Positions 1 through 64,000 of a DNA stretch of 64,000 nt are shown here, one piece after another. The stretch's first letter is position 1. Every line of letters starts with the position of its first letter. This DNA comes from an uncultured Tidjanibacter sp. (GTDB taxonomy: Bacteria > Bacteroidota > Bacteroidia > Bacteroidales > Rikenellaceae), in the NCBI GenBank assembly GCA_947852905.1, contig CANTVF010000004.1:212408-276407 (forward strand). Reading direction: 5' to 3'. The notes beneath the pieces are model-generated. The model did not search any database. It saw only the letters and a list, made by a program, of their open reading frames with translations, and was not told where the DNA came from. The translations under genes and the position numbers were made by a program.

Positions 1-86
1 ACCGTATTGGTCTCCATGGTCATGTTTATATCCTTGAGCGCATGGAAGTCGCCGTAATAGAAATTGACGTTTTTAGCTTCGATCAT
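1..86 (-). CDS. pstB: Phosphate ABC transporter ATP-binding protein PstB, N-terminal fragment (runs off left edge)
   Basis: Reverse-strand translation from ATG at 86 reads MIEAKNVNFYYGDFHALKDINMTMETNTV, the typical PstB N-terminus; it lies directly after pstA. Confidence 0.85.
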   Translation of the reverse strand, partial: MIEAKNVNFYYGDFHALKDINMTMETNT

Positions 87-94
87 ATCTGAAT

Positions 95-952
95 CTAATT
101 CGTTTTAACCTTCTTCCCGAAATGGCGGCGCAGGAACGACGCCAACAGGTTCATCAACAACACTATGATTATCAGCACGAGCGCCGTCCCGTACGCTATG
201 GGCCTCGTGGCTTCGAGATCGGTGCCGCTCGTGGCTATCACATACAGGTGATAGGGCAATGCCATGACCTGATCGTATATGCTCGTCGGCAGCTTGGGCA
301 GGAAATAGGCGGCGACGGTGAAAAGTATCGGCGCCGTCTCCCCGGAAACACGGCCTATGGAGAGGATCAGTCCCGTCGTGATGTTAGGGAACGCCATTGG
401 CAATATGACGCGTCGTATAGTCTGCAACTTGGTAGCGCCCAAAGCGAGACTGCCGGTACGGAACGAATCCGGAATGGCCTTGAGCGCCTCCTCGGTAGTC
501 CTTATCACCAGCGGGAGCACCAACAGTCCCAGCGTGAACGATCCGGCTATTATGGAGTCGCCGAAGCCGAGCGCATTGACGAACAGCGCCATGCCGAAAA
601 GACCGAATATTATCGAAGGTATGCTGCCGAGATTGTTGGTCATGATGCGAATGAAACGCACCAGCTTGCCGTTGCCTGCATACTCGGTAGTGTATATGGC
701 CGACATGACGCCCAACGGGAACGCCACTACCATGCTTCCGACAATCAGACAGAATGTACCCACTATGGCAGGAAATATGCCGCCTCCCGTCATGCCGTCC
801 GTAGGAGCCGTCGTCAGGAATTTCCAGTTTATAACCCCAGCGCCATGGTATATTATGAAACCCAGTATCCAGAAAAGTATGGCGACGACTACCAGACCGA
901 GAATGCGGAATACCCAGAACGCTATGTTCTGACTGGTCTTTTTACTCATCAT
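95..952 (-). CDS. pstA: Phosphate ABC transporter permease PstA
   Basis: 285 aa BPD-transport permease with EAL...G loop (EALKAIPDSFRTGSLALGATKLQTIRRVILPMAFPNI); adjacent to pstC and pstS. Confidence 0.93.
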   Translation of the reverse strand: MMSKKTSQNIAFWVFRILGLVVVAILFWILGFIIYHGAGVINWKFLTTAPTDGMTGGGIFPAIVGTFCLIVGSMVVAFPLGVMSAIYTTEYAGNGKLVRFIRIMTNNLGSIPSIIFGLFGMALFVNALGFGDSIIAGSFTLGLLVLPLVIRTTEEALKAIPDSFRTGSLALGATKLQTIRRVILPMAFPNITTGLILSIGRVSGETAPILFTVAAYFLPKLPTSIYDQVMALPYHLYVIATSGTDLEATRPIAYGTALVLIIIVLLMNLLASFLRRHFGKKVKTN

Positions 953-2157
953 AATCCTTTGTTAGATTGTCGTTTGGAAATGGCCTCGGCCGTAACGCTT
1001 ATTATCATCGTTATGACGAAAAGTATACAGCCGAGCATGAACAACGCCTGATAATGCGCACCGCCCACGGGGGCCTCGCCGAGTTCCGCGGCAATGGTCG
1101 CAGGAATGGTCCTTACAGGCTCGAACAGCGAATGCGGCATAACGGCAGCATTGCCCGTAACCATGAGTACGGCCATCGTTTCGCCTATGGCACGGCCTAT
1201 ACCCAACACCACGGCTGCGGATATTCCTGACCCAGCGTAAGGAATGACGACACGGTAAATGGTCTGCCAATGCGTGGCACCCAACGCAAGACTGGCCTCG
1301 CGCATGGCACGCGGCGTATTGCGCATGGCATCTTCGGCAACGGTTATTATGGTCGGCAGCGCCATTATGGCGAGTATCACGCTGCCGGCGAACGCCGTTT
1401 CGCCGACAGGCAGAGAAAACGTCTTCTGTATCAGCGGAACGAGTACCACCAGACCGAAAAATCCGTACACCACCGACGGTATGCCGGCCAATAGTTCTAT
1501 GGTAGGCTTGAGTATCTTCCGCATGCGTTCGCCCGCGAGCTCCGAAAGATATATGGCCACCCCCAATCCCAACGGCAACGCTATCAGAATAGCGAACAAG
1601 CTGACCCACAACGTGCCCATTATCAGCGGCAATACCCCGAACTGAGGTGCCGGAGTGGCGGTAGGCAACCATTCGCGGCCGCCGAAGAAATCCGCCGGAG
1701 TGATTTTGTCGCTGCGCAGTATCTTGACGCCATCCATGCCCTCGGGAACATACTGCTCCGGAATGAACGCTATGATTCCCGGCGTAGAGGCTATCACTTC
1801 GCCGAGCTTTTCCGGCAACAGTTCATAATCCTCGCCCAGTTCCTCATCGGAGTATACGTCGAAAATCTGTTCAAAACGATACGGAACGATCTCCTCGTTC
1901 GGTCCTCCGAGCTCCGACCAGTCGGTAATCTCCCAGTCGAACACTTCTTTTATATCCTTCGGACCGAGATGTCTCACAGGATTGTCGCCGTTGACACACA
2001 GCAGATAGCCGCGCTCGACGGCGGGACTTTTGAAAAGGCCGAACCCCTCGCGGAACAGGAACACCACGATCAGCAATATGGTTATCGTCGTAACGGCACC
2101 GCTGACGGTGAGTATCCCCTCCATGAGGCGTTCGAGTATTCTCCTTAATTTTTTCAT
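949..2157 (-). CDS. pstC: Phosphate ABC transporter permease PstC with an extra PstS-like segment after TM1
   Basis: Permease signature EDAMRNTPRAMREASLALGATHWQTIYRVVIPYAGSG; overlaps pstA by 4 nt; about 100 aa insertion after TM1. Confidence 0.92.
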   Translation of the reverse strand: MKKLRRILERLMEGILTVSGAVTTITILLIVVFLFREGFGLFKSPAVERGYLLCVNGDNPVRHLGPKDIKEVFDWEITDWSELGGPNEEIVPYRFEQIFDVYSDEELGEDYELLPEKLGEVIASTPGIIAFIPEQYVPEGMDGVKILRSDKITPADFFGGREWLPTATPAPQFGVLPLIMGTLWVSLFAILIALPLGLGVAIYLSELAGERMRKILKPTIELLAGIPSVVYGFFGLVVLVPLIQKTFSLPVGETAFAGSVILAIMALPTIITVAEDAMRNTPRAMREASLALGATHWQTIYRVVIPYAGSGISAAVVLGIGRAIGETMAVLMVTGNAAVMPHSLFEPVRTIPATIAAELGEAPVGGAHYQALFMLGCILFVITMIISVTAEAISKRQSNKGL

Positions 2158-2281
2158 GCGTATATCAAGGTTATCGCCGTCCGGGTATGCGACCGGTCAT
2201 CAGCACCCCGTACCGACAGTCATAAACCGCTGTCAAAACGGCCGACGGACTGTCCGACCGCCGCGGCTTACAACCATACAC

Positions 2282-3097
2282 TCAATCTACAGTGATGAAA
2301 CCTATTTCCCTGACGGTATCCTGCCCCGCTGGAGACAGTATGTAGTCTATGAAAGGCTTTACCTTACCCTCGGCACCTGCTTCGTAATAGTAGTACAGCG
2401 GACGGACTATCGGATAAGTGCCGTTCTTGGCATTGGCGACGGACGGTTCGGTGAATGTCTGGCCACCGTCGTAGGAAACATGTATCGGTTTGACGCTTTC
2501 ATTCAGATATGCCAGACCGATATACCCGATGCCGCCTTTGGTCTGGCTTATGGACTGCACTATGGCGCCGGTCGCAGGCATGCTCATGATACCGTTCATA
2601 TAATTCCTGTTGCGCAATACGCTCTCCTTGAAGAACTCGTATGTACCCGATGAGGTCTCCCTCGAATAAGGCACGATCTTCATATCCTCGCCGCCCACTT
2701 CCTTCCAGTTGGTTATCTTGCCGGTGAATATGCCTTCGAGCTGTTCGCGGGTAAGATTGGTCACCTTGTTGGCGGGATTCACTATGATAGCGAGCGCATC
2801 GTGCGCCACGATCACCTCGCGTACCTTCTTGCCGTCTTTCTGCATTTTCTGCTTCTCGTCGAATTTCATCTTACGCGAAGCCTGAGCTATGTCGGTGGTA
2901 CCCTCGATGAGCGCCGAAATGCCTACGCCGCTACCCCCGCCCGTTACGGTTATGGTAGCCGAAGGGTCTATCTTCATGTAGTTTTCGGCCTCTTTCTGCG
3001 ACAACGGCAATACCGTGTCCGAGCCCTTGATCTTCTGTGCATTCGCCGCCGTCGCCACTGCAACGATCATTGCGGCAGTCAAAACAATACGCTTCAT
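2282..3097 (-). CDS. pstS: Phosphate-binding periplasmic protein PstS
   Basis: Signal peptide, then IKGSDTVLPLSQ..., TREQLEGIFTGKITNWKEVGG, YSRETSSGTYEFF motifs typical of PstS. Confidence 0.92.
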   Translation of the reverse strand: MKRIVLTAAMIVAVATAANAQKIKGSDTVLPLSQKEAENYMKIDPSATITVTGGGSGVGISALIEGTTDIAQASRKMKFDEKQKMQKDGKKVREVIVAHDALAIIVNPANKVTNLTREQLEGIFTGKITNWKEVGGEDMKIVPYSRETSSGTYEFFKESVLRNRNYMNGIMSMPATGAIVQSISQTKGGIGYIGLAYLNESVKPIHVSYDGGQTFTEPSVANAKNGTYPIVRPLYYYYEAGAEGKVKPFIDYILSPAGQDTVREIGFITVD

Positions 3098-3153
3098 GAT
3101 TCTCTGTCTGAAAATGTTTTTATTTTTCCGTCTAAAATTTTCTCTTGTCTCTG

Positions 3154-4410
3154 TCAGAACTTGTACTGCAACCTGAACGTAAATACGTTATCCTTAAGAT
3201 CCCGTGCCATGCCGTCGAGATTGGCTGACGTCTCGTTACGGTTGAGTTCGTAATATGCGGCCACCCGCACCCTTTTGTTGATCTGCCACAGGGCGCCGAA
3301 GCCCCATCGGTCCATCGCTATATCCGCCTTGCCTGTATGGTTAGCACCTATCGCATTTCCGGCAATACGCGTATTGGGATCGTACCAGTCGTATTTCAAA
3401 ACCACGGAAACGGGCGTATCGGCTATGTCGTGGACGAACATCACATATCCGCCGCCGAAATCGCGCAGATATGTATCGCTGTCGGGCAACTTGGATGAGT
3501 TGGGACTCATGGAACCGGATTCGGTACCCGGCTGACGACCGAATATATACTCAGCATACAGTGAACTCCGTCCTATCGCGCTTTTGACCGACATCCTCGC
3601 ATCGAATCCCACATAACGTCTCATGGCGAAGGCGCCACGGTTAGCCTCCCTGTCGGAAAGCACGAAACCGTCATCCGCCATGGTATAAACCTTGGTCGTA
3701 CCTTGATATACGTAACCGTAGTAATACGATACTCCCGCCCCGAAAGAGAAATGTCTGCCGCACTCCTTCGCTACGGAAAGGTGTCCGATGAAATCCCTTT
3801 TATTGTCCGTTTCGAGCTTGATGCCGTTTCCTGCGAAAAGTCCGGCTTCGAGTTTTACGATGCTCCACGGAGACTCGGCCGGAGCCTGCAATACCACCAT
3901 ACCGCCCAAATCGCGCTCTTCGGGAAACAACGTCTGCACGACCATTGAACGCTCCAGAGATTCGAGTGACGACGACGAATAGGCCACCTCGAAACCGAAC
4001 GGTCTGTTGAATACTCCGCCACCCAACTGCAACGAATTGACCCACGGATCTTTCAGCACTATATACGCATCCGTGAGCGACAATCCCTTTTCGGTCATAT
4101 TCACTTCGAATTCTCCCGAAACGATTTTTTCCCTGTATGCTATCTTGATCCTTCCGCGACGGATTCCGATACGGTTGAAAGCCTCGTCGGTATGATTCTT
4201 ATCGCCCACCTTCAGCGAAGCGTCTTTCTGTCCCCACTGATATTGCATCTGAAAATATCCGGATATGCTGACCTTCCGCGCCGCGGCCATATCTTTTTCG
4301 AGGTCGGCCGTCCGCTCCTCAAGGGCTTCCAAACGATCTTTATCCAGAGATTGCGCATTCAATGCACGCGCCGATAATACGATAAAAAACAACAGGGCGA
4401 TTTTCTTCAT
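3154..4410 (-). CDS. Phosphate-selective porin O/P (OprO/OprP)-type outer-membrane protein
   Basis: Signal peptide MKKIALLFFIVLSARALNAQ, coiled-coil N-terminus, beta-barrel ending in aromatic F; co-directional with pst. Start chosen at 4410; the ORF track extends to 4446. Confidence 0.8.
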   Translation of the reverse strand: MKKIALLFFIVLSARALNAQSLDKDRLEALEERTADLEKDMAAARKVSISGYFQMQYQWGQKDASLKVGDKNHTDEAFNRIGIRRGRIKIAYREKIVSGEFEVNMTEKGLSLTDAYIVLKDPWVNSLQLGGGVFNRPFGFEVAYSSSSLESLERSMVVQTLFPEERDLGGMVVLQAPAESPWSIVKLEAGLFAGNGIKLETDNKRDFIGHLSVAKECGRHFSFGAGVSYYYGYVYQGTTKVYTMADDGFVLSDREANRGAFAMRRYVGFDARMSVKSAIGRSSLYAEYIFGRQPGTESGSMSPNSSKLPDSDTYLRDFGGGYVMFVHDIADTPVSVVLKYDWYDPNTRIAGNAIGANHTGKADIAMDRWGFGALWQINKRVRVAAYYELNRNETSANLDGMARDLKDNVFTFRLQYKF

Positions 4411-4484
4411 TCTCCAACCGATAAGTTTATCTCTTTTTGTCGCCACAAAGCTACTTCGGGCTTTTTACGGCCGCTTTAAGACAT

Positions 4485-4504
4485 TGTTACAAAAATGTTA
4501 CAAA
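4485..4504 (-). promoter_or_regulatory. Candidate PHO-box-like direct repeat (TGTTACAAA x2, 11-bp period)
   Basis: Sequence TGTTACAAAAATGTTACAAA: two 9-mers offset by 11 bp, about 75 bp upstream of the porin start. Confidence 0.4.
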
Positions 4505-4934
4505 TATCCGGACGCACTTATTCACAACATTTTCCGCGACACGCTGCAAAATATCGCCGCCTATCCAGCCACTTATCGGCGATTTTGCCAGACATACCCA
4601 TACGCATAAAAACCGTCCCCGCATTTCAGTCACAGCAAGAGACGTTCCGGTACGCATATTCTCCGCTTCGGTAAATTTTTATTCACACATATCCAACTAT
4701 GCTTTTCTTTTGTAAAAAATAAAACGACGCGATTCCGATTATTTGCAAAAAATCCAGATATGCCGAATACAGGCAGTAGACCGGACAGCACGTCATACAA
4801 GAAACGACACAAAACCAAACCAAATAATTCCGTGACAGGACGCTTGCAAATTCCTGCATCGGCATACCGGTAATATTCCGAATACCGGTAACGAAACCGA
4901 CAGAAATCCGCAGGCGTCCCATTCAAGACCGATC

Positions 4935-4965
4935 AGGCCTCCGCCCCCTAAGGGAGCGGAGGCCT
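4935..4965 (+). terminator. Intrinsic terminator-like hairpin without an obvious upstream gene
   Basis: Arms AGGCCTCCGC / GCGGAGGCCT followed by ACACATTTTTC on the + strand. Confidence 0.55.
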
Positions 4966-5116
4966 ACACATTTTTCATAACAACCTGACAGTAATCCGAA
5001 ATCATCAATAACCATACGGCAACCAACCATGCGGTCACAAAGCCATTCTATAGGCTTTAACTATCGGAAACAAATTTTTCATACATCGAAACGGAAACGG
5101 CTATAATAAAAAATTT

Positions 5117-5124
5117 TATCTTTG
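5117..5124 (+). promoter_or_regulatory. Bacteroidota -7 element TATCTTTG upstream of LytS-like kinase
   Basis: Exact TAnnTTTG match; no TTTG -33 element found at the expected spacing. Confidence 0.45.
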
Positions 5125-5219
5125 TAACAATGCCGACGACACGGTCAACGATCCGCGGCACATGCCGTTCGACGGCATTACAGAACCGTAATAACTACTC
5201 ACGTCATTACCCGGATACA

Positions 5220-6326
5220 ATGAACAGCCCGAAACGCCCCCTGCACGGGACACGCTGGCCATACATCCTGCTATTTTCCGTACTCGGATACCTGTACTTT
5301 CTGGTAATAGCCGGATATACCCACATGTTCTCCAGAATCACTAAAGAATCGGCACCCGTATTGGTGCTCGTCGCCATAATATGTCTGTTCAACATATTCG
5401 GCTTCGGCCTGTCGGCCCTGAGCGGTAAACTCGCTGCGCACTACGCATTATATTCAGAACACCGTAAAAAATTCACGTTGCGCATGATCGAGATAGCCGT
5501 CATACTCCTCGCGGCGAACTACATGATGTTCGTAGGTCTAAAATGGCTGGCCGGAGCACCGCATCCGTGGATCACACGCCAAACCGGCATTACCCTCGTC
5601 ATACTCATGTGGATAGCCGAAATGGCCATCGTAACGCTTCTCATGATAAACAAATCAATGTCGGAGATGCTCGACATATACCGCGAGAAACAGGAACTTT
5701 CCAGAAAATTCGAGAATGCACGTTACGATGCGCTTCAAAGCCAACTCGATCCGCATTTTCTATTCAACAGCCTCAACACGCTGATATACGAAATAGAAAA
5801 CGATGCGGACAATGCCGTCCGGTTCACACGCAACCTCGCCGACGTATACCGCTACGTTCTGCAACAACACGACCGGAAGCTAGTCCCGCTGAACGAAGAA
5901 CTGGACTTTCTGCATTCGTATATTTTCCTGCACAAAGTCCGTCTGGGAGATTGCATCACTCTTCACGTCGATATTCCCGAAGAATACGGTAAAGCCCTCC
6001 TGCCACCGCTTACGCTGCAACTGCTGGCAGAAAACGCCATAAAACACAATAACATAAGCGCAAGCGCCCCCATGACTATACGCCTCGGTGCCGATACGAC
6101 GGCCATGACGCTCTCGGTAGCCAACACCCGTCGCCCGAAAGAGGTCGCTTTCACGACGGGCAAAGGATTGCGCAACCTTGCCGAACGTTGCCGTCTTAGC
6201 AGCGGACGCGACATAGCGGTATGCGAAACTGACGAACGGTTCATCGTCACCGTACCCGTCATATTGGACAGCACCGCATCGGAAACACCGCAACCGTACC
6301 TACAATCCAAAACCATACAATCATGA
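5220..6326 (+). CDS. LytS/YehU-type sensor histidine kinase (His_kinase family)
   Basis: N-terminal TM helices, then LQSQLDPHFLFNSLNTLIYEIENDADNAVRFTRNLADVYRYVL motif; overlaps the following LytTR gene by 4 nt. Confidence 0.9.
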   Translation: MNSPKRPLHGTRWPYILLFSVLGYLYFLVIAGYTHMFSRITKESAPVLVLVAIICLFNIFGFGLSALSGKLAAHYALYSEHRKKFTLRMIEIAVILLAANYMMFVGLKWLAGAPHPWITRQTGITLVILMWIAEMAIVTLLMINKSMSEMLDIYREKQELSRKFENARYDALQSQLDPHFLFNSLNTLIYEIENDADNAVRFTRNLADVYRYVLQQHDRKLVPLNEELDFLHSYIFLHKVRLGDCITLHVDIPEEYGKALLPPLTLQLLAENAIKHNNISASAPMTIRLGADTTAMTLSVANTRRPKEVAFTTGKGLRNLAERCRLSSGRDIAVCETDERFIVTVPVILDSTASETPQPYLQSKTIQS

Positions 6327-7081
6327 GAACCGCCATTATCGAAGACGAAATTCCCGCCGCACGACTGTTGGAAAAGATGCTGCGAGAACTTAGGCCGGAA
6401 TGGGAAATAACACTACTCCCCGGCAACATAAAGGAATCCGTCGAATGGTTTTCAGAGAATCCGCATCCCGACCTGCTATTTCTCGACATCCGGCTTTCTG
6501 ACGGCGATTCATTCCGTTTTCTGGAACAGGCACGCCCGCAAAGCACCGTCATATTCACCACGGCATACGACGAATACGCCGTCCGAGCATTCTCGGTCAA
6601 CAGTATAGACTATCTGCTAAAACCTGTCAGCCCGGAACGTCTCGCGGCAGCTATAGACAAATACGAACGCCTCCATGCCACTGCGCCACGCGAAGAATAT
6701 GTCGAAACCCTGCTGAAAGCCTTGGGAACGGGCAACAGACACTATCGCAACCGTTTTCTGATAACGTGCGCCAACCGTTTCATATCCCTTCCGGTAGACG
6801 ACATCGCATATTTCTATTCACGCAATAAGATAACGTTCGCCGTCACCTCCCGCCGCGACGAGTTCGCTATAGACCTGCCACTCGACAAACTGACCGAACA
6901 ACTCGATCCGGCGCGTTTTTTCCGTGCCAACCGACAGGTTATACTGTCTATACAATGTATCGAACGCATAGAACCGTACTTTCAAGGCAAAGCGGTGGTA
7001 CACGTCAATCCACCGTTCGACGAACGCATATGTATCAGCAAGGAAAGGATGCCGGCATTCAGGCAGTGGCTCGACTACTGA
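6323..7081 (+). CDS. LytTR-family response regulator
   Basis: Receiver domain (MRTAIIEDEIPAARLLEKML...LFLDIRLSDGDSF...SIDYLLKPV) plus C-terminal LytTR (FFRANRQVILSIQCIERIEPY). Confidence 0.92.
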   Translation: MRTAIIEDEIPAARLLEKMLRELRPEWEITLLPGNIKESVEWFSENPHPDLLFLDIRLSDGDSFRFLEQARPQSTVIFTTAYDEYAVRAFSVNSIDYLLKPVSPERLAAAIDKYERLHATAPREEYVETLLKALGTGNRHYRNRFLITCANRFISLPVDDIAYFYSRNKITFAVTSRRDEFAIDLPLDKLTEQLDPARFFRANRQVILSIQCIERIEPYFQGKAVVHVNPPFDERICISKERMPAFRQWLDY

Positions 7082-7134
7082 AACGTCCGGCCATACAGCT
7101 ACCGTTCGCACGTCATACGACCATATTAAAAAAA

Positions 7135-7160
7135 TCCGGGCGGACTCTCGTCAACCCGGA
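7135..7160 (-). terminator. Possible minus-strand terminator
   Basis: Arms TCCGGG/CCCGGA followed on the minus strand by a T7 run (revcomp of TTAAAAAAA); about 360 nt past the histidine kinase stop. Confidence 0.35.
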
Positions 7161-7523
7161 CCTATAAATAGAGATAAATATGCTCCGCACGACGCTTCGC
7201 AACGTCGCACGAAATATGATTAACATCAATCGCAAAACGTTATCTGCCTATAAAAGACAGCATCAATCCGTCTCGCATCCACAAGTCGCCGACATGCTCC
7301 CATTAACAATTCCTGACAACTGTCTCCACTGTCAGGCCCCAACCGAAACAGAAACAGCTAATCGGCAGAAAATATCACATAAAATATACCGACCGCCGTA
7401 TCCCAACTATGCGCCGATATAAAATCGACAGCGCTATCATAGTAGCAATACGACACTCCGACAACAGTTAAAGCCAACCTTGTTCCGACAACGTCATTTC
7501 CGATTTCTGCCGAAGAATAACGT

Positions 7524-9245
7524 TCATGCCGGCAGTATTATGGAAAAACGGCTGCCCTTTCCTATTTCGCTCTCCACCGATATCGTGCCTCCGTGCGCCT
7601 CTACGAACTCTTTAGATATGGCCAGCCCCAGACCGCTACCCTGCACCTTTGTACCCGGCACCCGGAAATAACGCTCGAAGATACTTTTGTGATAGCGGGG
7701 ATCTATGCCTCTGCCGAAATCCTGTACGAAAATCTCCACGGCCTTGTCTTTCTGCCGCGCGCCTATTATAATACGGGAGTTTTCGGGAGAATGGTGGATC
7801 GCATTCGACAAAAGATTCGTAACCACCCACGCAATCTTCTCGTTGTCCACGAACAGTTTCGATATTTTCTCCGGATACTCCACCTCTATGAAACAATGGA
7901 AACGTTCGGCGAGTATGCGCGTAGTCTTGACGGCATAATCTATAAGCTCTATCGGTTTCACCACCTTGGGCATCAACTTCAGCTTTCCGGCCTCCACCTG
8001 TGTCATGTTGAGCAATTCACCGGTTATGTGAAGCAACCTGTCGCTACTGTCCTTTATACTGTCTACCATGGCTTTCTGCTCGTCGTTCAACGATCCCAGC
8101 CGCGAATCGCCGAGCAACTGAAGGCTCATCATTATCGATGATATCGGCGTCTTCATTTCGTGCGATACGGTAGATATGAAATTGGTTTTGGCCGAGTCGA
8201 GTTCCTTATAGCGCGTTATATTGTTGAGTATGATGACATTGCCTACGAACTGTTTTTTCTCCTCACCTACCGGATTGATATACAGCGGAATATTGTCCAC
8301 CTGAAAATAACTCTCCTTGTTGTCGGCGTAAATTTTCAACGGTTCTTTAGCCGTATCCTCCTCGCCGGGAGCCGGAGACAACCCTCTGATCAAACGCCGC
8401 AACAGATCGTTGTGCATGGCCACTTCAGTAGCGTTGCGACCGACGGCGTCAGGTTTAAGATTGAGAACCACAAATGCCTCATCATTCATGAACAATATGT
8501 TACGCTCCGAATCCAATCCTATGATAGGCTCCTTAAGACTGTTTACGATAGCTTCGATGCGTTTCTTTTCTATCATCAGCTTGTCGAGAGTGCTGCGCCG
8601 GTATTCCGCCAGTTGGCGCACCATATTGTTGAACGATTCGGCCACCTCCGCAAACTCGCCGTTCCGTCCCAAATCGAGCTGCTGATCGTAATCGCGTTCG
8701 GCAGTACGTTTTATTCCAAGTTTCAGCTTGTCTATGGGTTTCATAATAACGGCCGGAAAACGCACGAGAAATACCGCCGCCAGCAACACGCACAGAATAG
8801 ACACCACTATCAGCCATATCATGGCACTATGCGCGTCGGTCTCCATATCCGTACTTTTGGTGTGTATGGAAACCATATTGAGTTCCATGATACGGTACAG
8901 ATCTTCGCGGATCAACTGTATGTCCTGCGCCGATGACGATTCGTCCAACGCATCGATCTTGCGTACGAGCGACTGTGTGGCTTCGCTTTCGTTTACCTCG
9001 GTAATATTGCGCCGCTGCATGGCAAGACTGTTCATCAGCTCCCCGTGCGACAGTGAATCTTGCGACAGGCGATCCAACGAACGGAGCATCTCCTCCGCAT
9101 AACGCAACGAATTATAGTTATCCGTCAGAATATTACCGGATACGTCCGACAGATGATGCACGTAACTGACCGATTGTATGCCGAGCCACAGAATCATCGC
9201 AAACAGGAAACCTATTCCCAACGTCAATTGATAACGCAATTTCAT
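7524..9245 (-). CDS. Sensor histidine kinase (TM, HAMP, PAS, HisKA, HATPase) of kdp locus
   Basis: HisKA SAKTNFISTVSHEMKTPISSIMMSLQLL; HATPase VVTNLLSNAIHHS...GRGIDPRYHKSIFERYFRVPGTKVQGSGLGLAISKEFVEAHGG; starts 2 nt after the KdpD sensor stop. Confidence 0.92.
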   Translation of the reverse strand: MKLRYQLTLGIGFLFAMILWLGIQSVSYVHHLSDVSGNILTDNYNSLRYAEEMLRSLDRLSQDSLSHGELMNSLAMQRRNITEVNESEATQSLVRKIDALDESSSAQDIQLIREDLYRIMELNMVSIHTKSTDMETDAHSAMIWLIVVSILCVLLAAVFLVRFPAVIMKPIDKLKLGIKRTAERDYDQQLDLGRNGEFAEVAESFNNMVRQLAEYRRSTLDKLMIEKKRIEAIVNSLKEPIIGLDSERNILFMNDEAFVVLNLKPDAVGRNATEVAMHNDLLRRLIRGLSPAPGEEDTAKEPLKIYADNKESYFQVDNIPLYINPVGEEKKQFVGNVIILNNITRYKELDSAKTNFISTVSHEMKTPISSIMMSLQLLGDSRLGSLNDEQKAMVDSIKDSSDRLLHITGELLNMTQVEAGKLKLMPKVVKPIELIDYAVKTTRILAERFHCFIEVEYPEKISKLFVDNEKIAWVVTNLLSNAIHHSPENSRIIIGARQKDKAVEIFVQDFGRGIDPRYHKSIFERYFRVPGTKVQGSGLGLAISKEFVEAHGGTISVESEIGKGSRFSIILPA

Positions 9246-9246
9246 A

Positions 9247-10374
9247 TCACGACAAGATAATTAAATCTATATTGCTTTTGGACAAAAGATCGAGCAAACG
9301 CCTAAGACGTATCGCCTCGAACAGAATCAGCAAAAGCGATAACCGGGGTTTGCTGATACACACCGTATTCACACGGCGTTCTATGCAAACCTCGGTCACG
9401 GCTTCCACATAATGGTTGGAATGTACCTGTACAACCTCGCCCCCGAGTTCCGTAGCGAGATTGAAGTTATTTATCAGATAACGCTGATTGGCCAACGGGA
9501 TACGGTCGGCACTCTCCTTATCGCTCTGAACGTACAGCACCAACAGTTCCGAATTGAGATGCGTGGCCAGACGGGCGGATTTGCGAATCAGACGCCGGGT
9601 ACGTTTCTCGCTGCTGTCTATAACGGCCAGCAAACGGGTATGATACTTCGGAGACACCTCGGTCACCTCTTTATCCACCTTCTTCTCCACCCGCAGAGCG
9701 ACCTCCTTCAAAGCCAGTTCGCGCAACTGGAGTATGTATTCCTGACGGAAGAAATTATCCAGCGCCGTCGGTACCTTCTCTACCGGATATATCTTTCCGG
9801 CCTTGAGACGGTCTATAAGGTCGGCCGCCGTAAGGTCTATGTTTACGACCTCGTCGGCCATTTCGAGTACGCTGTCCGGCACACGTTCCCTGATCTCCAC
9901 GCCGGTGATCTCCTGCACCTGTTCGTTAACCCCTTCGATGTGCTGTATGTTAACGGCGCTTATTACATTGATTCCGGCATCGAGTATCTGCAGAACGTCC
10001 TGCCAACGCTTGGCATTCGTGCTTCCCTCTATGTTTGTATGGGCGAGTTCGTCAACTATGACGATCTCCGGATGCTGGTTGATGACGGCTTGCACATCCA
10101 TCTCTTCCAGTTCCTTCCCCTTGTAGAACAGTTTTCGTCGCGGAATCTGCGGAAGCCCCTTCAACAGGGCTTCCGTTTCCGCACGAGAGTGAGTCTCGAC
10201 ATAGCCTATGCGCACGTCCACCCCGGCTTCCAACAACTGGTGGGCCTCCTGCAACATGCGGTAAGTCTTGCCTACTCCGGCACACATGCCGATATAGACC
10301 TTGAATTTACCCCTGTACGATTGTTTTATCAGGTCGAGAAAATGATCCGCGCTATGTCTGAGCTCACTATCCAT
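9247..10374 (-). CDS. KdpD N-terminal sensor domain plus Usp domain, stand-alone (no kinase domain)
   Basis: GKFKVYIGMCAGVGKTYRMLQEAHQLLEAGVDVRIGYVETHSRAET... VDELAHTN... NVQHIEGVNEQVQEITG, typical of KdpD residues 1-350; ends before any HisKA. Confidence 0.92.
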   Translation of the reverse strand: MDSELRHSADHFLDLIKQSYRGKFKVYIGMCAGVGKTYRMLQEAHQLLEAGVDVRIGYVETHSRAETEALLKGLPQIPRRKLFYKGKELEEMDVQAVINQHPEIVIVDELAHTNIEGSTNAKRWQDVLQILDAGINVISAVNIQHIEGVNEQVQEITGVEIRERVPDSVLEMADEVVNIDLTAADLIDRLKAGKIYPVEKVPTALDNFFRQEYILQLRELALKEVALRVEKKVDKEVTEVSPKYHTRLLAVIDSSEKRTRRLIRKSARLATHLNSELLVLYVQSDKESADRIPLANQRYLINNFNLATELGGEVVQVHSNHYVEAVTEVCIERRVNTVCISKPRLSLLLILFEAIRLRRLLDLLSKSNIDLIILS

Positions 10375-10384
10375 ACTTAATTTT

Positions 10385-11125
10385 CTACATACGGAACGAT
10401 ATTCCTCCTACAAAGTTAACATCTTCCATGGCCGGATTCCACGAAAGATTGGTAAAAATCCCTATCTGCATGGAATCGGCTACAGTCCAAGTTTTACCGG
10501 CATTGATAAATATGTTTTGTACGTAGAAGTTTTTATCTATACCGTAAGTACCTACAGCATTCCACGGCACCACGCCGACTCCGGCTTTCATATCAACACC
10601 TTTTACGGTAAACGGATAAGCGGCTTCGATATATGTAGCATAAGCACGGTTACCCTTGCTGTTGGTATCGCCGGCACCGAAAAGCACGGTATACCATGAC
10701 AGGGTTACCGGTACTTTTTCCGTAATACACCAGCTAAGTCCGAGTTCTACACGGTGCGGCGACGTCTTACCGAAATCGAAATAGTTACGGCTGAGCGAAG
10801 TACGGTCGGCATAAGAGCCTTCCCAATAGAGGTCGGCGAGCGATATGGTCACCGGACCGGCAACATAGGCCAACGTCAGGTCCATTTCCTTATAGGTGGT
10901 GGTAGCGAAATCCACCGAACCCCATGCGGTTACCGAGAAATTACCGGCAGTCAGCGCCAGTGTGGGCTGAAAGCTCACACCGGCCTCATACACACCGCGC
11001 CATATGTACGTGCTGACAATGTCGGCACCTCCGCCTATCGTAACGCCCTTATCCTGAGCGTCAGCCTTGCCGAAAGCCATTATTGCGGCGAAAGATAATG
11101 CTATTGCTTTTATATATTTTTTCAT
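10385..11125 (-). CDS. Outer-membrane beta-barrel protein (TorF-like/putative porin) inside kdp operon
   Basis: Signal peptide, then STYIWRGVYEAGVSFQPTLALTAGNFSVTAWGSVDF...; C-terminal GGISFRM; sits between kdpC and the KdpD sensor, same strand. Confidence 0.75.
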   Translation of the reverse strand: MKKYIKAIALSFAAIMAFGKADAQDKGVTIGGGADIVSTYIWRGVYEAGVSFQPTLALTAGNFSVTAWGSVDFATTTYKEMDLTLAYVAGPVTISLADLYWEGSYADRTSLSRNYFDFGKTSPHRVELGLSWCITEKVPVTLSWYTVLFGAGDTNSKGNRAYATYIEAAYPFTVKGVDMKAGVGVVPWNAVGTYGIDKNFYVQNIFINAGKTWTVADSMQIGIFTNLSWNPAMEDVNFVGGISFRM

Positions 11126-11167
11126 AAGTGTATCCTGAATTAATTTATAGGGTTAAAATATGATTTA

Positions 11168-11731
11168 TCAGAAATTCGAATCGAGCGCTACGTTAAGTTT
11201 CAGCACATTGACTTTCGGCGTACCGAACAGTCCGAGCCACGGGCCTTCCGTAACCGAATCCACTACGCGACGTACAGCCTCCTCCGACACGCCGCGGGCT
11301 TCGGCAACGCGCCGAATCTGAACTTCGGCACCACGGGGAGAAATATCCGGATCGAGACCGCTACCGCTGGCCGTCACCATCTCGGACGGCACTTCCTCAC
11401 GGGTAAGATAAGGATGAGCTTCAAGAAACGCCTCTATACGCTCCTCCACTTCTGCCAGATATTCGGGATTAGTAGTGGCCTTGTTGCTGCCGCCGCTGCC
11501 GCCGCCGTTATAATCGACGGCCGAAGGACGTCCCCAGAAGTAACGGTCTTCCGTAAACGCCTGCCCCACATTGGCGGCACCTACAACTTCGCCATTCAGC
11601 TCGACCAGTTCGGCTTCGCCGTCGTTGGGCGATGCCACCCATGCCGTGAAACGCAGTATCAGCACATACCCTACCGTCAGCAGCACACACATCGCCAGTG
11701 TTATCTTTATCGAAATCCACAAGTTTTTCAT
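11168..11731 (-). CDS. kdpC: Potassium-transporting ATPase subunit C
   Basis: Motifs YFWGRPSAVDYNGGGSGGSNKATTNPEY...VTASGSGLDPDISPRGAEVQ typical of KdpC. Confidence 0.96.
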   Translation of the reverse strand: MKNLWISIKITLAMCVLLTVGYVLILRFTAWVASPNDGEAELVELNGEVVGAANVGQAFTEDRYFWGRPSAVDYNGGGSGGSNKATTNPEYLAEVEERIEAFLEAHPYLTREEVPSEMVTASGSGLDPDISPRGAEVQIRRVAEARGVSEEAVRRVVDSVTEGPWLGLFGTPKVNVLKLNVALDSNF

Positions 11732-11744
11732 GATTCAATTCGCA

Positions 11745-13793
11745 TTAAAAAAACACACTTATCAAAATGTCTATCAACTTGATACCTATGAACGGAGCGA
11801 TTATGCCGCCGAGTCCGTAGATCAAAAGGTTGCGACGCAACAGTGCTGCCGCACCTATAGGCTTGTAAGTCACGCCGCGCAACGCCAGCGGAATAAGCAA
11901 CGGAATAATTATAGCGTTGAATATCACTGCCGACAGTATGGCGCTTTCGGGAGAATGCAGATGCATGATGTTCAGAGCGCCGAGGGCGGGTATGGAAATC
12001 ATGAACAGAGCAGGAACTATAGCGAAATATTTCGCCACGTCGTTGGCTATCGAGAACGTAGTCAACGTTCCGCGCGTCATGAGCAACTGTTTGCCTATCT
12101 CCACGATTTCTATCAGTTTCGTCGGATCGTTGTCCAAATCGACCATATTACCGGCCTCCTTGGCTGCCTGCGTACCGCTGTTCATCGCCACGCCGACATC
12201 GGCCTGTGCCAGAGCCGGAGCATCGTTCGTACCGTCACCCATCATGGCCACGAGTTTGCCGGCATTCTGTTCGCGGCGGATATATTCCATTTTATCCTCA
12301 GGTTTGGCCTCGGCTATAAAATCGTCAACACCGGCCTTCTCGGCTATATATTTTGCGGTAAGGGGGTTATCTCCGGTAACCATTACGGTCTTGACACCCA
12401 TTTTGCGCAGACGTTCGAAACGTTCGCGGATACCTGTCTTTATTATATCCTGCAATTCGATGACACCGGCCACACGTTCGTTACAACAAACTACCAGCGG
12501 CGTACCGCCGTTCTCGGATATGCGGCATACGGTCTTTTCTACGGCAGCCGTAAACGGATTGCCGGCACTTTCTACCATTTTGCGTATAGCCTCAAACGCA
12601 CCCTTACGTATACGCGTGCCGTCGGGAAGGTCGATTCCGGAACATTTGGTCTCGGCGGTGAATTTGACCATTCTGGTACCGGCGAGTTCCCTCATGTCGG
12701 TCTTCACGCCCTCTTCACGTCCGAGCTCAACGACGGACTTGCCTTCGGGAGTATCGTCGGCTGCCGACGACAGCACGCACATGCGGGTAAATTCCTTAGC
12801 GTCGACGCCTTCCGCCGGATAGAACTTCGTAGCCTTACGGTTACCGATAGTGATAGTACCGGTCTTGTCGAGCAAAAGCGTATCTATGTCGCCCGCGGTC
12901 TCTACGGCCTTACCAGATTTGGTTATCACGTTAGCCTGCAACGCACGGTCCATACCGGCGATACCTATCGCGGAGAGCAAACCTCCGATAGTGGTAGGTA
13001 TAAGGCAAACGAACAACGATATGAACGCAGCCACCGAAATGTTGACTCCCACATAATCGGCGAACGGCTTGAGCGTAGCGCATACGATCACGAACACGAG
13101 CGTAAATCCGGCCAACAGAATGGTAAGAGCTATCTCGTTAGGGGTTTTCTGACGCGAAGAGCCTTCCACGAGGGCTATCATCTTGTCGAGGAAACTTTCG
13201 CCCGGCTGCGCCGTAACCTTCACGAGTATCCGGTCCGAGAGGACTTTCGTACCGCCCGTAACAGAACTTTTGTCGCCGCCCGCCTCACGGATAACGGGTG
13301 CGCTCTCCCCCGTAATGGCACTTTCGTCTATGGACGCGAGACCTTCGATAATCTCGCCGTCGGCAGCGATAGTATCGCCTGCCACGCACTCGAACACATC
13401 GCCTTTCTTGAGTTCCGAACTGCTTATCACACGGAACTTGCCGTCAGACAGCAGAAGTTTTGCGGGCGTCTCTTCACGCGTCTTGCGCAAAGAGTCGGCC
13501 TGAGCCTTACCGCGCGCCTCGGCTATCGCTTCGGCGAAATTGGCGAACAGCACGGTAATGAGCAACACGAGGAATATCACGAAATTATAAAGGAAAGAAC
13601 CCTGAGACTTATCACCCGACACTGCGATATATACCAACATTATCAGCATGACGAAAGTCACCACCTCCACCGTGAACATGATAGGATTCTTGATCATGCG
13701 GCGAGGATCGAGCTTGCGGAACGATTCCACAAGGCTCGTTTTCATAAGCTGTTTGTTGAACAGTGAATTATCAACTCTTTTTTTCATTTTCAA
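11745..13793 (-). CDS. kdpB: Potassium-transporting ATPase subunit B
   Basis: P-type ATPase [11 protein letters not shown] phosphorylation motif, [38 protein letters not shown]. Confidence 0.97.
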
Positions 13794-13800
13794 TCCACGA

Positions 13801-15498
13801 TTAGAAACTTAAATAATCGGCGATAGGACCAAGAGCCTGTGCCGGGAAAAATGAAAGTGCGGCTACTATTATGATTACGGCGAACGTCATCAGCGAGAAA
13901 GTAGCCGTATCGGTGCGGAGCGTGCCGGCACCTTCCGGTATATATTTCTTCTGAGCGAGCAGACCGGCTATGGCTACCTGCCCCACTATCGGCAAATAAC
14001 GACCGAATATCAATGCTATACCGGTGGAGATGTTCCAGAACGGAGTATTGTCGCTGAGTCCCTCGAAACCGGATCCGTTATTGGCCGCCGAAGAGGTATA
14101 CTCATAAAGCATCTCGCTCAATCCATGGAACGACGGGTTGTTGAGCCATGCCGAAGCGAGTTCCGGACGAGCCGCCGCCAATCCGGCCGCTATACCGGTA
14201 CCCACGAGGATAAGGAACGGGTGCAGCAACACGACTATCGTGGCAATCTTCATCTCACGCGCCTCCACCTTCTTGCCGAGGAACTCCGGAGTACGTCCCA
14301 CCATGAGTCCGCTTATGAACACGGCTATTATAAGGAATGCGAAATAGTTCATCCAACCTACGCCGACACCGCCGAACCAGCAGTTGATCTGCATGTTCAG
14401 CATTTGGAGCATACCGCTTATAGGCGTCTGCGAATCATGCATGGAATCCACCGAACCGTTGGACGTAACCGTAGTGGTCATACCCCACATTGCGGATGCG
14501 GCCGATCCGATACGTATCTCCTTGCCCTCCATGCTTCCGAGATCCTGAGCGATGCCCATTTCCTCTATCTGGGGACTGCCGCCCATCTCCTGAGATACCG
14601 AAATCACTATACCGCACGTATAGGCGAACAGCATCACGCAAAATATCCATGCGGCGAGTTTGCGGCGACGGGTATAGAAACCGAAAGCGAACACCATAGC
14701 CATAGGCAGAATAAGTATAGACCAACACTCCAGCATATTGGTAAACGCATTGGGGTTTTCGAGCGGATGGGCCGAGTTGACGCCGAAATAACCGCCTCCG
14801 TTGGTACCGAGCTGTTTGATTGGTACTATGGCAGCCGTCGGCCCTTGACTTATAACCTGTTCGTTGCCCTCCAACGTATTTATGGTCTGTTTGCCGTCGA
14901 ACGACATCGGAGTTCCGTTGATGACGAGCAGTATACCCACGAGCAGCGACAGCGGCATCAATATACGCGTAACGCTACGGGTGAGGAATACCCAGAAATT
15001 GCCTATCGTTTTGGTAGTCTTGTTGCCGAGGGCCTTCATAATACCGGCCATAGCCGCCATACCGCACGCGGCCGTAACGAACTGGAACAACATGATGACA
15101 TACAGCTGCGTGAAATAGGTCAACCCTGTCTCGCCGCTGTAGTGCTGCAGGTTACAGTTCACCATGAAACTTATACAGGTGTTGAACGCCTGATCGGGCG
15201 TCTGTCCCGCATTACCGTCGGGATTGAGCGGCAGCCAACCCTGCAGTACCAGCAGGATCATTCCCCAAAAGAACCAGAAAAGGTTGACCATAAGCAATGC
15301 CTTGAGGAATTGCTTCCAATCCATTTCCGCATCAGGGTTGATCCGGCACAACTTGTAAATTCCCCTTTCCACGGGAGCCATGAAATCGAGCCATGTCCGC
15401 TCGCCTTTATACACTTTGGCTATGTAGCGTCCCAACGGATAGCAGAGCAGCAACAGAGCCACCCATTGAAGGACTACGCCTAAAATCTCCGTATTCAT
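13801..15498 (-). CDS. kdpA: Potassium-transporting ATPase subunit A
   Basis: GxGG motifs [34 protein letters not shown]. Confidence 0.97.
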
Positions 15499-15517
15499 TT
15501 ATTAGTGGTGTTAATAG

Positions 15518-15598
15518 TTAAAACTTTTCCGGTTTAACGAGAACATACATCAGGTAACCGAAGATCGCAACGCTCAAAATCAACAACGCTGTAAACAT
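15518..15598 (-). CDS. kdpF: KdpF-like small membrane protein (26 aa); absent from the supplied ORF track
   Basis: Reverse-strand translation MFTALLILSVAIFGYLMYVLVKPEKF*; located 19 nt upstream of kdpA, as expected for KdpF. Confidence 0.85.
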   Translation of the reverse strand: MFTALLILSVAIFGYLMYVLVKPEKF

Positions 15599-15611
15599 AA
15601 ATCCTCACACA

Positions 15612-15707
15612 TTAAATCTTTTCAAACCATTTGACACATTTGAAATAAAACCAGTAGCACAGACTTCCCAGCGCCGCCAGCAGTAAAAAGAATAGAAATC
15701 CATTCAT
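15612..15707 (-). CDS. Small single-TM protein (31 aa) upstream of kdpF
   Basis: Translation MNGFLFFLLLAALGSLCYWFYFKCVKWFEKI*; purine-rich AAGGAG upstream; start overlaps the stop of the preceding small ORF (ATGA). Confidence 0.7.
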   Translation of the reverse strand: MNGFLFFLLLAALGSLCYWFYFKCVKWFEKI

Positions 15708-15820
15708 CGTCTTTTCTCCTTTCTTGAATTATTTATTTGTCCGACAAAATCGCAACACATACGGTAGAAGACATACATCGCCGCACACAACAACAATATC
15801 ACTATGATCAACGCCAACAT
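15704..15820 (-). CDS. Small single-TM protein (38 aa), first ORF of kdp operon
   Basis: Translation MLALIIVILLLCAAMYVFYRMCCDFVGQINNSRKEKRR*; TGA overlaps next ATG. Confidence 0.65.
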   Translation of the reverse strand: MLALIIVILLLCAAMYVFYRMCCDFVGQINNSRKEKRR

Positions 15821-15854
15821 GCCTCTGCCGTTTTAATCTTACGGCATGGGCTAT

Positions 15855-15871
15855 AACTAACGGCATGCCAA
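15855..15871 (-). promoter_or_regulatory. Candidate sigma-54 -24/-12 promoter of kdp operon
   Basis: Minus strand TTGGCATGCCGTTAGTT versus YTGGCACGN4TTGCW: strong -24, weak -12 (TAGTT). Lies 35 nt upstream of the first small ORF. Confidence 0.35.
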
Positions 15872-15936
15872 CCGGTGTCCCTCTCGTATAAACTCCTGAC
15901 AATCCGCACAATACAACAGAAAGGATAATAAAACAC

Positions 15937-15975
15937 GAGAGGGGTAGTCTATCAAATTGATAGACTACCCCTCTC
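15937..15975 (-). terminator. Perfect 19-bp-arm palindrome between regulator gene and kdp operon (terminator and/or regulator binding site)
   Basis: GAGAGGGGTAGTCTATCAA-A-TTGATAGACTACCCCTCTC; minus-strand 3' flank is TGTTTTATTATCC. Confidence 0.75.
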
Positions 15976-16001
15976 AGAATGATAATCTCGATAAAGTTCG
16001 A

Positions 16002-17342
16002 CTAATCCTTCATACCGTATGCATCGAGTTTACGGTACAGCGTAGCCACGCCTATGCCGAGCTGACGGGCGGCTTCGCTCTTGTTACCTCCGACCTGACG
16101 GAGAACTTTCAATATGTGTTCGCGTTCCACATCTTCCAACAATACGGAATCACCCTCTACGGCAGCATCGTTGCCATGTAGAAATTCCATAGGCAAAGCG
16201 GCGACGGTAAGCCTGTCGCCTTCGGCCATGATAAGACTGCGTTCCACCGTATTGCGCAACTCACGGACATTACCGCGCCACGTGTGACGCCACAAGGCGT
16301 TCATATAATCGTCGCTTATATCCGTTATCCGTTTTCCCATTCCGCCACTCATACGCTCCACGAAATAACGGACGTATTCCGGAATATCCTCACGCCGCTG
16401 ACTCAATGCAGGCAACGATATATGGAATACAGACAAACGGAAATACAGATCTTCTCGAAACCGTCCCTCGGCGATCTCCTTTTCGAGATCCCGGTTCGTA
16501 GCCGCAATTACACGCAAATTGACCTTGCGCAAATGCGTTTCACCGATTTTCAAGAACTCGCCGCTTTCGAGCACTCGCAACAATTTGGCTTGCAACTCAA
16601 TGGGCATCTCTCCGATCTCATCTAAAAACAGCGTTCCCCTGTCGGCCTCCTCCAGCAGACCTTTCTTGTCTTTCGTTGCGCCAGTGAAACTTCCGGCCTT
16701 GTAACCGAAGAGCTCGCTTTCGAGCAGCTCTTTGGAAAACGCCGAACAGTTTACGGCCACGAACCCGCCGGCACTGCGTTTACTATTATAATGTATGGCC
16801 TGTGCGAACACCTCCTTACCGGTACCCGTTTCCCCAGTAAGCAACACCGACGCATCGGTACCGGCCACCCTGCGGGCAAGTGCGACAGCATCGCGCATAG
16901 CGGCCGAGGACCCTATTATCATATCGAAAGAACGCGCTGCCGTCCCTTCCTTCTCCAACCGGCGCACTTTACGTTGCAGCCGCGCCTTTTCGGAGGCACG
17001 GCTCAACAACGGCAATATCTTGTTATTGTCGTCGCCCTTGGTAATATAATCGAAAGCTCCGCTTTTGATAGCCTGCACGCCGTCGGGAATGTTGCCGTAG
17101 GCTGTAAGCAGTATCACCTCCGTATCGGGCGACAAAGCCTTGATCTTTCCGACCATCTCCACTCCGTTACCGTCAGGCAATTTCACGTCGCACAACACGA
17201 CATCCGGAGACGAGCGCTCCACCTGTTTCAATCCTGAAGCGCAACTGTCGGCCTGCACCACATCATACCCCTCCATGGAGATAATACGCGCAAGAAGTCC
17301 GCGCAACTGCGTCTCGTCATCTATTATCAGAATCTTATCCAT
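16002..17342 (-). CDS. NtrC-family sigma-54-dependent response regulator
   Basis: Receiver MDKILIIDDETQLRGLLARI; AAA+ GETGTGKEVFAQAIH, ELFGYKAGSFTGATKDKKGLLEEADRGTLFLDEIGEM (GAFTGA variant GSFTGA); C-terminal Fis-type HTH. Confidence 0.95.
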   Translation of the reverse strand: MDKILIIDDETQLRGLLARIISMEGYDVVQADSCASGLKQVERSSPDVVLCDVKLPDGNGVEMVGKIKALSPDTEVILLTAYGNIPDGVQAIKSGAFDYITKGDDNNKILPLLSRASEKARLQRKVRRLEKEGTAARSFDMIIGSSAAMRDAVALARRVAGTDASVLLTGETGTGKEVFAQAIHYNSKRSAGGFVAVNCSAFSKELLESELFGYKAGSFTGATKDKKGLLEEADRGTLFLDEIGEMPIELQAKLLRVLESGEFLKIGETHLRKVNLRVIAATNRDLEKEIAEGRFREDLYFRLSVFHISLPALSQRREDIPEYVRYFVERMSGGMGKRITDISDDYMNALWRHTWRGNVRELRNTVERSLIMAEGDRLTVAALPMEFLHGNDAAVEGDSVLLEDVEREHILKVLRQVGGNKSEAARQLGIGVATLYRKLDAYGMKD

Positions 17343-17839
17343 ACATATACGAACGGTATCGCCGCCACTGCAAATATACGCAATAATGACATATCCCACG
17401 AATCCGCCGTTCCCAAGCCCTTCGGAACGATACTACCCACGAACATATACCTACCGTTTCGGAACAAAACGTCCGGACAGCCAACCGCACTCCCGCCGTT
17501 TATTTGTACAACAAATCAAACTTCGCAGACAATATGTACACATTATCGTCGTCAAACATTCGACCTGTCACAAACCGCTCGATCAGACATCACAACTGCC
17601 ACACCCAAACACCTTAACAGTATCAATACGACAAGCAAAACCGAGAAAACCTACATACTTTCAATCACAAAAAGGATTCACCCAAAATATACCATTTCGA
17701 CAAACTCTTTTCTGGATTACCCGCCTCATCACGCCCAAAGCTCTACGACAGCGAATTAACATCCAATTTCAGCGGCCTGTTTTCGGCATTGCAAACCACA
17801 TAATAATAAGACATGCCGTTTTATTACACCGCAAAAAAC

Positions 17840-17872
17840 AAGGCACTGCAAACTTAAATCTTGCAGTGCCTT
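17840..17872 (-). terminator. Intrinsic terminator downstream of tRNA-Ser
   Basis: Arms AAGGCACTGCAA/TTGCAGTGCCTT, then GTTTTTTG on the minus strand. Confidence 0.85.
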
Positions 17873-17894
17873 CCCCGTTTCAGCTATGATTCAG

Positions 17895-17982
17895 TGGCGG
17901 AAAGAGAGGGATTCGAACCCCCGGAGCCTCGCAGCTCAACGGTTTTCAAGACCGCCGCAATCGACCACTCTGCCATCTTTCC
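17895..17982 (-). tRNA. tRNA-Ser (anticodon TGA)
   Basis: Revcomp GGAAAGATGGCAGAGTGGTCGATTGCGGCGGTCTTGAAAACCG...GGGGGTTCGAATCCCTCTCTTTCCGCCA; class II variable arm, encoded CCA; anticodon at 17946-17948. Confidence 0.95.
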
Positions 17983-18256
17983 GAGTGCAAAAGTATAACC
18001 ATATTTCGACTTATCCAAAGCCTGACAGACCAAAGTTGCAACGGCCGCGCAACAATCAACTTACAGACATGCACGGCATACGGCTCCGCAACCCTCCGAA
18101 GACCCAGCCCTCAGCGTCGTACCGACAAATCGGCTACCGCCCATACAAACCGAAATGCAGACGGAATTTCCGTATTTCAAAAAAAATCGTTTATTTCGTA
18201 CACCTTTAATTATTTGCCGCACCGGACACCGGAAGCGGTCATCAACGCTCCTAAAC

Positions 18257-18529
18257 ATGAACAAGAAACAACTCGCAGAGGCCATAGCGCTCGAAACAGG
18301 TCTCTCGAAAATAGAAGCTCGGAAAAGCCTCGACGCTTTCATAGGCATAGTATCGAAAACGCTGTCCGAAGGCGACCGAATCGCCATATCCGGATTCGGC
18401 ACATTCTCGGTAGAGAAAAAGAGCGCACGCATGGGACGCGACCCACGAAACGGCTCGCCGATCAAAATCGCGGCACGCAACGTCGTAAAGTTCCGTCCCG
18501 GCGTGGAACTGAGCGAACGCATCAAATAA
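18257..18529 (+). CDS. HU/IHF-family DNA-binding protein
   Basis: MNKKQLAEAIALETGLSKIEARKSLDAFIGIVSKTLSEGDRIAISGFGTFSVEKKSARMGRDPRNGSPIKI, canonical HU. Confidence 0.95.
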   Translation: MNKKQLAEAIALETGLSKIEARKSLDAFIGIVSKTLSEGDRIAISGFGTFSVEKKSARMGRDPRNGSPIKIAARNVVKFRPGVELSERIK

Positions 18530-18759
18530 AGCCTACATTTACTACATATACATGTCCGTATGTCAAGACTATATATTTAATACCTGCGCCGGATATGATT
18601 TTTAGACCATACTTAGTATATTTGCGAACGTCGAAACGACAAGCGGTATGACCATAACCGATACCTGCCGCAGACCGTATACGTAATACCGTATACTACA
18701 CACTCGACGGATAAGCCGGTACATACCACGGCTACAAACGACAAATATCGAAACCGACC

Positions 18760-19380
18760 ATGAAACTGTCAACAGGGAAAAAAATAACGATCCTCGTCAT
18801 ATTGCTGCTGCTCGTAGACCAGACAGTAAAGTTCGCCGTCAAACTGAACATGAACCTCTATGAAAGCATCCCAGTATTCGGAAACTGGTTCTTCATTCAT
18901 TTTATAGAGAATCCGGGAGCTGCCTTCGGGATGCAACTCGGAGGCACGTGGGGCAAACTGCTTCTCAGTCTGATAAGAATCGCAGCCATAGCGCTCATAT
19001 CATGGTATATGCACCGGTTGATAAAACAACAGTCGGCACCTACCGGCGTACTCGTAGGCGGTGCGCTGATACTCGCGGGCGCCATAGGCAACATGATAGA
19101 CAGCGCTTTCTACGGAATGATCTTTTCGGAGTCTACGCCTTACGCCGCAGCGACGTTATTCCCGGAAGGTGGCGGATACGCACCTTTCCTGCACGGGAAA
19201 GTCGTGGACATGCTCTATTTTCCGATCATAAACTCCACATGGCCGGAATGGTTGCCGGGAATAGGCGGTCGCGAATTTACATTCTTCAGCCCCGTATTCA
19301 ACATAGCCGACAGCTATATCACGATAGCCGTATTCTACATACTGCTGTTCCAGCACAAATTTTTCATGGGTAAAAAATAA
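18760..19380 (+). CDS. lspA: Lipoprotein signal peptidase (signal peptidase II)
   Basis: Motifs ENPGAAFGM, GAIGNMIDSAFYGMIF, FNIADSYIT, typical of the LspA catalytic Asp pair. Confidence 0.95.
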   Translation: MKLSTGKKITILVILLLLVDQTVKFAVKLNMNLYESIPVFGNWFFIHFIENPGAAFGMQLGGTWGKLLLSLIRIAAIALISWYMHRLIKQQSAPTGVLVGGALILAGAIGNMIDSAFYGMIFSESTPYAAATLFPEGGGYAPFLHGKVVDMLYFPIINSTWPEWLPGIGGREFTFFSPVFNIADSYITIAVFYILLFQHKFFMGKK

Positions 19381-19385
19381 CTATT

Positions 19386-19844
19386 ATGAAAAAGATACTT
19401 TTCACGATAGCGACATTGCTGTGTATCGCATGCGCAGGCAACGCTTCAGCACAAGATGCCGACCGCATAACGGGCGTATACAGGGTTATAGGCGAGACGA
19501 CTCACGAACTTTCCAACGTCAGGATATACAAATCGGGAGACACTTACGAAGCCCGGATAATATGGCTCGAACACCCGAACGATGCCGACGGCAATCCTCG
19601 TCTCGACGAACTCAATCCCGATCCGGCTTTGAGGAACGTACCCGCCGACGAAATAGTTATCGTTCGCGGCCTGCGCTACGACGCCCGCAAAGACCAATGG
19701 ACAGGAGGCAAGATATACAATCCGGTAGACGGCAAGGTATACGACGCTATGGCGGAATTCGATTCGCCCGACGTGCTGAACATGCGCGGTTACGTAGGCA
19801 AACCGATGTTCGGCAAGACATTCGAATGGAAACGTCTCGAATAA
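19386..19844 (+). CDS. DUF2147-family secreted protein
   Basis: Signal peptide, then ITGVYRVIGET...WTGGKIYNPVDGKVYDA...LNMRGYVGKPMFGKTFEWKRLE. Confidence 0.8.
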   Translation: MKKILFTIATLLCIACAGNASAQDADRITGVYRVIGETTHELSNVRIYKSGDTYEARIIWLEHPNDADGNPRLDELNPDPALRNVPADEIVIVRGLRYDARKDQWTGGKIYNPVDGKVYDAMAEFDSPDVLNMRGYVGKPMFGKTFEWKRLE

Positions 19845-19895
19845 ACGTAACGACCGCGCGAAACGGTTATCGCATCGGCATTGCAGCGTAAATTC

Positions 19896-20771
19896 TCATA
19901 GCCATACATCGACTATGGCCCAGTCGGCATCCCCGGAAACGGTTACGGGCACCTCATAACGTCGTCCGCCGTGAACGAACACTACCTCGGAAGGTACTTC
20001 GTCGCGGTCGAGTAGGATGACGTAAAATCCGTTCCGTCCCGTTTTATAACGCATTTTACCATTCACCGACACATCTACTCCGCAAACTCCCTGCTCTATG
20101 CCGCCGCACACACCTACAGCATACCCGAACAGGGCAAATTCGTTCCTGCCGAGAAATACGGGAGCATATTCGCCGACGAACTCGGACAGCGTTTCTTTCA
20201 TCTCTCTCGCAGAAAAACCTATTTTGCGCCATCGCTTTTCAACTCCTTTCGCTATAGGATAAGGAAACGCATGCGCAGGATCGGCATTCATGTTCACATA
20301 GCACTGCAATCCGTAAATCTGGGCTTCGTTCCGCCTCACGGACAACCGGTCAGCAAACCATGCATATTCCAGATCGGATATTATTCCGCTCCGGAAAGCA
20401 TCGTACACGAATCCGCGGTAACGTTCCTGTACATCCCCGTCCGAATGCTGAATTATGTAATACAACGCCGACAAGGAATCGTCCGACAAATCCGCCTCTC
20501 CGGAAAGGTATAAATCGAGTATGGGCAACGCAATGCGCCGATTGGTCTCATCGGTTACAGCCATCTCCTCATATAAAGGCAACAACACCTGCAAGTCGGC
20601 CACTCCGGCTTTCTGCAAACTGTCTATGCGTAATCTGATATCCTGATCGGCTGTGAACGCCCTCGCCAACACTTCTTCATAATCCGGTGCCGTATTCTGG
20701 GCGGACGAAATGCCGCATATCGAAAAAGTCCACACGACCGCCAACGCCGCAATAAATCCATAACGCCCCAT
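19896..20771 (-). CDS. Secreted DUF6624-like protein
   Basis: Segment LYYIIQHSDGDVQERYRGFVYDAFRSGIISDLEYAWFADRLSVRRNEAQIYGLQ resembles DUF6624. Confidence 0.55.
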   Translation of the reverse strand: MGRYGFIAALAVVWTFSICGISSAQNTAPDYEEVLARAFTADQDIRLRIDSLQKAGVADLQVLLPLYEEMAVTDETNRRIALPILDLYLSGEADLSDDSLSALYYIIQHSDGDVQERYRGFVYDAFRSGIISDLEYAWFADRLSVRRNEAQIYGLQCYVNMNADPAHAFPYPIAKGVEKRWRKIGFSAREMKETLSEFVGEYAPVFLGRNEFALFGYAVGVCGGIEQGVCGVDVSVNGKMRYKTGRNGFYVILLDRDEVPSEVVFVHGGRRYEVPVTVSGDADWAIVDVWL

Positions 20772-21110
20772 ATCCCGTAAGTATTTATGTAAAAATACTA
20801 ATAAATCCGTATCGCATATCGAAAAATACGACATAATAAACCGTCTCGCACGATCGGTAGTCCGCCACGATACTCCCGATTCAGTACGCCGTAACCACTA
20901 AGACGACATCCTCCACCGTATTACACATCCCGTCAGTCATTCTCCGAAAGAACTCTTTTACAACAGTAAAACGGACAATACGCTCCAATCACATAATGAA
21001 TACCATAGCAAATTATTCACTCTTGCCATCTTCTATAATCCCAGCGATTATACCATACGTACCTCAACGCAATAATCGCAGAAACAACCGTAAGAACTTC
21101 CGGATAAAAC

Positions 21111-21141
21111 AACCGCCGCGCCCTATTCAGGCGCGGCGGTT
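21111..21141 (-). terminator. Intrinsic terminator downstream of the 21201-22097 gene
   Basis: Arms AACCGCCGCGCC/GGCGCGGCGGTT, 7-nt loop, followed by TTTTATCC on the minus strand. Confidence 0.8.
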
Positions 21142-21200
21142 ATAATTCGATTCTCTAAAGGAACCGCAGAATAATCTGCGGAAACGAAACCTGCAACCGG

Positions 21201-22097
21201 CTATTTAAGATACGATTCGGAAGTTCCGATCATATATCCGTCCATGAATATCTCGACCTTATAAGTACCGCCTGTAATGCCGGCACCATTGTAATAAAGA
21301 CCGACTTCCAGATCCTTGTTCTGATAATCTATTTCGCGGACAGCCGAATAGGTCAGCTTGTCGCCCTCGAAATCGAACAAAGATTCTATGTCGCCAGCCA
21401 GCACATAGCCGTCCGGCCCCGTGATGCGTACATAAACGTTCCTTTCGCCGGGAGTAGCCAGATCGTTGGCTGTAAGAGTAAATTCGACGAGCAGACGCAC
21501 TGCACGCGACGCACGCGGCACTTCACGGTCGTTGCTGTTAAGTGCTACGAGTTTGATATCCCTCGCTCTTATTATAGCACCCACTTTCACCTTGTTGGAA
21601 AGTTCGGAAGCCTTTTCCTCGGCAGCCTGCGCACGCAGACGTTCGTTGTTCACCTGCTGACGGAAAGCGACGTTCTCTTCCGTAAGGCTACGGTTGAGCT
21701 GATTGAGAGAATCTATCTGACGCACATAATTGCGCATGATCTCACGCATGGTACCGAGTTCCCTCTCGTACTTGCGTATCTTGGCGTAATTGAGGTTGCG
21801 TTCACTCTGAAGTTTTTCCATAAGCGAATCGGCCCGACGACGCTCTAAGCCGAGATTGTAGCTTATGGAATCGTTATCCACATGCAGATTGTCGAGATCG
21901 GTTATGAGAGAATTGATATTCTCCTGCAACACGACCTTTTCGGCCTGGGCTTCCGCCTTGAGGTTGCGCACCTGCCTGAAATAGATTATCGCGAGAACTC
22001 CCAGAACGACAACGAGCAATACGATTACGATCTGGTAACCCCTTATCGACTTGGACGTGCGGTCGGGAGTATTCTCTGTGTTGTTGTACTCTGCCAT
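21201..22097 (-). CDS. Single-TM coiled-coil protein of unknown function
   Basis: TM segment IVIVLLVVVLGVLAIIYF, long coiled coil, C-terminal beta-rich domain (VRLLVEFTLTANDLATPGERNVYVRITGPDG). Confidence 0.75.
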   Translation of the reverse strand: MAEYNNTENTPDRTSKSIRGYQIVIVLLVVVLGVLAIIYFRQVRNLKAEAQAEKVVLQENINSLITDLDNLHVDNDSISYNLGLERRRADSLMEKLQSERNLNYAKIRKYERELGTMREIMRNYVRQIDSLNQLNRSLTEENVAFRQQVNNERLRAQAAEEKASELSNKVKVGAIIRARDIKLVALNSNDREVPRASRAVRLLVEFTLTANDLATPGERNVYVRITGPDGYVLAGDIESLFDFEGDKLTYSAVREIDYQNKDLEVGLYYNGAGITGGTYKVEIFMDGYMIGTSESYLK

Positions 22098-22172
22098 AAT
22101 TATTATTGATTTAAGTTAACGTTATACTCCTTGTTATATCAACATCAATGCAAATATAACATAAATAATATA

Positions 22173-22991
22173 TCATATCGCACTGTCATCATATAAAAGT
22201 CCGTCATACCCCGTAAGTCGCGCCCGAACGCTTCCGACTCTCAACGGCGACTCAAGGAAAACAGGCACCTTGTTACTGTCGTCGGAAATCCATATGAAAA
22301 ACTCGCTGCCATCCTCGAAACTGTCGGCATCGTCGTTCACGAGCTGACACGAGAACTTCAACGTCCTGATCCGTCCGAGTCCCGGTACCTTACGCACCTC
22401 GCGGCCGTAATACTTGTATTTCACATACTGCACCCTATCTTTAAGCAACAGGGCAAGCGTGCGCTCCTCGCCGGGAGTATAGGCCGATATATCGTGCATT
22501 CGGAGATTGTAGAACAGCGACACGCCGTCCATCGCCCCCTCTACGAGTTCCACAACCGACTCTACCGGCGTCTTGCGTTTGTTATGATTACGGTAGCTGT
22601 TGAAAGATGTCATTCCGTCCCAGTCGTACAGAAACTGACTCGAAAAACGATAATCGCCTTCGAGCAACTGCGCACTGGCTTTCACCGGCAGCATATCCGA
22701 TTTGCGCAACCAGCTTTCATAACGGTCGTCGAGTTCATAGAACCACCGGAATACGCCTTTCACCGTGGCGCGGGCGCTGATACGGTATGTCTCTATGCCG
22801 TCCACCTCGTCGTCGTAAATGTTCATCTCCACGTCACCCATATCAGTATTGGGCCACAGCGTCGCCCGGTAACTGACCGTATATTTCAACCGTTCCCCTG
22901 CCGCAAAAGCGGGCATCAGACTGTCGTTCTGGGCATACGCGCCCGAGCAGACAGCCATTGCGACAAAGAACAAAACCATTTTCCCGACCAT
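22173..22991 (-). CDS. DUF3108 domain-containing secreted protein
   Basis: FAAGERLKYTVSYRATLWPNTDMGDVEMNI...FEDGSEFFIWISDDSNKVPVFLESPLRVGSVRARL, typical DUF3108. Confidence 0.85.
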   Translation of the reverse strand: MVGKMVLFFVAMAVCSGAYAQNDSLMPAFAAGERLKYTVSYRATLWPNTDMGDVEMNIYDDEVDGIETYRISARATVKGVFRWFYELDDRYESWLRKSDMLPVKASAQLLEGDYRFSSQFLYDWDGMTSFNSYRNHNKRKTPVESVVELVEGAMDGVSLFYNLRMHDISAYTPGEERTLALLLKDRVQYVKYKYYGREVRKVPGLGRIRTLKFSCQLVNDDADSFEDGSEFFIWISDDSNKVPVFLESPLRVGSVRARLTGYDGLLYDDSAI

Positions 22992-23137
22992 ATCTTACTT
23001 CTTTTTTATCCGTCGCGACACACACCGAACATGTGCCGAACGGCAAAACCATATTACAAGATAACGATTTTCCCAACCGGTGAAACACCGGACCCGAAAA
23101 TTTAATCGTTCCGCAACACCGCGACACTCCATGCCGC

Positions 23138-25249
23138 TCAGGAGATCATGCCGAAATCTACACCGCCGTGATTTTCATACCTGCGGCGCAACGCGGCGAG
23201 CAATCTGTTTTGCGGCTGCTGCAATGCGCTGTCTTCGGACAGAATCTCTCCCGCCACCCTACGCGCATATTCTATGATAGCGGTATCGTGCGCCAGCGAT
23301 GCGATTTTGAGTTCAAAAGCCGTGCCGCTTTGTTGGGTACCCGATATATCGCCAGCCCCGCGCAGCTTCAGGTCGAGTTCCGACAACCGGAACCCGTCGT
23401 TGGTCTCCACCATGGCATCGAGACGGGCACGCGCCTCTCGCGACAACTTGTCGCCGCTCATCAATATGCAGTACGACTGTTCGGCTCCGCGCCCAACACG
23501 CCCACGCAACTGGTGCAGCTGCGACAGCCCGAAACGTTCCGCACTCTCTATCACCATAACCGTGGCATTGGGCACATCCACACCGACCTCTATAACGGAC
23601 GTGGCGACCATAATCTGCGTCTCGCCGTCCTTGAACGCGCGCATTCCCTCGTTTTTCTCCTCGGACGACAACTTGCCGTGCACTACGGACAGGCGGTATT
23701 CCGGCAATGGAAATTCGCGCGACATGGTCTCGAATCCGTCGTACAGATCCTTATAATCCATCTTCTCCGACTCCTTGATGAGCGGATAGACAACATATAC
23801 CTGACGCCCCTTGGCTATTTCGCTGCGCAGGAATCCGAACAGTTTCATTCGCTGCGAGTCGTACAGGTGACGCGTAAGTATCGGTTTACGTCCCGGCGGC
23901 AGTTCGTCTATGACCGATACGTCCAGATCGCCGTACAGCGTCATGGCCAACGTTCGCGGAATAGGCGTAGCCGTCATGACAAGAATATGCGGCGGAACGC
24001 TGTTTTTGGTCCACATGCGCGCCCTCTGCTCCACACCGAAACGGTGCTGTTCGTCTATCACCACGAGTCCGAGATTATCGAAACGTACCCTGTCTTCCAG
24101 AAGTGCATGTGTCCCGATCAGTATGTGCATCCGCCCGTCGGCAAGGCGGGCGAGTATGTCGTCGCGCTCCTTTTTCTTGGTGGATCCGGTCAGCACACCG
24201 ACCGATATTCCCAACCCCTCGACCATGCGGGACACCGAAGCGAAATGCTGGCGGGCGAGAATCTCGGTCGGAACCATCATGCAAGACTGAAAACCGTTGT
24301 CGGCCGCCAGCAACATGGCCATCAACGCCACGAGCGTCTTGCCGCTACCCACATCGCCCTGCAGGAGACGATTCATCTGGTGCCCGGTAACGGTATCTGC
24401 ACGAATCTCCCTGACGACTCTTTTCTGCGCTCCGGTCAACTCGAAAGGCAGCCTTTCGTTATAAAACCCGTTGAAGAAAGTTCCCACGCGAGGAAAATAA
24501 AATCCATTCTCGGCCGTAGTACGCGTCGCCCTACGGGAGAGGATCGATAGCTGTATGCCGAGCAATTCCTCGAATTTCAGCCTGTACTCGGCCCGACGCA
24601 ACGCCTCCTGATTCTGCGGGAAATGTATATTGTACAAAGCCTCTCGCAACGGCATCAATCCGGCCGACTCCAATATACCGGACGGGAGAGTCTCCGTTAT
24701 ATACCCTTCAACCTGTTCCCACATATTGCAGACCAGATTGTAAATGCCTTTTGACCCCAGCTGCACTCCGGAGAGCTTTTCGGTCGTGCTGTACACGCCC
24801 TGCAAACCTCCCGACGGTCTGTTAGCGAGCCGTGCGACGAGATCCATTTCGGGATGTACGAACGACAATTCGTTACGGAACAATGTCGGCCGCCCGAACA
24901 CGAGATACTCCTTGCCGGGCTCTATACGCTTCTCTATCCACTTGGCGCCTTGGAACCACACCAGATCGGCGCTCCCGGAGCCGTCCGACACCGTCACACG
25001 CAACCTCTGCTTGCGTCCCTGTCCTTCGTAAGCCATACCCGTCACACGTCCCTTGACCTGAATGTATGCCGGAGCATCTCCCCCCACGTCGCCTATACGG
25101 TAAACCTTGGTGCGGTCTACATACCTGAAAGGAAAATAGTAGAGCAGATCGCCGAAGGTGCGTATGCCGAGCTCCTTTTCCAACAGCGCGGCACGCCTTT
25201 CGCCGACACCGGAAAGATATTTTATGTCATATTCGAGTGCGGTAGCCAT
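23138..25249 (-). CDS. recG: ATP-dependent DNA helicase RecG
   Basis: LQGDVGSGKTLVALMAMLLAADNGFQSCMMVPTEILARQHF, VIDEQHRFGVEQR, LRGRVGRG motifs. Confidence 0.97.
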   Translation of the reverse strand: MATALEYDIKYLSGVGERRAALLEKELGIRTFGDLLYYFPFRYVDRTKVYRIGDVGGDAPAYIQVKGRVTGMAYEGQGRKQRLRVTVSDGSGSADLVWFQGAKWIEKRIEPGKEYLVFGRPTLFRNELSFVHPEMDLVARLANRPSGGLQGVYSTTEKLSGVQLGSKGIYNLVCNMWEQVEGYITETLPSGILESAGLMPLREALYNIHFPQNQEALRRAEYRLKFEELLGIQLSILSRRATRTTAENGFYFPRVGTFFNGFYNERLPFELTGAQKRVVREIRADTVTGHQMNRLLQGDVGSGKTLVALMAMLLAADNGFQSCMMVPTEILARQHFASVSRMVEGLGISVGVLTGSTKKKERDDILARLADGRMHILIGTHALLEDRVRFDNLGLVVIDEQHRFGVEQRARMWTKNSVPPHILVMTATPIPRTLAMTLYGDLDVSVIDELPPGRKPILTRHLYDSQRMKLFGFLRSEIAKGRQVYVVYPLIKESEKMDYKDLYDGFETMSREFPLPEYRLSVVHGKLSSEEKNEGMRAFKDGETQIMVATSVIEVGVDVPNATVMVIESAERFGLSQLHQLRGRVGRGAEQSYCILMSGDKLSREARARLDAMVETNDGFRLSELDLKLRGAGDISGTQQSGTAFELKIASLAHDTAIIEYARRVAGEILSEDSALQQPQNRLLAALRRRYENHGGVDFGMIS

Positions 25250-25428
25250 AAGCCATGTTTACGATACCAAAAATAATAAGAATTTCCGGAAAGTCCCCAA
25301 CGCCGCCTTCCGGCTCTTCCCGAGGCCGCAGCGACAACGGAGATTTCCGCAACTGTAGCTTACGCTTCTGCGGCTTTTTGCCTACATTTGCATTGTCGGC
25401 GCGAAGCCGGCCTAAACCGTACGAAACC

Positions 25429-27027
25429 ATGGACGAAAACAAAAACGACATACCCGAAAGCGCATGGTGGGACGCCGTCCGCCCCGCCCGCCGCACGAGC
25501 GACGAGGTGAAAATAGGTCCGGTCATGATAGGCGGCACCAATCCCGTGGCCGTGCAATCCATGACAGACCGCAATACCAACGACACCGATGCGTGCATAG
25601 AACAGATAACCCGCATAAGGAAAGCCGGCGGTCGCATAGTCAGGCTGACGACGCAGGGTATGCGCGAGGCCGAGAACATGCGGATCATAGCCGGCCGAGT
25701 CCGGGAAGAAATGCCCGACGTAGCGCTGGTAGCCGACGTACACTTCATACCGCAAGTGGCCTACGCGGTAGCCGACCATGTAGACAAGGTACGCATCAAC
25801 CCCGGCAACTATAACGACAAGGGGGGCAGTTTCGACGCCCTGCTGAAAAAATGCCGTAGACTGGGTGTCGCATTACGAATAGGAGTCAACCACGGCTCGC
25901 TCTCGGAAAAGATGGTCACTCTTTACGGAGATACGCCGCGCGGCATGGTGGAGTCGGCCATGGAATTTCTGCGCGAATGCCGCCGGGCAGGTTTCGGCGA
26001 CGTGGTCATATCCATGAAATCGAGCAACACACGTGTCATGGTACACGCCTACCGGATGCTCGTGGCAGCCATGTACGCCGAGGGAATGCGTTATCCGCTT
26101 CATTTGGGTGTAACCGAAGCCGGCAACGGCATGGAAGGACGCATAAAATCGGCGGTCGGCATAGGCGCGCTGATGAACGACGGAGTAGGCGATACCATAA
26201 GAGTATCGCTCACCGAGCCTCCCGAAAACGAAATTCCCGTAGCCGAAGCTCTTGCGGATTACTTTGCCGGACGATACTCTCACGGCAGTGAAACGAATGA
26301 CGTAAGGCAGGAGGCCGCCGGCCTGTTCTCTCCGTTCGAATACAGACGCAGAGAGACGACACGAGAGGGCAATATCGGCGGAGGCCAGCCGCCGGTACTG
26401 TATTCCGAACTCGACGAGCGGCAGATGCAGTCGCTGCGAAACGGCGGAATAGCGGAAATAACGGCCGAAGGCGACGACCCGGTCGCCATATGGCGCAGCG
26501 CATTGGCCGAAGCCGCACGGCACGGAGACAGGCGTCCCGTAATACTTCACCGCAGATACGACGAAACCGATTCCATGACGGTCGCCCTGCATGCGGCAGC
26601 CGATTTCGGCGTCATGTTCATAGACGGACTGGCCGACGGCATACATATAGAAAGTCCCTGCGGTACGGAGACGAACGACCACATAGCGCTCGACATATTG
26701 CAGGCAGCCCGTGCCCGAATGAGCAAGACGGAATTCATCTCCTGCCCCGGTTGCGGACGTACGTTATACTCATTGCACGATACTATCAATACGGTCAAAG
26801 CCCGCATGTCGCACCTGAAAGGGCTGAAGATAGGAATCATGGGGTGCATAGTAAACGGTCCCGGCGAGATGGCCGACGCCGATTACGGATACGTGGGTGC
26901 AGCTCCGGGACGCATATCCCTGTACCGCGGACGCGAACTCGTACGCCGCAACATACCACAGGAAGAAGCCCTCGACACCCTGATAGAACTCATCAAGGCG
27001 GACGGACGCTGGACTGAACCCGAATAA
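25429..27027 (+). CDS. ispG: 4-hydroxy-3-methylbut-2-enyl diphosphate synthase, long (insert-containing) form
   Basis: GGTNPVAVQSMTDRNTNDT...ALVADVHFIPQVAYAVADHVDKVRINPGN; C-terminal ISCPGCGRTLYSL and GIMGCIVNGPGEMADADYGYVG; central insert. Start chosen at 25429. Confidence 0.95.
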   Translation: MDENKNDIPESAWWDAVRPARRTSDEVKIGPVMIGGTNPVAVQSMTDRNTNDTDACIEQITRIRKAGGRIVRLTTQGMREAENMRIIAGRVREEMPDVALVADVHFIPQVAYAVADHVDKVRINPGNYNDKGGSFDALLKKCRRLGVALRIGVNHGSLSEKMVTLYGDTPRGMVESAMEFLRECRRAGFGDVVISMKSSNTRVMVHAYRMLVAAMYAEGMRYPLHLGVTEAGNGMEGRIKSAVGIGALMNDGVGDTIRVSLTEPPENEIPVAEALADYFAGRYSHGSETNDVRQEAAGLFSPFEYRRRETTREGNIGGGQPPVLYSELDERQMQSLRNGGIAEITAEGDDPVAIWRSALAEAARHGDRRPVILHRRYDETDSMTVALHAAADFGVMFIDGLADGIHIESPCGTETNDHIALDILQAARARMSKTEFISCPGCGRTLYSLHDTINTVKARMSHLKGLKIGIMGCIVNGPGEMADADYGYVGAAPGRISLYRGRELVRRNIPQEEALDTLIELIKADGRWTEPE

Positions 27028-27431
27028 TCCGCCCCGCGCAACAGAACGGAGCAATTTGAATATTGGAGACAGAAAAATTACTCCGCTCGCTGGCGGCGAG
27101 TAAAACGCGTATTTCCGGCAAATGCACGATACCGCATTCCGCACGATAATCGAGACTCATCCTACCGGTTCCGACCGCAACAGTCGTCTAAAAAACACGA
27201 CCAGTACCGCCACTGTCGGCCAAACAGGATGTCAAACGGCTTTATAAAAATAGCAGATATATCGTCGGAATCGCCGACTTAACCCGGAATACGAATAAAA
27301 ATAAAGCTGCTGCAGAGGAATAGACCTCTTCTCCGGACATGATATACTGAGACGGCATTCCGACAAACGACGAATTATAAGAAACGGCCCGCCGGACACG
27401 TAAGACTACGCACAACGAAACTCAAAATTAC

Positions 27432-28052
27432 ATGACGATACTGCCGCTGACATATCTCGGAAATACCGAATATTTTTCCCTCCTGTTGCAGGAGGAGTGC
27501 GTCATAGACCTGTACGAACATTACATCAAACAGAGCTACCGCAACCGGTGCGAAATAATGACGGCGACAGGCACGGCCGCGCTTACCGTCAACGTAGTAA
27601 AGGGAGGAAGCATAGTGAAACGTCCGGTCCGCGACATTCAGATAGATTACTCGAAACGCTGGCAACACCAGCATTGGACGGCCATAACCTCTGCTTACCG
27701 CAACTCCCCGTATTTCGACCATTACTGCGACCTGTTCGCACCGTTTTACGAAAAGCGTTTCCGGTTTCTGGCAGATCTCAACATACCGCTCGCCGAAACG
27801 ATCGTCAAGATACTCGGCAGCCCCGGCTCCCTACGATTCAGCGATTCATACGTCGAGACATCCACAGGCGATACCGATCTGCGCGGAGCGTTCAAGCCTT
27901 CGGCGGATCGTACGCGAATGCCCCCTGCCACACACGAGTACCAGCAGGTATTCTCCGACCGGCAGCCGTTCGCACCCAATCTGTCGGTAATAGACCTCAT
28001 ATTCTGCGAAGGTCCGGCCGCAGCGGACATACTGCGCGGATCGATAAGATAA
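27432..28052 (+). CDS. WbqC-family protein
   Basis: ILPLTYLGNTEYF...SIVKRPVRDIQIDYSKRWQHQHWTAITSAYRNSPYFDHYCD resembles WbqC-like proteins. Confidence 0.8.
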   Translation: MTILPLTYLGNTEYFSLLLQEECVIDLYEHYIKQSYRNRCEIMTATGTAALTVNVVKGGSIVKRPVRDIQIDYSKRWQHQHWTAITSAYRNSPYFDHYCDLFAPFYEKRFRFLADLNIPLAETIVKILGSPGSLRFSDSYVETSTGDTDLRGAFKPSADRTRMPPATHEYQQVFSDRQPFAPNLSVIDLIFCEGPAAADILRGSIR

Positions 28053-28073
28053 ACATACCCAACCAAACATACA

Positions 28074-28113
28074 AAAGGCTACGCCCCATTTAACTTTTGG
28101 TGGCGTAGCCTTT
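28074..28113. terminator. Bidirectional-type terminator hairpin
   Basis: Arms AAAGGCTACGCC/GGCGTAGCCTTT with a 16-nt loop, between convergent genes. Confidence 0.7.
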
Positions 28114-28223
28114 ATCATATCGTCCGTATATCCGCCGTCATTACAAGTCCGGCAGACACACGACCGCTCTTACTATTCGCGAACAAACCGATCGCATGAA
28201 CCGGCCTCCGTTCGCGACTACGA

Positions 28224-28865
28224 TCAGAACTTATAACCTATGCCGAAAGTGAAAGTGCCGAAATCGACGCCGACGCCGTAAGCCGCAATCTTTTCACCGG
28301 CACTACCTGCGAGCGCATAAAATCCGCCGATAGAAGCGTTGACGATCCAATGATCGTTGATCCTGCAATTAATTGCGGGCGCCACTGTCAATAACGCGAC
28401 ATCCATCTGATTTGCAGTCACTTTAGTTTTATTTCCGCCCAAAATTTCAACATCCCTATCGGCGCGTCCCTGATAGCCTAAAAACCCTTCAAAGGAAACG
28501 AAGAATCTGTCAGACAAAGGCAAATAATAATTAATGTTAGCGCCTATCGTAAAGACATGCGTCCCGACACGAGTTTTGTATGTCTGATCGCCGCTGAAAT
28601 TCGGAATTTTTTCACCTGTCCACTGATTGGAATATCCCAATGTTCCGCCGACTGACAACCGATCGTTCAAAAAATACTCGAACTCAGGTGCAATGGAAAT
28701 GAGATTTTGCGACGCTTTACCATCCTTATTCCCTATCCCCGAAGTATTGAGACCGATACTACCTTTCAGAAGCATATCGCCTTTGGAAAAACTCTGGGCG
28801 GATACCGAACAAACGGCTGCCACGGCAAAAATTACGGAAAGAATAAAAGTCTTTTTCATGTTCAA
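28224..28865 (-). CDS. Outer-membrane beta-barrel protein (paralogue of next)
   Basis: Signal peptide, GDMLLKGSIGLNTSGIGN...ISIAPEFEYFLNDRLSVGGTLGYS..., C-terminal GTFTFGIGYKF. Confidence 0.8.
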   Translation of the reverse strand: MNMKKTFILSVIFAVAAVCSVSAQSFSKGDMLLKGSIGLNTSGIGNKDGKASQNLISIAPEFEYFLNDRLSVGGTLGYSNQWTGEKIPNFSGDQTYKTRVGTHVFTIGANINYYLPLSDRFFVSFEGFLGYQGRADRDVEILGGNKTKVTANQMDVALLTVAPAINCRINDHWIVNASIGGFYALAGSAGEKIAAYGVGVDFGTFTFGIGYKF

Positions 28866-29058
28866 ATATGTTTTAATGATTCGACTCCAAACATTTATTC
28901 ATATCAAAGATAAACAATTATTCTTTATCCGTTGCGATTTTCCGCAGCAATGTTCAAACATCCTATCAGTTTCGTCGCGGGATCCGTTCCTGCACCGACG
29001 ACGTACACCGCAACAAGGCATCGCTCGTGCAGTTACGAGACCCTACGGCTACGCCTTG

Positions 29059-29670
29059 TCAGAAACGGAAACCCACGCCGAGCACCATGCCGCCGAAGTG
29101 TACCCCTGCGGTAGCTATGAACTCGCCGTCGGCAACACCTGCGATCGCATTTATATTACCGAAAGAGGCGGTCAGGACGAACTTGTCCGTCGCCATAAAA
29201 TTCAGTGTCGGAGTAACCGTTACCAAACCGACATGCATTAATCCCCCTCCATCGGATATACTCGATCCGCCGACGGAATAAGAGCTCCTGCAGAACAAAC
29301 CGGCATAGCCGAAAAAGCCGTCGATAGACAGATACAATCTGGCAGATAAAGGCAGATACCATTTCAAGGTAGGACCGACCATAGCAAGCATATAGCTATC
29401 CTTGTTCTTTTCATATACATCACCGACCATCCCTCCGGATATTTGCGCAAACTCCGTATAACTTACCTTGGCCCCGACGGATCTGTTGTCCCGATAAAAA
29501 TATTCGAACTGCGGCGAGACGGATAAAAGGCAATAAGTATAGTCGAAGTTGCCGAGAGCCTGTACCCCCAGCTCTCCTTTCAGAAACATATCGCCCTCGT
29601 GCAGTTCCTGAGCGCGAGCTACGCCGTACGACATGAAAAGACACATGCAGATAATCAAAGTCCGTTTCAT
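29059..29670 (-). CDS. Outer-membrane beta-barrel protein (paralogue of previous)
   Basis: Signal peptide, GDMFLKGELGVQALGNFDY...LSVSPQFEYFYRDNRSVGAKVSY..., C-terminal GGMVLGVGFRF. Confidence 0.8.
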   Translation of the reverse strand: MKRTLIICMCLFMSYGVARAQELHEGDMFLKGELGVQALGNFDYTYCLLSVSPQFEYFYRDNRSVGAKVSYTEFAQISGGMVGDVYEKNKDSYMLAMVGPTLKWYLPLSARLYLSIDGFFGYAGLFCRSSYSVGGSSISDGGGLMHVGLVTVTPTLNFMATDKFVLTASFGNINAIAGVADGEFIATAGVHFGGMVLGVGFRF

Positions 29671-30116
29671 AAATCAAAGATTTTAAGGATTAAAATAAAA
29701 TTATAACACAAGGTAGCGATCATTTCGACACTCCGAATGATTTCTGAAAAAGAGACAACAGTAAATCTGCTATCGTGATCACCCTACAGGCATTTCAAGA
29801 TACAGACCGAATAATGTAGGTTACACATCACTCACACCAAGCACGAAAACGCAAACCGGACGAAAAGAAATGAACAAGGCTATCGTATCGCAACGGATGC
29901 TGCGGTACAAATCTGAAAACTAACCGATAAAAAAGAATAAGAAACGAACGCATCTCCAGACAGTAATCCGGGCACGCAACGAAATAAATGCGTTCCGCTC
30001 CACCGCGTAAAAATCACACATGCACGTATACGCAGATTCGTAAACGTCACCCCAAAGATATACGTACCGATAAGATTAACATCTGTCCGCGCAACCGAAT
30101 AACTAAAGACCGGACG

Positions 30117-32156
30117 TCACAACACGGAGCCGGGAGCATATACCAACGATGCGCTGTTCTCCACGGTAACATAATCGTCACCTGAATCCATGACGGAAAA
30201 CGCATATACCTCATTATCTCCGCGCACCAGCTTTACATTCCGCCATACGAAAATGCCGTTTTTACCAGACACGACACCCTGAGACACACCGTTCACGGAA
30301 AGCTCTACGGTGGGCAGATTGGAATATACGGTTATGTCCTGTACTTCGGATTCCCTTACCGGATGCCTGTTCCCCGTTATATATATGAAAGGATCGTCAT
30401 GGTTCCAGTTGGCCTTGTAAAGCCAGTATGCGTCCTTACGCACCTTGCGGTCGAACGTAACGAGTCCACAGTCCACCAGTCCCTCGCCGTTACCGGCCGG
30501 ATACGAGACGGAGCCGTGATCGAACATATCGCCCACGAACACTCCCCAATACCGTTTCTGATTTCCCAAAGCGGCAATGTGTACTTCATGTACATGCGCC
30601 TGCCAGTTTTCGGCATGACATCCCCTATACGGGTCAGGACGTTTCAAAGGCTCGGCATAACACCCTTCGCTGCCGCCGACGCGGTAACTCACCGCGGAAC
30701 ATATCCTGTTCCATTTTTTGTCGCCTTGCAACTGTCTGTCCCAAATAGTTATATCCTCAGGCATTCCCGACAGCCACCCGAAAGTATGATTCCACACTAT
30801 CAGGTCGGGAATACGGTTGATATCGCCGTCCTTGTTGCTTACGCCTACCGTAAGACGGCTGCCGTCCGCCCTGTGCGCCTCGTCGTTCAGAACGCCTATG
30901 AACGGTATCGGATCGTCCCCGCGCAACTCAGGATCGGAAAATATGCCCCAGAAAAATACCGACGGATTATTATATCGTTGGCATATGGTCTCTTTCAGCT
31001 GCGACAGGGCGTTCTCGCGGAAAGCCGGCGAGTCGTAGAATCCGCGCGTTCCCATAGCCGAAGCACCCGTAAACGGAGAATCGGCCAGCACCACGATACC
31101 GCGCCGGTCGCACATTTCGTAGAACTCGCCGTAATGGCTTCCGCCGGCCACCCGGACGGCATTGGCACCCATTTCGCATATTATGTCGAGATCCTCTTCC
31201 ATTTGGGCGATCGTGGAAACGGGACCCGACATCGCCCTATCGCGCCATAACACGACTCCCCGCAAAGGATATTCGTGCCCGTTAAGCGACAATCCCCTGT
31301 CCGGATCTACCGAAAAACTGCGGAACCCGGTAAGAAAAGAGACCGAATCGGTACGTGTGCCGTCATCGAGCGACACCGTAACCCTATACAGATAAGGGTC
31401 GTCCACACCTTGCCACAGATGAGGGTCGTCGACCTCGAACGGAATCTCGGCTACCGTAACACCATTGTCCGCCCTGTGACGCACCCTGTCGTAAAAGACC
31501 ACGCTGTCACGGGCATCGGATATGCGCATGCCCACCTGTACCGCATGCTGCAACTTGCTGTTGACACTCACTCGTGCGCAACCGGCAGCCTTACCGGCAT
31601 CGGCCTGAGCGACTACCATTTTCACCCCGTTGCCGCCGAAACCGTCGAAACCTATAGCGCTGCCGTCCGTAACGACAAGCTCCACACCGCGCGTAATGCC
31701 GCCGTAAACGTTATCCTCGCCGGCAGTAGGAAGCACATCGGTACGCTCGGCATTGCTGACCATTACCCACAACAGATTGTTGCCGCCGAAATCGAAACAA
31801 TCCGTTATCTCGAATTCGAACGCATTGCAACCGCCCTTGTGCTGCCCCACGTAACGTCCGTTCACCAAAAGGTCGGTGACCGCGGAGGCACCCTCGAATC
31901 GCAGGAATATGCGTTTCCCGCGCCACTGGGGACGCGCCTTGACATATTTTATATAATTGCCCATACCGCGATAATAGTCGGGACTACCGGCTAGGGCATC
32001 CGTATTCCACGTATGTGGCAGATCGACGTTCAACGAATCGCGTTCGTCACAGGTATAAAACTTCCACCCCCTGTTGAGGTCGTAAACATCACGTGCTGCG
32101 GAAGCAAATACCGGTACTACCAGCATTGCCAGAAACATTACGAGTGACTTTTTCAT
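30117..32156 (-). CDS. Glycoside hydrolase family 2 protein (beta-galactosidase-like)
   Basis: Signal peptide; DVYDLNRGWKFYTCDERDSLNVDLPHTWNTDA...YYRGMGNYIKYV...; NGHEYPLRGVVLWRDR; RYNNPSVFFWGIFSDPEL. The usual NE acid/base dipeptide is not obvious (IFSDPEL), so activity is uncertain. Confidence 0.8.
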   Translation of the reverse strand: MKKSLVMFLAMLVVPVFASAARDVYDLNRGWKFYTCDERDSLNVDLPHTWNTDALAGSPDYYRGMGNYIKYVKARPQWRGKRIFLRFEGASAVTDLLVNGRYVGQHKGGCNAFEFEITDCFDFGGNNLLWVMVSNAERTDVLPTAGEDNVYGGITRGVELVVTDGSAIGFDGFGGNGVKMVVAQADAGKAAGCARVSVNSKLQHAVQVGMRISDARDSVVFYDRVRHRADNGVTVAEIPFEVDDPHLWQGVDDPYLYRVTVSLDDGTRTDSVSFLTGFRSFSVDPDRGLSLNGHEYPLRGVVLWRDRAMSGPVSTIAQMEEDLDIICEMGANAVRVAGGSHYGEFYEMCDRRGIVVLADSPFTGASAMGTRGFYDSPAFRENALSQLKETICQRYNNPSVFFWGIFSDPELRGDDPIPFIGVLNDEAHRADGSRLTVGVSNKDGDINRIPDLIVWNHTFGWLSGMPEDITIWDRQLQGDKKWNRICSAVSYRVGGSEGCYAEPLKRPDPYRGCHAENWQAHVHEVHIAALGNQKRYWGVFVGDMFDHGSVSYPAGNGEGLVDCGLVTFDRKVRKDAYWLYKANWNHDDPFIYITGNRHPVRESEVQDITVYSNLPTVELSVNGVSQGVVSGKNGIFVWRNVKLVRGDNEVYAFSVMDSGDDYVTVENSASLVYAPGSVL

Positions 32157-32302
32157 AATCCGATGCGCTTTCACTTTTGCCGACAGCGGTTTCCATCCCC
32201 GGAAACCGCCCCGACAAATAGTCTTGTCCGCGCTAAAGGTAGCGATTTTTTTACTACTTTCGTAGGCGGATTATCCACCGGCGCTGGCCGCAATCGTAAA
32301 AG

Positions 32303-32842
32303 ATGAATACCCTCGACATAATACTTATCGTACTGCTTCTTATCGCGGCCGTAAACGGTTGGCGCAAAGGCATCATAACGCAGGCATGCGGAATAGCCGG
32401 GCTGATTCTCGGAATCATGTTCGCCATACGCTTCAGCCGACGGGTGGGCGACTGGCTGAATGTCGGCGACGATTTCGCTCCCGTACTCGGCTTCATAGTC
32501 ATACTGCTCGTAAGCATCGTAGTCCTCGCACTGATCGGCTATCTTTTCAAAAAGGTATTCCACCTCACGGGCTTCGGCATCATCGACCGTATAGGCGGCC
32601 TGGCCGTAGGCGTAGTCAAGATAGGACTGCTGCTGAGCATACTGATCGGCTTCTTCGTACGCATGAACGACAACTATCATTGGGTGGATCCGAAGGAGAT
32701 AACCGATTCTGCGGTATACAAACCGCTTCAGGCCATGACGGATGCCATATTCCCGTACCTGATAGAGGCCAAGGACAAGATAATGGACTCTGTTCCCGAA
32801 AACTCCACGGACAACGACTCGGACGAATCCGAACAGGCATAA
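32303..32842 (+). CDS. CvpA-family membrane protein
   Basis: MNTLDIILIVLLLIAAVNGWRKGIITQACGIAGLILGIMFAIRFS, classical CvpA N-terminus. Confidence 0.9.
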   Translation: MNTLDIILIVLLLIAAVNGWRKGIITQACGIAGLILGIMFAIRFSRRVGDWLNVGDDFAPVLGFIVILLVSIVVLALIGYLFKKVFHLTGFGIIDRIGGLAVGVVKIGLLLSILIGFFVRMNDNYHWVDPKEITDSAVYKPLQAMTDAIFPYLIEAKDKIMDSVPENSTDNDSDESEQA

Positions 32843-32852
32843 TCACAACGGC

Positions 32853-33782
32853 ATGGCAGAAAAACTCACCGGAACGGTCATAGAAAGCACCGGCAGCCAC
32901 TACAAGATACTCACCCCCGACGGCGCAACACTCGAAACCCGTCTGCGAGGCAAACTGCGTCTGGACGGTCGCCGCACCACGAATCCCGTAGCAGTCGGCG
33001 ACGAAGTATCATTCGAGACCACACCGGAAGGCGAGACCGTGATCACGGCCGTATCGCCGCGACGCAACTACCTCATACGCCGCGCCTCCAATCTGTCGAA
33101 AGAGGCGCATGTCATAGCCTCCAACCTCGATCAGGCATTCGTTGTGGCATCGCTCGTCGCACCGGCCACGAATCCCGAATTCATCGACCGTTTCCTCGTC
33201 ACATGCGAGGCATACAACATTCCCGCCGGCATAATACTCAACAAATGCGACCTGCTGGAAGATTTTCCCGATGCGATAGTCGAATTCGCCTCTACCTACG
33301 CCTCGGCGGGCTACGAAACCTACCCCGTATCGGCCGCCCGACCGAACGGTGCTGAAGCGCTCCGCGCACTGTTTGCCGGAAAAACCACGCTGCTTACCGG
33401 AAACTCCGGAGTCGGCAAATCCACGATAATAAAATACATGATCCCTGATGCCGACGTACGCATAGGCCGTATTTCCGACTACCACCACAAAGGCATGCAC
33501 ACCACGACATTCGCACGCATGTACCGTCTGCCGGAGGGAGGCAGCATAATAGACACCCCCGGCATAAAAGGGTTCGGGCTGATAGACATAGACGCTTCGG
33601 AAGTATTCCGCTACTTCCCGGAATTCATGCGTTATGCCCCCGGCTGCCAGTATTATAACTGCACCCACACCCACGAGCCGGGCTGCGCCGTCACGGCGGC
33701 GGTAGAACGCGGAGACATATCCTCGCAGAGATACGTAAGTTACCTGAAACTGCTCGACGAAGATGGCAAATACCGTTTATGA
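32853..33782 (+). CDS. rsgA: Ribosome small-subunit-dependent GTPase A
   Basis: Circularly permuted GTPase: NKCDLL (G4), GNSGVGKSTIIKYM (G1), DTPGIKGFGL (G3), zinc-binding C-terminus YNCTHTHEPGCAV. Confidence 0.95.
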   Translation: MAEKLTGTVIESTGSHYKILTPDGATLETRLRGKLRLDGRRTTNPVAVGDEVSFETTPEGETVITAVSPRRNYLIRRASNLSKEAHVIASNLDQAFVVASLVAPATNPEFIDRFLVTCEAYNIPAGIILNKCDLLEDFPDAIVEFASTYASAGYETYPVSAARPNGAEALRALFAGKTTLLTGNSGVGKSTIIKYMIPDADVRIGRISDYHHKGMHTTTFARMYRLPEGGSIIDTPGIKGFGLIDIDASEVFRYFPEFMRYAPGCQYYNCTHTHEPGCAVTAAVERGDISSQRYVSYLKLLDEDGKYRL

Positions 33783-34461
33783 TGCCGCGGCCGACGGACC
33801 GCAGTGGTACGCCGAACGCATAGAATACCTTTCTCGTTTCGTTCTGCCCGAAAGAGCGGAGACATTCGACCGGGTACTGTCCATGCGCACACGCTGGCTT
33901 ACGGTCTGCATGGAGAATACGTTCCACCCGCAGAACGCCAGCGCCGTAGTCCGCACCTGCGAGGCCTTCGGCATACAGGACATATACACCGTAGAGAATC
34001 TATGCAAATTCAACCCTAACGTCAACATAGTGCGCGGAACCGACAAATGGATAGACCTGCGCCGGCACCGCAATACGGCATCCGCTATAACGGCGCTCCG
34101 CGAACGCGGTTACCGCATAATAGCCACCGCTCCGCATATAGGCGACACTACCGCAGAGGAATTCGACGTCGCTTCGTCGCCGTTCGCCATCGTCTTCGGA
34201 ACCGAACATGCCGGCATCAGCGAGGAGATAATCCGTGAGGCGGACGGTTTCATACGCATTCCGATGCACGGTTTCGTCGAAAGTCTCAACGTCTCGGCAT
34301 CCGCCGCCATACTGCTGCATACGCTGTCGACACGCCTGCGTGAGAGCGACGCCCAGTGGCGCCTGCCGCAAGAAGAGAAGCTGCAACTGATGTTCCGGTG
34401 GCTCATGGCAAGCATACGCGACTCTGGGAACATACTCTCGCACGGGTTCCCGACTCCGTAG
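33763..34461 (+). CDS. TrmH/SpoU-family RNA 2'-O-methyltransferase
   Basis: NASAVVRTCEAFGIQDIYTVE...IVFGTEHAGISEEIIREADGFIRIPMHGFVESLNVSASAAILLH; overlaps rsgA by 20 nt. Confidence 0.92.
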   Translation: MANTVYDAAADGPQWYAERIEYLSRFVLPERAETFDRVLSMRTRWLTVCMENTFHPQNASAVVRTCEAFGIQDIYTVENLCKFNPNVNIVRGTDKWIDLRRHRNTASAITALRERGYRIIATAPHIGDTTAEEFDVASSPFAIVFGTEHAGISEEIIREADGFIRIPMHGFVESLNVSASAAILLHTLSTRLRESDAQWRLPQEEKLQLMFRWLMASIRDSGNILSHGFPTP

Positions 34462-34531
34462 CCGATTCCCGATAAGGCGCATATCGCCACAACCGACCAT
34501 ATACGCAACTGGGCATATACGACATAAAAAC

Positions 34532-35782
34532 ATGAAAGCCGAAATCATAACCATTGGCGACGAAATACTCATCGGCCAGATAATAGACACCAATTCGGCA
34601 TGGATAGCCGAACAGCTGAATACGGCGGGCTTCACCGTCCTGCGAAAATTCTCGATAGGCGACGACCGAACGGAAATACGCGACACCATAAACGAAGCGC
34701 TGCACCGCTCCGAAGCGGTGATAGTGACGGGCGGACTCGGCCCCACCAAGGACGACATCACGAAACTGACGCTGGCGGAGATGTTCGGCGGCGGTATGGT
34801 ACGCGACGAGGAGACCTACGAACGCAACCGACGGATACTCGAGGCGCGCGGCATAGAATACAACGACCTGAACAAGGGGCAATCGCTCGTACCCGCCCAA
34901 GCTACCGTTTTGCAGAACCTGCACGGCACGGCGCCGGGAATGTGGTTCGAACGCGACGGACACGTCCTCGTCTCGCTGCCCGGCGTTCCCTTTGAAATGA
35001 AGGAGCTGATGAACGGCGAAGTGCTTCCACGCCTTGAAAAGCGTTTCCGTCACGGCAAGGTGATCCATAAAACGGCAATAACGTTCGGCCTCGCCGAATC
35101 GGTACTCGCGGCGACCATATCCGATTGGGAAGATGCACTGCCCGACTACCTGCATCTGGCATATCTGCCCAGTCCGGCACAGATAAGGCTCCGCCTGTCT
35201 GCATACGACATAGAAGGTCGCGAAGAGGCGGCCGAAATAGACAGGCGATTCGCAACGCTCGAAAAACTGATACCGGAACATTTCATAGGTTACGGCGACG
35301 ACACTCTCGCTTCCGTCACCGCCTCCACACTCTCCTCGCGCGGCAATACGCTCGCAGTGGCCGAATCATGTACAGGAGGTGCACTGAGCGCATGTTTCAC
35401 ATCGATGCCCGGCGCATCGGAATACTTTCTCGGCAGCGTGGTATCGTATAGCAACGAAGTGAAAGCCTCCGTACTCGGCGTATCCCGCGCCGACCTCGCC
35501 GCCTATGGCGCCGTGAGCGAACAGGTAGCCCGTCAAATGGCCGAAGGGGTACGCCGACTCTGCGGCTCGGATTACGCTCTCGCCACCACTGGCGTCGCCG
35601 GTCCTTCGGGCGGCTCGCCTGACAAACCGGTAGGCACCGTATGGATAGCGCTGGCCACCCCCGACGGTACTACTGCACGCCTGTTCACCTTCGCCAAACT
35701 GCGCGCCCAGAATATAGAACGCGCATCGGCCAATGCGATAAACATGCTGCGCCTGCATCTGCTCGACGCTTCAAAACGATAA
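34532..35782 (+). CDS. cinA: CinA family protein (nicotinamide-nucleotide amidase/competence-damage protein)
   Basis: MKAEIITIGDEILIGQIIDTNSAWIAEQLN...VTGGLGPTKDDITK...AVAESCTGGALSA. Confidence 0.95.
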   Translation: MKAEIITIGDEILIGQIIDTNSAWIAEQLNTAGFTVLRKFSIGDDRTEIRDTINEALHRSEAVIVTGGLGPTKDDITKLTLAEMFGGGMVRDEETYERNRRILEARGIEYNDLNKGQSLVPAQATVLQNLHGTAPGMWFERDGHVLVSLPGVPFEMKELMNGEVLPRLEKRFRHGKVIHKTAITFGLAESVLAATISDWEDALPDYLHLAYLPSPAQIRLRLSAYDIEGREEAAEIDRRFATLEKLIPEHFIGYGDDTLASVTASTLSSRGNTLAVAESCTGGALSACFTSMPGASEYFLGSVVSYSNEVKASVLGVSRADLAAYGAVSEQVARQMAEGVRRLCGSDYALATTGVAGPSGGSPDKPVGTVWIALATPDGTTARLFTFAKLRAQNIERASANAINMLRLHLLDASKR

Positions 35783-36725
35783 AAGATCCACATCCCGCCG
35801 TAAGATATCCGGAAATACGGCCGCTGGCAATCCGGTCGGCAACTTAAGCAAATAGAGAACATCCAAACGGCACGCCCCATGATTCAACCGCCGTAGCTAC
35901 AGGCTACTGCCGGCAGACACCAAACCGGCTACGGCCGTCATCGACAAAGAACTATGCCGGTCAACCAGAGCCTCGCCCGGGAAAATCCTGCAGCCATTCA
36001 CGCATCGTTACCGGTGAACGGCCGCGGGGCACTGCGGGCAATATCGGCGAAACAGGTTTTCATATCCGACACGCGCCGATATCTGCAAAAAAGCCAGCCT
36101 ATACGACTGCAAAGAAATACATACGCAACGACGTCCTATACTCCGACATCAATAATACGATAAAGCCTGTACACGATAACGGCAAGGACGCCACGATACC
36201 GGCCGCCGGCAACATATCCCACAGCCCGTCATTTCCAATGTCCACACAAACGGCAGTTCCGTAGTGACGGCAATCCGCTGCATCGCACTGTCGGTATCGT
36301 TTATTCATTTCCGCCGTGATTCCGAAATAAACACGACAATACATACTGTTCGTCATTCATCGTAACCGAGTATACCTCCGCATACACTCCATTACCACAC
36401 TATACAACGCATTGAAAATCCTATACGCACAGCCGGAGCCTTACACCCTCCGCAGCCACGGCGAGAATCACCGTAGCTTCACTTACAGCACAATATGCTA
36501 CGAAAACATGTACGGACTGCGGCAACACGATAAACATGCCGCAATGCATCCTCGTACAACACCGAAGACAATTACCAGATTCTCCGTATTTATGCTAACC
36601 CATGCAAACCGGAACGACACAGAACGTTATCCCGGCACCAAACGGGTTCGCTCCTATACAATCCGTATACGACAACATTTCCCTCCGGCGTATCATAAAT
36701 ACATTACCTTTACACGAAAATACGA

Positions 36726-36767
36726 AAGTGGGTTGTATCAAAACATAATTTTTGACGCAACCCACTT
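36726..36767 (-). terminator. Strong hairpin, possible terminator of 36911-39253 gene or repeat-family element
   Basis: AAGTGGGTTGTATCAAAACATAATTTTTGACGCAACCCACTT: 10-bp outer arms plus 6-bp inner arms (TCAAAA/TTTTGA); minus-strand flank TTTCGTATTTTC. Confidence 0.6.
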
Positions 36768-36910
36768 AAGGTGTGTAAAAACGGTTAAAATGCAAGATCA
36801 TGAATGCGAGGGCGACAGGAATTTACTTGTAGTAAATGACTTAGCCAGAATCACGATATAAACGCAACAGATTGCCCGTTATGACACACGTCCTCAGTTC
36901 ATTCTCAATT

Positions 36911-39253
36911 CTAATTCCACCCGGGATTCACCGGAGGATTGCTTCCGAAATTCTCGGTATTGCCGGTACTCGCGGACGCCATTACAGGACTCCATATCAC
37001 ATCCGAGTACGCGCTGCCGATAAGTCCCCCCTCTACATCGGATGACAATGGCTGAGCATAGAACAGATATCCTACGCAATCCGGGGAACTGCCGGAGAAC
37101 ACTATATTGTTGCCGGATTTTTCACCGTAAAGCCGATTAACGACATCGAGGTATATCTGATCGCCTACTACTTGTGCCAAATACAGATACACGTTATAGT
37201 TCCCTGACAACGTACCGCTGTTCTTTACAAGCGTCATGCCGTCGAAAACGATTTTGCCGTCCTCGAAACGTGCCCGGATCTCATCCTCTACAGAATATTG
37301 CATGCTGGCAAAAGGATCCATCATACCGGAAACCTTGTAGGTCTTGCCGACAACATCCTCGGTTACTGTCACGTTCATCGCTACGAGCGGCGTTCCGAAC
37401 AAATCGGTATACGATACCGACCACTGCCCTATGAACTGTCTGTATTCCGGAGTATCTGTACCCGGAATGGGATCGTCAGTCGTAAACTCATAATAAATCG
37501 GACGACCGTACACACCCTCCGCATCATAGGCGAGTCCCAGCACGACATACGGTGTCGACGGAATTACCGGCAGTGAAACAGAGGTCTCGCCAGCCGAGAA
37601 ATCATAACCTTCAGCCGCATCAATATATGCCGCCAAAGCATTTTCGTCAGACAGATCGACGCCCAACGCCACCCGCCTTACTGCGACCAATTTATAGGTC
37701 GCCGCATCGTTAAGCACGATATCGAATTCCGCAGTAACATCGGAAATATTCTTCGGACTTATTTCAATGGAAGCGGCGCTGGCCACATGCGCTTCGGTAG
37801 ATATTTCGGCCTTGTACAATTCGCCGAATCCGTTTTCGCCCTCCACTACGAACAGCCATACGAACTCTGTGCCGGGAGTAAGCCCGGTAGCGCCGGTAGT
37901 ATACGTCTCTCCTTCAACATCCACACCGCAATCCTTGTAAACGAGAACGTTATCGTACAGTACATCATCGTCTACACCTTCCACGGCAGAGCCGAGGAAC
38001 AACAGATGGTGCAGTCTTTTGGCTCCTTCCGGCAATAATACCGTCACGTCAATAGCGGTTTCTGTACAAGTAAACGCGACTCTTTCCGCAGTCAGAGTAA
38101 GCGCCGGATCCTTCTTTATTGCAGGAACGGTATAATCCGTGCGTAAGACATCGCCCACGACATTCTGCCCGGAGAGGGCTGCCGCCAAGAACACGATCTT
38201 CTGTTCGGGAGAGGTCTGGTAATCTACTGTATACGGTACGGAAGGCGCCGCAGAGCCGTTTGCCAACAACCAATCGAGAAGCGTATTCTGCGGATTTTGC
38301 AACATATATTCGTCGAGACCGCTCTTGGGAACGGCACCGTACATGATTCCGTCGGCATCAGCACTGCCCGTCAAAGCATACGTAACGACAGTTTTCTTGA
38401 AATTGCTTTCCGTCTCGTCTATGCTTATGGATACGGCCGGCGCCTTGGCATTCTCGAATACGAGACCGGAAACAGGAGTGACCTTGGCTCTCTCCACGGT
38501 AACCGACTGCATAGCCTCCTTCGTAACCACATTACCCTCGTTGTCTGTCATACGTACCACAAGAGACTCGTACTCCCCGGCCGGGAGCGCGCAATAGACG
38601 GACAACGGCGCAGATGTCGAAAGCGCCTCATTTATACCGTCGATCTCTACGCTTTGTCCGTAGCCGTCGTTCCAGCTCACGGACAGATCTCCAGAATCGA
38701 CCCCGGCAGATCCGGCCATAGGCGATCCACTCGACAAAGATATGCGCGAGAGCGTACCGGTACCGGTTATCTGCAACTCCAGAAGCCCGCATACATTTCT
38801 GAAAAACATTTCGCTAACGTCGCCATTAGCCGTGGCTATCATCGGATTGGCCGACTCGGCGAACGAGCCTTTCACATAAGTCTGGGTTACCGGGAACGTC
38901 ATATGCACGTTCAGACCGTCGAATGCGAGCACTCCTTCCGCCGGATAAGCGGCTACGAAAGCGTTACCCGCAGGCTTGTATCCCTCGAAAGAGGCATCGT
39001 TGGTACCGGCCCCGGAGGTCATGCTGAACAACTCGCCGGAACTATCGGCATCGCTGAACAGATAAAACGCGTCGCCTTCGCTCCACATGACCGACAGATC
39101 GTCGCCGAGCGAGGTCCGTGTGGATTCCACAGACGCATGAATAGTAATTTTCTTTTCCACGGGATTTTCCGGAGGATTCTGGGTACATCCCGTCAATACG
39201 GCCGATAATGCGAACACCGTCCCGAATGCCGCAGGTCCCAGCCATTTTTTCAT
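36911..39253 (-). CDS. Fimbrillin-like surface lipoprotein with C-terminal repeat and lipocalin-like region
   Basis: Lipobox SAVLTGC; ESTRTSLGDDLSVMWSEGDAFYLFSDADSSG... fimbrillin-like motif; FN3-like middle; C-terminal beta region. Confidence 0.75.
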   Translation of the reverse strand: MKKWLGPAAFGTVFALSAVLTGCTQNPPENPVEKKITIHASVESTRTSLGDDLSVMWSEGDAFYLFSDADSSGELFSMTSGAGTNDASFEGYKPAGNAFVAAYPAEGVLAFDGLNVHMTFPVTQTYVKGSFAESANPMIATANGDVSEMFFRNVCGLLELQITGTGTLSRISLSSGSPMAGSAGVDSGDLSVSWNDGYGQSVEIDGINEALSTSAPLSVYCALPAGEYESLVVRMTDNEGNVVTKEAMQSVTVERAKVTPVSGLVFENAKAPAVSISIDETESNFKKTVVTYALTGSADADGIMYGAVPKSGLDEYMLQNPQNTLLDWLLANGSAAPSVPYTVDYQTSPEQKIVFLAAALSGQNVVGDVLRTDYTVPAIKKDPALTLTAERVAFTCTETAIDVTVLLPEGAKRLHHLLFLGSAVEGVDDDVLYDNVLVYKDCGVDVEGETYTTGATGLTPGTEFVWLFVVEGENGFGELYKAEISTEAHVASAASIEISPKNISDVTAEFDIVLNDAATYKLVAVRRVALGVDLSDENALAAYIDAAEGYDFSAGETSVSLPVIPSTPYVVLGLAYDAEGVYGRPIYYEFTTDDPIPGTDTPEYRQFIGQWSVSYTDLFGTPLVAMNVTVTEDVVGKTYKVSGMMDPFASMQYSVEDEIRARFEDGKIVFDGMTLVKNSGTLSGNYNVYLYLAQVVGDQIYLDVVNRLYGEKSGNNIVFSGSSPDCVGYLFYAQPLSSDVEGGLIGSAYSDVIWSPVMASASTGNTENFGSNPPVNPGWN

Positions 39254-39637
39254 AATAAATAGTAATGATCGTTTCATAGTCCGACAATTTTAGTATAACA
39301 AATAAAAAAACAACTATCATTTCTCATCCTGCTTGTAAATATACACACAAACAACGACAAAAACCAATCGAAACGAATACATTACCGTAATAAAAATACT
39401 GTATGCGGCAAAACATGCCATACATGCATCCGCAAAGCGCACCGCCGAATTGTACCGCCTCCAACAAAACGTTTGACCGTACCGATAAGCCTGCCATGCA
39501 AGCGACAATAAAACAGGACGGCGATATGTTTCAACCGACGTCCTGTATGAAAATCAACGCATGCCCAGTAAGCATGGCAACCGCTATGTCCGCTGACGAT
39601 ACGGCTACGATCAGCCGTCATCGCCGTTATTTCGGGA

Positions 39638-40432
39638 TCACTTACCGAACTTCACTCCGAGCGATACCCCCATACCGTCCGGATAAATGCTCATTCCCAT
39701 ATCGAGAGCCCACCCTTTATCGCGCGAGAACAACAGTTCCCACCCAAGAGACAATACGAATCCGACATGAGCTAAACCGGTAAGATAAGGATCATTTCCC
39801 ATGAAAGCGCGATAACTGCTGTAGTATCCCACGGCGAGGTCTATATGAATGAAAGAGGAGGTGTTGTACATGAAAAAACGCTGTGATATTTTCGGCCCGA
39901 CGAACACGCTGTTAACCGTCGCGTCACGCGAAGTGTACGTATCGGACACGATATGATAAGTCGTTATACGCCCGTCGAACCGCGAATAGTCCGCAAGCAG
40001 GCCTATGCCGAAATTGCGCCACTGATAGCGGACGTATTCCAGTCTCGCCACGGGAACCACGCCTCCTTTCCACGGCATTTGAATGCCGCCCGACACGCCG
40101 AAACGGTTTTTCAACCACGGCTGTTCGCCCATCTTGCTTTTATCCGACAACTCTATCCATTCGTCTTTGGTACTCACGTAATAATATCTGTCCGAAGTGC
40201 CTTCGTGTATGAACAAAACGTCGTCGTAGGAAACGAACTCCATAGGCCTGTATTCTCCCCCTTCGCCCACATAATAAAACAGCCGGTTTCCCACAGGCGG
40301 AGGCAACACCAGTTCGCAACGTATCGTATCGCCGCGGCGCATTATGATCTCGTCGGGAAGCCCGACACTCTGTGCATCGGCTATACCCATACCGACTGCC
40401 AGAAACAAGACAAGTGCAAAGATTTTCTTCAT
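39638..40432 (-). CDS. Outer-membrane beta-barrel protein, unknown function
   Basis: Signal peptide MKKIFALVLFLAVGMGIADAQ, alternating hydrophobic strands; C-terminal SLGVKFGK. Confidence 0.7.
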   Translation of the reverse strand: MKKIFALVLFLAVGMGIADAQSVGLPDEIIMRRGDTIRCELVLPPPVGNRLFYYVGEGGEYRPMEFVSYDDVLFIHEGTSDRYYYVSTKDEWIELSDKSKMGEQPWLKNRFGVSGGIQMPWKGGVVPVARLEYVRYQWRNFGIGLLADYSRFDGRITTYHIVSDTYTSRDATVNSVFVGPKISQRFFMYNTSSFIHIDLAVGYYSSYRAFMGNDPYLTGLAHVGFVLSLGWELLFSRDKGWALDMGMSIYPDGMGVSLGVKFGK

Positions 40433-40585
40433 ACATCCGAAAAGTTTTAGAGTAGTTGGAGATGCCCTACACCGAAACAGCGCATTTTGCGGCTCGAAAA
40501 CTATACCGCACAGAACCGTTTCGACCATATGTCATCCGTTATCAAAGATACGATTATATCCCCGATAAACGCAACATACGCCCGT

Positions 40586-40616
40586 TTTGCCGTTTACAAA
40601 AAAAGTCGTATATTTG
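40586..40616 (+). promoter_or_regulatory. Bacteroidota-type promoter (TTTG-N19-TATATTTG) of rpmB operon
   Basis: TTTG at 40586-40589 and TATATTTG at 40609-40616; 19-bp spacer; about 45 nt upstream of rpmB. Confidence 0.8.
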
Positions 40617-40660
40617 CGGGCTCTATAGTAACAAGAGCTTAACGAGATAATTACAAGAGA

Positions 40661-40894
40661 ATGAAAGCTTGCGAAATCACTGGAAAAACCGCCGTGACGG
40701 GAAACAACGTTTCCCACTCAGTAAGGCGTACCAAACGCAGATTCAATCCGAATTTGAAGACTAAGCGTTTCTGGTTGGAGGACGAAGGCCGCTGGATCAC
40801 ACTGAAAGTATCCGCTGCCGGAATCAAAACAATTAACAAAAAAGGACTCAAAGCCGCTCTCAAAGAGGCTAAGGCTCCCAAGAACGTCTACTAA
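40661..40894 (+). CDS. rpmB: Ribosomal protein bL28
   Basis: [62 protein letters not shown]. Confidence 0.97.
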
Positions 40895-40910
40895 ATCATT
40901 AGTTTGAACA

Positions 40911-41099
40911 ATGGCAAAGAAAGGAAAAGGCAACCGCGTGCAGGTTATTCTGGAATGCACCGAGCAGAAGGAAAGCGGTGTACCGGGAATGTCGAGGTAC
41001 ATCACTACCAAGAACAAGAAAAACACTCCCGACAGGCTCGAACGCAGGAAATACAATCCTTACCTGAAGAGGGTTACAGTACACAGAGAAATTAAATAA
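40911..41099 (+). CDS. rpmG: Ribosomal protein bL33
   Basis: [62 protein letters not shown]. Confidence 0.97.
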
Positions 41100-41110
41100 G
41101 CAGACAGACC

Positions 41111-41266
41111 ATGGCAAAGAAAGTAGTCGCAACACTGAAAACGGGTTCGGGCAAGAACTTCACCAAGGTTATCAAAATGGTGAAATCCGAAAAGACCGGC
41201 GCTTACGCCTTCAAGTCGGAAATAGTACCGAACGATCAGATCAAGGATTTCTTCGCAAAGAAATAA
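41111..41266 (+). CDS. DUF4295 small basic protein (51 aa), probably the Bacteroidota-specific ribosomal protein; absent from ORF track
   Basis: Translation MAKKVVATLKTGSGKNFTKVIKMVKSEKTGAYAFKSEIVPNDQIKDFFAKK*; directly after rpmG. Confidence 0.88.
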   Translation: MAKKVVATLKTGSGKNFTKVIKMVKSEKTGAYAFKSEIVPNDQIKDFFAKK

Positions 41267-41306
41267 GCATTCATTGCGAAACGTTTGTGCCGGAGCTATC
41301 CGACAC

Positions 41307-41342
41307 AAAAAGCGCGGCCCTCAAACGGGGATCGCGCTTTTT
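41307..41342 (+). terminator. Terminator of rpmB-rpmG-DUF4295 operon
   Basis: Arms AAAAAGCGCG/CGCGCTTTTT followed by TTGTTTATC. Confidence 0.9.
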
Positions 41343-41640
41343 GTTTATCAGGCACGTCATACCGCTACCGGCCGCAAACATACCGCCGACGTATCGGACA
41401 GCGTAAAGAGAACTATCGCTTTCCCGGTATTCAGTTACGAATACGACGTCTCCCATATATGGTGTGGGTATTCTGCCGGAACGAATCTAACCGCCCGACG
41501 ACCGGCCGGACACCAAACGAAAATATTCACCTGCGAGCTATTTACGGCGTAACAGACGCAAAATCCCAGACAGCACCACCTCGACACACCATGCCGCTCT
41601 GCAATGCACTCAGCTACCGAACGGAGATTTTACTTATAAT

Positions 41641-41674
41641 GCGGCGGATGACCGCTATCGCCGTCATCCGCCGC
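41641..41674 (-). terminator. Terminator-like hairpin downstream of pdxB
   Basis: Arms GCGGCGGATGAC/GTCATCCGCCGC, 10-nt loop; minus-strand flank ATTATAAGTAAAAT. Confidence 0.6.
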
Positions 41675-41784
41675 GTTGACTTGGGCAGCAGCGGCACATT
41701 CCGGAAACGACCGTAACATACAGAATACCGACCGCAGGATTTCACCGACCGAAAGAGCACACAAAGTTCTCCGCTGCACACCGA

Positions 41785-42816
41785 TCAGAAAAATTCCTGC
41801 CGGAAAGCGTACTCTTCGCGGAACTTCTCGAAACGCTCCGGAGAGGCTTTCAATGCGGCGGTCTGACCGGATATATCGAAATAACGAGGCATCGCATCGC
41901 ACATCTCCCTCCAACCGATTTTCCTATGACACACGGGCGTCACACCCGAAGGATACCAACCGGACAATGGCAATCCGAAATGCCCGGCTACAGCGGCGAC
42001 CACCGCAGCCGTAGCATTGGCCTTACCCTGCAACGAATAACCGGCTATATGCGGCGTGGCAATAGTCGCCAACGTCAACAGTTCTTGATTTATACCCGGC
42101 TCGCCCGACCACGTATCGATGCATGCCGAACACCTGCCCTCCGCTACCGCCTCCGACAACAGACGTTCGTCCACGATTCCTCCGCGCGAACTGTTCAACA
42201 CGGCGGCTCCACGTCTCAAGGCTCTGAAAAAAGCGTCTCCACCCAAACCGACGGTAGGATGCGCCCCGCCGCATACCATAGGCACATGGAACGTAACTAT
42301 ATCCGCCCGGGCGGCCAGTTCCTCCAACGGCACGTATCCCTGATCGGGCCCCAGCCCCTCGGCCTCCTCCCTCGGAGGATCGGAACGCAACACACGGAAA
42401 CCCCAATCGGAAGCATAATCGCCGACCAGCGATCCCACATGTCCTATGCCGACAACGCCCACCGTCAATTCACCGGGTACGCTGCCTCGACGCACGGTCT
42501 CTTCCCTCAACACGGCAGCCACCCACTGCAACACACCTCCCGCATTACAACCGGGTGCCGAAACCACATCTATTCCGCGACCGGCACACCAATGCATGTC
42601 TATATGGTCTGTACCGATAGTCGCCGTAGCGACGAGACGCACACTCGATTCCGACAGCAAACCGGCATCGCAACGAGTACGGGTACGCACTAAAAGCGCA
42701 TCCGCATCGGTCAGATCCGACGCCGCAATAACGCCGCCCGGAAGGTAGGCCATATCGACATACGGCTCCAAAACACCTCGAAGGTAAGGTATCTTATCGT
42801 CGGCAACTATCTTCAT
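41785..42816 (-). CDS. pdxB: Erythronate-4-phosphate dehydrogenase
   Basis: MKIVADDKIPYLRGVLEPYVDMAYLPGGVI...VRTRTRCDAGLL...GTDHIDMHWCAGRGIDVVSAPGCNAGGVLQWV. Confidence 0.93.
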   Translation of the reverse strand: MKIVADDKIPYLRGVLEPYVDMAYLPGGVIAASDLTDADALLVRTRTRCDAGLLSESSVRLVATATIGTDHIDMHWCAGRGIDVVSAPGCNAGGVLQWVAAVLREETVRRGSVPGELTVGVVGIGHVGSLVGDYASDWGFRVLRSDPPREEAEGLGPDQGYVPLEELAARADIVTFHVPMVCGGAHPTVGLGGDAFFRALRRGAAVLNSSRGGIVDERLLSEAVAEGRCSACIDTWSGEPGINQELLTLATIATPHIAGYSLQGKANATAAVVAAVAGHFGLPLSGWYPSGVTPVCHRKIGWREMCDAMPRYFDISGQTAALKASPERFEKFREEYAFRQEFF

Positions 42817-42883
42817 ATCCGCTACACATATCCGAATCGGAAATACCGGCATGGGCTCTCGCCCGGCAGCCATTCCCGTTCCG

Positions 42884-43606
42884 TCATATCACAAATCCTA
42901 TCTCCCCGAACAGAAACCCGCGTTCCCGCCCGTCTATCTCCACCAGCAGCGTACTGTCGTCCCGCACGCCACGTATAATACCGGTAACTGTGCCCTCTCC
43001 CGGAATCTCGAACCGCCGCGGCACTCCGAGTCCGAAAAGCGACGTGTTATACTCCTCCTGCAAAGCGCCGTCGTCACCGTTCTCCAACTGCGCGTAACGC
43101 GCCATAAGCCGGCCGTACAATCTTCCGAATACCTCGTCCACATCATACTTGCGGCCTGTTTCGAGGCTCATCGACGCCGGATTGGGGACCCATTCGGCGA
43201 ACTCCGTCTGATTAACGTTCAGACCTATACCGACGACAGAACGTGTCAAATTCGTCCCGTACAGATCGTTTTCGAGCAATATGCCGCATATCTTGCCGCC
43301 GCGGACGTAAATATCGTTGGTCCACTTGATACGAGCCTCTATGCCGTACTCCTCCAGCGTATCCTTAAGCGCGAGCGCGACCGCCTCGGACAACAGGAAT
43401 TGCCTCGCTACGGGCAAAAAGCGCGGCTCCAACACTACGCTGAACGTAAGATTTTCACCCGGCACGCTGTCCCACTTATGGCCGCGCTGCCCGCGACCGG
43501 CGGTCTGACGTACCGCAATTACAGCATCCCCATGGCCGTATGCAGTTCTGTCCGCTGCCTCGGCATTAGTAGACCCGCACTCGTCAAGCACCACAATTCT
43601 TCCCAT
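42884..43606 (-). CDS. birA: Biotin--[acetyl-CoA-carboxylase] ligase (BirA, no DNA-binding domain)
   Basis: LDECGSTNAEA...AVRQTAGRGQRGHKWDS...KWTNDIYVRGGKICGILLE. Confidence 0.92.
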   Translation of the reverse strand: MGRIVVLDECGSTNAEAADRTAYGHGDAVIAVRQTAGRGQRGHKWDSVPGENLTFSVVLEPRFLPVARQFLLSEAVALALKDTLEEYGIEARIKWTNDIYVRGGKICGILLENDLYGTNLTRSVVGIGLNVNQTEFAEWVPNPASMSLETGRKYDVDEVFGRLYGRLMARYAQLENGDDGALQEEYNTSLFGLGVPRRFEIPGEGTVTGIIRGVRDDSTLLVEIDGRERGFLFGEIGFVI

Positions 43607-43742
43607 GCTCTACATTTACAATACTACCGCGACAAACATCGCCGCAATGATACAAAAATACAAAAAGAGCCCGGAACCCAAATATCCGGACCCTTTTTAC
43701 ATACACGGCCGTCGCCGCAGCGTTATTCCTGCTAAGACAGCA

Positions 43743-44864
43743 TTACTTTTTGAATATCTGGTCCTTATAACGCAGCAACGAATAGCTCAACATTATCGAG
43801 CCGCGCATGTGGAGCATCTTGTATTCCAGATAGTTGCTTCCCTTGCGGAAAATATCCTTGAAACCCATGGAAAATCTTGCCGTCATGTTGACCCTCGGCA
43901 CTATCTGCCATTCGTAACCCAGAAGTATGCCGGCATCCCATTTGCCGAGGTAGTTACTGAATACGGGCATAACGTCCGACGGCACCGGCTTGTCAGGCGT
44001 TACCATAATGGGCGGCTCGGAAGGATTGTCGGGATTGTCAACTAACCCCTTAAGCGGCACGGTATTGAACGAACTTTTCAATATGTAGCTATAATACGCA
44101 CCCAGATATATCCTGCTGCGACCGTTGTTGAAACCATAGCCGACATATACTGGCAGTTCCAGCATGGAGAAGTTCATCATGACGTTGGCCGTCCCCCTGA
44201 AACGCGTTATGAAATCCTCACCGTCAGGATTCGGCATTCTGAACTGCTGTCCAGAAACCCACGCGTCGGCATCTATACCGACCTGTTTCATGGTAAGCTC
44301 CGCCGACACGGAAAAACGTTTCGGAAGCTGCGCGGTAAACGAAATTCCCAACGAAGGACTCAACTTGGGTACCGCACTCATCTTCATGGCATTCATATTG
44401 GCAGGAGGCCACGGAGCCGCAGCACCGAGATCAAGCCCTACATGTACACCGAAAGCATATTTCGGCTGAACATTCTCGTATTTACGTCTTTTAGCGACAG
44501 GTGCCGGCTGTTCCGTTTCCACCACATCCGCAACAGTAGAAGCGACATGGGTCTCCGCCGAAGCGGAAACCTCTTCTGCCTCTACCGCTCCGCCGAAGCA
44601 GAATACGCCAGGTACGCAATCCTCATTCTCTGTAACGGCCGTAACGGGCGCGGCCACCGTAACCGTATCGCAAACCTCCATGTCGTTGGTGACGAAAACG
44701 CCGGGACCGAACATAGCCTCTTTGGATGTTTCGTCGCTTCCGGCCGTAACCGTTGTCCCTACATTCTCACGACATGAAATATCATTCTGTGCGGCGCCCC
44801 GACCGCTTGCACCGACCAGAAACATTCCGGCCAGTGCGCATATTCTTATAATCGTACTATTCAT
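43743..44864 (-). CDS. Outer-membrane beta-barrel protein, partner of PCMD lipoprotein
   Basis: Signal peptide, low-complexity linker, then barrel (FGVHVGLDLGAAAPW...KDIFRKGSNYLEYKMLHMRGSIMLSYSLLRYKDQIFKK); overlaps upstream gene by 8 nt. Confidence 0.78.
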   Translation of the reverse strand: MNSTIIRICALAGMFLVGASGRGAAQNDISCRENVGTTVTAGSDETSKEAMFGPGVFVTNDMEVCDTVTVAAPVTAVTENEDCVPGVFCFGGAVEAEEVSASAETHVASTVADVVETEQPAPVAKRRKYENVQPKYAFGVHVGLDLGAAAPWPPANMNAMKMSAVPKLSPSLGISFTAQLPKRFSVSAELTMKQVGIDADAWVSGQQFRMPNPDGEDFITRFRGTANVMMNFSMLELPVYVGYGFNNGRSRIYLGAYYSYILKSSFNTVPLKGLVDNPDNPSEPPIMVTPDKPVPSDVMPVFSNYLGKWDAGILLGYEWQIVPRVNMTARFSMGFKDIFRKGSNYLEYKMLHMRGSIMLSYSLLRYKDQIFKK

Positions 44865-47787
44865 AAACCAGTTTCACATTATCTAATTTCATTGTAGAGC
44901 CTTTCACGCCTTTGAAAGCATCGCCGAGCGACGACGACGAACATATTACCGACAAATGCGTATAATCCGGATAGCTGCCGGAATATTCCAGCGGAACGAA
45001 TATGGTTTTCCATACCCCCTCTTCAACCACCTCTGTAACGGTATCTCCGGTATCTATCACTCCGGCTTGAAGCCCTACTATAGCCCGACCTCGAGCCACC
45101 CTGTCTGCATTATTGTTGGGGTGCGGACCTTCGCCGGGTCTGTCTCCATGGTACTCAAGCTCCTCGCCCGCATTACGAATCTTGATGAGTTCTATCGTCA
45201 CCGAACCGGCATCACTCGCCGCTCCGTTGCCGGGCTGATACCACACGTCCACATTAAGCCCTTTAATAGGACGGCTCGCAGAGAACGGCATGCCTTGGAA
45301 AGTCATGACCGTCGGATCGCTCATATTTCCGAGAGGATCCGAAGAATCGAACCACCCTAAGAATATTGATCCGGCTGCCAGACGACCTACCACGCTTTGG
45401 GTCTGCAACTGCACAGCATATCCCTGTCCCGGCGCTCCATCGGTACGGGAAGTTCCCGTCACGGCAATAGGACTCGTCATATTGGCCGAAGCCCAGTAGG
45501 GACTACCCTTGATGCCTTTCGGAAGCGGGGTCGTTTCGTTCTCCCACAATTCGAAATCCCAATTCTGCAACTGAGGCGTATAATTGTACGACGTCTTGAG
45601 AGTCCACATACGGCTCTCTCCGCTCTGCGACGTCACGGTAAAGGTCTTATCCTCTATTCCGGCGAACTGGAAAGTTCCAAGTCCCGAAGCGTCCGTCACA
45701 TCGCTCGTAGCCTTATATGACAACCCCATACGCATGGTCATGGTCACGGGGAACTCGCCGACTTTCGTAAAATTGAGATGCACTTCGGCGGCCTCGGTGT
45801 CTATATCGGTAACTTCGCATGCGAAACCGCTGCCGGAGAACGATATGACCTTGAACGATGTTACGTCCGTTCCGATCTCCTTCAACGGCGGACGCAACTT
45901 GAATACCCAATCCTGACTCGCATTGCCGCTTTCGGATACCACCGTTACCACCACCTCCGATTCGGGAGTGCGGAAAACGAGAGGATCGCGACCGTTGTTT
46001 TGTGTGGATATACCTGCATATTCGGACAGTTGGTAATCCACCGCTACGGTCAACGGATAAGCGTTGTCGTCTTTAGTCAGATTTATAGTCACGGTATGAT
46101 TCTCGTTATCTATCGTAACGGGATCGTTAATGTCTACCTGCGCTACGAAAGGACGCACCTGCTTGACGGTAACGCCCGTAAGCTCGCACTCGTCGGATGC
46201 CTCCGGCGCGCCGTTACTCCAATCCCTGATGACAAGCTCCCATTCGTACAAGGTACCGTCGGAAGCCTCTATGCCGAACGATTTGGGCGTCTTCCACGAA
46301 TCCGTACCGGTCCACTCGAACGGCAGACCTACCAATGAAGCGCCGTTGCTCAACCGAATATCCGCATCGAGCTCCAGACCCCACGTTCCGCCGCCGCTTC
46401 CTATGATCGAAGTATACGGTTTGTTGATCTCTACGGCACGCAGATATATACGATGGTTCACATGATCTATGTCCACAGTCTTATCGTCGTCCATGACTAT
46501 AGAAGGTACATACGGCTGCCCCGCCTTGGTCTTTATTTCTGCCGCAGTATAATCGTATGAGAACGAAATTACGGAGGCTATGGGCGACTCGTAATCTTTC
46601 AGAGCCACCACCCAGCGGCGTGCCAGATCGTTGCCGATGTCGAGCATATAGAATTCATTTACCGACTTCATGTCGGCGAACTCCATGGACGCTATGTCGC
46701 CCACGACGGACACCAGATCGTACTCCGGTAACCTGAGACCTATCCGTAGCGGGAACGGATCCGAATCCGAGGTGCTTATATAAAGGTTGAGCGTATCGGC
46801 CACGGCCGCTGTCGCACCGGGTGTAACGGTCGCCTTAGCTACGGAAGGCATGGCGAGCGTCCTGCCGGCAGTAGCTTTCATCTCCGCGCCGGCGGTCTGA
46901 TCCGCACCGCCCGAAGCCACCGAAGCAGAGAAATCGTATTCCTCTATAAAGAATCCATTGCTCCGCGCCTCCGACTCGAAATCATTCAAATCGGTCACCT
47001 CGAGCTGGGCTGCGGTATAACCTACTGAGTTGGCGTTAACAACAGGGAGTACGTTCAGTCCCAACTTCCATACCCTCTCAGTACCGTCGAGCGCGACCAC
47101 CGTGAAAGAGTGCAACTCCTCCTGCGACGTAAACTTATACGAAGTGGTACCGTTGCCTTTAAGCGTAGCACCGTCGCTTATCGTAAACAACGGCGTAACC
47201 GACAACGGGAACGAAGGCTCCGCAACGTTCAGTCTAACGATATCCCCCTCCTCGGGAACATCGTTGCTCTCTACCGTAGCCATGGAGGCTATTATCGTCC
47301 CCTCCGACACTGCATTGAACGTCACCTGCGGATAGACGTTCGTATCGCTGCTGGTAGCCTCGTAATCTATCACGAACTTATACTCGCGCGGCAGACCGCT
47401 GAGTGCCTGCACATAGAATGTCGGCTCGTCAAAAATATAACTGCCGTTATCGTCCAACACCGGCTCGCCTTCGCTGTCCCGTTTGAAGTCGATCACTATC
47501 CAGTCTTCAAAATCTATTCCCGTAACCCTATCTATGGGATTCTCGAAAACCGGAGTTCCCTTGAAATAAAGCGGGAAATTATGTATGCCGTGCAACACCG
47601 GAATATGAATATAGTTTCCTTTCATATCCGCCTCACCGATCTCGATGTCGCCTTCGGCTCCCCTGTGTTCGGTTATCTGAAAATCGAACACCGCATTGTA
47701 GTCGTTAAGGCCGTCGATATCGCTGCACGAAACCAGCATCAAAAACGGCATTACCGCACATACAAAGTTAAAAAATCTCATTCTCAT
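44857..47787 (-). CDS. Large surface lipoprotein with repeated Ig-like modules and C-terminal PCMD (putative carbohydrate metabolism) domain
   Basis: Lipobox LMLVSC; C-terminal LQNWDFELWENETTPLPKGIKGSPYWASANMTSPIAVTGTSRTDGAPGQGYAVQLQTQSV...RPIKGLNVDVWYQPGNG. Confidence 0.82.
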   Translation of the reverse strand: MRMRFFNFVCAVMPFLMLVSCSDIDGLNDYNAVFDFQITEHRGAEGDIEIGEADMKGNYIHIPVLHGIHNFPLYFKGTPVFENPIDRVTGIDFEDWIVIDFKRDSEGEPVLDDNGSYIFDEPTFYVQALSGLPREYKFVIDYEATSSDTNVYPQVTFNAVSEGTIIASMATVESNDVPEEGDIVRLNVAEPSFPLSVTPLFTISDGATLKGNGTTSYKFTSQEELHSFTVVALDGTERVWKLGLNVLPVVNANSVGYTAAQLEVTDLNDFESEARSNGFFIEEYDFSASVASGGADQTAGAEMKATAGRTLAMPSVAKATVTPGATAAVADTLNLYISTSDSDPFPLRIGLRLPEYDLVSVVGDIASMEFADMKSVNEFYMLDIGNDLARRWVVALKDYESPIASVISFSYDYTAAEIKTKAGQPYVPSIVMDDDKTVDIDHVNHRIYLRAVEINKPYTSIIGSGGGTWGLELDADIRLSNGASLVGLPFEWTGTDSWKTPKSFGIEASDGTLYEWELVIRDWSNGAPEASDECELTGVTVKQVRPFVAQVDINDPVTIDNENHTVTINLTKDDNAYPLTVAVDYQLSEYAGISTQNNGRDPLVFRTPESEVVVTVVSESGNASQDWVFKLRPPLKEIGTDVTSFKVISFSGSGFACEVTDIDTEAAEVHLNFTKVGEFPVTMTMRMGLSYKATSDVTDASGLGTFQFAGIEDKTFTVTSQSGESRMWTLKTSYNYTPQLQNWDFELWENETTPLPKGIKGSPYWASANMTSPIAVTGTSRTDGAPGQGYAVQLQTQSVVGRLAAGSIFLGWFDSSDPLGNMSDPTVMTFQGMPFSASRPIKGLNVDVWYQPGNGAASDAGSVTIELIKIRNAGEELEYHGDRPGEGPHPNNNADRVARGRAIVGLQAGVIDTGDTVTEVVEEGVWKTIFVPLEYSGSYPDYTHLSVICSSSSLGDAFKGVKGSTMKLDNVKLVYE

Positions 47788-48115
47788 AATTTAAGATTAA
47801 GTAAAACATACCCGTGAATACCGCAACCCACGAGAATATCCGCTATCCGGAACCGGGAAAACCCGCCTCCCGGAAATACCCGTTCCGTACAGCAAAACAA
47901 ATCAGACCGAAACTGCGCGACTATGGGTACCACGCGCAATCTCTCGCAATGAAGTTCCACGGATCGGACCGAACGCCCGATCTACAATTTATTTATCAAG
48001 AAAACCAATACGTCCTGAAATCAGCCTCGCAATTTTCCGCCGCACACATACATTCCCGCCCTCTGGAAGACGCACGTATCGGCCATAAAGCCGGCGATTC
48101 CGGACAAAGCCATGA

Positions 48116-48949
48116 TTATACCGGCACGTCGAATTCTCTCAAAGCCTCGTTGAGCGAGGTCTTCAGATCGGTACTCTCTTTGCGGCGACCTATGATCAGG
48201 GCACACGGAATGCCGTATTCTCCGGCCGGATAACTCTTGTTCCTCATGCCGGGAATCACCACCGAACGCGGCGGAACGTACCCTTTGTATTCTACCGGAG
48301 TCTCTCCCGTAACGTCTATGATCTTCGTCGAAGCGGTAATGGTAGTTCCCGCTCCTATCACCGCGGCGGCACCTATCCTGACACCCTCGACTATTATGCA
48401 ACGCGACCCTATGAACGCCCCGTCCTCAACGATGACGGGTGCCGCCTGTACCGGTTCGAGCACTCCGCCTATACCTACTCCGCCGCTAAGGTGCACGTCC
48501 TTGCCTATCTGGGCGCACGACCCTACCGTAGCCCAAGTATCGACCATAGTACCTTCGTCCACATAGGCCCCTATATTTATATAGGAAGGCATCATAACCA
48601 CACCCCGCGCTATGTATGCGCCGTAACGCGCTACCGCAGGAGGCACCACCCTGACACCGAGTTCACGATAATTACGTTTCAAATCCATCTTGTCGTAATA
48701 CTCCATCTCGCCGGCATTGGTCTGCCTAAGTTCCCTCGTGGGGAAATAGAGTATCACGGCTTTCTTAACCCAGTCGTTAACCCGCCAGCCGCCCTCTCCG
48801 TCAGGCTCGGCAGTTCTCAACTCGCCCCGGTCGAGGCGGTCTACAACCTCGTTTATGGCAGCCTGCGTTTCAAGGTTGCGCAACAAGGTATGGTCTTCCC
48901 ACACCTCCTCTATGATCTTCCTAAGATTGTCAGCATCAATACTTGTCAT
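48116..48949 (-). CDS. dapD: 2,3,4,5-tetrahydropyridine-2,6-dicarboxylate N-succinyltransferase
   Basis: Left-handed beta-helix, RVVPPAVARYGAYIARGVVMMPSYINIGAYVDEGTMVDTWATVGSCAQIGKDVHLSGGVGIGGVLEP. Confidence 0.96.
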   Translation of the reverse strand: MTSIDADNLRKIIEEVWEDHTLLRNLETQAAINEVVDRLDRGELRTAEPDGEGGWRVNDWVKKAVILYFPTRELRQTNAGEMEYYDKMDLKRNYRELGVRVVPPAVARYGAYIARGVVMMPSYINIGAYVDEGTMVDTWATVGSCAQIGKDVHLSGGVGIGGVLEPVQAAPVIVEDGAFIGSRCIIVEGVRIGAAAVIGAGTTITASTKIIDVTGETPVEYKGYVPPRSVVIPGMRNKSYPAGEYGIPCALIIGRRKESTDLKTSLNEALREFDVPV

Positions 48950-49152
48950 AATCGTCTTCTTTCGTAATCCGGAGCCGCCGAAACCGACGGAAAATATGTC
49001 CGGAATTTTTTTAGTGGGTAAAAATAATCATTTTTTCTTTGTTTATACTATTTTTCACCCCTGCCATGCCGTCTATATCCGAATAAGTTTCGTAACTTTG
49101 TTGTTATATGGAATTAATATCTAAACAAGATAAAAAACTTAAATACAAACCG

Positions 49153-51321
49153 ATGAAGAGAATTCCGCTTTACATCACGGTGGCCGCCATAGGCCTTGTG
49201 ACGACGAACTGTACATCGAACAAAAAATCGCAAATCAAGACAATGCCCTATCCGGAAACGGCCAAAGTAGATGTGACCGACAACTACCACGGCACCGTAG
49301 TAGCGGATCCGTACCGCTGGCTGGAAGACGACAACTCGGCCGAGACCGCCGCATGGGTGGCAGCCGAAAACGAAGTCACCTTCGACTATCTTTCGCAAAT
49401 ACCTTACCGCCAAGCGGTCAACGACCGCCTCACAGCCCTGTGGAACTATGAAAAAATAGGCATCCCCTCTAAAGTAGGCGACAAGTATTTTTACTTCCGC
49501 AACGACGGGCTTCAGAACCAGAGCGTACTTTACGTAATGGATTCCATCGACGATCCGCAACCGCGCGTTTTCCTCGACCCCAACACTTTCTCGACGGACG
49601 GTACCGTTGCCATGGACAACATCTCCTTCTCCAAGGACGGCAAATACATGGCATACTCGACGGCAGAATCGGGCTCTGACTGGGTGGTACTCCACATTAT
49701 AGAAACCGAGACCGGCCGTATACTCGACGACGAGATACACTGGCTCAAATTCTCCGGCGCCCAGTGGGCCGCAGATTCGCAAGGCTTTTATTACAGCCGC
49801 TACGACGAACCTGTCAAAGGTTCGGAGCTCTCCGGCCAGAACCAGTTCCAGAAAGTATATTATCATAAAATCGGTACCGCCCAGTCCGAAGACAAACTCG
49901 TCTATGAAGACAAGGAGAGTCCGCTGCGTTACTACACCGCATTCGATGACGGGGACACCGGCAAATGGTTCTTCATCTCGATAACGGAAGGAGCCACGGC
50001 CGCCAACGACGTACTCATACGTTCGGTTTCCAAAGACGGAAAGGCGGAACCGTTCAGACATCTGTTCAAGGAGACAGGCGAATACGAATACCATATAGCC
50101 AAAGTCAAAGGCGACACCGCATACGTATACACAAATGCAGGAGCACCCAATTTCCGCCTACTGCGCATGGATCTGCGCGCCCCGATAGGACCTAACAAGG
50201 AAATAATCCGCGAACACCCGAAAGACATGCTTCAAGGTGTCAGCTTCGTGGGCGACTATATCTTCGCACAATATATGACCGACGCCACGAGCAAGGTAAT
50301 ACAGTTCGACAAGGAGGGACGCCTCATCCGCGAAGTGGAGCTTCCGGGCATAGGCAGCGTAGCAGGCTTCGGTGACGAGGACGACGCTACGGAAACATTC
50401 TACTCTTTCTCGACTTTCACGGCTCCTCCCACCATTTACCGCTACGATCTAAAGACCGGCGAATCGACACTCTACGCACAGCCCAAGATAGAGTTCGATC
50501 CCGACCAATACATCACCGAGCAGGTATTCTTCACCAGTGCCGACGGTACGCAGGTGCCCATGTTCATATCGTACCGCAAAGGTCTCAAGATGAACGGCAA
50601 GAATCCGGCCTTGATATACGGTTACGGAGGCTTCAACATAGGACTCACACCCGGCTTCAGTCCGACCTATATGGCCATAATGGAACAGGGCGGCATCTTC
50701 GCACAGGTAACTCTGCGCGGCGGTAACGAATACGGAGAAAAATGGCACAAGGCAGGAATGCTGGAGAACAAGCAGAACGTATTCGACGACTTCATCGCCG
50801 CAGGCGAATATCTCGTGGAACACGAATACACCTCCAAAAAGAAACTCGGCATCATGGGCGGCTCTAACGGAGGTCTTCTGGTAGGTGCCTGCATGCTGCA
50901 AAGGCCCGACCTCTTCGCCGTTGCCATTCCGCAGGTAGGCGTTCTCGACATGCTTCGCTACCACCTGTTCACCGTAGGTTGGGGCTGGGTTACCGAATAC
51001 GGCTCCAGCGATAACGCCGAACAGTTCGAATACATTTACAAATACTCGCCTCTGCACAACATCAAGAAAGGCGTCTGCTATCCCGCAACGCTCATAACCA
51101 CAGGCGACCATGACGACCGCGTAGTGCCGGCACACTCGTTCAAGTTCGCCGCCACGCTGCAGGAGGCACAGGAATGCGACAACCCCGTACTGATACGCAT
51201 CGACACCAACGCCGGCCACGGCGCAGGCAAACCTACGTCGAAACGTATCGATGAGGCGGCGGACATTCTGTCGTTCTTCTTCTGGAACACTAACACCGCA
51301 GTGGAATTGCCCGCAGAGTAA
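49153..51321 (+). CDS. Prolyl oligopeptidase (S9A family), secreted
   Basis: YPETAKVDVTDNYHGTVVADPYRWLEDDNS...; catalytic GIMGGSNGGLLVGACMLQRPDLF, DDRVVPAHSFKFAATLQ, NAGHGAGKP. Confidence 0.95.
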   Translation: MKRIPLYITVAAIGLVTTNCTSNKKSQIKTMPYPETAKVDVTDNYHGTVVADPYRWLEDDNSAETAAWVAAENEVTFDYLSQIPYRQAVNDRLTALWNYEKIGIPSKVGDKYFYFRNDGLQNQSVLYVMDSIDDPQPRVFLDPNTFSTDGTVAMDNISFSKDGKYMAYSTAESGSDWVVLHIIETETGRILDDEIHWLKFSGAQWAADSQGFYYSRYDEPVKGSELSGQNQFQKVYYHKIGTAQSEDKLVYEDKESPLRYYTAFDDGDTGKWFFISITEGATAANDVLIRSVSKDGKAEPFRHLFKETGEYEYHIAKVKGDTAYVYTNAGAPNFRLLRMDLRAPIGPNKEIIREHPKDMLQGVSFVGDYIFAQYMTDATSKVIQFDKEGRLIREVELPGIGSVAGFGDEDDATETFYSFSTFTAPPTIYRYDLKTGESTLYAQPKIEFDPDQYITEQVFFTSADGTQVPMFISYRKGLKMNGKNPALIYGYGGFNIGLTPGFSPTYMAIMEQGGIFAQVTLRGGNEYGEKWHKAGMLENKQNVFDDFIAAGEYLVEHEYTSKKKLGIMGGSNGGLLVGACMLQRPDLFAVAIPQVGVLDMLRYHLFTVGWGWVTEYGSSDNAEQFEYIYKYSPLHNIKKGVCYPATLITTGDHDDRVVPAHSFKFAATLQEAQECDNPVLIRIDTNAGHGAGKPTSKRIDEAADILSFFFWNTNTAVELPAE

Positions 51322-51367
51322 ATACCGGGAGGAAACGGCCGCAACCGTTCCGCATCGCAACGACACG

Positions 51368-51393
51368 GACAGCCCCGCACCTACGGGGCTGTC
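51368..51393 (+). terminator. Terminator after prolyl oligopeptidase
   Basis: Arms GACAGCCCCG/CGGGGCTGTC, then TTTATTTTTAG. Confidence 0.9.
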
Positions 51394-51535
51394 TTTATTT
51401 TTAGACGCATGCACCTCGATCCCGAAAAACATAGTAACTTCACGGCGTAAATGGCGGCCACCGCGCACGGATCGCTCATGACATAATCCGGATGTGCAAC
51501 CTGCCACCGTCATATGCGCAATACGAATGAAAAAT

Positions 51536-52807
51536 ATGAAAGTCTATAAATTCGGAGGGGCGTCGGTAAAAGACGCCGCAGGAGTGAAAAACCTCGCCGC
51601 CATAGTAGGCCAGAGCGACGGGAAACTGTTCGTCATCGTATCGGCGATGGGCAAGACGACGAATGCGCTCGAACGCCTTCTCGACCTGTTCTACGACGGT
51701 CGGTGCAAGGAAGCGCTCGACATGATGCAGGAGATAGTCTCGTATCATAACGCCATAATAGAGGAGTTATGGGGACAAGCGTATCTGCCCGATCGGGCAG
51801 CACGTCTGTACATGGAGCTCGAAGAGATCGTCGCTACCATGAATCCGGCGCTGCGCGACTACGAAGTGTGGTACGACCGTATAGTCAGTTACGGCGAACT
51901 GCTTTCCACGACCATAGTATCCGAATACCTGAACGCGACGGGACTGTCCAACATATGGATAGACATGAGGGAGTGTTTCGTCACAAACTCGCGCCACAAA
52001 GACGCCAACGTAGACCTCGAACGTTCCGCGGAACGTCTGAAGGCCCTTATCTCGGCCACAGATTCCGACATATACATCGGACAGGGTTTCATAGGAGCGA
52101 CGGAAGACGGAGCGACGACTACCATAGGCCGCGAAGGCTCGGACTACTCGGCGGCGGTTGCAGGCCATATACTCGACGCCGAGAGCGTAACCATATGGAA
52201 AGACGTGCGCGGAATACTCAACGGAGACCCCAAACGGTTCGACGATGTGGTGGACATACCGCAGATGAACTACATCGATGCCATAGAACTCGCCTACAGC
52301 GGTGCCCAGATCATTCACCCTAAGACGATCAAGCCGCTGCAAAACAAGAATATACCGCTGCACGTGCGCTGTTTTCTGGACAGTTCGCTTCCGGGCAGCG
52401 TCATAAAGGGCGGTGTCGGCAAGATACGCACTACCCCGATCATGATAGTCAAGCCGTCGCAGGTACTCCTTACGATACGCGCCAACGACCTGTCGTTCAT
52501 GCTCGAAGAGCGTTTCGCACGGATATTCGCACTGCTCGACGAGTTTATGGTGAAAGTAAACCTGATCCAGAGTTCCGCGGTCAATCTGGACTTGTGCATA
52601 GACCGCACAAGACACCTCGACGAACTGACCGCCCGGTTGAAGGAAGAGGGTTACCACACGGTTTACAATTCCGACATGGAACTGCTGACTATCAGGAACT
52701 ATACCGCTGAACAACTCAAGGCATACGAAAGCATGCCCGAAGTATACTTGACGCAAAGGACGAGACGCACTCTACAGATAGTCCGCCGTTCGACCCCCAA
52801 ACAATGA
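51536..52807 (+). CDS. lysC: Aspartate kinase (monofunctional)
   Basis: MKVYKFGGASVKDAAGVKNLAAIV...TTTIGREGSDYSAAVAGHILDAESVTIWKDVRGILNGDPKR. Confidence 0.93.
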   Translation: MKVYKFGGASVKDAAGVKNLAAIVGQSDGKLFVIVSAMGKTTNALERLLDLFYDGRCKEALDMMQEIVSYHNAIIEELWGQAYLPDRAARLYMELEEIVATMNPALRDYEVWYDRIVSYGELLSTTIVSEYLNATGLSNIWIDMRECFVTNSRHKDANVDLERSAERLKALISATDSDIYIGQGFIGATEDGATTTIGREGSDYSAAVAGHILDAESVTIWKDVRGILNGDPKRFDDVVDIPQMNYIDAIELAYSGAQIIHPKTIKPLQNKNIPLHVRCFLDSSLPGSVIKGGVGKIRTTPIMIVKPSQVLLTIRANDLSFMLEERFARIFALLDEFMVKVNLIQSSAVNLDLCIDRTRHLDELTARLKEEGYHTVYNSDMELLTIRNYTAEQLKAYESMPEVYLTQRTRRTLQIVRRSTPKQ

Positions 52808-54000
52808 AAAGCATGAAAACTCTGAGACAGCAATTCCTGCAACACATAGCACAAACCTCCCCCTCGCCCATGCTCGTAGATGTGGCGAGAGCCGAAGGTG
52901 TATACTTCTACACGCCGGAGGGCAAACGATACTACGATACCATTTCGGGGGTATCGGTAAGCAACGTAGGACACGCCAATCCTGTCGTCGTGGAAGCCGT
53001 CTGCGAACAGGCGCGTCGGTACATGCACGTCATGGTTTACGGCGAACTCGTGGAACGACCCCAAGTACAGTACGCGTCGCTCATAGCGCAATATCTACCG
53101 GAGCCGCTCGAATCGGTATACTTCGTCAATTCGGGAGCGGAAGCCGTGGAAGGGGCTTTAAAACTCGCAAAACGTTTTACCGGCCGCAGGGAGATAATCT
53201 CGTGCCGCAATGCCTACCACGGCTCCACGCACGGTGCGATGAGCGTCATGAACAGCGAAGAGTTCTCCGACGCATACGGACCTTTGCTTCCGGGCGTCAG
53301 CTGGATACGTTATAACGAAACCGCCGACCTCGACGCCATAACCGGTCGCACGGCCTGCGTACTGGTAGAGCCGGTGCAGGGCGAAGCAGGAGTACGGCTG
53401 CCCGCCGACGGTTATCTGCAAGCCTTGCGCAAACGGTGCGACGAGGTAGGTGCACTGCTGATATTCGACGAAATACAGACCGGTTTCGGACGCACCGGAA
53501 CAATGTTCGCAATGCAGCGTTACGGCGTCACGCCGGACATAGTATGCCTCGCCAAGGCTCTGGGGGGCGGCATGCCTTTGGGTGCATTCGTATCCTCGAA
53601 CAGAATAATGGACTGTCTGAGCCATGACCCGGCACTCGGCCATATCACCACGTTCGGCGGCCACCCGGTATGTTGTGCGGCCGGTTTAGCGGCCATGCGT
53701 TACATCATAGACAACGATCTTCTGAGCGGCGTGGAACGCAAGGGGGCACTGTTCGAACGACTGCTCTCCGACCATCCGGCAATTACCGAGGTACGGCGCA
53801 GCGGTTTGCTTATGGCGTTGGAACTCGGCGACAGCGACAAACTGTACCGTATAATGGATCTGTTCAAGGAACACGGAATACTGAGCGACTGGTTCCTGTT
53901 CTGCGACACGGCTTTCCGCATATCGCCGCCACTCACCATTACCGAAGAGGAGATCGGCGACTGCTGCCGCATAATTCGTGAATGTCTCGACATGCTGTAA
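52804..54000 (+). CDS. Class III (PLP-dependent) aminotransferase
   Basis: Lys-containing VCLAKALGGGMPLGAFVSSNRIM, LLIFDEIQTGFGRTGTMFAMQ; 4-nt overlap with lysC. Confidence 0.92.
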   Translation: MKSMKTLRQQFLQHIAQTSPSPMLVDVARAEGVYFYTPEGKRYYDTISGVSVSNVGHANPVVVEAVCEQARRYMHVMVYGELVERPQVQYASLIAQYLPEPLESVYFVNSGAEAVEGALKLAKRFTGRREIISCRNAYHGSTHGAMSVMNSEEFSDAYGPLLPGVSWIRYNETADLDAITGRTACVLVEPVQGEAGVRLPADGYLQALRKRCDEVGALLIFDEIQTGFGRTGTMFAMQRYGVTPDIVCLAKALGGGMPLGAFVSSNRIMDCLSHDPALGHITTFGGHPVCCAAGLAAMRYIIDNDLLSGVERKGALFERLLSDHPAITEVRRSGLLMALELGDSDKLYRIMDLFKEHGILSDWFLFCDTAFRISPPLTITEEEIGDCCRIIRECLDML

Positions 54001-54028
54001 TCATATATCCACAATACCAATCCACATG

Positions 54029-54062
54029 AAAATATTCCGTGTCGCATGGCACGGAATATTTT
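54029..54062 (+). terminator. Terminator after aminotransferase
   Basis: Arms AAAATATTCCGTG/CACGGAATATTTT, then CGTTTTC. Confidence 0.85.
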
Positions 54063-54179
54063 CGTTTTCACACATTTACACAACACACGTCTTATCCGCA
54101 CACGAATTACGGACCATACGCCTAAAACCACCGGCCGGACAATATAGTAGCGGCAAAGGATTGTCTCAGAAAGAAAAAA

Positions 54180-54209
54180 TTTGATAATTCACAAATATTT
54201 TTATATTTG
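54180..54209 (+). promoter_or_regulatory. Bacteroidota-type promoter (TTTG-N18-TATATTTG) of ogt
   Basis: TTTG 54180-54183, TATATTTG 54202-54209. Confidence 0.75.
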
Positions 54210-54234
54210 CATGCATAGCACTAAACTACCGCCT

Positions 54235-54774
54235 ATGAATGTCAACATTTATGATCCGCAAAAATGTTCTTGCATAGAGTATGGGTTCACCGACAGTCCG
54301 TTCGGACGGTGCCTCATGGCGTTTACTTCTCAGGGCTTGTGTGCATTGGAATTCGTGGATGACAGCGAGGAAGAGGCTGTGATCGAGAAAATGCGTCGTA
54401 AATGGAACGATCTATGGGTATACCGCAGCAACATGGTCGACGCGAGATTCAACTTCACGCGATATCTTCCCGACGACGACCGTTGCGGAGTGGACTTATG
54501 TCTGCGCGGCACTCCGTTCCAGATATGCGTCTGGCGCAAGTTGCTCGAAATCCCGACCGGCTCCACAATATCGTACAGCGAATTGGCCGCTTCGATAGGC
54601 CGCCCTGACGCTGTCAGAGCCGTATCGGCAGCCGTCGCCGCGAATCACATAGGGTTCGTCGTTCCGTGCCACAGGGTAATCCGCAGCGACGGCTCGGCAG
54701 GCAAATTCCGTTGGGGTACCCTATGCAAGAAGGCTATGATAGAGTGGGAAAGGAATCTGCTTCTCGGACAATAG
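54235..54774 (+). CDS. ogt: Methylated-DNA--protein-cysteine methyltransferase
   Basis: GTPFQICVWRKLLEIPTGSTISYSELAASIGRPDAVRAVSAAVAANHIGFVVPCHRVIRSDGSAGKFRWG with PCHR active site. Confidence 0.9.
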   Translation: MNVNIYDPQKCSCIEYGFTDSPFGRCLMAFTSQGLCALEFVDDSEEEAVIEKMRRKWNDLWVYRSNMVDARFNFTRYLPDDDRCGVDLCLRGTPFQICVWRKLLEIPTGSTISYSELAASIGRPDAVRAVSAAVAANHIGFVVPCHRVIRSDGSAGKFRWGTLCKKAMIEWERNLLLGQ

Positions 54775-55264
54775 CCATCCGTTTCCATTGCATGTCCTAT
54801 CCCCCGGTCTACTTTCTTCGCCGCAAATGCGGCGAAGCGGAGATATATGTGCCCCTGCACCCACAGCTCGCACGAAAAACGAATCACACGCAAAGCTATG
54901 GGAAAACTACCTTCAACAGGTTTCCGAGCTCAAGTCATCGTAAAACGTACATGCTTGAACCGATATTTTATCTTTTCAATGCTCCGAATAACGACCTCTT
55001 TATACTCCGCTATCTCAGTCCGCAAAATCTTCATCGTCTCTACACGCATCGACGACACACAAATTCTGCATACACCGAAATTGCGTTTTAATTCTCCCAT
55101 TTACATCATTACATTCTTTTTACAAACAGGCATACGACAATGCTGCTTTACTGAAAACCTGAAGTATACTTTTCAAACACGAACGGCATTTACGACAACC
55201 ATTAACTACGACTTCTACATTCTTCCGACTACTTTTACGTTTCTTTGCATAAAACACGCATGAC

Positions 55265-55759
55265 ATGAACTATATAGAATCCGAAATAAGGCGTCAGGAC
55301 CGCCTTCTCGAATACTCAAACGCTATCGAATTGCTTCGCAACTGCGAATACGGGGTACTATCCATGCAGGCCGGAGATGACGGCGCTTACGGCATTCCCG
55401 TAAACTACGTCTGGGACGACGAGTTGTCAATTTATATACACTGTGCTCCGGAAGGCCGGAAACTGCGCTGCATAACCTCATGCGACAGAGTTTCATTCTG
55501 CGTGGTAGGCAGTACCCGCGTAATTCCGGATAAATTCACCACCGAATACGAAAGCGTAGTATTGGCATGCACGGCACACACGCATCTCACGGAAGAAGAA
55601 CGTCGCCGCGCCCTGTCTCTCCTGATAGGCAAATACTCGCCCGGATATACGGAAACGGGTCTACAGTACGCAGAAAAATCATTTCACAGAACAGAAGTGA
55701 TACGTCTCGATATAGTCTCCGCCAGCGGAAAGTGCAAACGCGTACCCGAAAAACGATAA
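55265..55759 (+). CDS. Pyridoxamine 5'-phosphate oxidase-like flavin-binding (Nim-like) protein
   Basis: LLRNCEYGVLSMQAGDDGAYGIPVNYVWDDELSIYIHCAPEGRKLRCITSCDRVSFCVVGSTRVIPDKFTTEYESVV. Confidence 0.85.
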   Translation: MNYIESEIRRQDRLLEYSNAIELLRNCEYGVLSMQAGDDGAYGIPVNYVWDDELSIYIHCAPEGRKLRCITSCDRVSFCVVGSTRVIPDKFTTEYESVVLACTAHTHLTEEERRRALSLLIGKYSPGYTETGLQYAEKSFHRTEVIRLDIVSASGKCKRVPEKR

Positions 55760-56010
55760 CCGATTTCAATACATATCTTAAATAAATAACGACCCGAATA
55801 AGCCTCAGACACAAATCCGATCGTCACTCACATGTAACCGACATCAAATTTCATTTCCGGGTTATAAAACAGCTTTTATGTTCTGTAGAATGCTTGCGCA
55901 TTCATTTTGAAGCCAAATAACGAACAAGTCGGGAAAATTATTCTTATATTTCATATAAGAAAAGTTATGATTAACCACACTTCTTAAACTCTCTCAAAAA
56001 CTATAGAATT

Positions 56011-56472
56011 ATGAAACCGCTGAAACTTCTATCTTTTACATTGTCGATGTTAGTATTGGTATCCTGCAATAAACAGGAAACGTCTACAGAGTACGGATAT
56101 CATTTCTTCTATATAGAAAACGCAACGGATACAGACACCAACTTATTAATATCCAATACCTCTTGTCTTGAAAGTGAATTGTCGGACGATTATAGGATCA
56201 ACGATTACTACAACATTTATCTCCCTGCCGGTCAAATCACGCTCGTCAGAGTCCTGAAAAGCAAAGGGGAGGTCTTGAACTGTATGTATTACACCGACAT
56301 ACTTAAAAGTCGTCCTGCCGCCAACATTGCTGGCATAGAAGAGGGGTACTTGTATTTTTCAGAAGGATGGCAATTCAGAGACTATAAATGGGCATATCAC
56401 GAAAAAAATAAATACCATGCCGAATACACCCTTACAATAGACCGCCAATTTTTCGACGAACTTTTTCATTAA
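56011..56472 (+). CDS. Small lipoprotein, unknown function
   Basis: MKPLKLLSFTLSMLVLVSCNKQETS lipobox; no recognised family. Confidence 0.75.
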   Translation: MKPLKLLSFTLSMLVLVSCNKQETSTEYGYHFFYIENATDTDTNLLISNTSCLESELSDDYRINDYYNIYLPAGQITLVRVLKSKGEVLNCMYYTDILKSRPAANIAGIEEGYLYFSEGWQFRDYKWAYHEKNKYHAEYTLTIDRQFFDELFH

Positions 56473-56661
56473 CAACAAATAACCCTTTTGTAATAGCTTT
56501 TGTCCGGAGACATATGAATCCATATGTCATGGTGATTTGTTGCCAGATCTCCAATGTCGTCCCGTTACGATTTTATTATCGCTATCCTGCGACTCCGTCC
56601 CAAACCTGAATCCCCACAACTGTCAGTCTCCAGAATATAGACAAGCATCAAATCTAAGGAT

Positions 56662-56817
56662 ATGATAGATTTACGAGTAGAACAAAACCTTGCATTTAAA
56701 TTTGAGCATTTCGACAGTAATTGCGGATCGGCCTCTCTGCTCTATTACGAAAATCCGGAACAATGGCTGACATTCCCGAATTACGATGCAAAGATTCTCA
56801 TAAGTCAGGAACCTTAA
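56662..56817 (+). CDS. Small ORF (51 aa), hypothetical; absent from ORF track
   Basis: MIDLRVEQNLAFKFEHFDSNCGSASLLYYENPEQWLTFPNYDAKILISQEP*, preceded by AAGGAT. Confidence 0.4.
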   Translation: MIDLRVEQNLAFKFEHFDSNCGSASLLYYENPEQWLTFPNYDAKILISQEP

Positions 56818-56844
56818 ATAACAACTGCCGGATAACCCCGCTTA

Positions 56845-56885
56845 AATTAAATAAGGCCGTCCGAAATGGACGGCCTTATTTAATT
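56845..56885 (-). terminator. Terminator downstream of aspA
   Basis: Perfect 18-bp arms AATTAAATAAGGCCGTCC/GGACGGCCTTATTTAATT, 5-nt loop. Confidence 0.9.
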
Positions 56886-56908
56886 CAAATACTCCCGGGC
56901 TCCGGTAA

Positions 56909-58342
56909 CTATTTCTTGAGGAACTTCCTCGGCTTAACCATATTCTCCGGACGGAGTATGTTGTCGAGTTCGTCCTTGCTCATCAGTTTGTGTTCGAGTA
57001 CCAGATCGTATACACCTCTGCCCGACGTAAGCGCTTCCTTGGCCAGCATGGTGGAAGTCTCGTAACCGAGATAAGGATTGAGTGCGGTTACAAGACCTAT
57101 ACTGTTATAAACCATGTTACGGCATACGTCCGCATTGGCGGTAATGCCGACGATGCACTTCTCGCGGAGAGTATTCATCGCGTTGGCGAGCATTTCGATG
57201 CTTTCCAGAAGGCTGTGTACGATGATCGGCTCCATGACGTTCAACTCCAGCTGACCGGCTTCGGCCGCAATGGTTACAGTCAGGTCGTTACCGATAACGC
57301 GGAAAGCCACCTGATTGACGACTTCGGGAATAACAGGATTAACCTTGCCGGGCATGATCGACGATCCGGGCTGACGCGGCGGCAGATTGATCTCGTTGAG
57401 ACCGCAGCGGGGACCGGATGAAAGGAGCCTGAGGTCGTTGCATATCTTGGACAATTTTACCGCAAGACGTTTGAGAGCGGAAGAGTTCATGACGAATGCT
57501 CCGGTATCGTTCGTAGCCTCGATCATGTTGGAAGCCACTACCATAGGCAGACCGGTGATTTCGCGCAGATACTTGTCGCAGATGGCCGGGTAATCCGGAT
57601 CGGCGTTTATTCCGGTACCGATAGCCGTAGCACCCATGTTCATTTCATAGAACAACTTGTAGTTCTGCTCCAGACGTTCCATTTCTTCGGTCAACGTAGC
57701 GGCATAAGCCTCGAACTCCTGACCGAGCGTCATGGGTACGGCGTCCTGCAACTGGGTACGTCCCATTTTTATAATGTCGGCGAACTCTACCCCCTTTGCA
57801 CGGAAAGCACCGATAAGTTCCTTCAGCGAAGTCTCCATGGACGCGATACTGCGCACGAGCGCGATCTTCATGGCCGTGGGATAAGCGTCGTTGGTCGACT
57901 GGGAGAGGTTTACATGGTTGTTCGGGTGGCAATACTTATACTCACCCTTCTTGTGCCCCATGAGTTCGAGCGCCACATTGGCGATCACCTCGTTGGCATT
58001 CATGTTGGTGGAAGTTCCGGCACCACCCTGTACCATATCTACGACGAAATGTTCATCGTACTTGCCCTCCTTGACCAAACGGCAGGCTTTCACGATAGCA
58101 TCGGCGATATTCTTGTCGAGCAGGCCGAGTTCGCAGTTGGCCAGAGCGGCAGCCTCCTTAACGTCGGCGAGCGCCTTGATCAATTCCGGGAAGAAACAGA
58201 GTTTCACGCGGCTGATATGGAAGTTCTCCATAGCACGCATGGTCTGTATCCCGAAATAATACTCTTCCGGAACCTGCATGTAACCGAGCAGGTCGTGTTC
58301 CTCACGTGTTTTGCCAGACAATTTGGCAGTCGTAATATCCAT
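56909..58342 (-). CDS. aspA: Aspartate ammonia-lyase
   Basis: MDITTAKLSGKTREEHDLLGYMQVPEEYYFGIQTMRAMENFHIS...GSSIMPGKVNPVIPEVVNQV. Confidence 0.93.
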   Translation of the reverse strand: MDITTAKLSGKTREEHDLLGYMQVPEEYYFGIQTMRAMENFHISRVKLCFFPELIKALADVKEAAALANCELGLLDKNIADAIVKACRLVKEGKYDEHFVVDMVQGGAGTSTNMNANEVIANVALELMGHKKGEYKYCHPNNHVNLSQSTNDAYPTAMKIALVRSIASMETSLKELIGAFRAKGVEFADIIKMGRTQLQDAVPMTLGQEFEAYAATLTEEMERLEQNYKLFYEMNMGATAIGTGINADPDYPAICDKYLREITGLPMVVASNMIEATNDTGAFVMNSSALKRLAVKLSKICNDLRLLSSGPRCGLNEINLPPRQPGSSIMPGKVNPVIPEVVNQVAFRVIGNDLTVTIAAEAGQLELNVMEPIIVHSLLESIEMLANAMNTLREKCIVGITANADVCRNMVYNSIGLVTALNPYLGYETSTMLAKEALTSGRGVYDLVLEHKLMSKDELDNILRPENMVKPRKFLKK

Positions 58343-58527
58343 AATACAAAAGGTTGATTTTACAGTAAAGACCGTATATAAATTATTAATTACAATCGCA
58401 TCCGCGGCACACGATGTGCGCACGGCAAATGTAGCAATTTTTACCTATACTTATCCGTTCGCATACAAAAACTTATAAAACACAGGCAAATAGTTGCAAT
58501 TCGTCACTCCGATCCGCAGCCGTGCTA

Positions 58528-59646
58528 CTACTTCGGCGCTTTCTTATAAAGGTATACGGCGATCATGGCGTACAATATGTCCGGCAGCCACACCAGCAAT
58601 ACCGGCGAGAAAAACGTACTGCTCTTGGCGAATTCGGCCGCAAAACGACAGAACAATATATACGTAAAGCACAACGCTATCCCCACGCCTATATGAAGCC
58701 CCGTTCCGCCGCGTACCTTACGTGAGGAAAGCGAAAGACCGATGACCGTCAACACGAATGTCGCCATAGGATAGGCGAACCTGTTCTGTCTTTCAACCTC
58801 GAACATGGAGACCAGATCAGACCCTTTCGCCTTCTGATCGGCAATAAATTCGTTGAGCGTCGAAATATTCATGGTCTGCACGACATCCTCCAGTTTGCCA
58901 AGTTCGAGAACGTCGAGGTTTATCATCGTATCGAGCTTCTCATGCCGTTCGAGCGTCTCTGTCTCGTCGGCATCGAACGTGCGCGTCAGATATTTCGGAG
59001 CGGTCCAATGCCTCGTTTCCGGATCGAACTTGACGTCCGACGCCTCCAGCGTAGCCTCTATGCGGCTTCCGTCGTACTGTTCTATGGCAAGATAGGATGC
59101 TTTCTCCGTCTTGCCGTTATACCCTCGGATATAAGCGAAAGTTCCGGGATATATCTGTCTGTAAATATGCTTCTCGTATTTAATATTGGCGTTCTTGGAG
59201 AAATACTGTCTCTCGAACTCCACCCTTCGTTCGTTGGCGCTCGGTATCACCCAAAGATTCAGCGCCAGCGAAAGCATTGTGATGAGCATGGCCGACAGGA
59301 AATAAGGCCACAACAACCGCCGGAAACTGACGCCGCTCGACAGGATGGCTATGATCTCCGACTGATAAGCCATTTTGGAGGTGAAGAATATGACGGCTAT
59401 GAATGTGAAAAGCCCGCTGAACTGATTTATGAAGAACGGAATAAAATTCAGATAATAATCTATGGCGACCGCCTTGATCGGCGCCTTGTTCGTAATGAAA
59501 TCATCCATTTTTTCGACCGCGTCGAAAACTATGACGATCACGATTATGAGCAATATAGCGAAGATATATGTTCCCAGAAACTTACGGGTAATATAACCGT
59601 CGAGTATCTTGAACCCCGGAAATCTAAGCTGTCTTTTTCGTTCCAT
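58528..59646 (-). CDS. LptF/LptG-family permease (YjgP/YjgQ)
   Basis: ILDGYITRKFLGTYIFAILLIIVIVIVFDAVEKMDDFI...C-terminal SSRKVRGGTGLHIGVGIALCFTYILF. Confidence 0.9.
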   Translation of the reverse strand: MERKRQLRFPGFKILDGYITRKFLGTYIFAILLIIVIVIVFDAVEKMDDFITNKAPIKAVAIDYYLNFIPFFINQFSGLFTFIAVIFFTSKMAYQSEIIAILSSGVSFRRLLWPYFLSAMLITMLSLALNLWVIPSANERRVEFERQYFSKNANIKYEKHIYRQIYPGTFAYIRGYNGKTEKASYLAIEQYDGSRIEATLEASDVKFDPETRHWTAPKYLTRTFDADETETLERHEKLDTMINLDVLELGKLEDVVQTMNISTLNEFIADQKAKGSDLVSMFEVERQNRFAYPMATFVLTVIGLSLSSRKVRGGTGLHIGVGIALCFTYILFCRFAAEFAKSSTFFSPVLLVWLPDILYAMIAVYLYKKAPK

Positions 59647-59691
59647 TCTCTTTCGGGCGTTATCCGTTAAATATACGGAAACCGTTCAAAT

Positions 59692-60819
59692 TTACAATCT
59701 GCGAGCCAATTTTACAACCATTTCGGCCTTCCATTCGGGGAATGTACCGTCTATTATCCTACGGCGAGCCTCGTCCACGAGCCACATATAGAACGCCACG
59801 TTATGCAACGAAGCTATCTGCGCGGCGAGCATCTCGCCCGAAACGGCCAAATGGCGGAGATAGGCTTTGGAATAGAGTCTGTCCACGAAACTCGTACCGG
59901 CAGGGTCTATGGGCGAAAAATCGTCGCGCCACTTCTGGTTGCGGATGTTGATTATACCCTCCGAGGTGAACAGCATTCCGTTACGGCCGTTGCGTGTAGG
60001 CATCACGCAATCGAACATATCCACGCCGCGGTCTATGCCTTCGAGTATATTGACCGGCGTTCCAACCCCCATAAGATAACGCGGTTTGTCCGACGGCAGT
60101 ATGCCGCATACGACCTCTATCATCTCGTACATGACCGGCGCCGGCTCCCCTACCGCAAGACCGCCTATGGCATAACCGTCAGCGTCGAAACGCATGGCGA
60201 ACTCCGCCGAATCGGCACGCAGGTCCGGATATGTACAACCCTGTATAATGGGAAACAACGACTGCCCGTGCCCGTATTTGGGCGATGTGGTCGCAAAACG
60301 CTCGAAACAACGCTCCAGCCACCGCTGAGTAAGCCTCAACGACTTGGCTGCATAATCCCTCGGAGAGTCGCCCGGAGGACATTCGTCGAATGCCATCATT
60401 ATGTCCGCACCTATGGTACGCTGCGTATCCACGACGTTTTCCGGAGTGAACAGATGCTTCGATCCGTCGATATGCGAACTGAAACGACATCCCTCGTCGG
60501 TCAACTTGCGACATTGGGCGAGCGAGAACACTTGGAAGCCGCCGCTGTCGGTCAACATGGGTTTATCCCACGTACTGAATCTGTGCACGCCGCCGGCACG
60601 CTCTATTATGTCCATTCCCGGACGCAGGTACAAATGGTATGTATTGGCCAGTATGATGCGTGCCCCGGCATCTTTCAGATCCCTGTGAAATATGCCCTTG
60701 ACGCTTGCTGCCGTACCTACAGGCATGAATACCGGCGTCTGCACCTCTCCGTGGTCGGTAGTAAAACATCCTGCCCGTGCCGCACTTCCGGCAACCGTAT
60801 GCTCTATTCTGAACGTCAT
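59692..60819 (-). CDS. tgt: Queuine tRNA-ribosyltransferase
   Basis: QTPVFMPVGTAASVKGI...NTYHLYLRPG...DSGGFQVFSLA...PRYLMGVGTPVNILEGIDRGVDMFDCVMPTRNGRNG. Confidence 0.96.
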   Translation of the reverse strand: MTFRIEHTVAGSAARAGCFTTDHGEVQTPVFMPVGTAASVKGIFHRDLKDAGARIILANTYHLYLRPGMDIIERAGGVHRFSTWDKPMLTDSGGFQVFSLAQCRKLTDEGCRFSSHIDGSKHLFTPENVVDTQRTIGADIMMAFDECPPGDSPRDYAAKSLRLTQRWLERCFERFATTSPKYGHGQSLFPIIQGCTYPDLRADSAEFAMRFDADGYAIGGLAVGEPAPVMYEMIEVVCGILPSDKPRYLMGVGTPVNILEGIDRGVDMFDCVMPTRNGRNGMLFTSEGIINIRNQKWRDDFSPIDPAGTSFVDRLYSKAYLRHLAVSGEMLAAQIASLHNVAFYMWLVDEARRRIIDGTFPEWKAEMVVKLARRL

Positions 60820-61251
60820 ATCGAAACAACCAAAATGAATCGGAAATCGGAACTCAACGACATACTGCAACGCACCCACGACGGCTACCCTGTCGCAAAG
60901 CGGCATTCCGCCTCAACCGCCATCCGCACGATTCCCGTAAAGTTTACAAAGGTAGCAAATCCGCTTCATTTATCGCACAAAACACCGATACGACATTCAT
61001 TTCGCCGCAAATAGTATTTTCTCTCATTCCATAACACAACACTCCCTCATCCAAACGCATGCCGACGCCGCCTTTGACTCTCCGCAATAATCCACGAGCC
61101 TTACGAGAACCCCGACCGGTGCCATTTACCGATCCGGTCTCACAGACGGCACCATTATCCAAGAACGGCGCCAGACCTTATTATGCATCTTTTCTCCCGA
61201 TTATTGCAACCGTTTTCGTATATTTGTTACCGTCAAACAATCACCGGAAAC

Positions 61252-61986
61252 ATGAGGAAACTCGTAATAATACCCACATACCTCGAAAGGGAAAACATTG
61301 CCGCCATGATATCCAAAGTGATGTCGCTGCCAGACGGATTCGATCTTCTGGTGATAGACGACGGCTCACCCGACGGCACCGCGGAAGTGGTACGCCAACG
61401 ACAACAGGAATTCTCCGGACGCCTCTACCTCATAGAACGCAGCGGCAAGCTGGGACTCGGCACGGCATATATCACGGGATTCAAATGGGCGCTCGCGAAC
61501 GGTTACGACTACATCTTCGAGATGGACTGCGACTTTTCGCACAATCCCGACGACCTCGCCCGGCTCTACCGCGCAGCGCTCGACGGCGCCGACGTAGTAG
61601 TCGGCTCGCGATACATACAGGGCGTCAACGTCATCAACTGGCCCATGTCGCGCCTTCTCATGTCATACTGCGCCTCCATATACGTGCGTACCGTAACGCG
61701 CATGCCTGTACGCGACGCCACGGCAGGTTTCGTCTGTTACTCGCGCGAAGCGTTGGAAACCATCGACCTCGACGCAATCAAAATGAAAGGTTACGGATTC
61801 CAGATAGAAATGAAATATTCCGCATGGAGACTCGGATTCAAGATAAAGGAGGTCTCCATAGTCTTTACGGAGCGTATCGAAGGCGTATCGAAGATGAGCA
61901 GTGGCATTTTCGGGGAGGCTTTCTGGGGTGTCATCGGTCTGCGCCTGCGACGTATCGTCCCACGTGCCGACAAACGCGGCAAATAG
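61252..61986 (+). CDS. Polyprenol/dolichyl-phosphate mannosyltransferase-like GT2
   Basis: MRKLVIIPTYLERENIAAMISKVMSLPDGFDLLVIDDGSPDGTAEVV...YDYIFEMDCDFSHNPDDL. Confidence 0.92.
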   Translation: MRKLVIIPTYLERENIAAMISKVMSLPDGFDLLVIDDGSPDGTAEVVRQRQQEFSGRLYLIERSGKLGLGTAYITGFKWALANGYDYIFEMDCDFSHNPDDLARLYRAALDGADVVVGSRYIQGVNVINWPMSRLLMSYCASIYVRTVTRMPVRDATAGFVCYSREALETIDLDAIKMKGYGFQIEMKYSAWRLGFKIKEVSIVFTERIEGVSKMSSGIFGEAFWGVIGLRLRRIVPRADKRGK

Positions 61987-62188
61987 CCCGACCGACATCT
62001 CCGTAACCCACAGCTACCGCCAGCCGACCGCCATCGGTAATCATGCGCATTTCGGGCAGTTGCGCATTCTTTAACGGCATCCTCACAGATACGTTCCTAA
62101 TCTATTCCGGCACATAATTTTCAACCCTGCATCCGCACAATACGTCCGACGCCGAAAACGTTACTCTGACAAAGCGGAGTTCTGAACT

Positions 62189-63097
62189 ATGAACAATATA
62201 GAACGATACATAGACTATATAGAAAGCACGCGACGCTACTCGCCGAATACGGTAAAGAACTATCGCCGCGACATAGCTCTGCTGCTCGAATTCATGGGAA
62301 CAGACGAAGACGGCTTCGATCCGACGACAGTTACGGCGGACGACCTGCGGGAGTGGATCATATCGCTTTCCGAAAAGGGCATGAAACCGTCGAGCATCAA
62401 CCGCATGATCTCCTCGTGCAACTCATTTTTCAGATACATGCTGCGCGAGAAAGAGATCGAAACAAATCCGTTCACCAAAATACAATCTCTCAAAACGCCC
62501 AAAAGACTGCCGGCGTTCATCCCCGAAAACCGCATGGCAGCCCTCGTGGATGAACTCGGTATAGAAATGGACGAAGGCGACGATTTTCGCAGCCGGCGCG
62601 ACGCCCTCGTGGTACTGTTTTTGTATTCTACAGGAATAAGGCTTGCGGAACTGATAGCCGTAGACCGTACCGACTTCGGCAGGGACATGCGCGAACTGCA
62701 CATCGTCGGCAAAGGCGACAAGGAACGGATAGTACCAATAGTACCAGAGCTTCGCAGACGCATACGCGAATACGTGGATACTATAAAAAGGGAAAACATT
62801 TGGAAATCCGGCGAAAAAGCCTTATTTTTAAATGAGCAAGGAGAACGAATCTCCAGAACGGAGGTTTACCGTATAGTCAAAGGACAGCTGGCATTGCTCG
62901 GCGTGCAGGGAAAAAGAAGCCCCCACGTACTACGGCACACGTTCGCAACCCACATGATGAACGCTGGCGCCGACCTGCGGGAAATACAGGAGTTGTTGGG
63001 ACACGCTTCGCTGAATGCCACGCAGGTGTATACCCACAACAGTATAACCAAGCTGAAAGAGGTGTACGACGAAGCGCACCCCCGGTCGCGCAAATAG
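62189..63097 (+). CDS. Tyrosine recombinase XerC/XerD
   Basis: SAM-like N-terminus, catalytic TGIRLAELIAVDRTDFG...SPHVLRHTFATHMMNAGADLREIQELLGHASLNATQVYTHN. Confidence 0.93.
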   Translation: MNNIERYIDYIESTRRYSPNTVKNYRRDIALLLEFMGTDEDGFDPTTVTADDLREWIISLSEKGMKPSSINRMISSCNSFFRYMLREKEIETNPFTKIQSLKTPKRLPAFIPENRMAALVDELGIEMDEGDDFRSRRDALVVLFLYSTGIRLAELIAVDRTDFGRDMRELHIVGKGDKERIVPIVPELRRRIREYVDTIKRENIWKSGEKALFLNEQGERISRTEVYRIVKGQLALLGVQGKRSPHVLRHTFATHMMNAGADLREIQELLGHASLNATQVYTHNSITKLKEVYDEAHPRSRK

Positions 63098-63188
63098 ACA
63101 TCGCGACAATACATACAAACCCGCCAGACGCACAGGATCGTCGGCGGATAAGAATACATAAACGCCTTAAATTAATGGAGGATTAGTT

Positions 63189-63485
63189 ATGAACGTACAG
63201 ATTCAAGCAGTAAAGTTCGATGCGGACAAGAAACTCATCGAATTCGTAGAGGCGAAGATAGCGAAACTGGAACGTTTCGTGGAACGTTGCACTGGAGCAG
63301 AGGTTACCATGAAATTGGACAAGGATAACGAAAGGGGAAACAAGGTAGCGATAATACGTCTGGAAGTCCCCGGAGACGACCTCGTCGCAGAATACCGCAG
63401 CAAGAGCTTCGAGGAATCTGTGGACGGCGCCATAGACGCCCTTAAGAAACAGATCGAGAAACACAAAGAACGTTTCAACAAATAA
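63189..63485 (+). CDS. hpf: Ribosome hibernation promoting factor / RaiA family
   Basis: MNVQIQAVKFDADKKLIEFVEAKIAKLERFVERCTGAEVTMKLDKDNERGNKVAIIRLEVPGDDLVAEYRSKSFEESVDGAIDALKKQIEKHKERF. Confidence 0.92.
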   Translation: MNVQIQAVKFDADKKLIEFVEAKIAKLERFVERCTGAEVTMKLDKDNERGNKVAIIRLEVPGDDLVAEYRSKSFEESVDGAIDALKKQIEKHKERFNK

Positions 63486-63545
63486 CGATACGCATATTTT
63501 ACTCCTCAAAGGGAGGAGACATAACGACGGCAGAACGCCATACCA

Positions 63546-63575
63546 ACGGCAGGTCTTTCAAACGGGACCTGCCGT
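63546..63575 (+). terminator. Terminator after hpf
   Basis: Arms ACGGCAGGTC/GACCTGCCGT followed by ATTTTTCG. Confidence 0.85.
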
Positions 63576-63641
63576 ATTTTTCGCATAAACGTTCACTCCC
63601 CCGACATGAGACACCGTAGATATTCCGACCAGTTGAAACGA

Positions 63642-64000
63642 AGCCGAGCGGTACGACAAAAGTAAACCAGAAAATCCGAAGCAAAATTCGACTCTCAAGA
63701 AACATCCGGACAAGCGGCTCGAAACAGCAATACGCATAGAGACAATCCTCAGAATGACACCGACGACACTCTGAACAACGGAAAACTGAGCCGAACGTTA
63801 CGACAAAAAGAAGCCAGAAAAATCCGGAGCAAAATTCGACTCTCAAGAAACATCCGGACAGCGGCTCGAAACAGCCAAACGCACAGAGACAATCCTCAGA
63901 ATGACACCGACGACACTCCGAACAACGGAAAACTGAGCCGAACGTTACGACAAAAAGAAGCCTAAAAATCCGAAGCAAAATCCGACTCTCAAGAAACATC
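63642..64000. repeat. 147-bp tandem repeat, at least 2.4 copies, continuing past window edge
   Basis: Unit starts at AGCCGAgCGgTACGAC 63642, AGCCGAACGTTACGAC 63789 and 63936; shared cores GCAAAATTCGACTCTCAAGAAACATCCGGAC and GACAATCCTCAGAATGACACCGACGACACT. Confidence 0.92.

Follow-up and report, generated by a model that had tools for sequence, protein, structure and literature searches.

What kind of element is the 147-bp tandem repeat that follows hpf and runs off the end of the DNA analysed here? The whole stretch of DNA under analysis, hereafter the window, is 64,000 nt long (G000:C4:212408-276407), and a single array was detected in it by TRF, at 63642-64000, with a period of 147, 2.4 copies, 92% matches and a score of 613. 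The unit starts at 63642, 63789 and 63936, which the initial annotation had read from the letters alone, were confirmed, and the units are as follows.

63642-63788, no strand assigned: unit 1 of the repeat, 147 bp, which has diverged furthest among the complete units (TRF and alignment)
63789-63935, no strand assigned: repeat unit 2, 147 bp (TRF and alignment)
63936-64000, no strand assigned: first 65 bp of unit 3, the last 55 bp of which are identical to C3:1-55; the remainder of the unit lies on contig C3

Upon alignment, units 1 and 2, each of 147 bp, were 92% identical and were separated by two offsetting indels, in line with the compensating indels described beforehand. The repeat array is real, and chance cannot account for it. 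Its units, longer than 10 bp, were arranged head to tail without spacers, as in a minisatellite or VNTR, and the array resumed on C3. A CRISPR array was considered and rejected, since it is the whole 147-bp unit that repeats, with no unique spacers in between.

The array does run off the window as had been reported, and the edge in question turned out to be the true end of contig C4 (276407 bases). The start of contig C3 was found to carry the 147-bp array too (G000:C3:1-278), and the last 55 bases of C4 matched the first 55 bases of C3 exactly, with no other overlap length fitting. This 55-mer occurs twice in C3, the second time at C3:146, and therefore the graph node loops; the overlap thus most probably represents a k = 55 graph node in a loop, such as a de Bruijn assembler leaves, the type of assembler being suggested by the overlap itself. 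Because no third contig end of the same assembly carried the 147-bp unit in the contig-end comparison, C4-C3 is the parsimonious link. When the two contigs were linked, the extension past the edge that the initial annotation had proposed for counting copies gave at least four units: two of 147 bp, one of 145 bp and a fourth that has decayed and ends at about C3:269. The exact period of 147 originally described accordingly holds for the two complete units in the window and fails for unit 3, which measures 145 bp past the contig junction. The pairwise identities were 95% between units 2 and 3, 92% between units 1 and 2, 88% between units 3 and 4, and 81% between units 1 and 4, which shows decay of the outer copies. 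The units resemble one another too closely to be resolved at the k-mer length used, and this is why the assembly broke inside the array; the breaking and distortion of assemblies by tandem repeats is well documented (PMC6868369).

The array is bordered on both sides by a gene and a hairpin.

63189-63485, plus strand: hpf, ribosome hibernation promoting factor / S30AE (Pfam PF02482 Ribosomal_S30AE, E 2e-19)
63546-63583, plus strand: intrinsic-terminator-like hairpin with a T run that ends hpf and precedes the array (12-pair stem followed by ATTTTT; fold z = -5.85)
within C3:605-662, minus strand: strong hairpin (z = -6.9)
C3:674-2044, minus strand: convergent alpha/beta-hydrolase gene, the gene across the junction

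An xerC-like gene lies upstream of hpf, and on the C3 side the array is followed by approximately 400 bp of non-repeat spacer. The spacer between hpf and the hydrolase gene thus spans at least 1.1 kb, and since terminator-like hairpins flank the array on each side, it is likely to lie outside both transcription units. The arrangement often found in Bacteroidales, in which tRNA or tuf genes come after hpf, did not apply here, as neither a tRNA nor tuf is located downstream and the neighbour across the junction is the alpha/beta hydrolase. A lipoprotein-like gene comes after hpf in the sister species G003 and G002; its homologue is located at C3:5376-5963 in the present genome, and in the two sister species the hydrolase is encoded about 28 kb away on the opposite side of hpf; no conserved hpf-array synteny was observed in these two genomes. 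These differences in the hpf neighbour and in the placement of the hydrolase put the array at a between-species rearrangement breakpoint.

The host, a gut bacterium, was assigned to the genus Tidjanibacter (Rikenellaceae) on the strength of the named relatives that hpf retrieved. The distribution of the unit was quite narrow. It was absent from 22 other Tidjanibacter genomes, and among 268 Rikenellaceae genomes it was found in its own genome only, apart from one 30-bp A-rich match in G083 that lies just upstream of an ORF and was dismissed as a chance match rather than a relative. Within its own genome, no further copy was detected at E<0.5, so that the genome-wide search for dispersed copies that had been suggested yielded a single locus split over the C4 and C3 contig ends. 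No occurrence was found in viral contigs with two exact patterns, and a description of this array was not found in the literature.

Taken together, these observations very probably identify the array as an ordinary, lineage-specific intergenic minisatellite, a probable VNTR, whose unit measures about 147 bp and which lies in the spacer between hpf and the convergent hydrolase gene; neither a regulatory nor a coding role has to be invoked. Among the options listed by the initial annotation, a VNTR or amplified intergenic element was therefore the right one: the array is non-coding, intergenic and tandem. In the proposed course of events, a spacer segment between hpf and the hydrolase gene would have been duplicated in tandem, and the copies would then have multiplied through unequal recombination with one another or through replication slippage; the inner units are nearly identical and the outer ones have diverged. 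We infer that the copy number is variable and that the array is without function. Bacterial intergenic minisatellites and VNTR loci of the MLVA or MIRU-VNTR type are alike in their head-to-tail non-coding spacer units, near-identical inner copies, decayed outer copies and assembly break. Most VNTR units are shorter than 147 bp. The present array differs from VNTR loci in its extremely T-poor strand, and allele variation between strains is known for VNTRs, whereas here one assembly represents the locus. Against the minisatellite reading, it is not obvious how a strand with 10.9% T and 42% A would result if typical spacer DNA had been duplicated neutrally.

Long-period arrays were surveyed in about 0.9 Mb of the same assembly, on two large contigs and at contig ends, and a 400-kb portion of G003 served as the comparison. 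Four further arrays with unrelated units were found.

C1:48553-48969: 105-bp array with 2.2 copies and, after it, three adjoining runs of (ATC)n, (CAG)n and (AGA)n, all within the spacer that separates two convergent genes
C2:17159-17706: 297-bp array, in or adjoining a spacer
C2:87304-87669: 159-bp array, in or adjoining a spacer, with one frame open across it, between larger called genes
C8:106791-106999 / C2:1-290: 155-bp array between murG and murC, within the stretch C8:106657-106999 plus C2:1-433, T 7%

Meanwhile, no array with a period of at least 40 was seen in the 400 kb of G003, a contrast that is suggestive only, since about 0.9 Mb of G000 was covered. Repeats of other kinds were also observed at contig ends: C6:1-560 is a CRISPR-like array at a contig start, with a 36-bp repeat (GTTGTGGTTTGATGTAGAAGCAAGATGAGAAACAAC) and spacers of about 30 bp, one of them seen twice; a related, oppositely oriented repeat is present at the end of C14; and the beginning of C1 (C1:1-231) lies within a repeat of 117 bp (39 codons) that has open frames and probably codes for a repeat protein.

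The murG-murC array resembles the hpf-hydrolase array in being intergenic, lineage-specific and A-rich/T-poor (A 42%, T 7% on the array strand), and in its assembly break with a 55-bp overlap; it differs in sequence, with weak similarity, and in lying between two co-directional genes. None of 159 sampled spacers of at least 150 bp, delimited by simple ORF-based gene calls, had a T content below 14.9%, and only about 0.009% of 359-bp windows were as skewed as the 147-bp array. In the shuffle tests, the local alignment score of the 155-bp unit was reached by 3 of 300 shuffles against unit 1 and by 150 of 300 against unit 2, and the global alignment score against the 147-bp unit by 2-3 of 200. 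We consider it unlikely that the two arrays constitute one lineage-specific class of T-poor, A-rich tandem repeats that has expanded into spacers of this Tidjanibacter species and in which selection, or the mechanism generating the repeats, would maintain the low T content. The T-poor strand common to the two arrays is the sole non-routine, unexplained part of the locus.

The strong strand bias, together with the similar bias of the array between murG and murC, would be consistent with each unit being an sRNA gene, a promoter or a protein-binding site and with the array being maintained for its dosage effect or because it acts as a sponge. The units, however, folded no better than dinucleotide shuffles on either strand (z -1.5 to +0.8), gave no Rfam match above the gathering threshold, and have no homologues for covariation. 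Two sub-threshold matches to lincRNA-p21 in Rfam were judged to be chance. Furthermore, the promoter scan revealed no sigma-70-like promoter in the array, and the Bacteroidetes-type TAnnTTTG motif matched once, in unit 1 only. As the unit is conserved in no relative, the DNA- or RNA-level conservation proposed by the initial annotation did not hold up, and neither a repeated sRNA nor a protein-binding array gained support; the similarity among units reflects only recent duplication and homogenisation, not constraint. An array of regulatory units is thus improbable.

The array could also be the body of a small, MITE-like mobile element carrying a minisatellite. The nearest case found described in Bacteroidales is BrickBuilt of Porphyromonas gingivalis, a MITE minisatellite with 23-nt units, a leader and a tail, and inverted-repeat ends, present in 19 genomic copies in ATCC 33277 (PMC4596501). 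Both are intergenic tandem repeats of Bacteroidales with a limited host range, and unlike BrickBuilt the present array has 147-bp units, occupies one locus and has no detected terminal inverted repeats. Mobility would fit the intergenic, lineage-specific position, the presence of the second T-poor array between murG and murC, genes that no more than 195 bp, and usually some 60 bp or less, separate in the 22 other Tidjanibacter genomes, and the partial similarity of the 147- and 155-bp units, which beat 297 of 300 shuffles in the one comparison. In opposition to this, the 147-bp unit occurs at a single locus instead of in multiple copies, and the search for bounding inverted repeats turned up nothing beyond the terminator stem and some weak, unrelated pairs. 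In addition, the flanks of the two arrays were not significantly alike (about 10% in the shuffle test), and a profile of the 147-bp unit failed to detect the murG-murC array. A mobile element is therefore very improbable.

The position of the array exactly at a contig end, with an overlap of one k-mer into the next contig, might point to an assembly artefact. The units, however, differ by 5-16 substitutions plus indels, which argues that they are distinct sequences and not one segment doubled by the assembler. Further contig ends of this assembly likewise share 55-bp overlaps, among them the end of C8 and the start of C2 inside the 155-bp array, and this junction joins murG (TIGR01133) to murC (TIGR01082), which are adjacent in 22 other Tidjanibacter genomes. 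By reuniting these neighbours, the C8/C2 junction indicated that the 55-bp junctions are real adjacencies, so that an artefactual origin of the whole array is extremely improbable and the uncertainty is limited to copy number.

Finally, the minus-strand frame spanning the array was assessed.

63499-63999, minus strand: spurious open frame across the array that does not represent a gene (broken by unit 3; 0 Pfam matches; composition)

This frame exists as annotated and is open through the in-window units since 147 = 3 x 49, but its apparent start ATG at 63999 is a mere in-unit ATG at the contig edge. At least one minus-strand frame was open in 55% of simulated 147-bp periodic arrays of the same composition (P = 0.55), because the low T content of the plus strand (10.9%) leaves little A, and thus few stop codons, on the minus strand. 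With the frame shifted by the 145-bp unit 3, indels between units that are not multiples of three, no Pfam match, and openness expected from composition, a Cys-rich hydrophobic repeat protein has next to no probability, in agreement with the judgement of the initial annotation that the repeat is not a protein.

The apparent oddity at the end of the window is thus an assembly break in a minisatellite, and its value is mainly as a caution and a tool. The 147-bp locus, together with that between murG and murC, might be used as a VNTR marker in typing Tidjanibacter strains, and the occurrence of two strongly T-poor arrays in one genome poses a small question as to how such arrays arise or persist.
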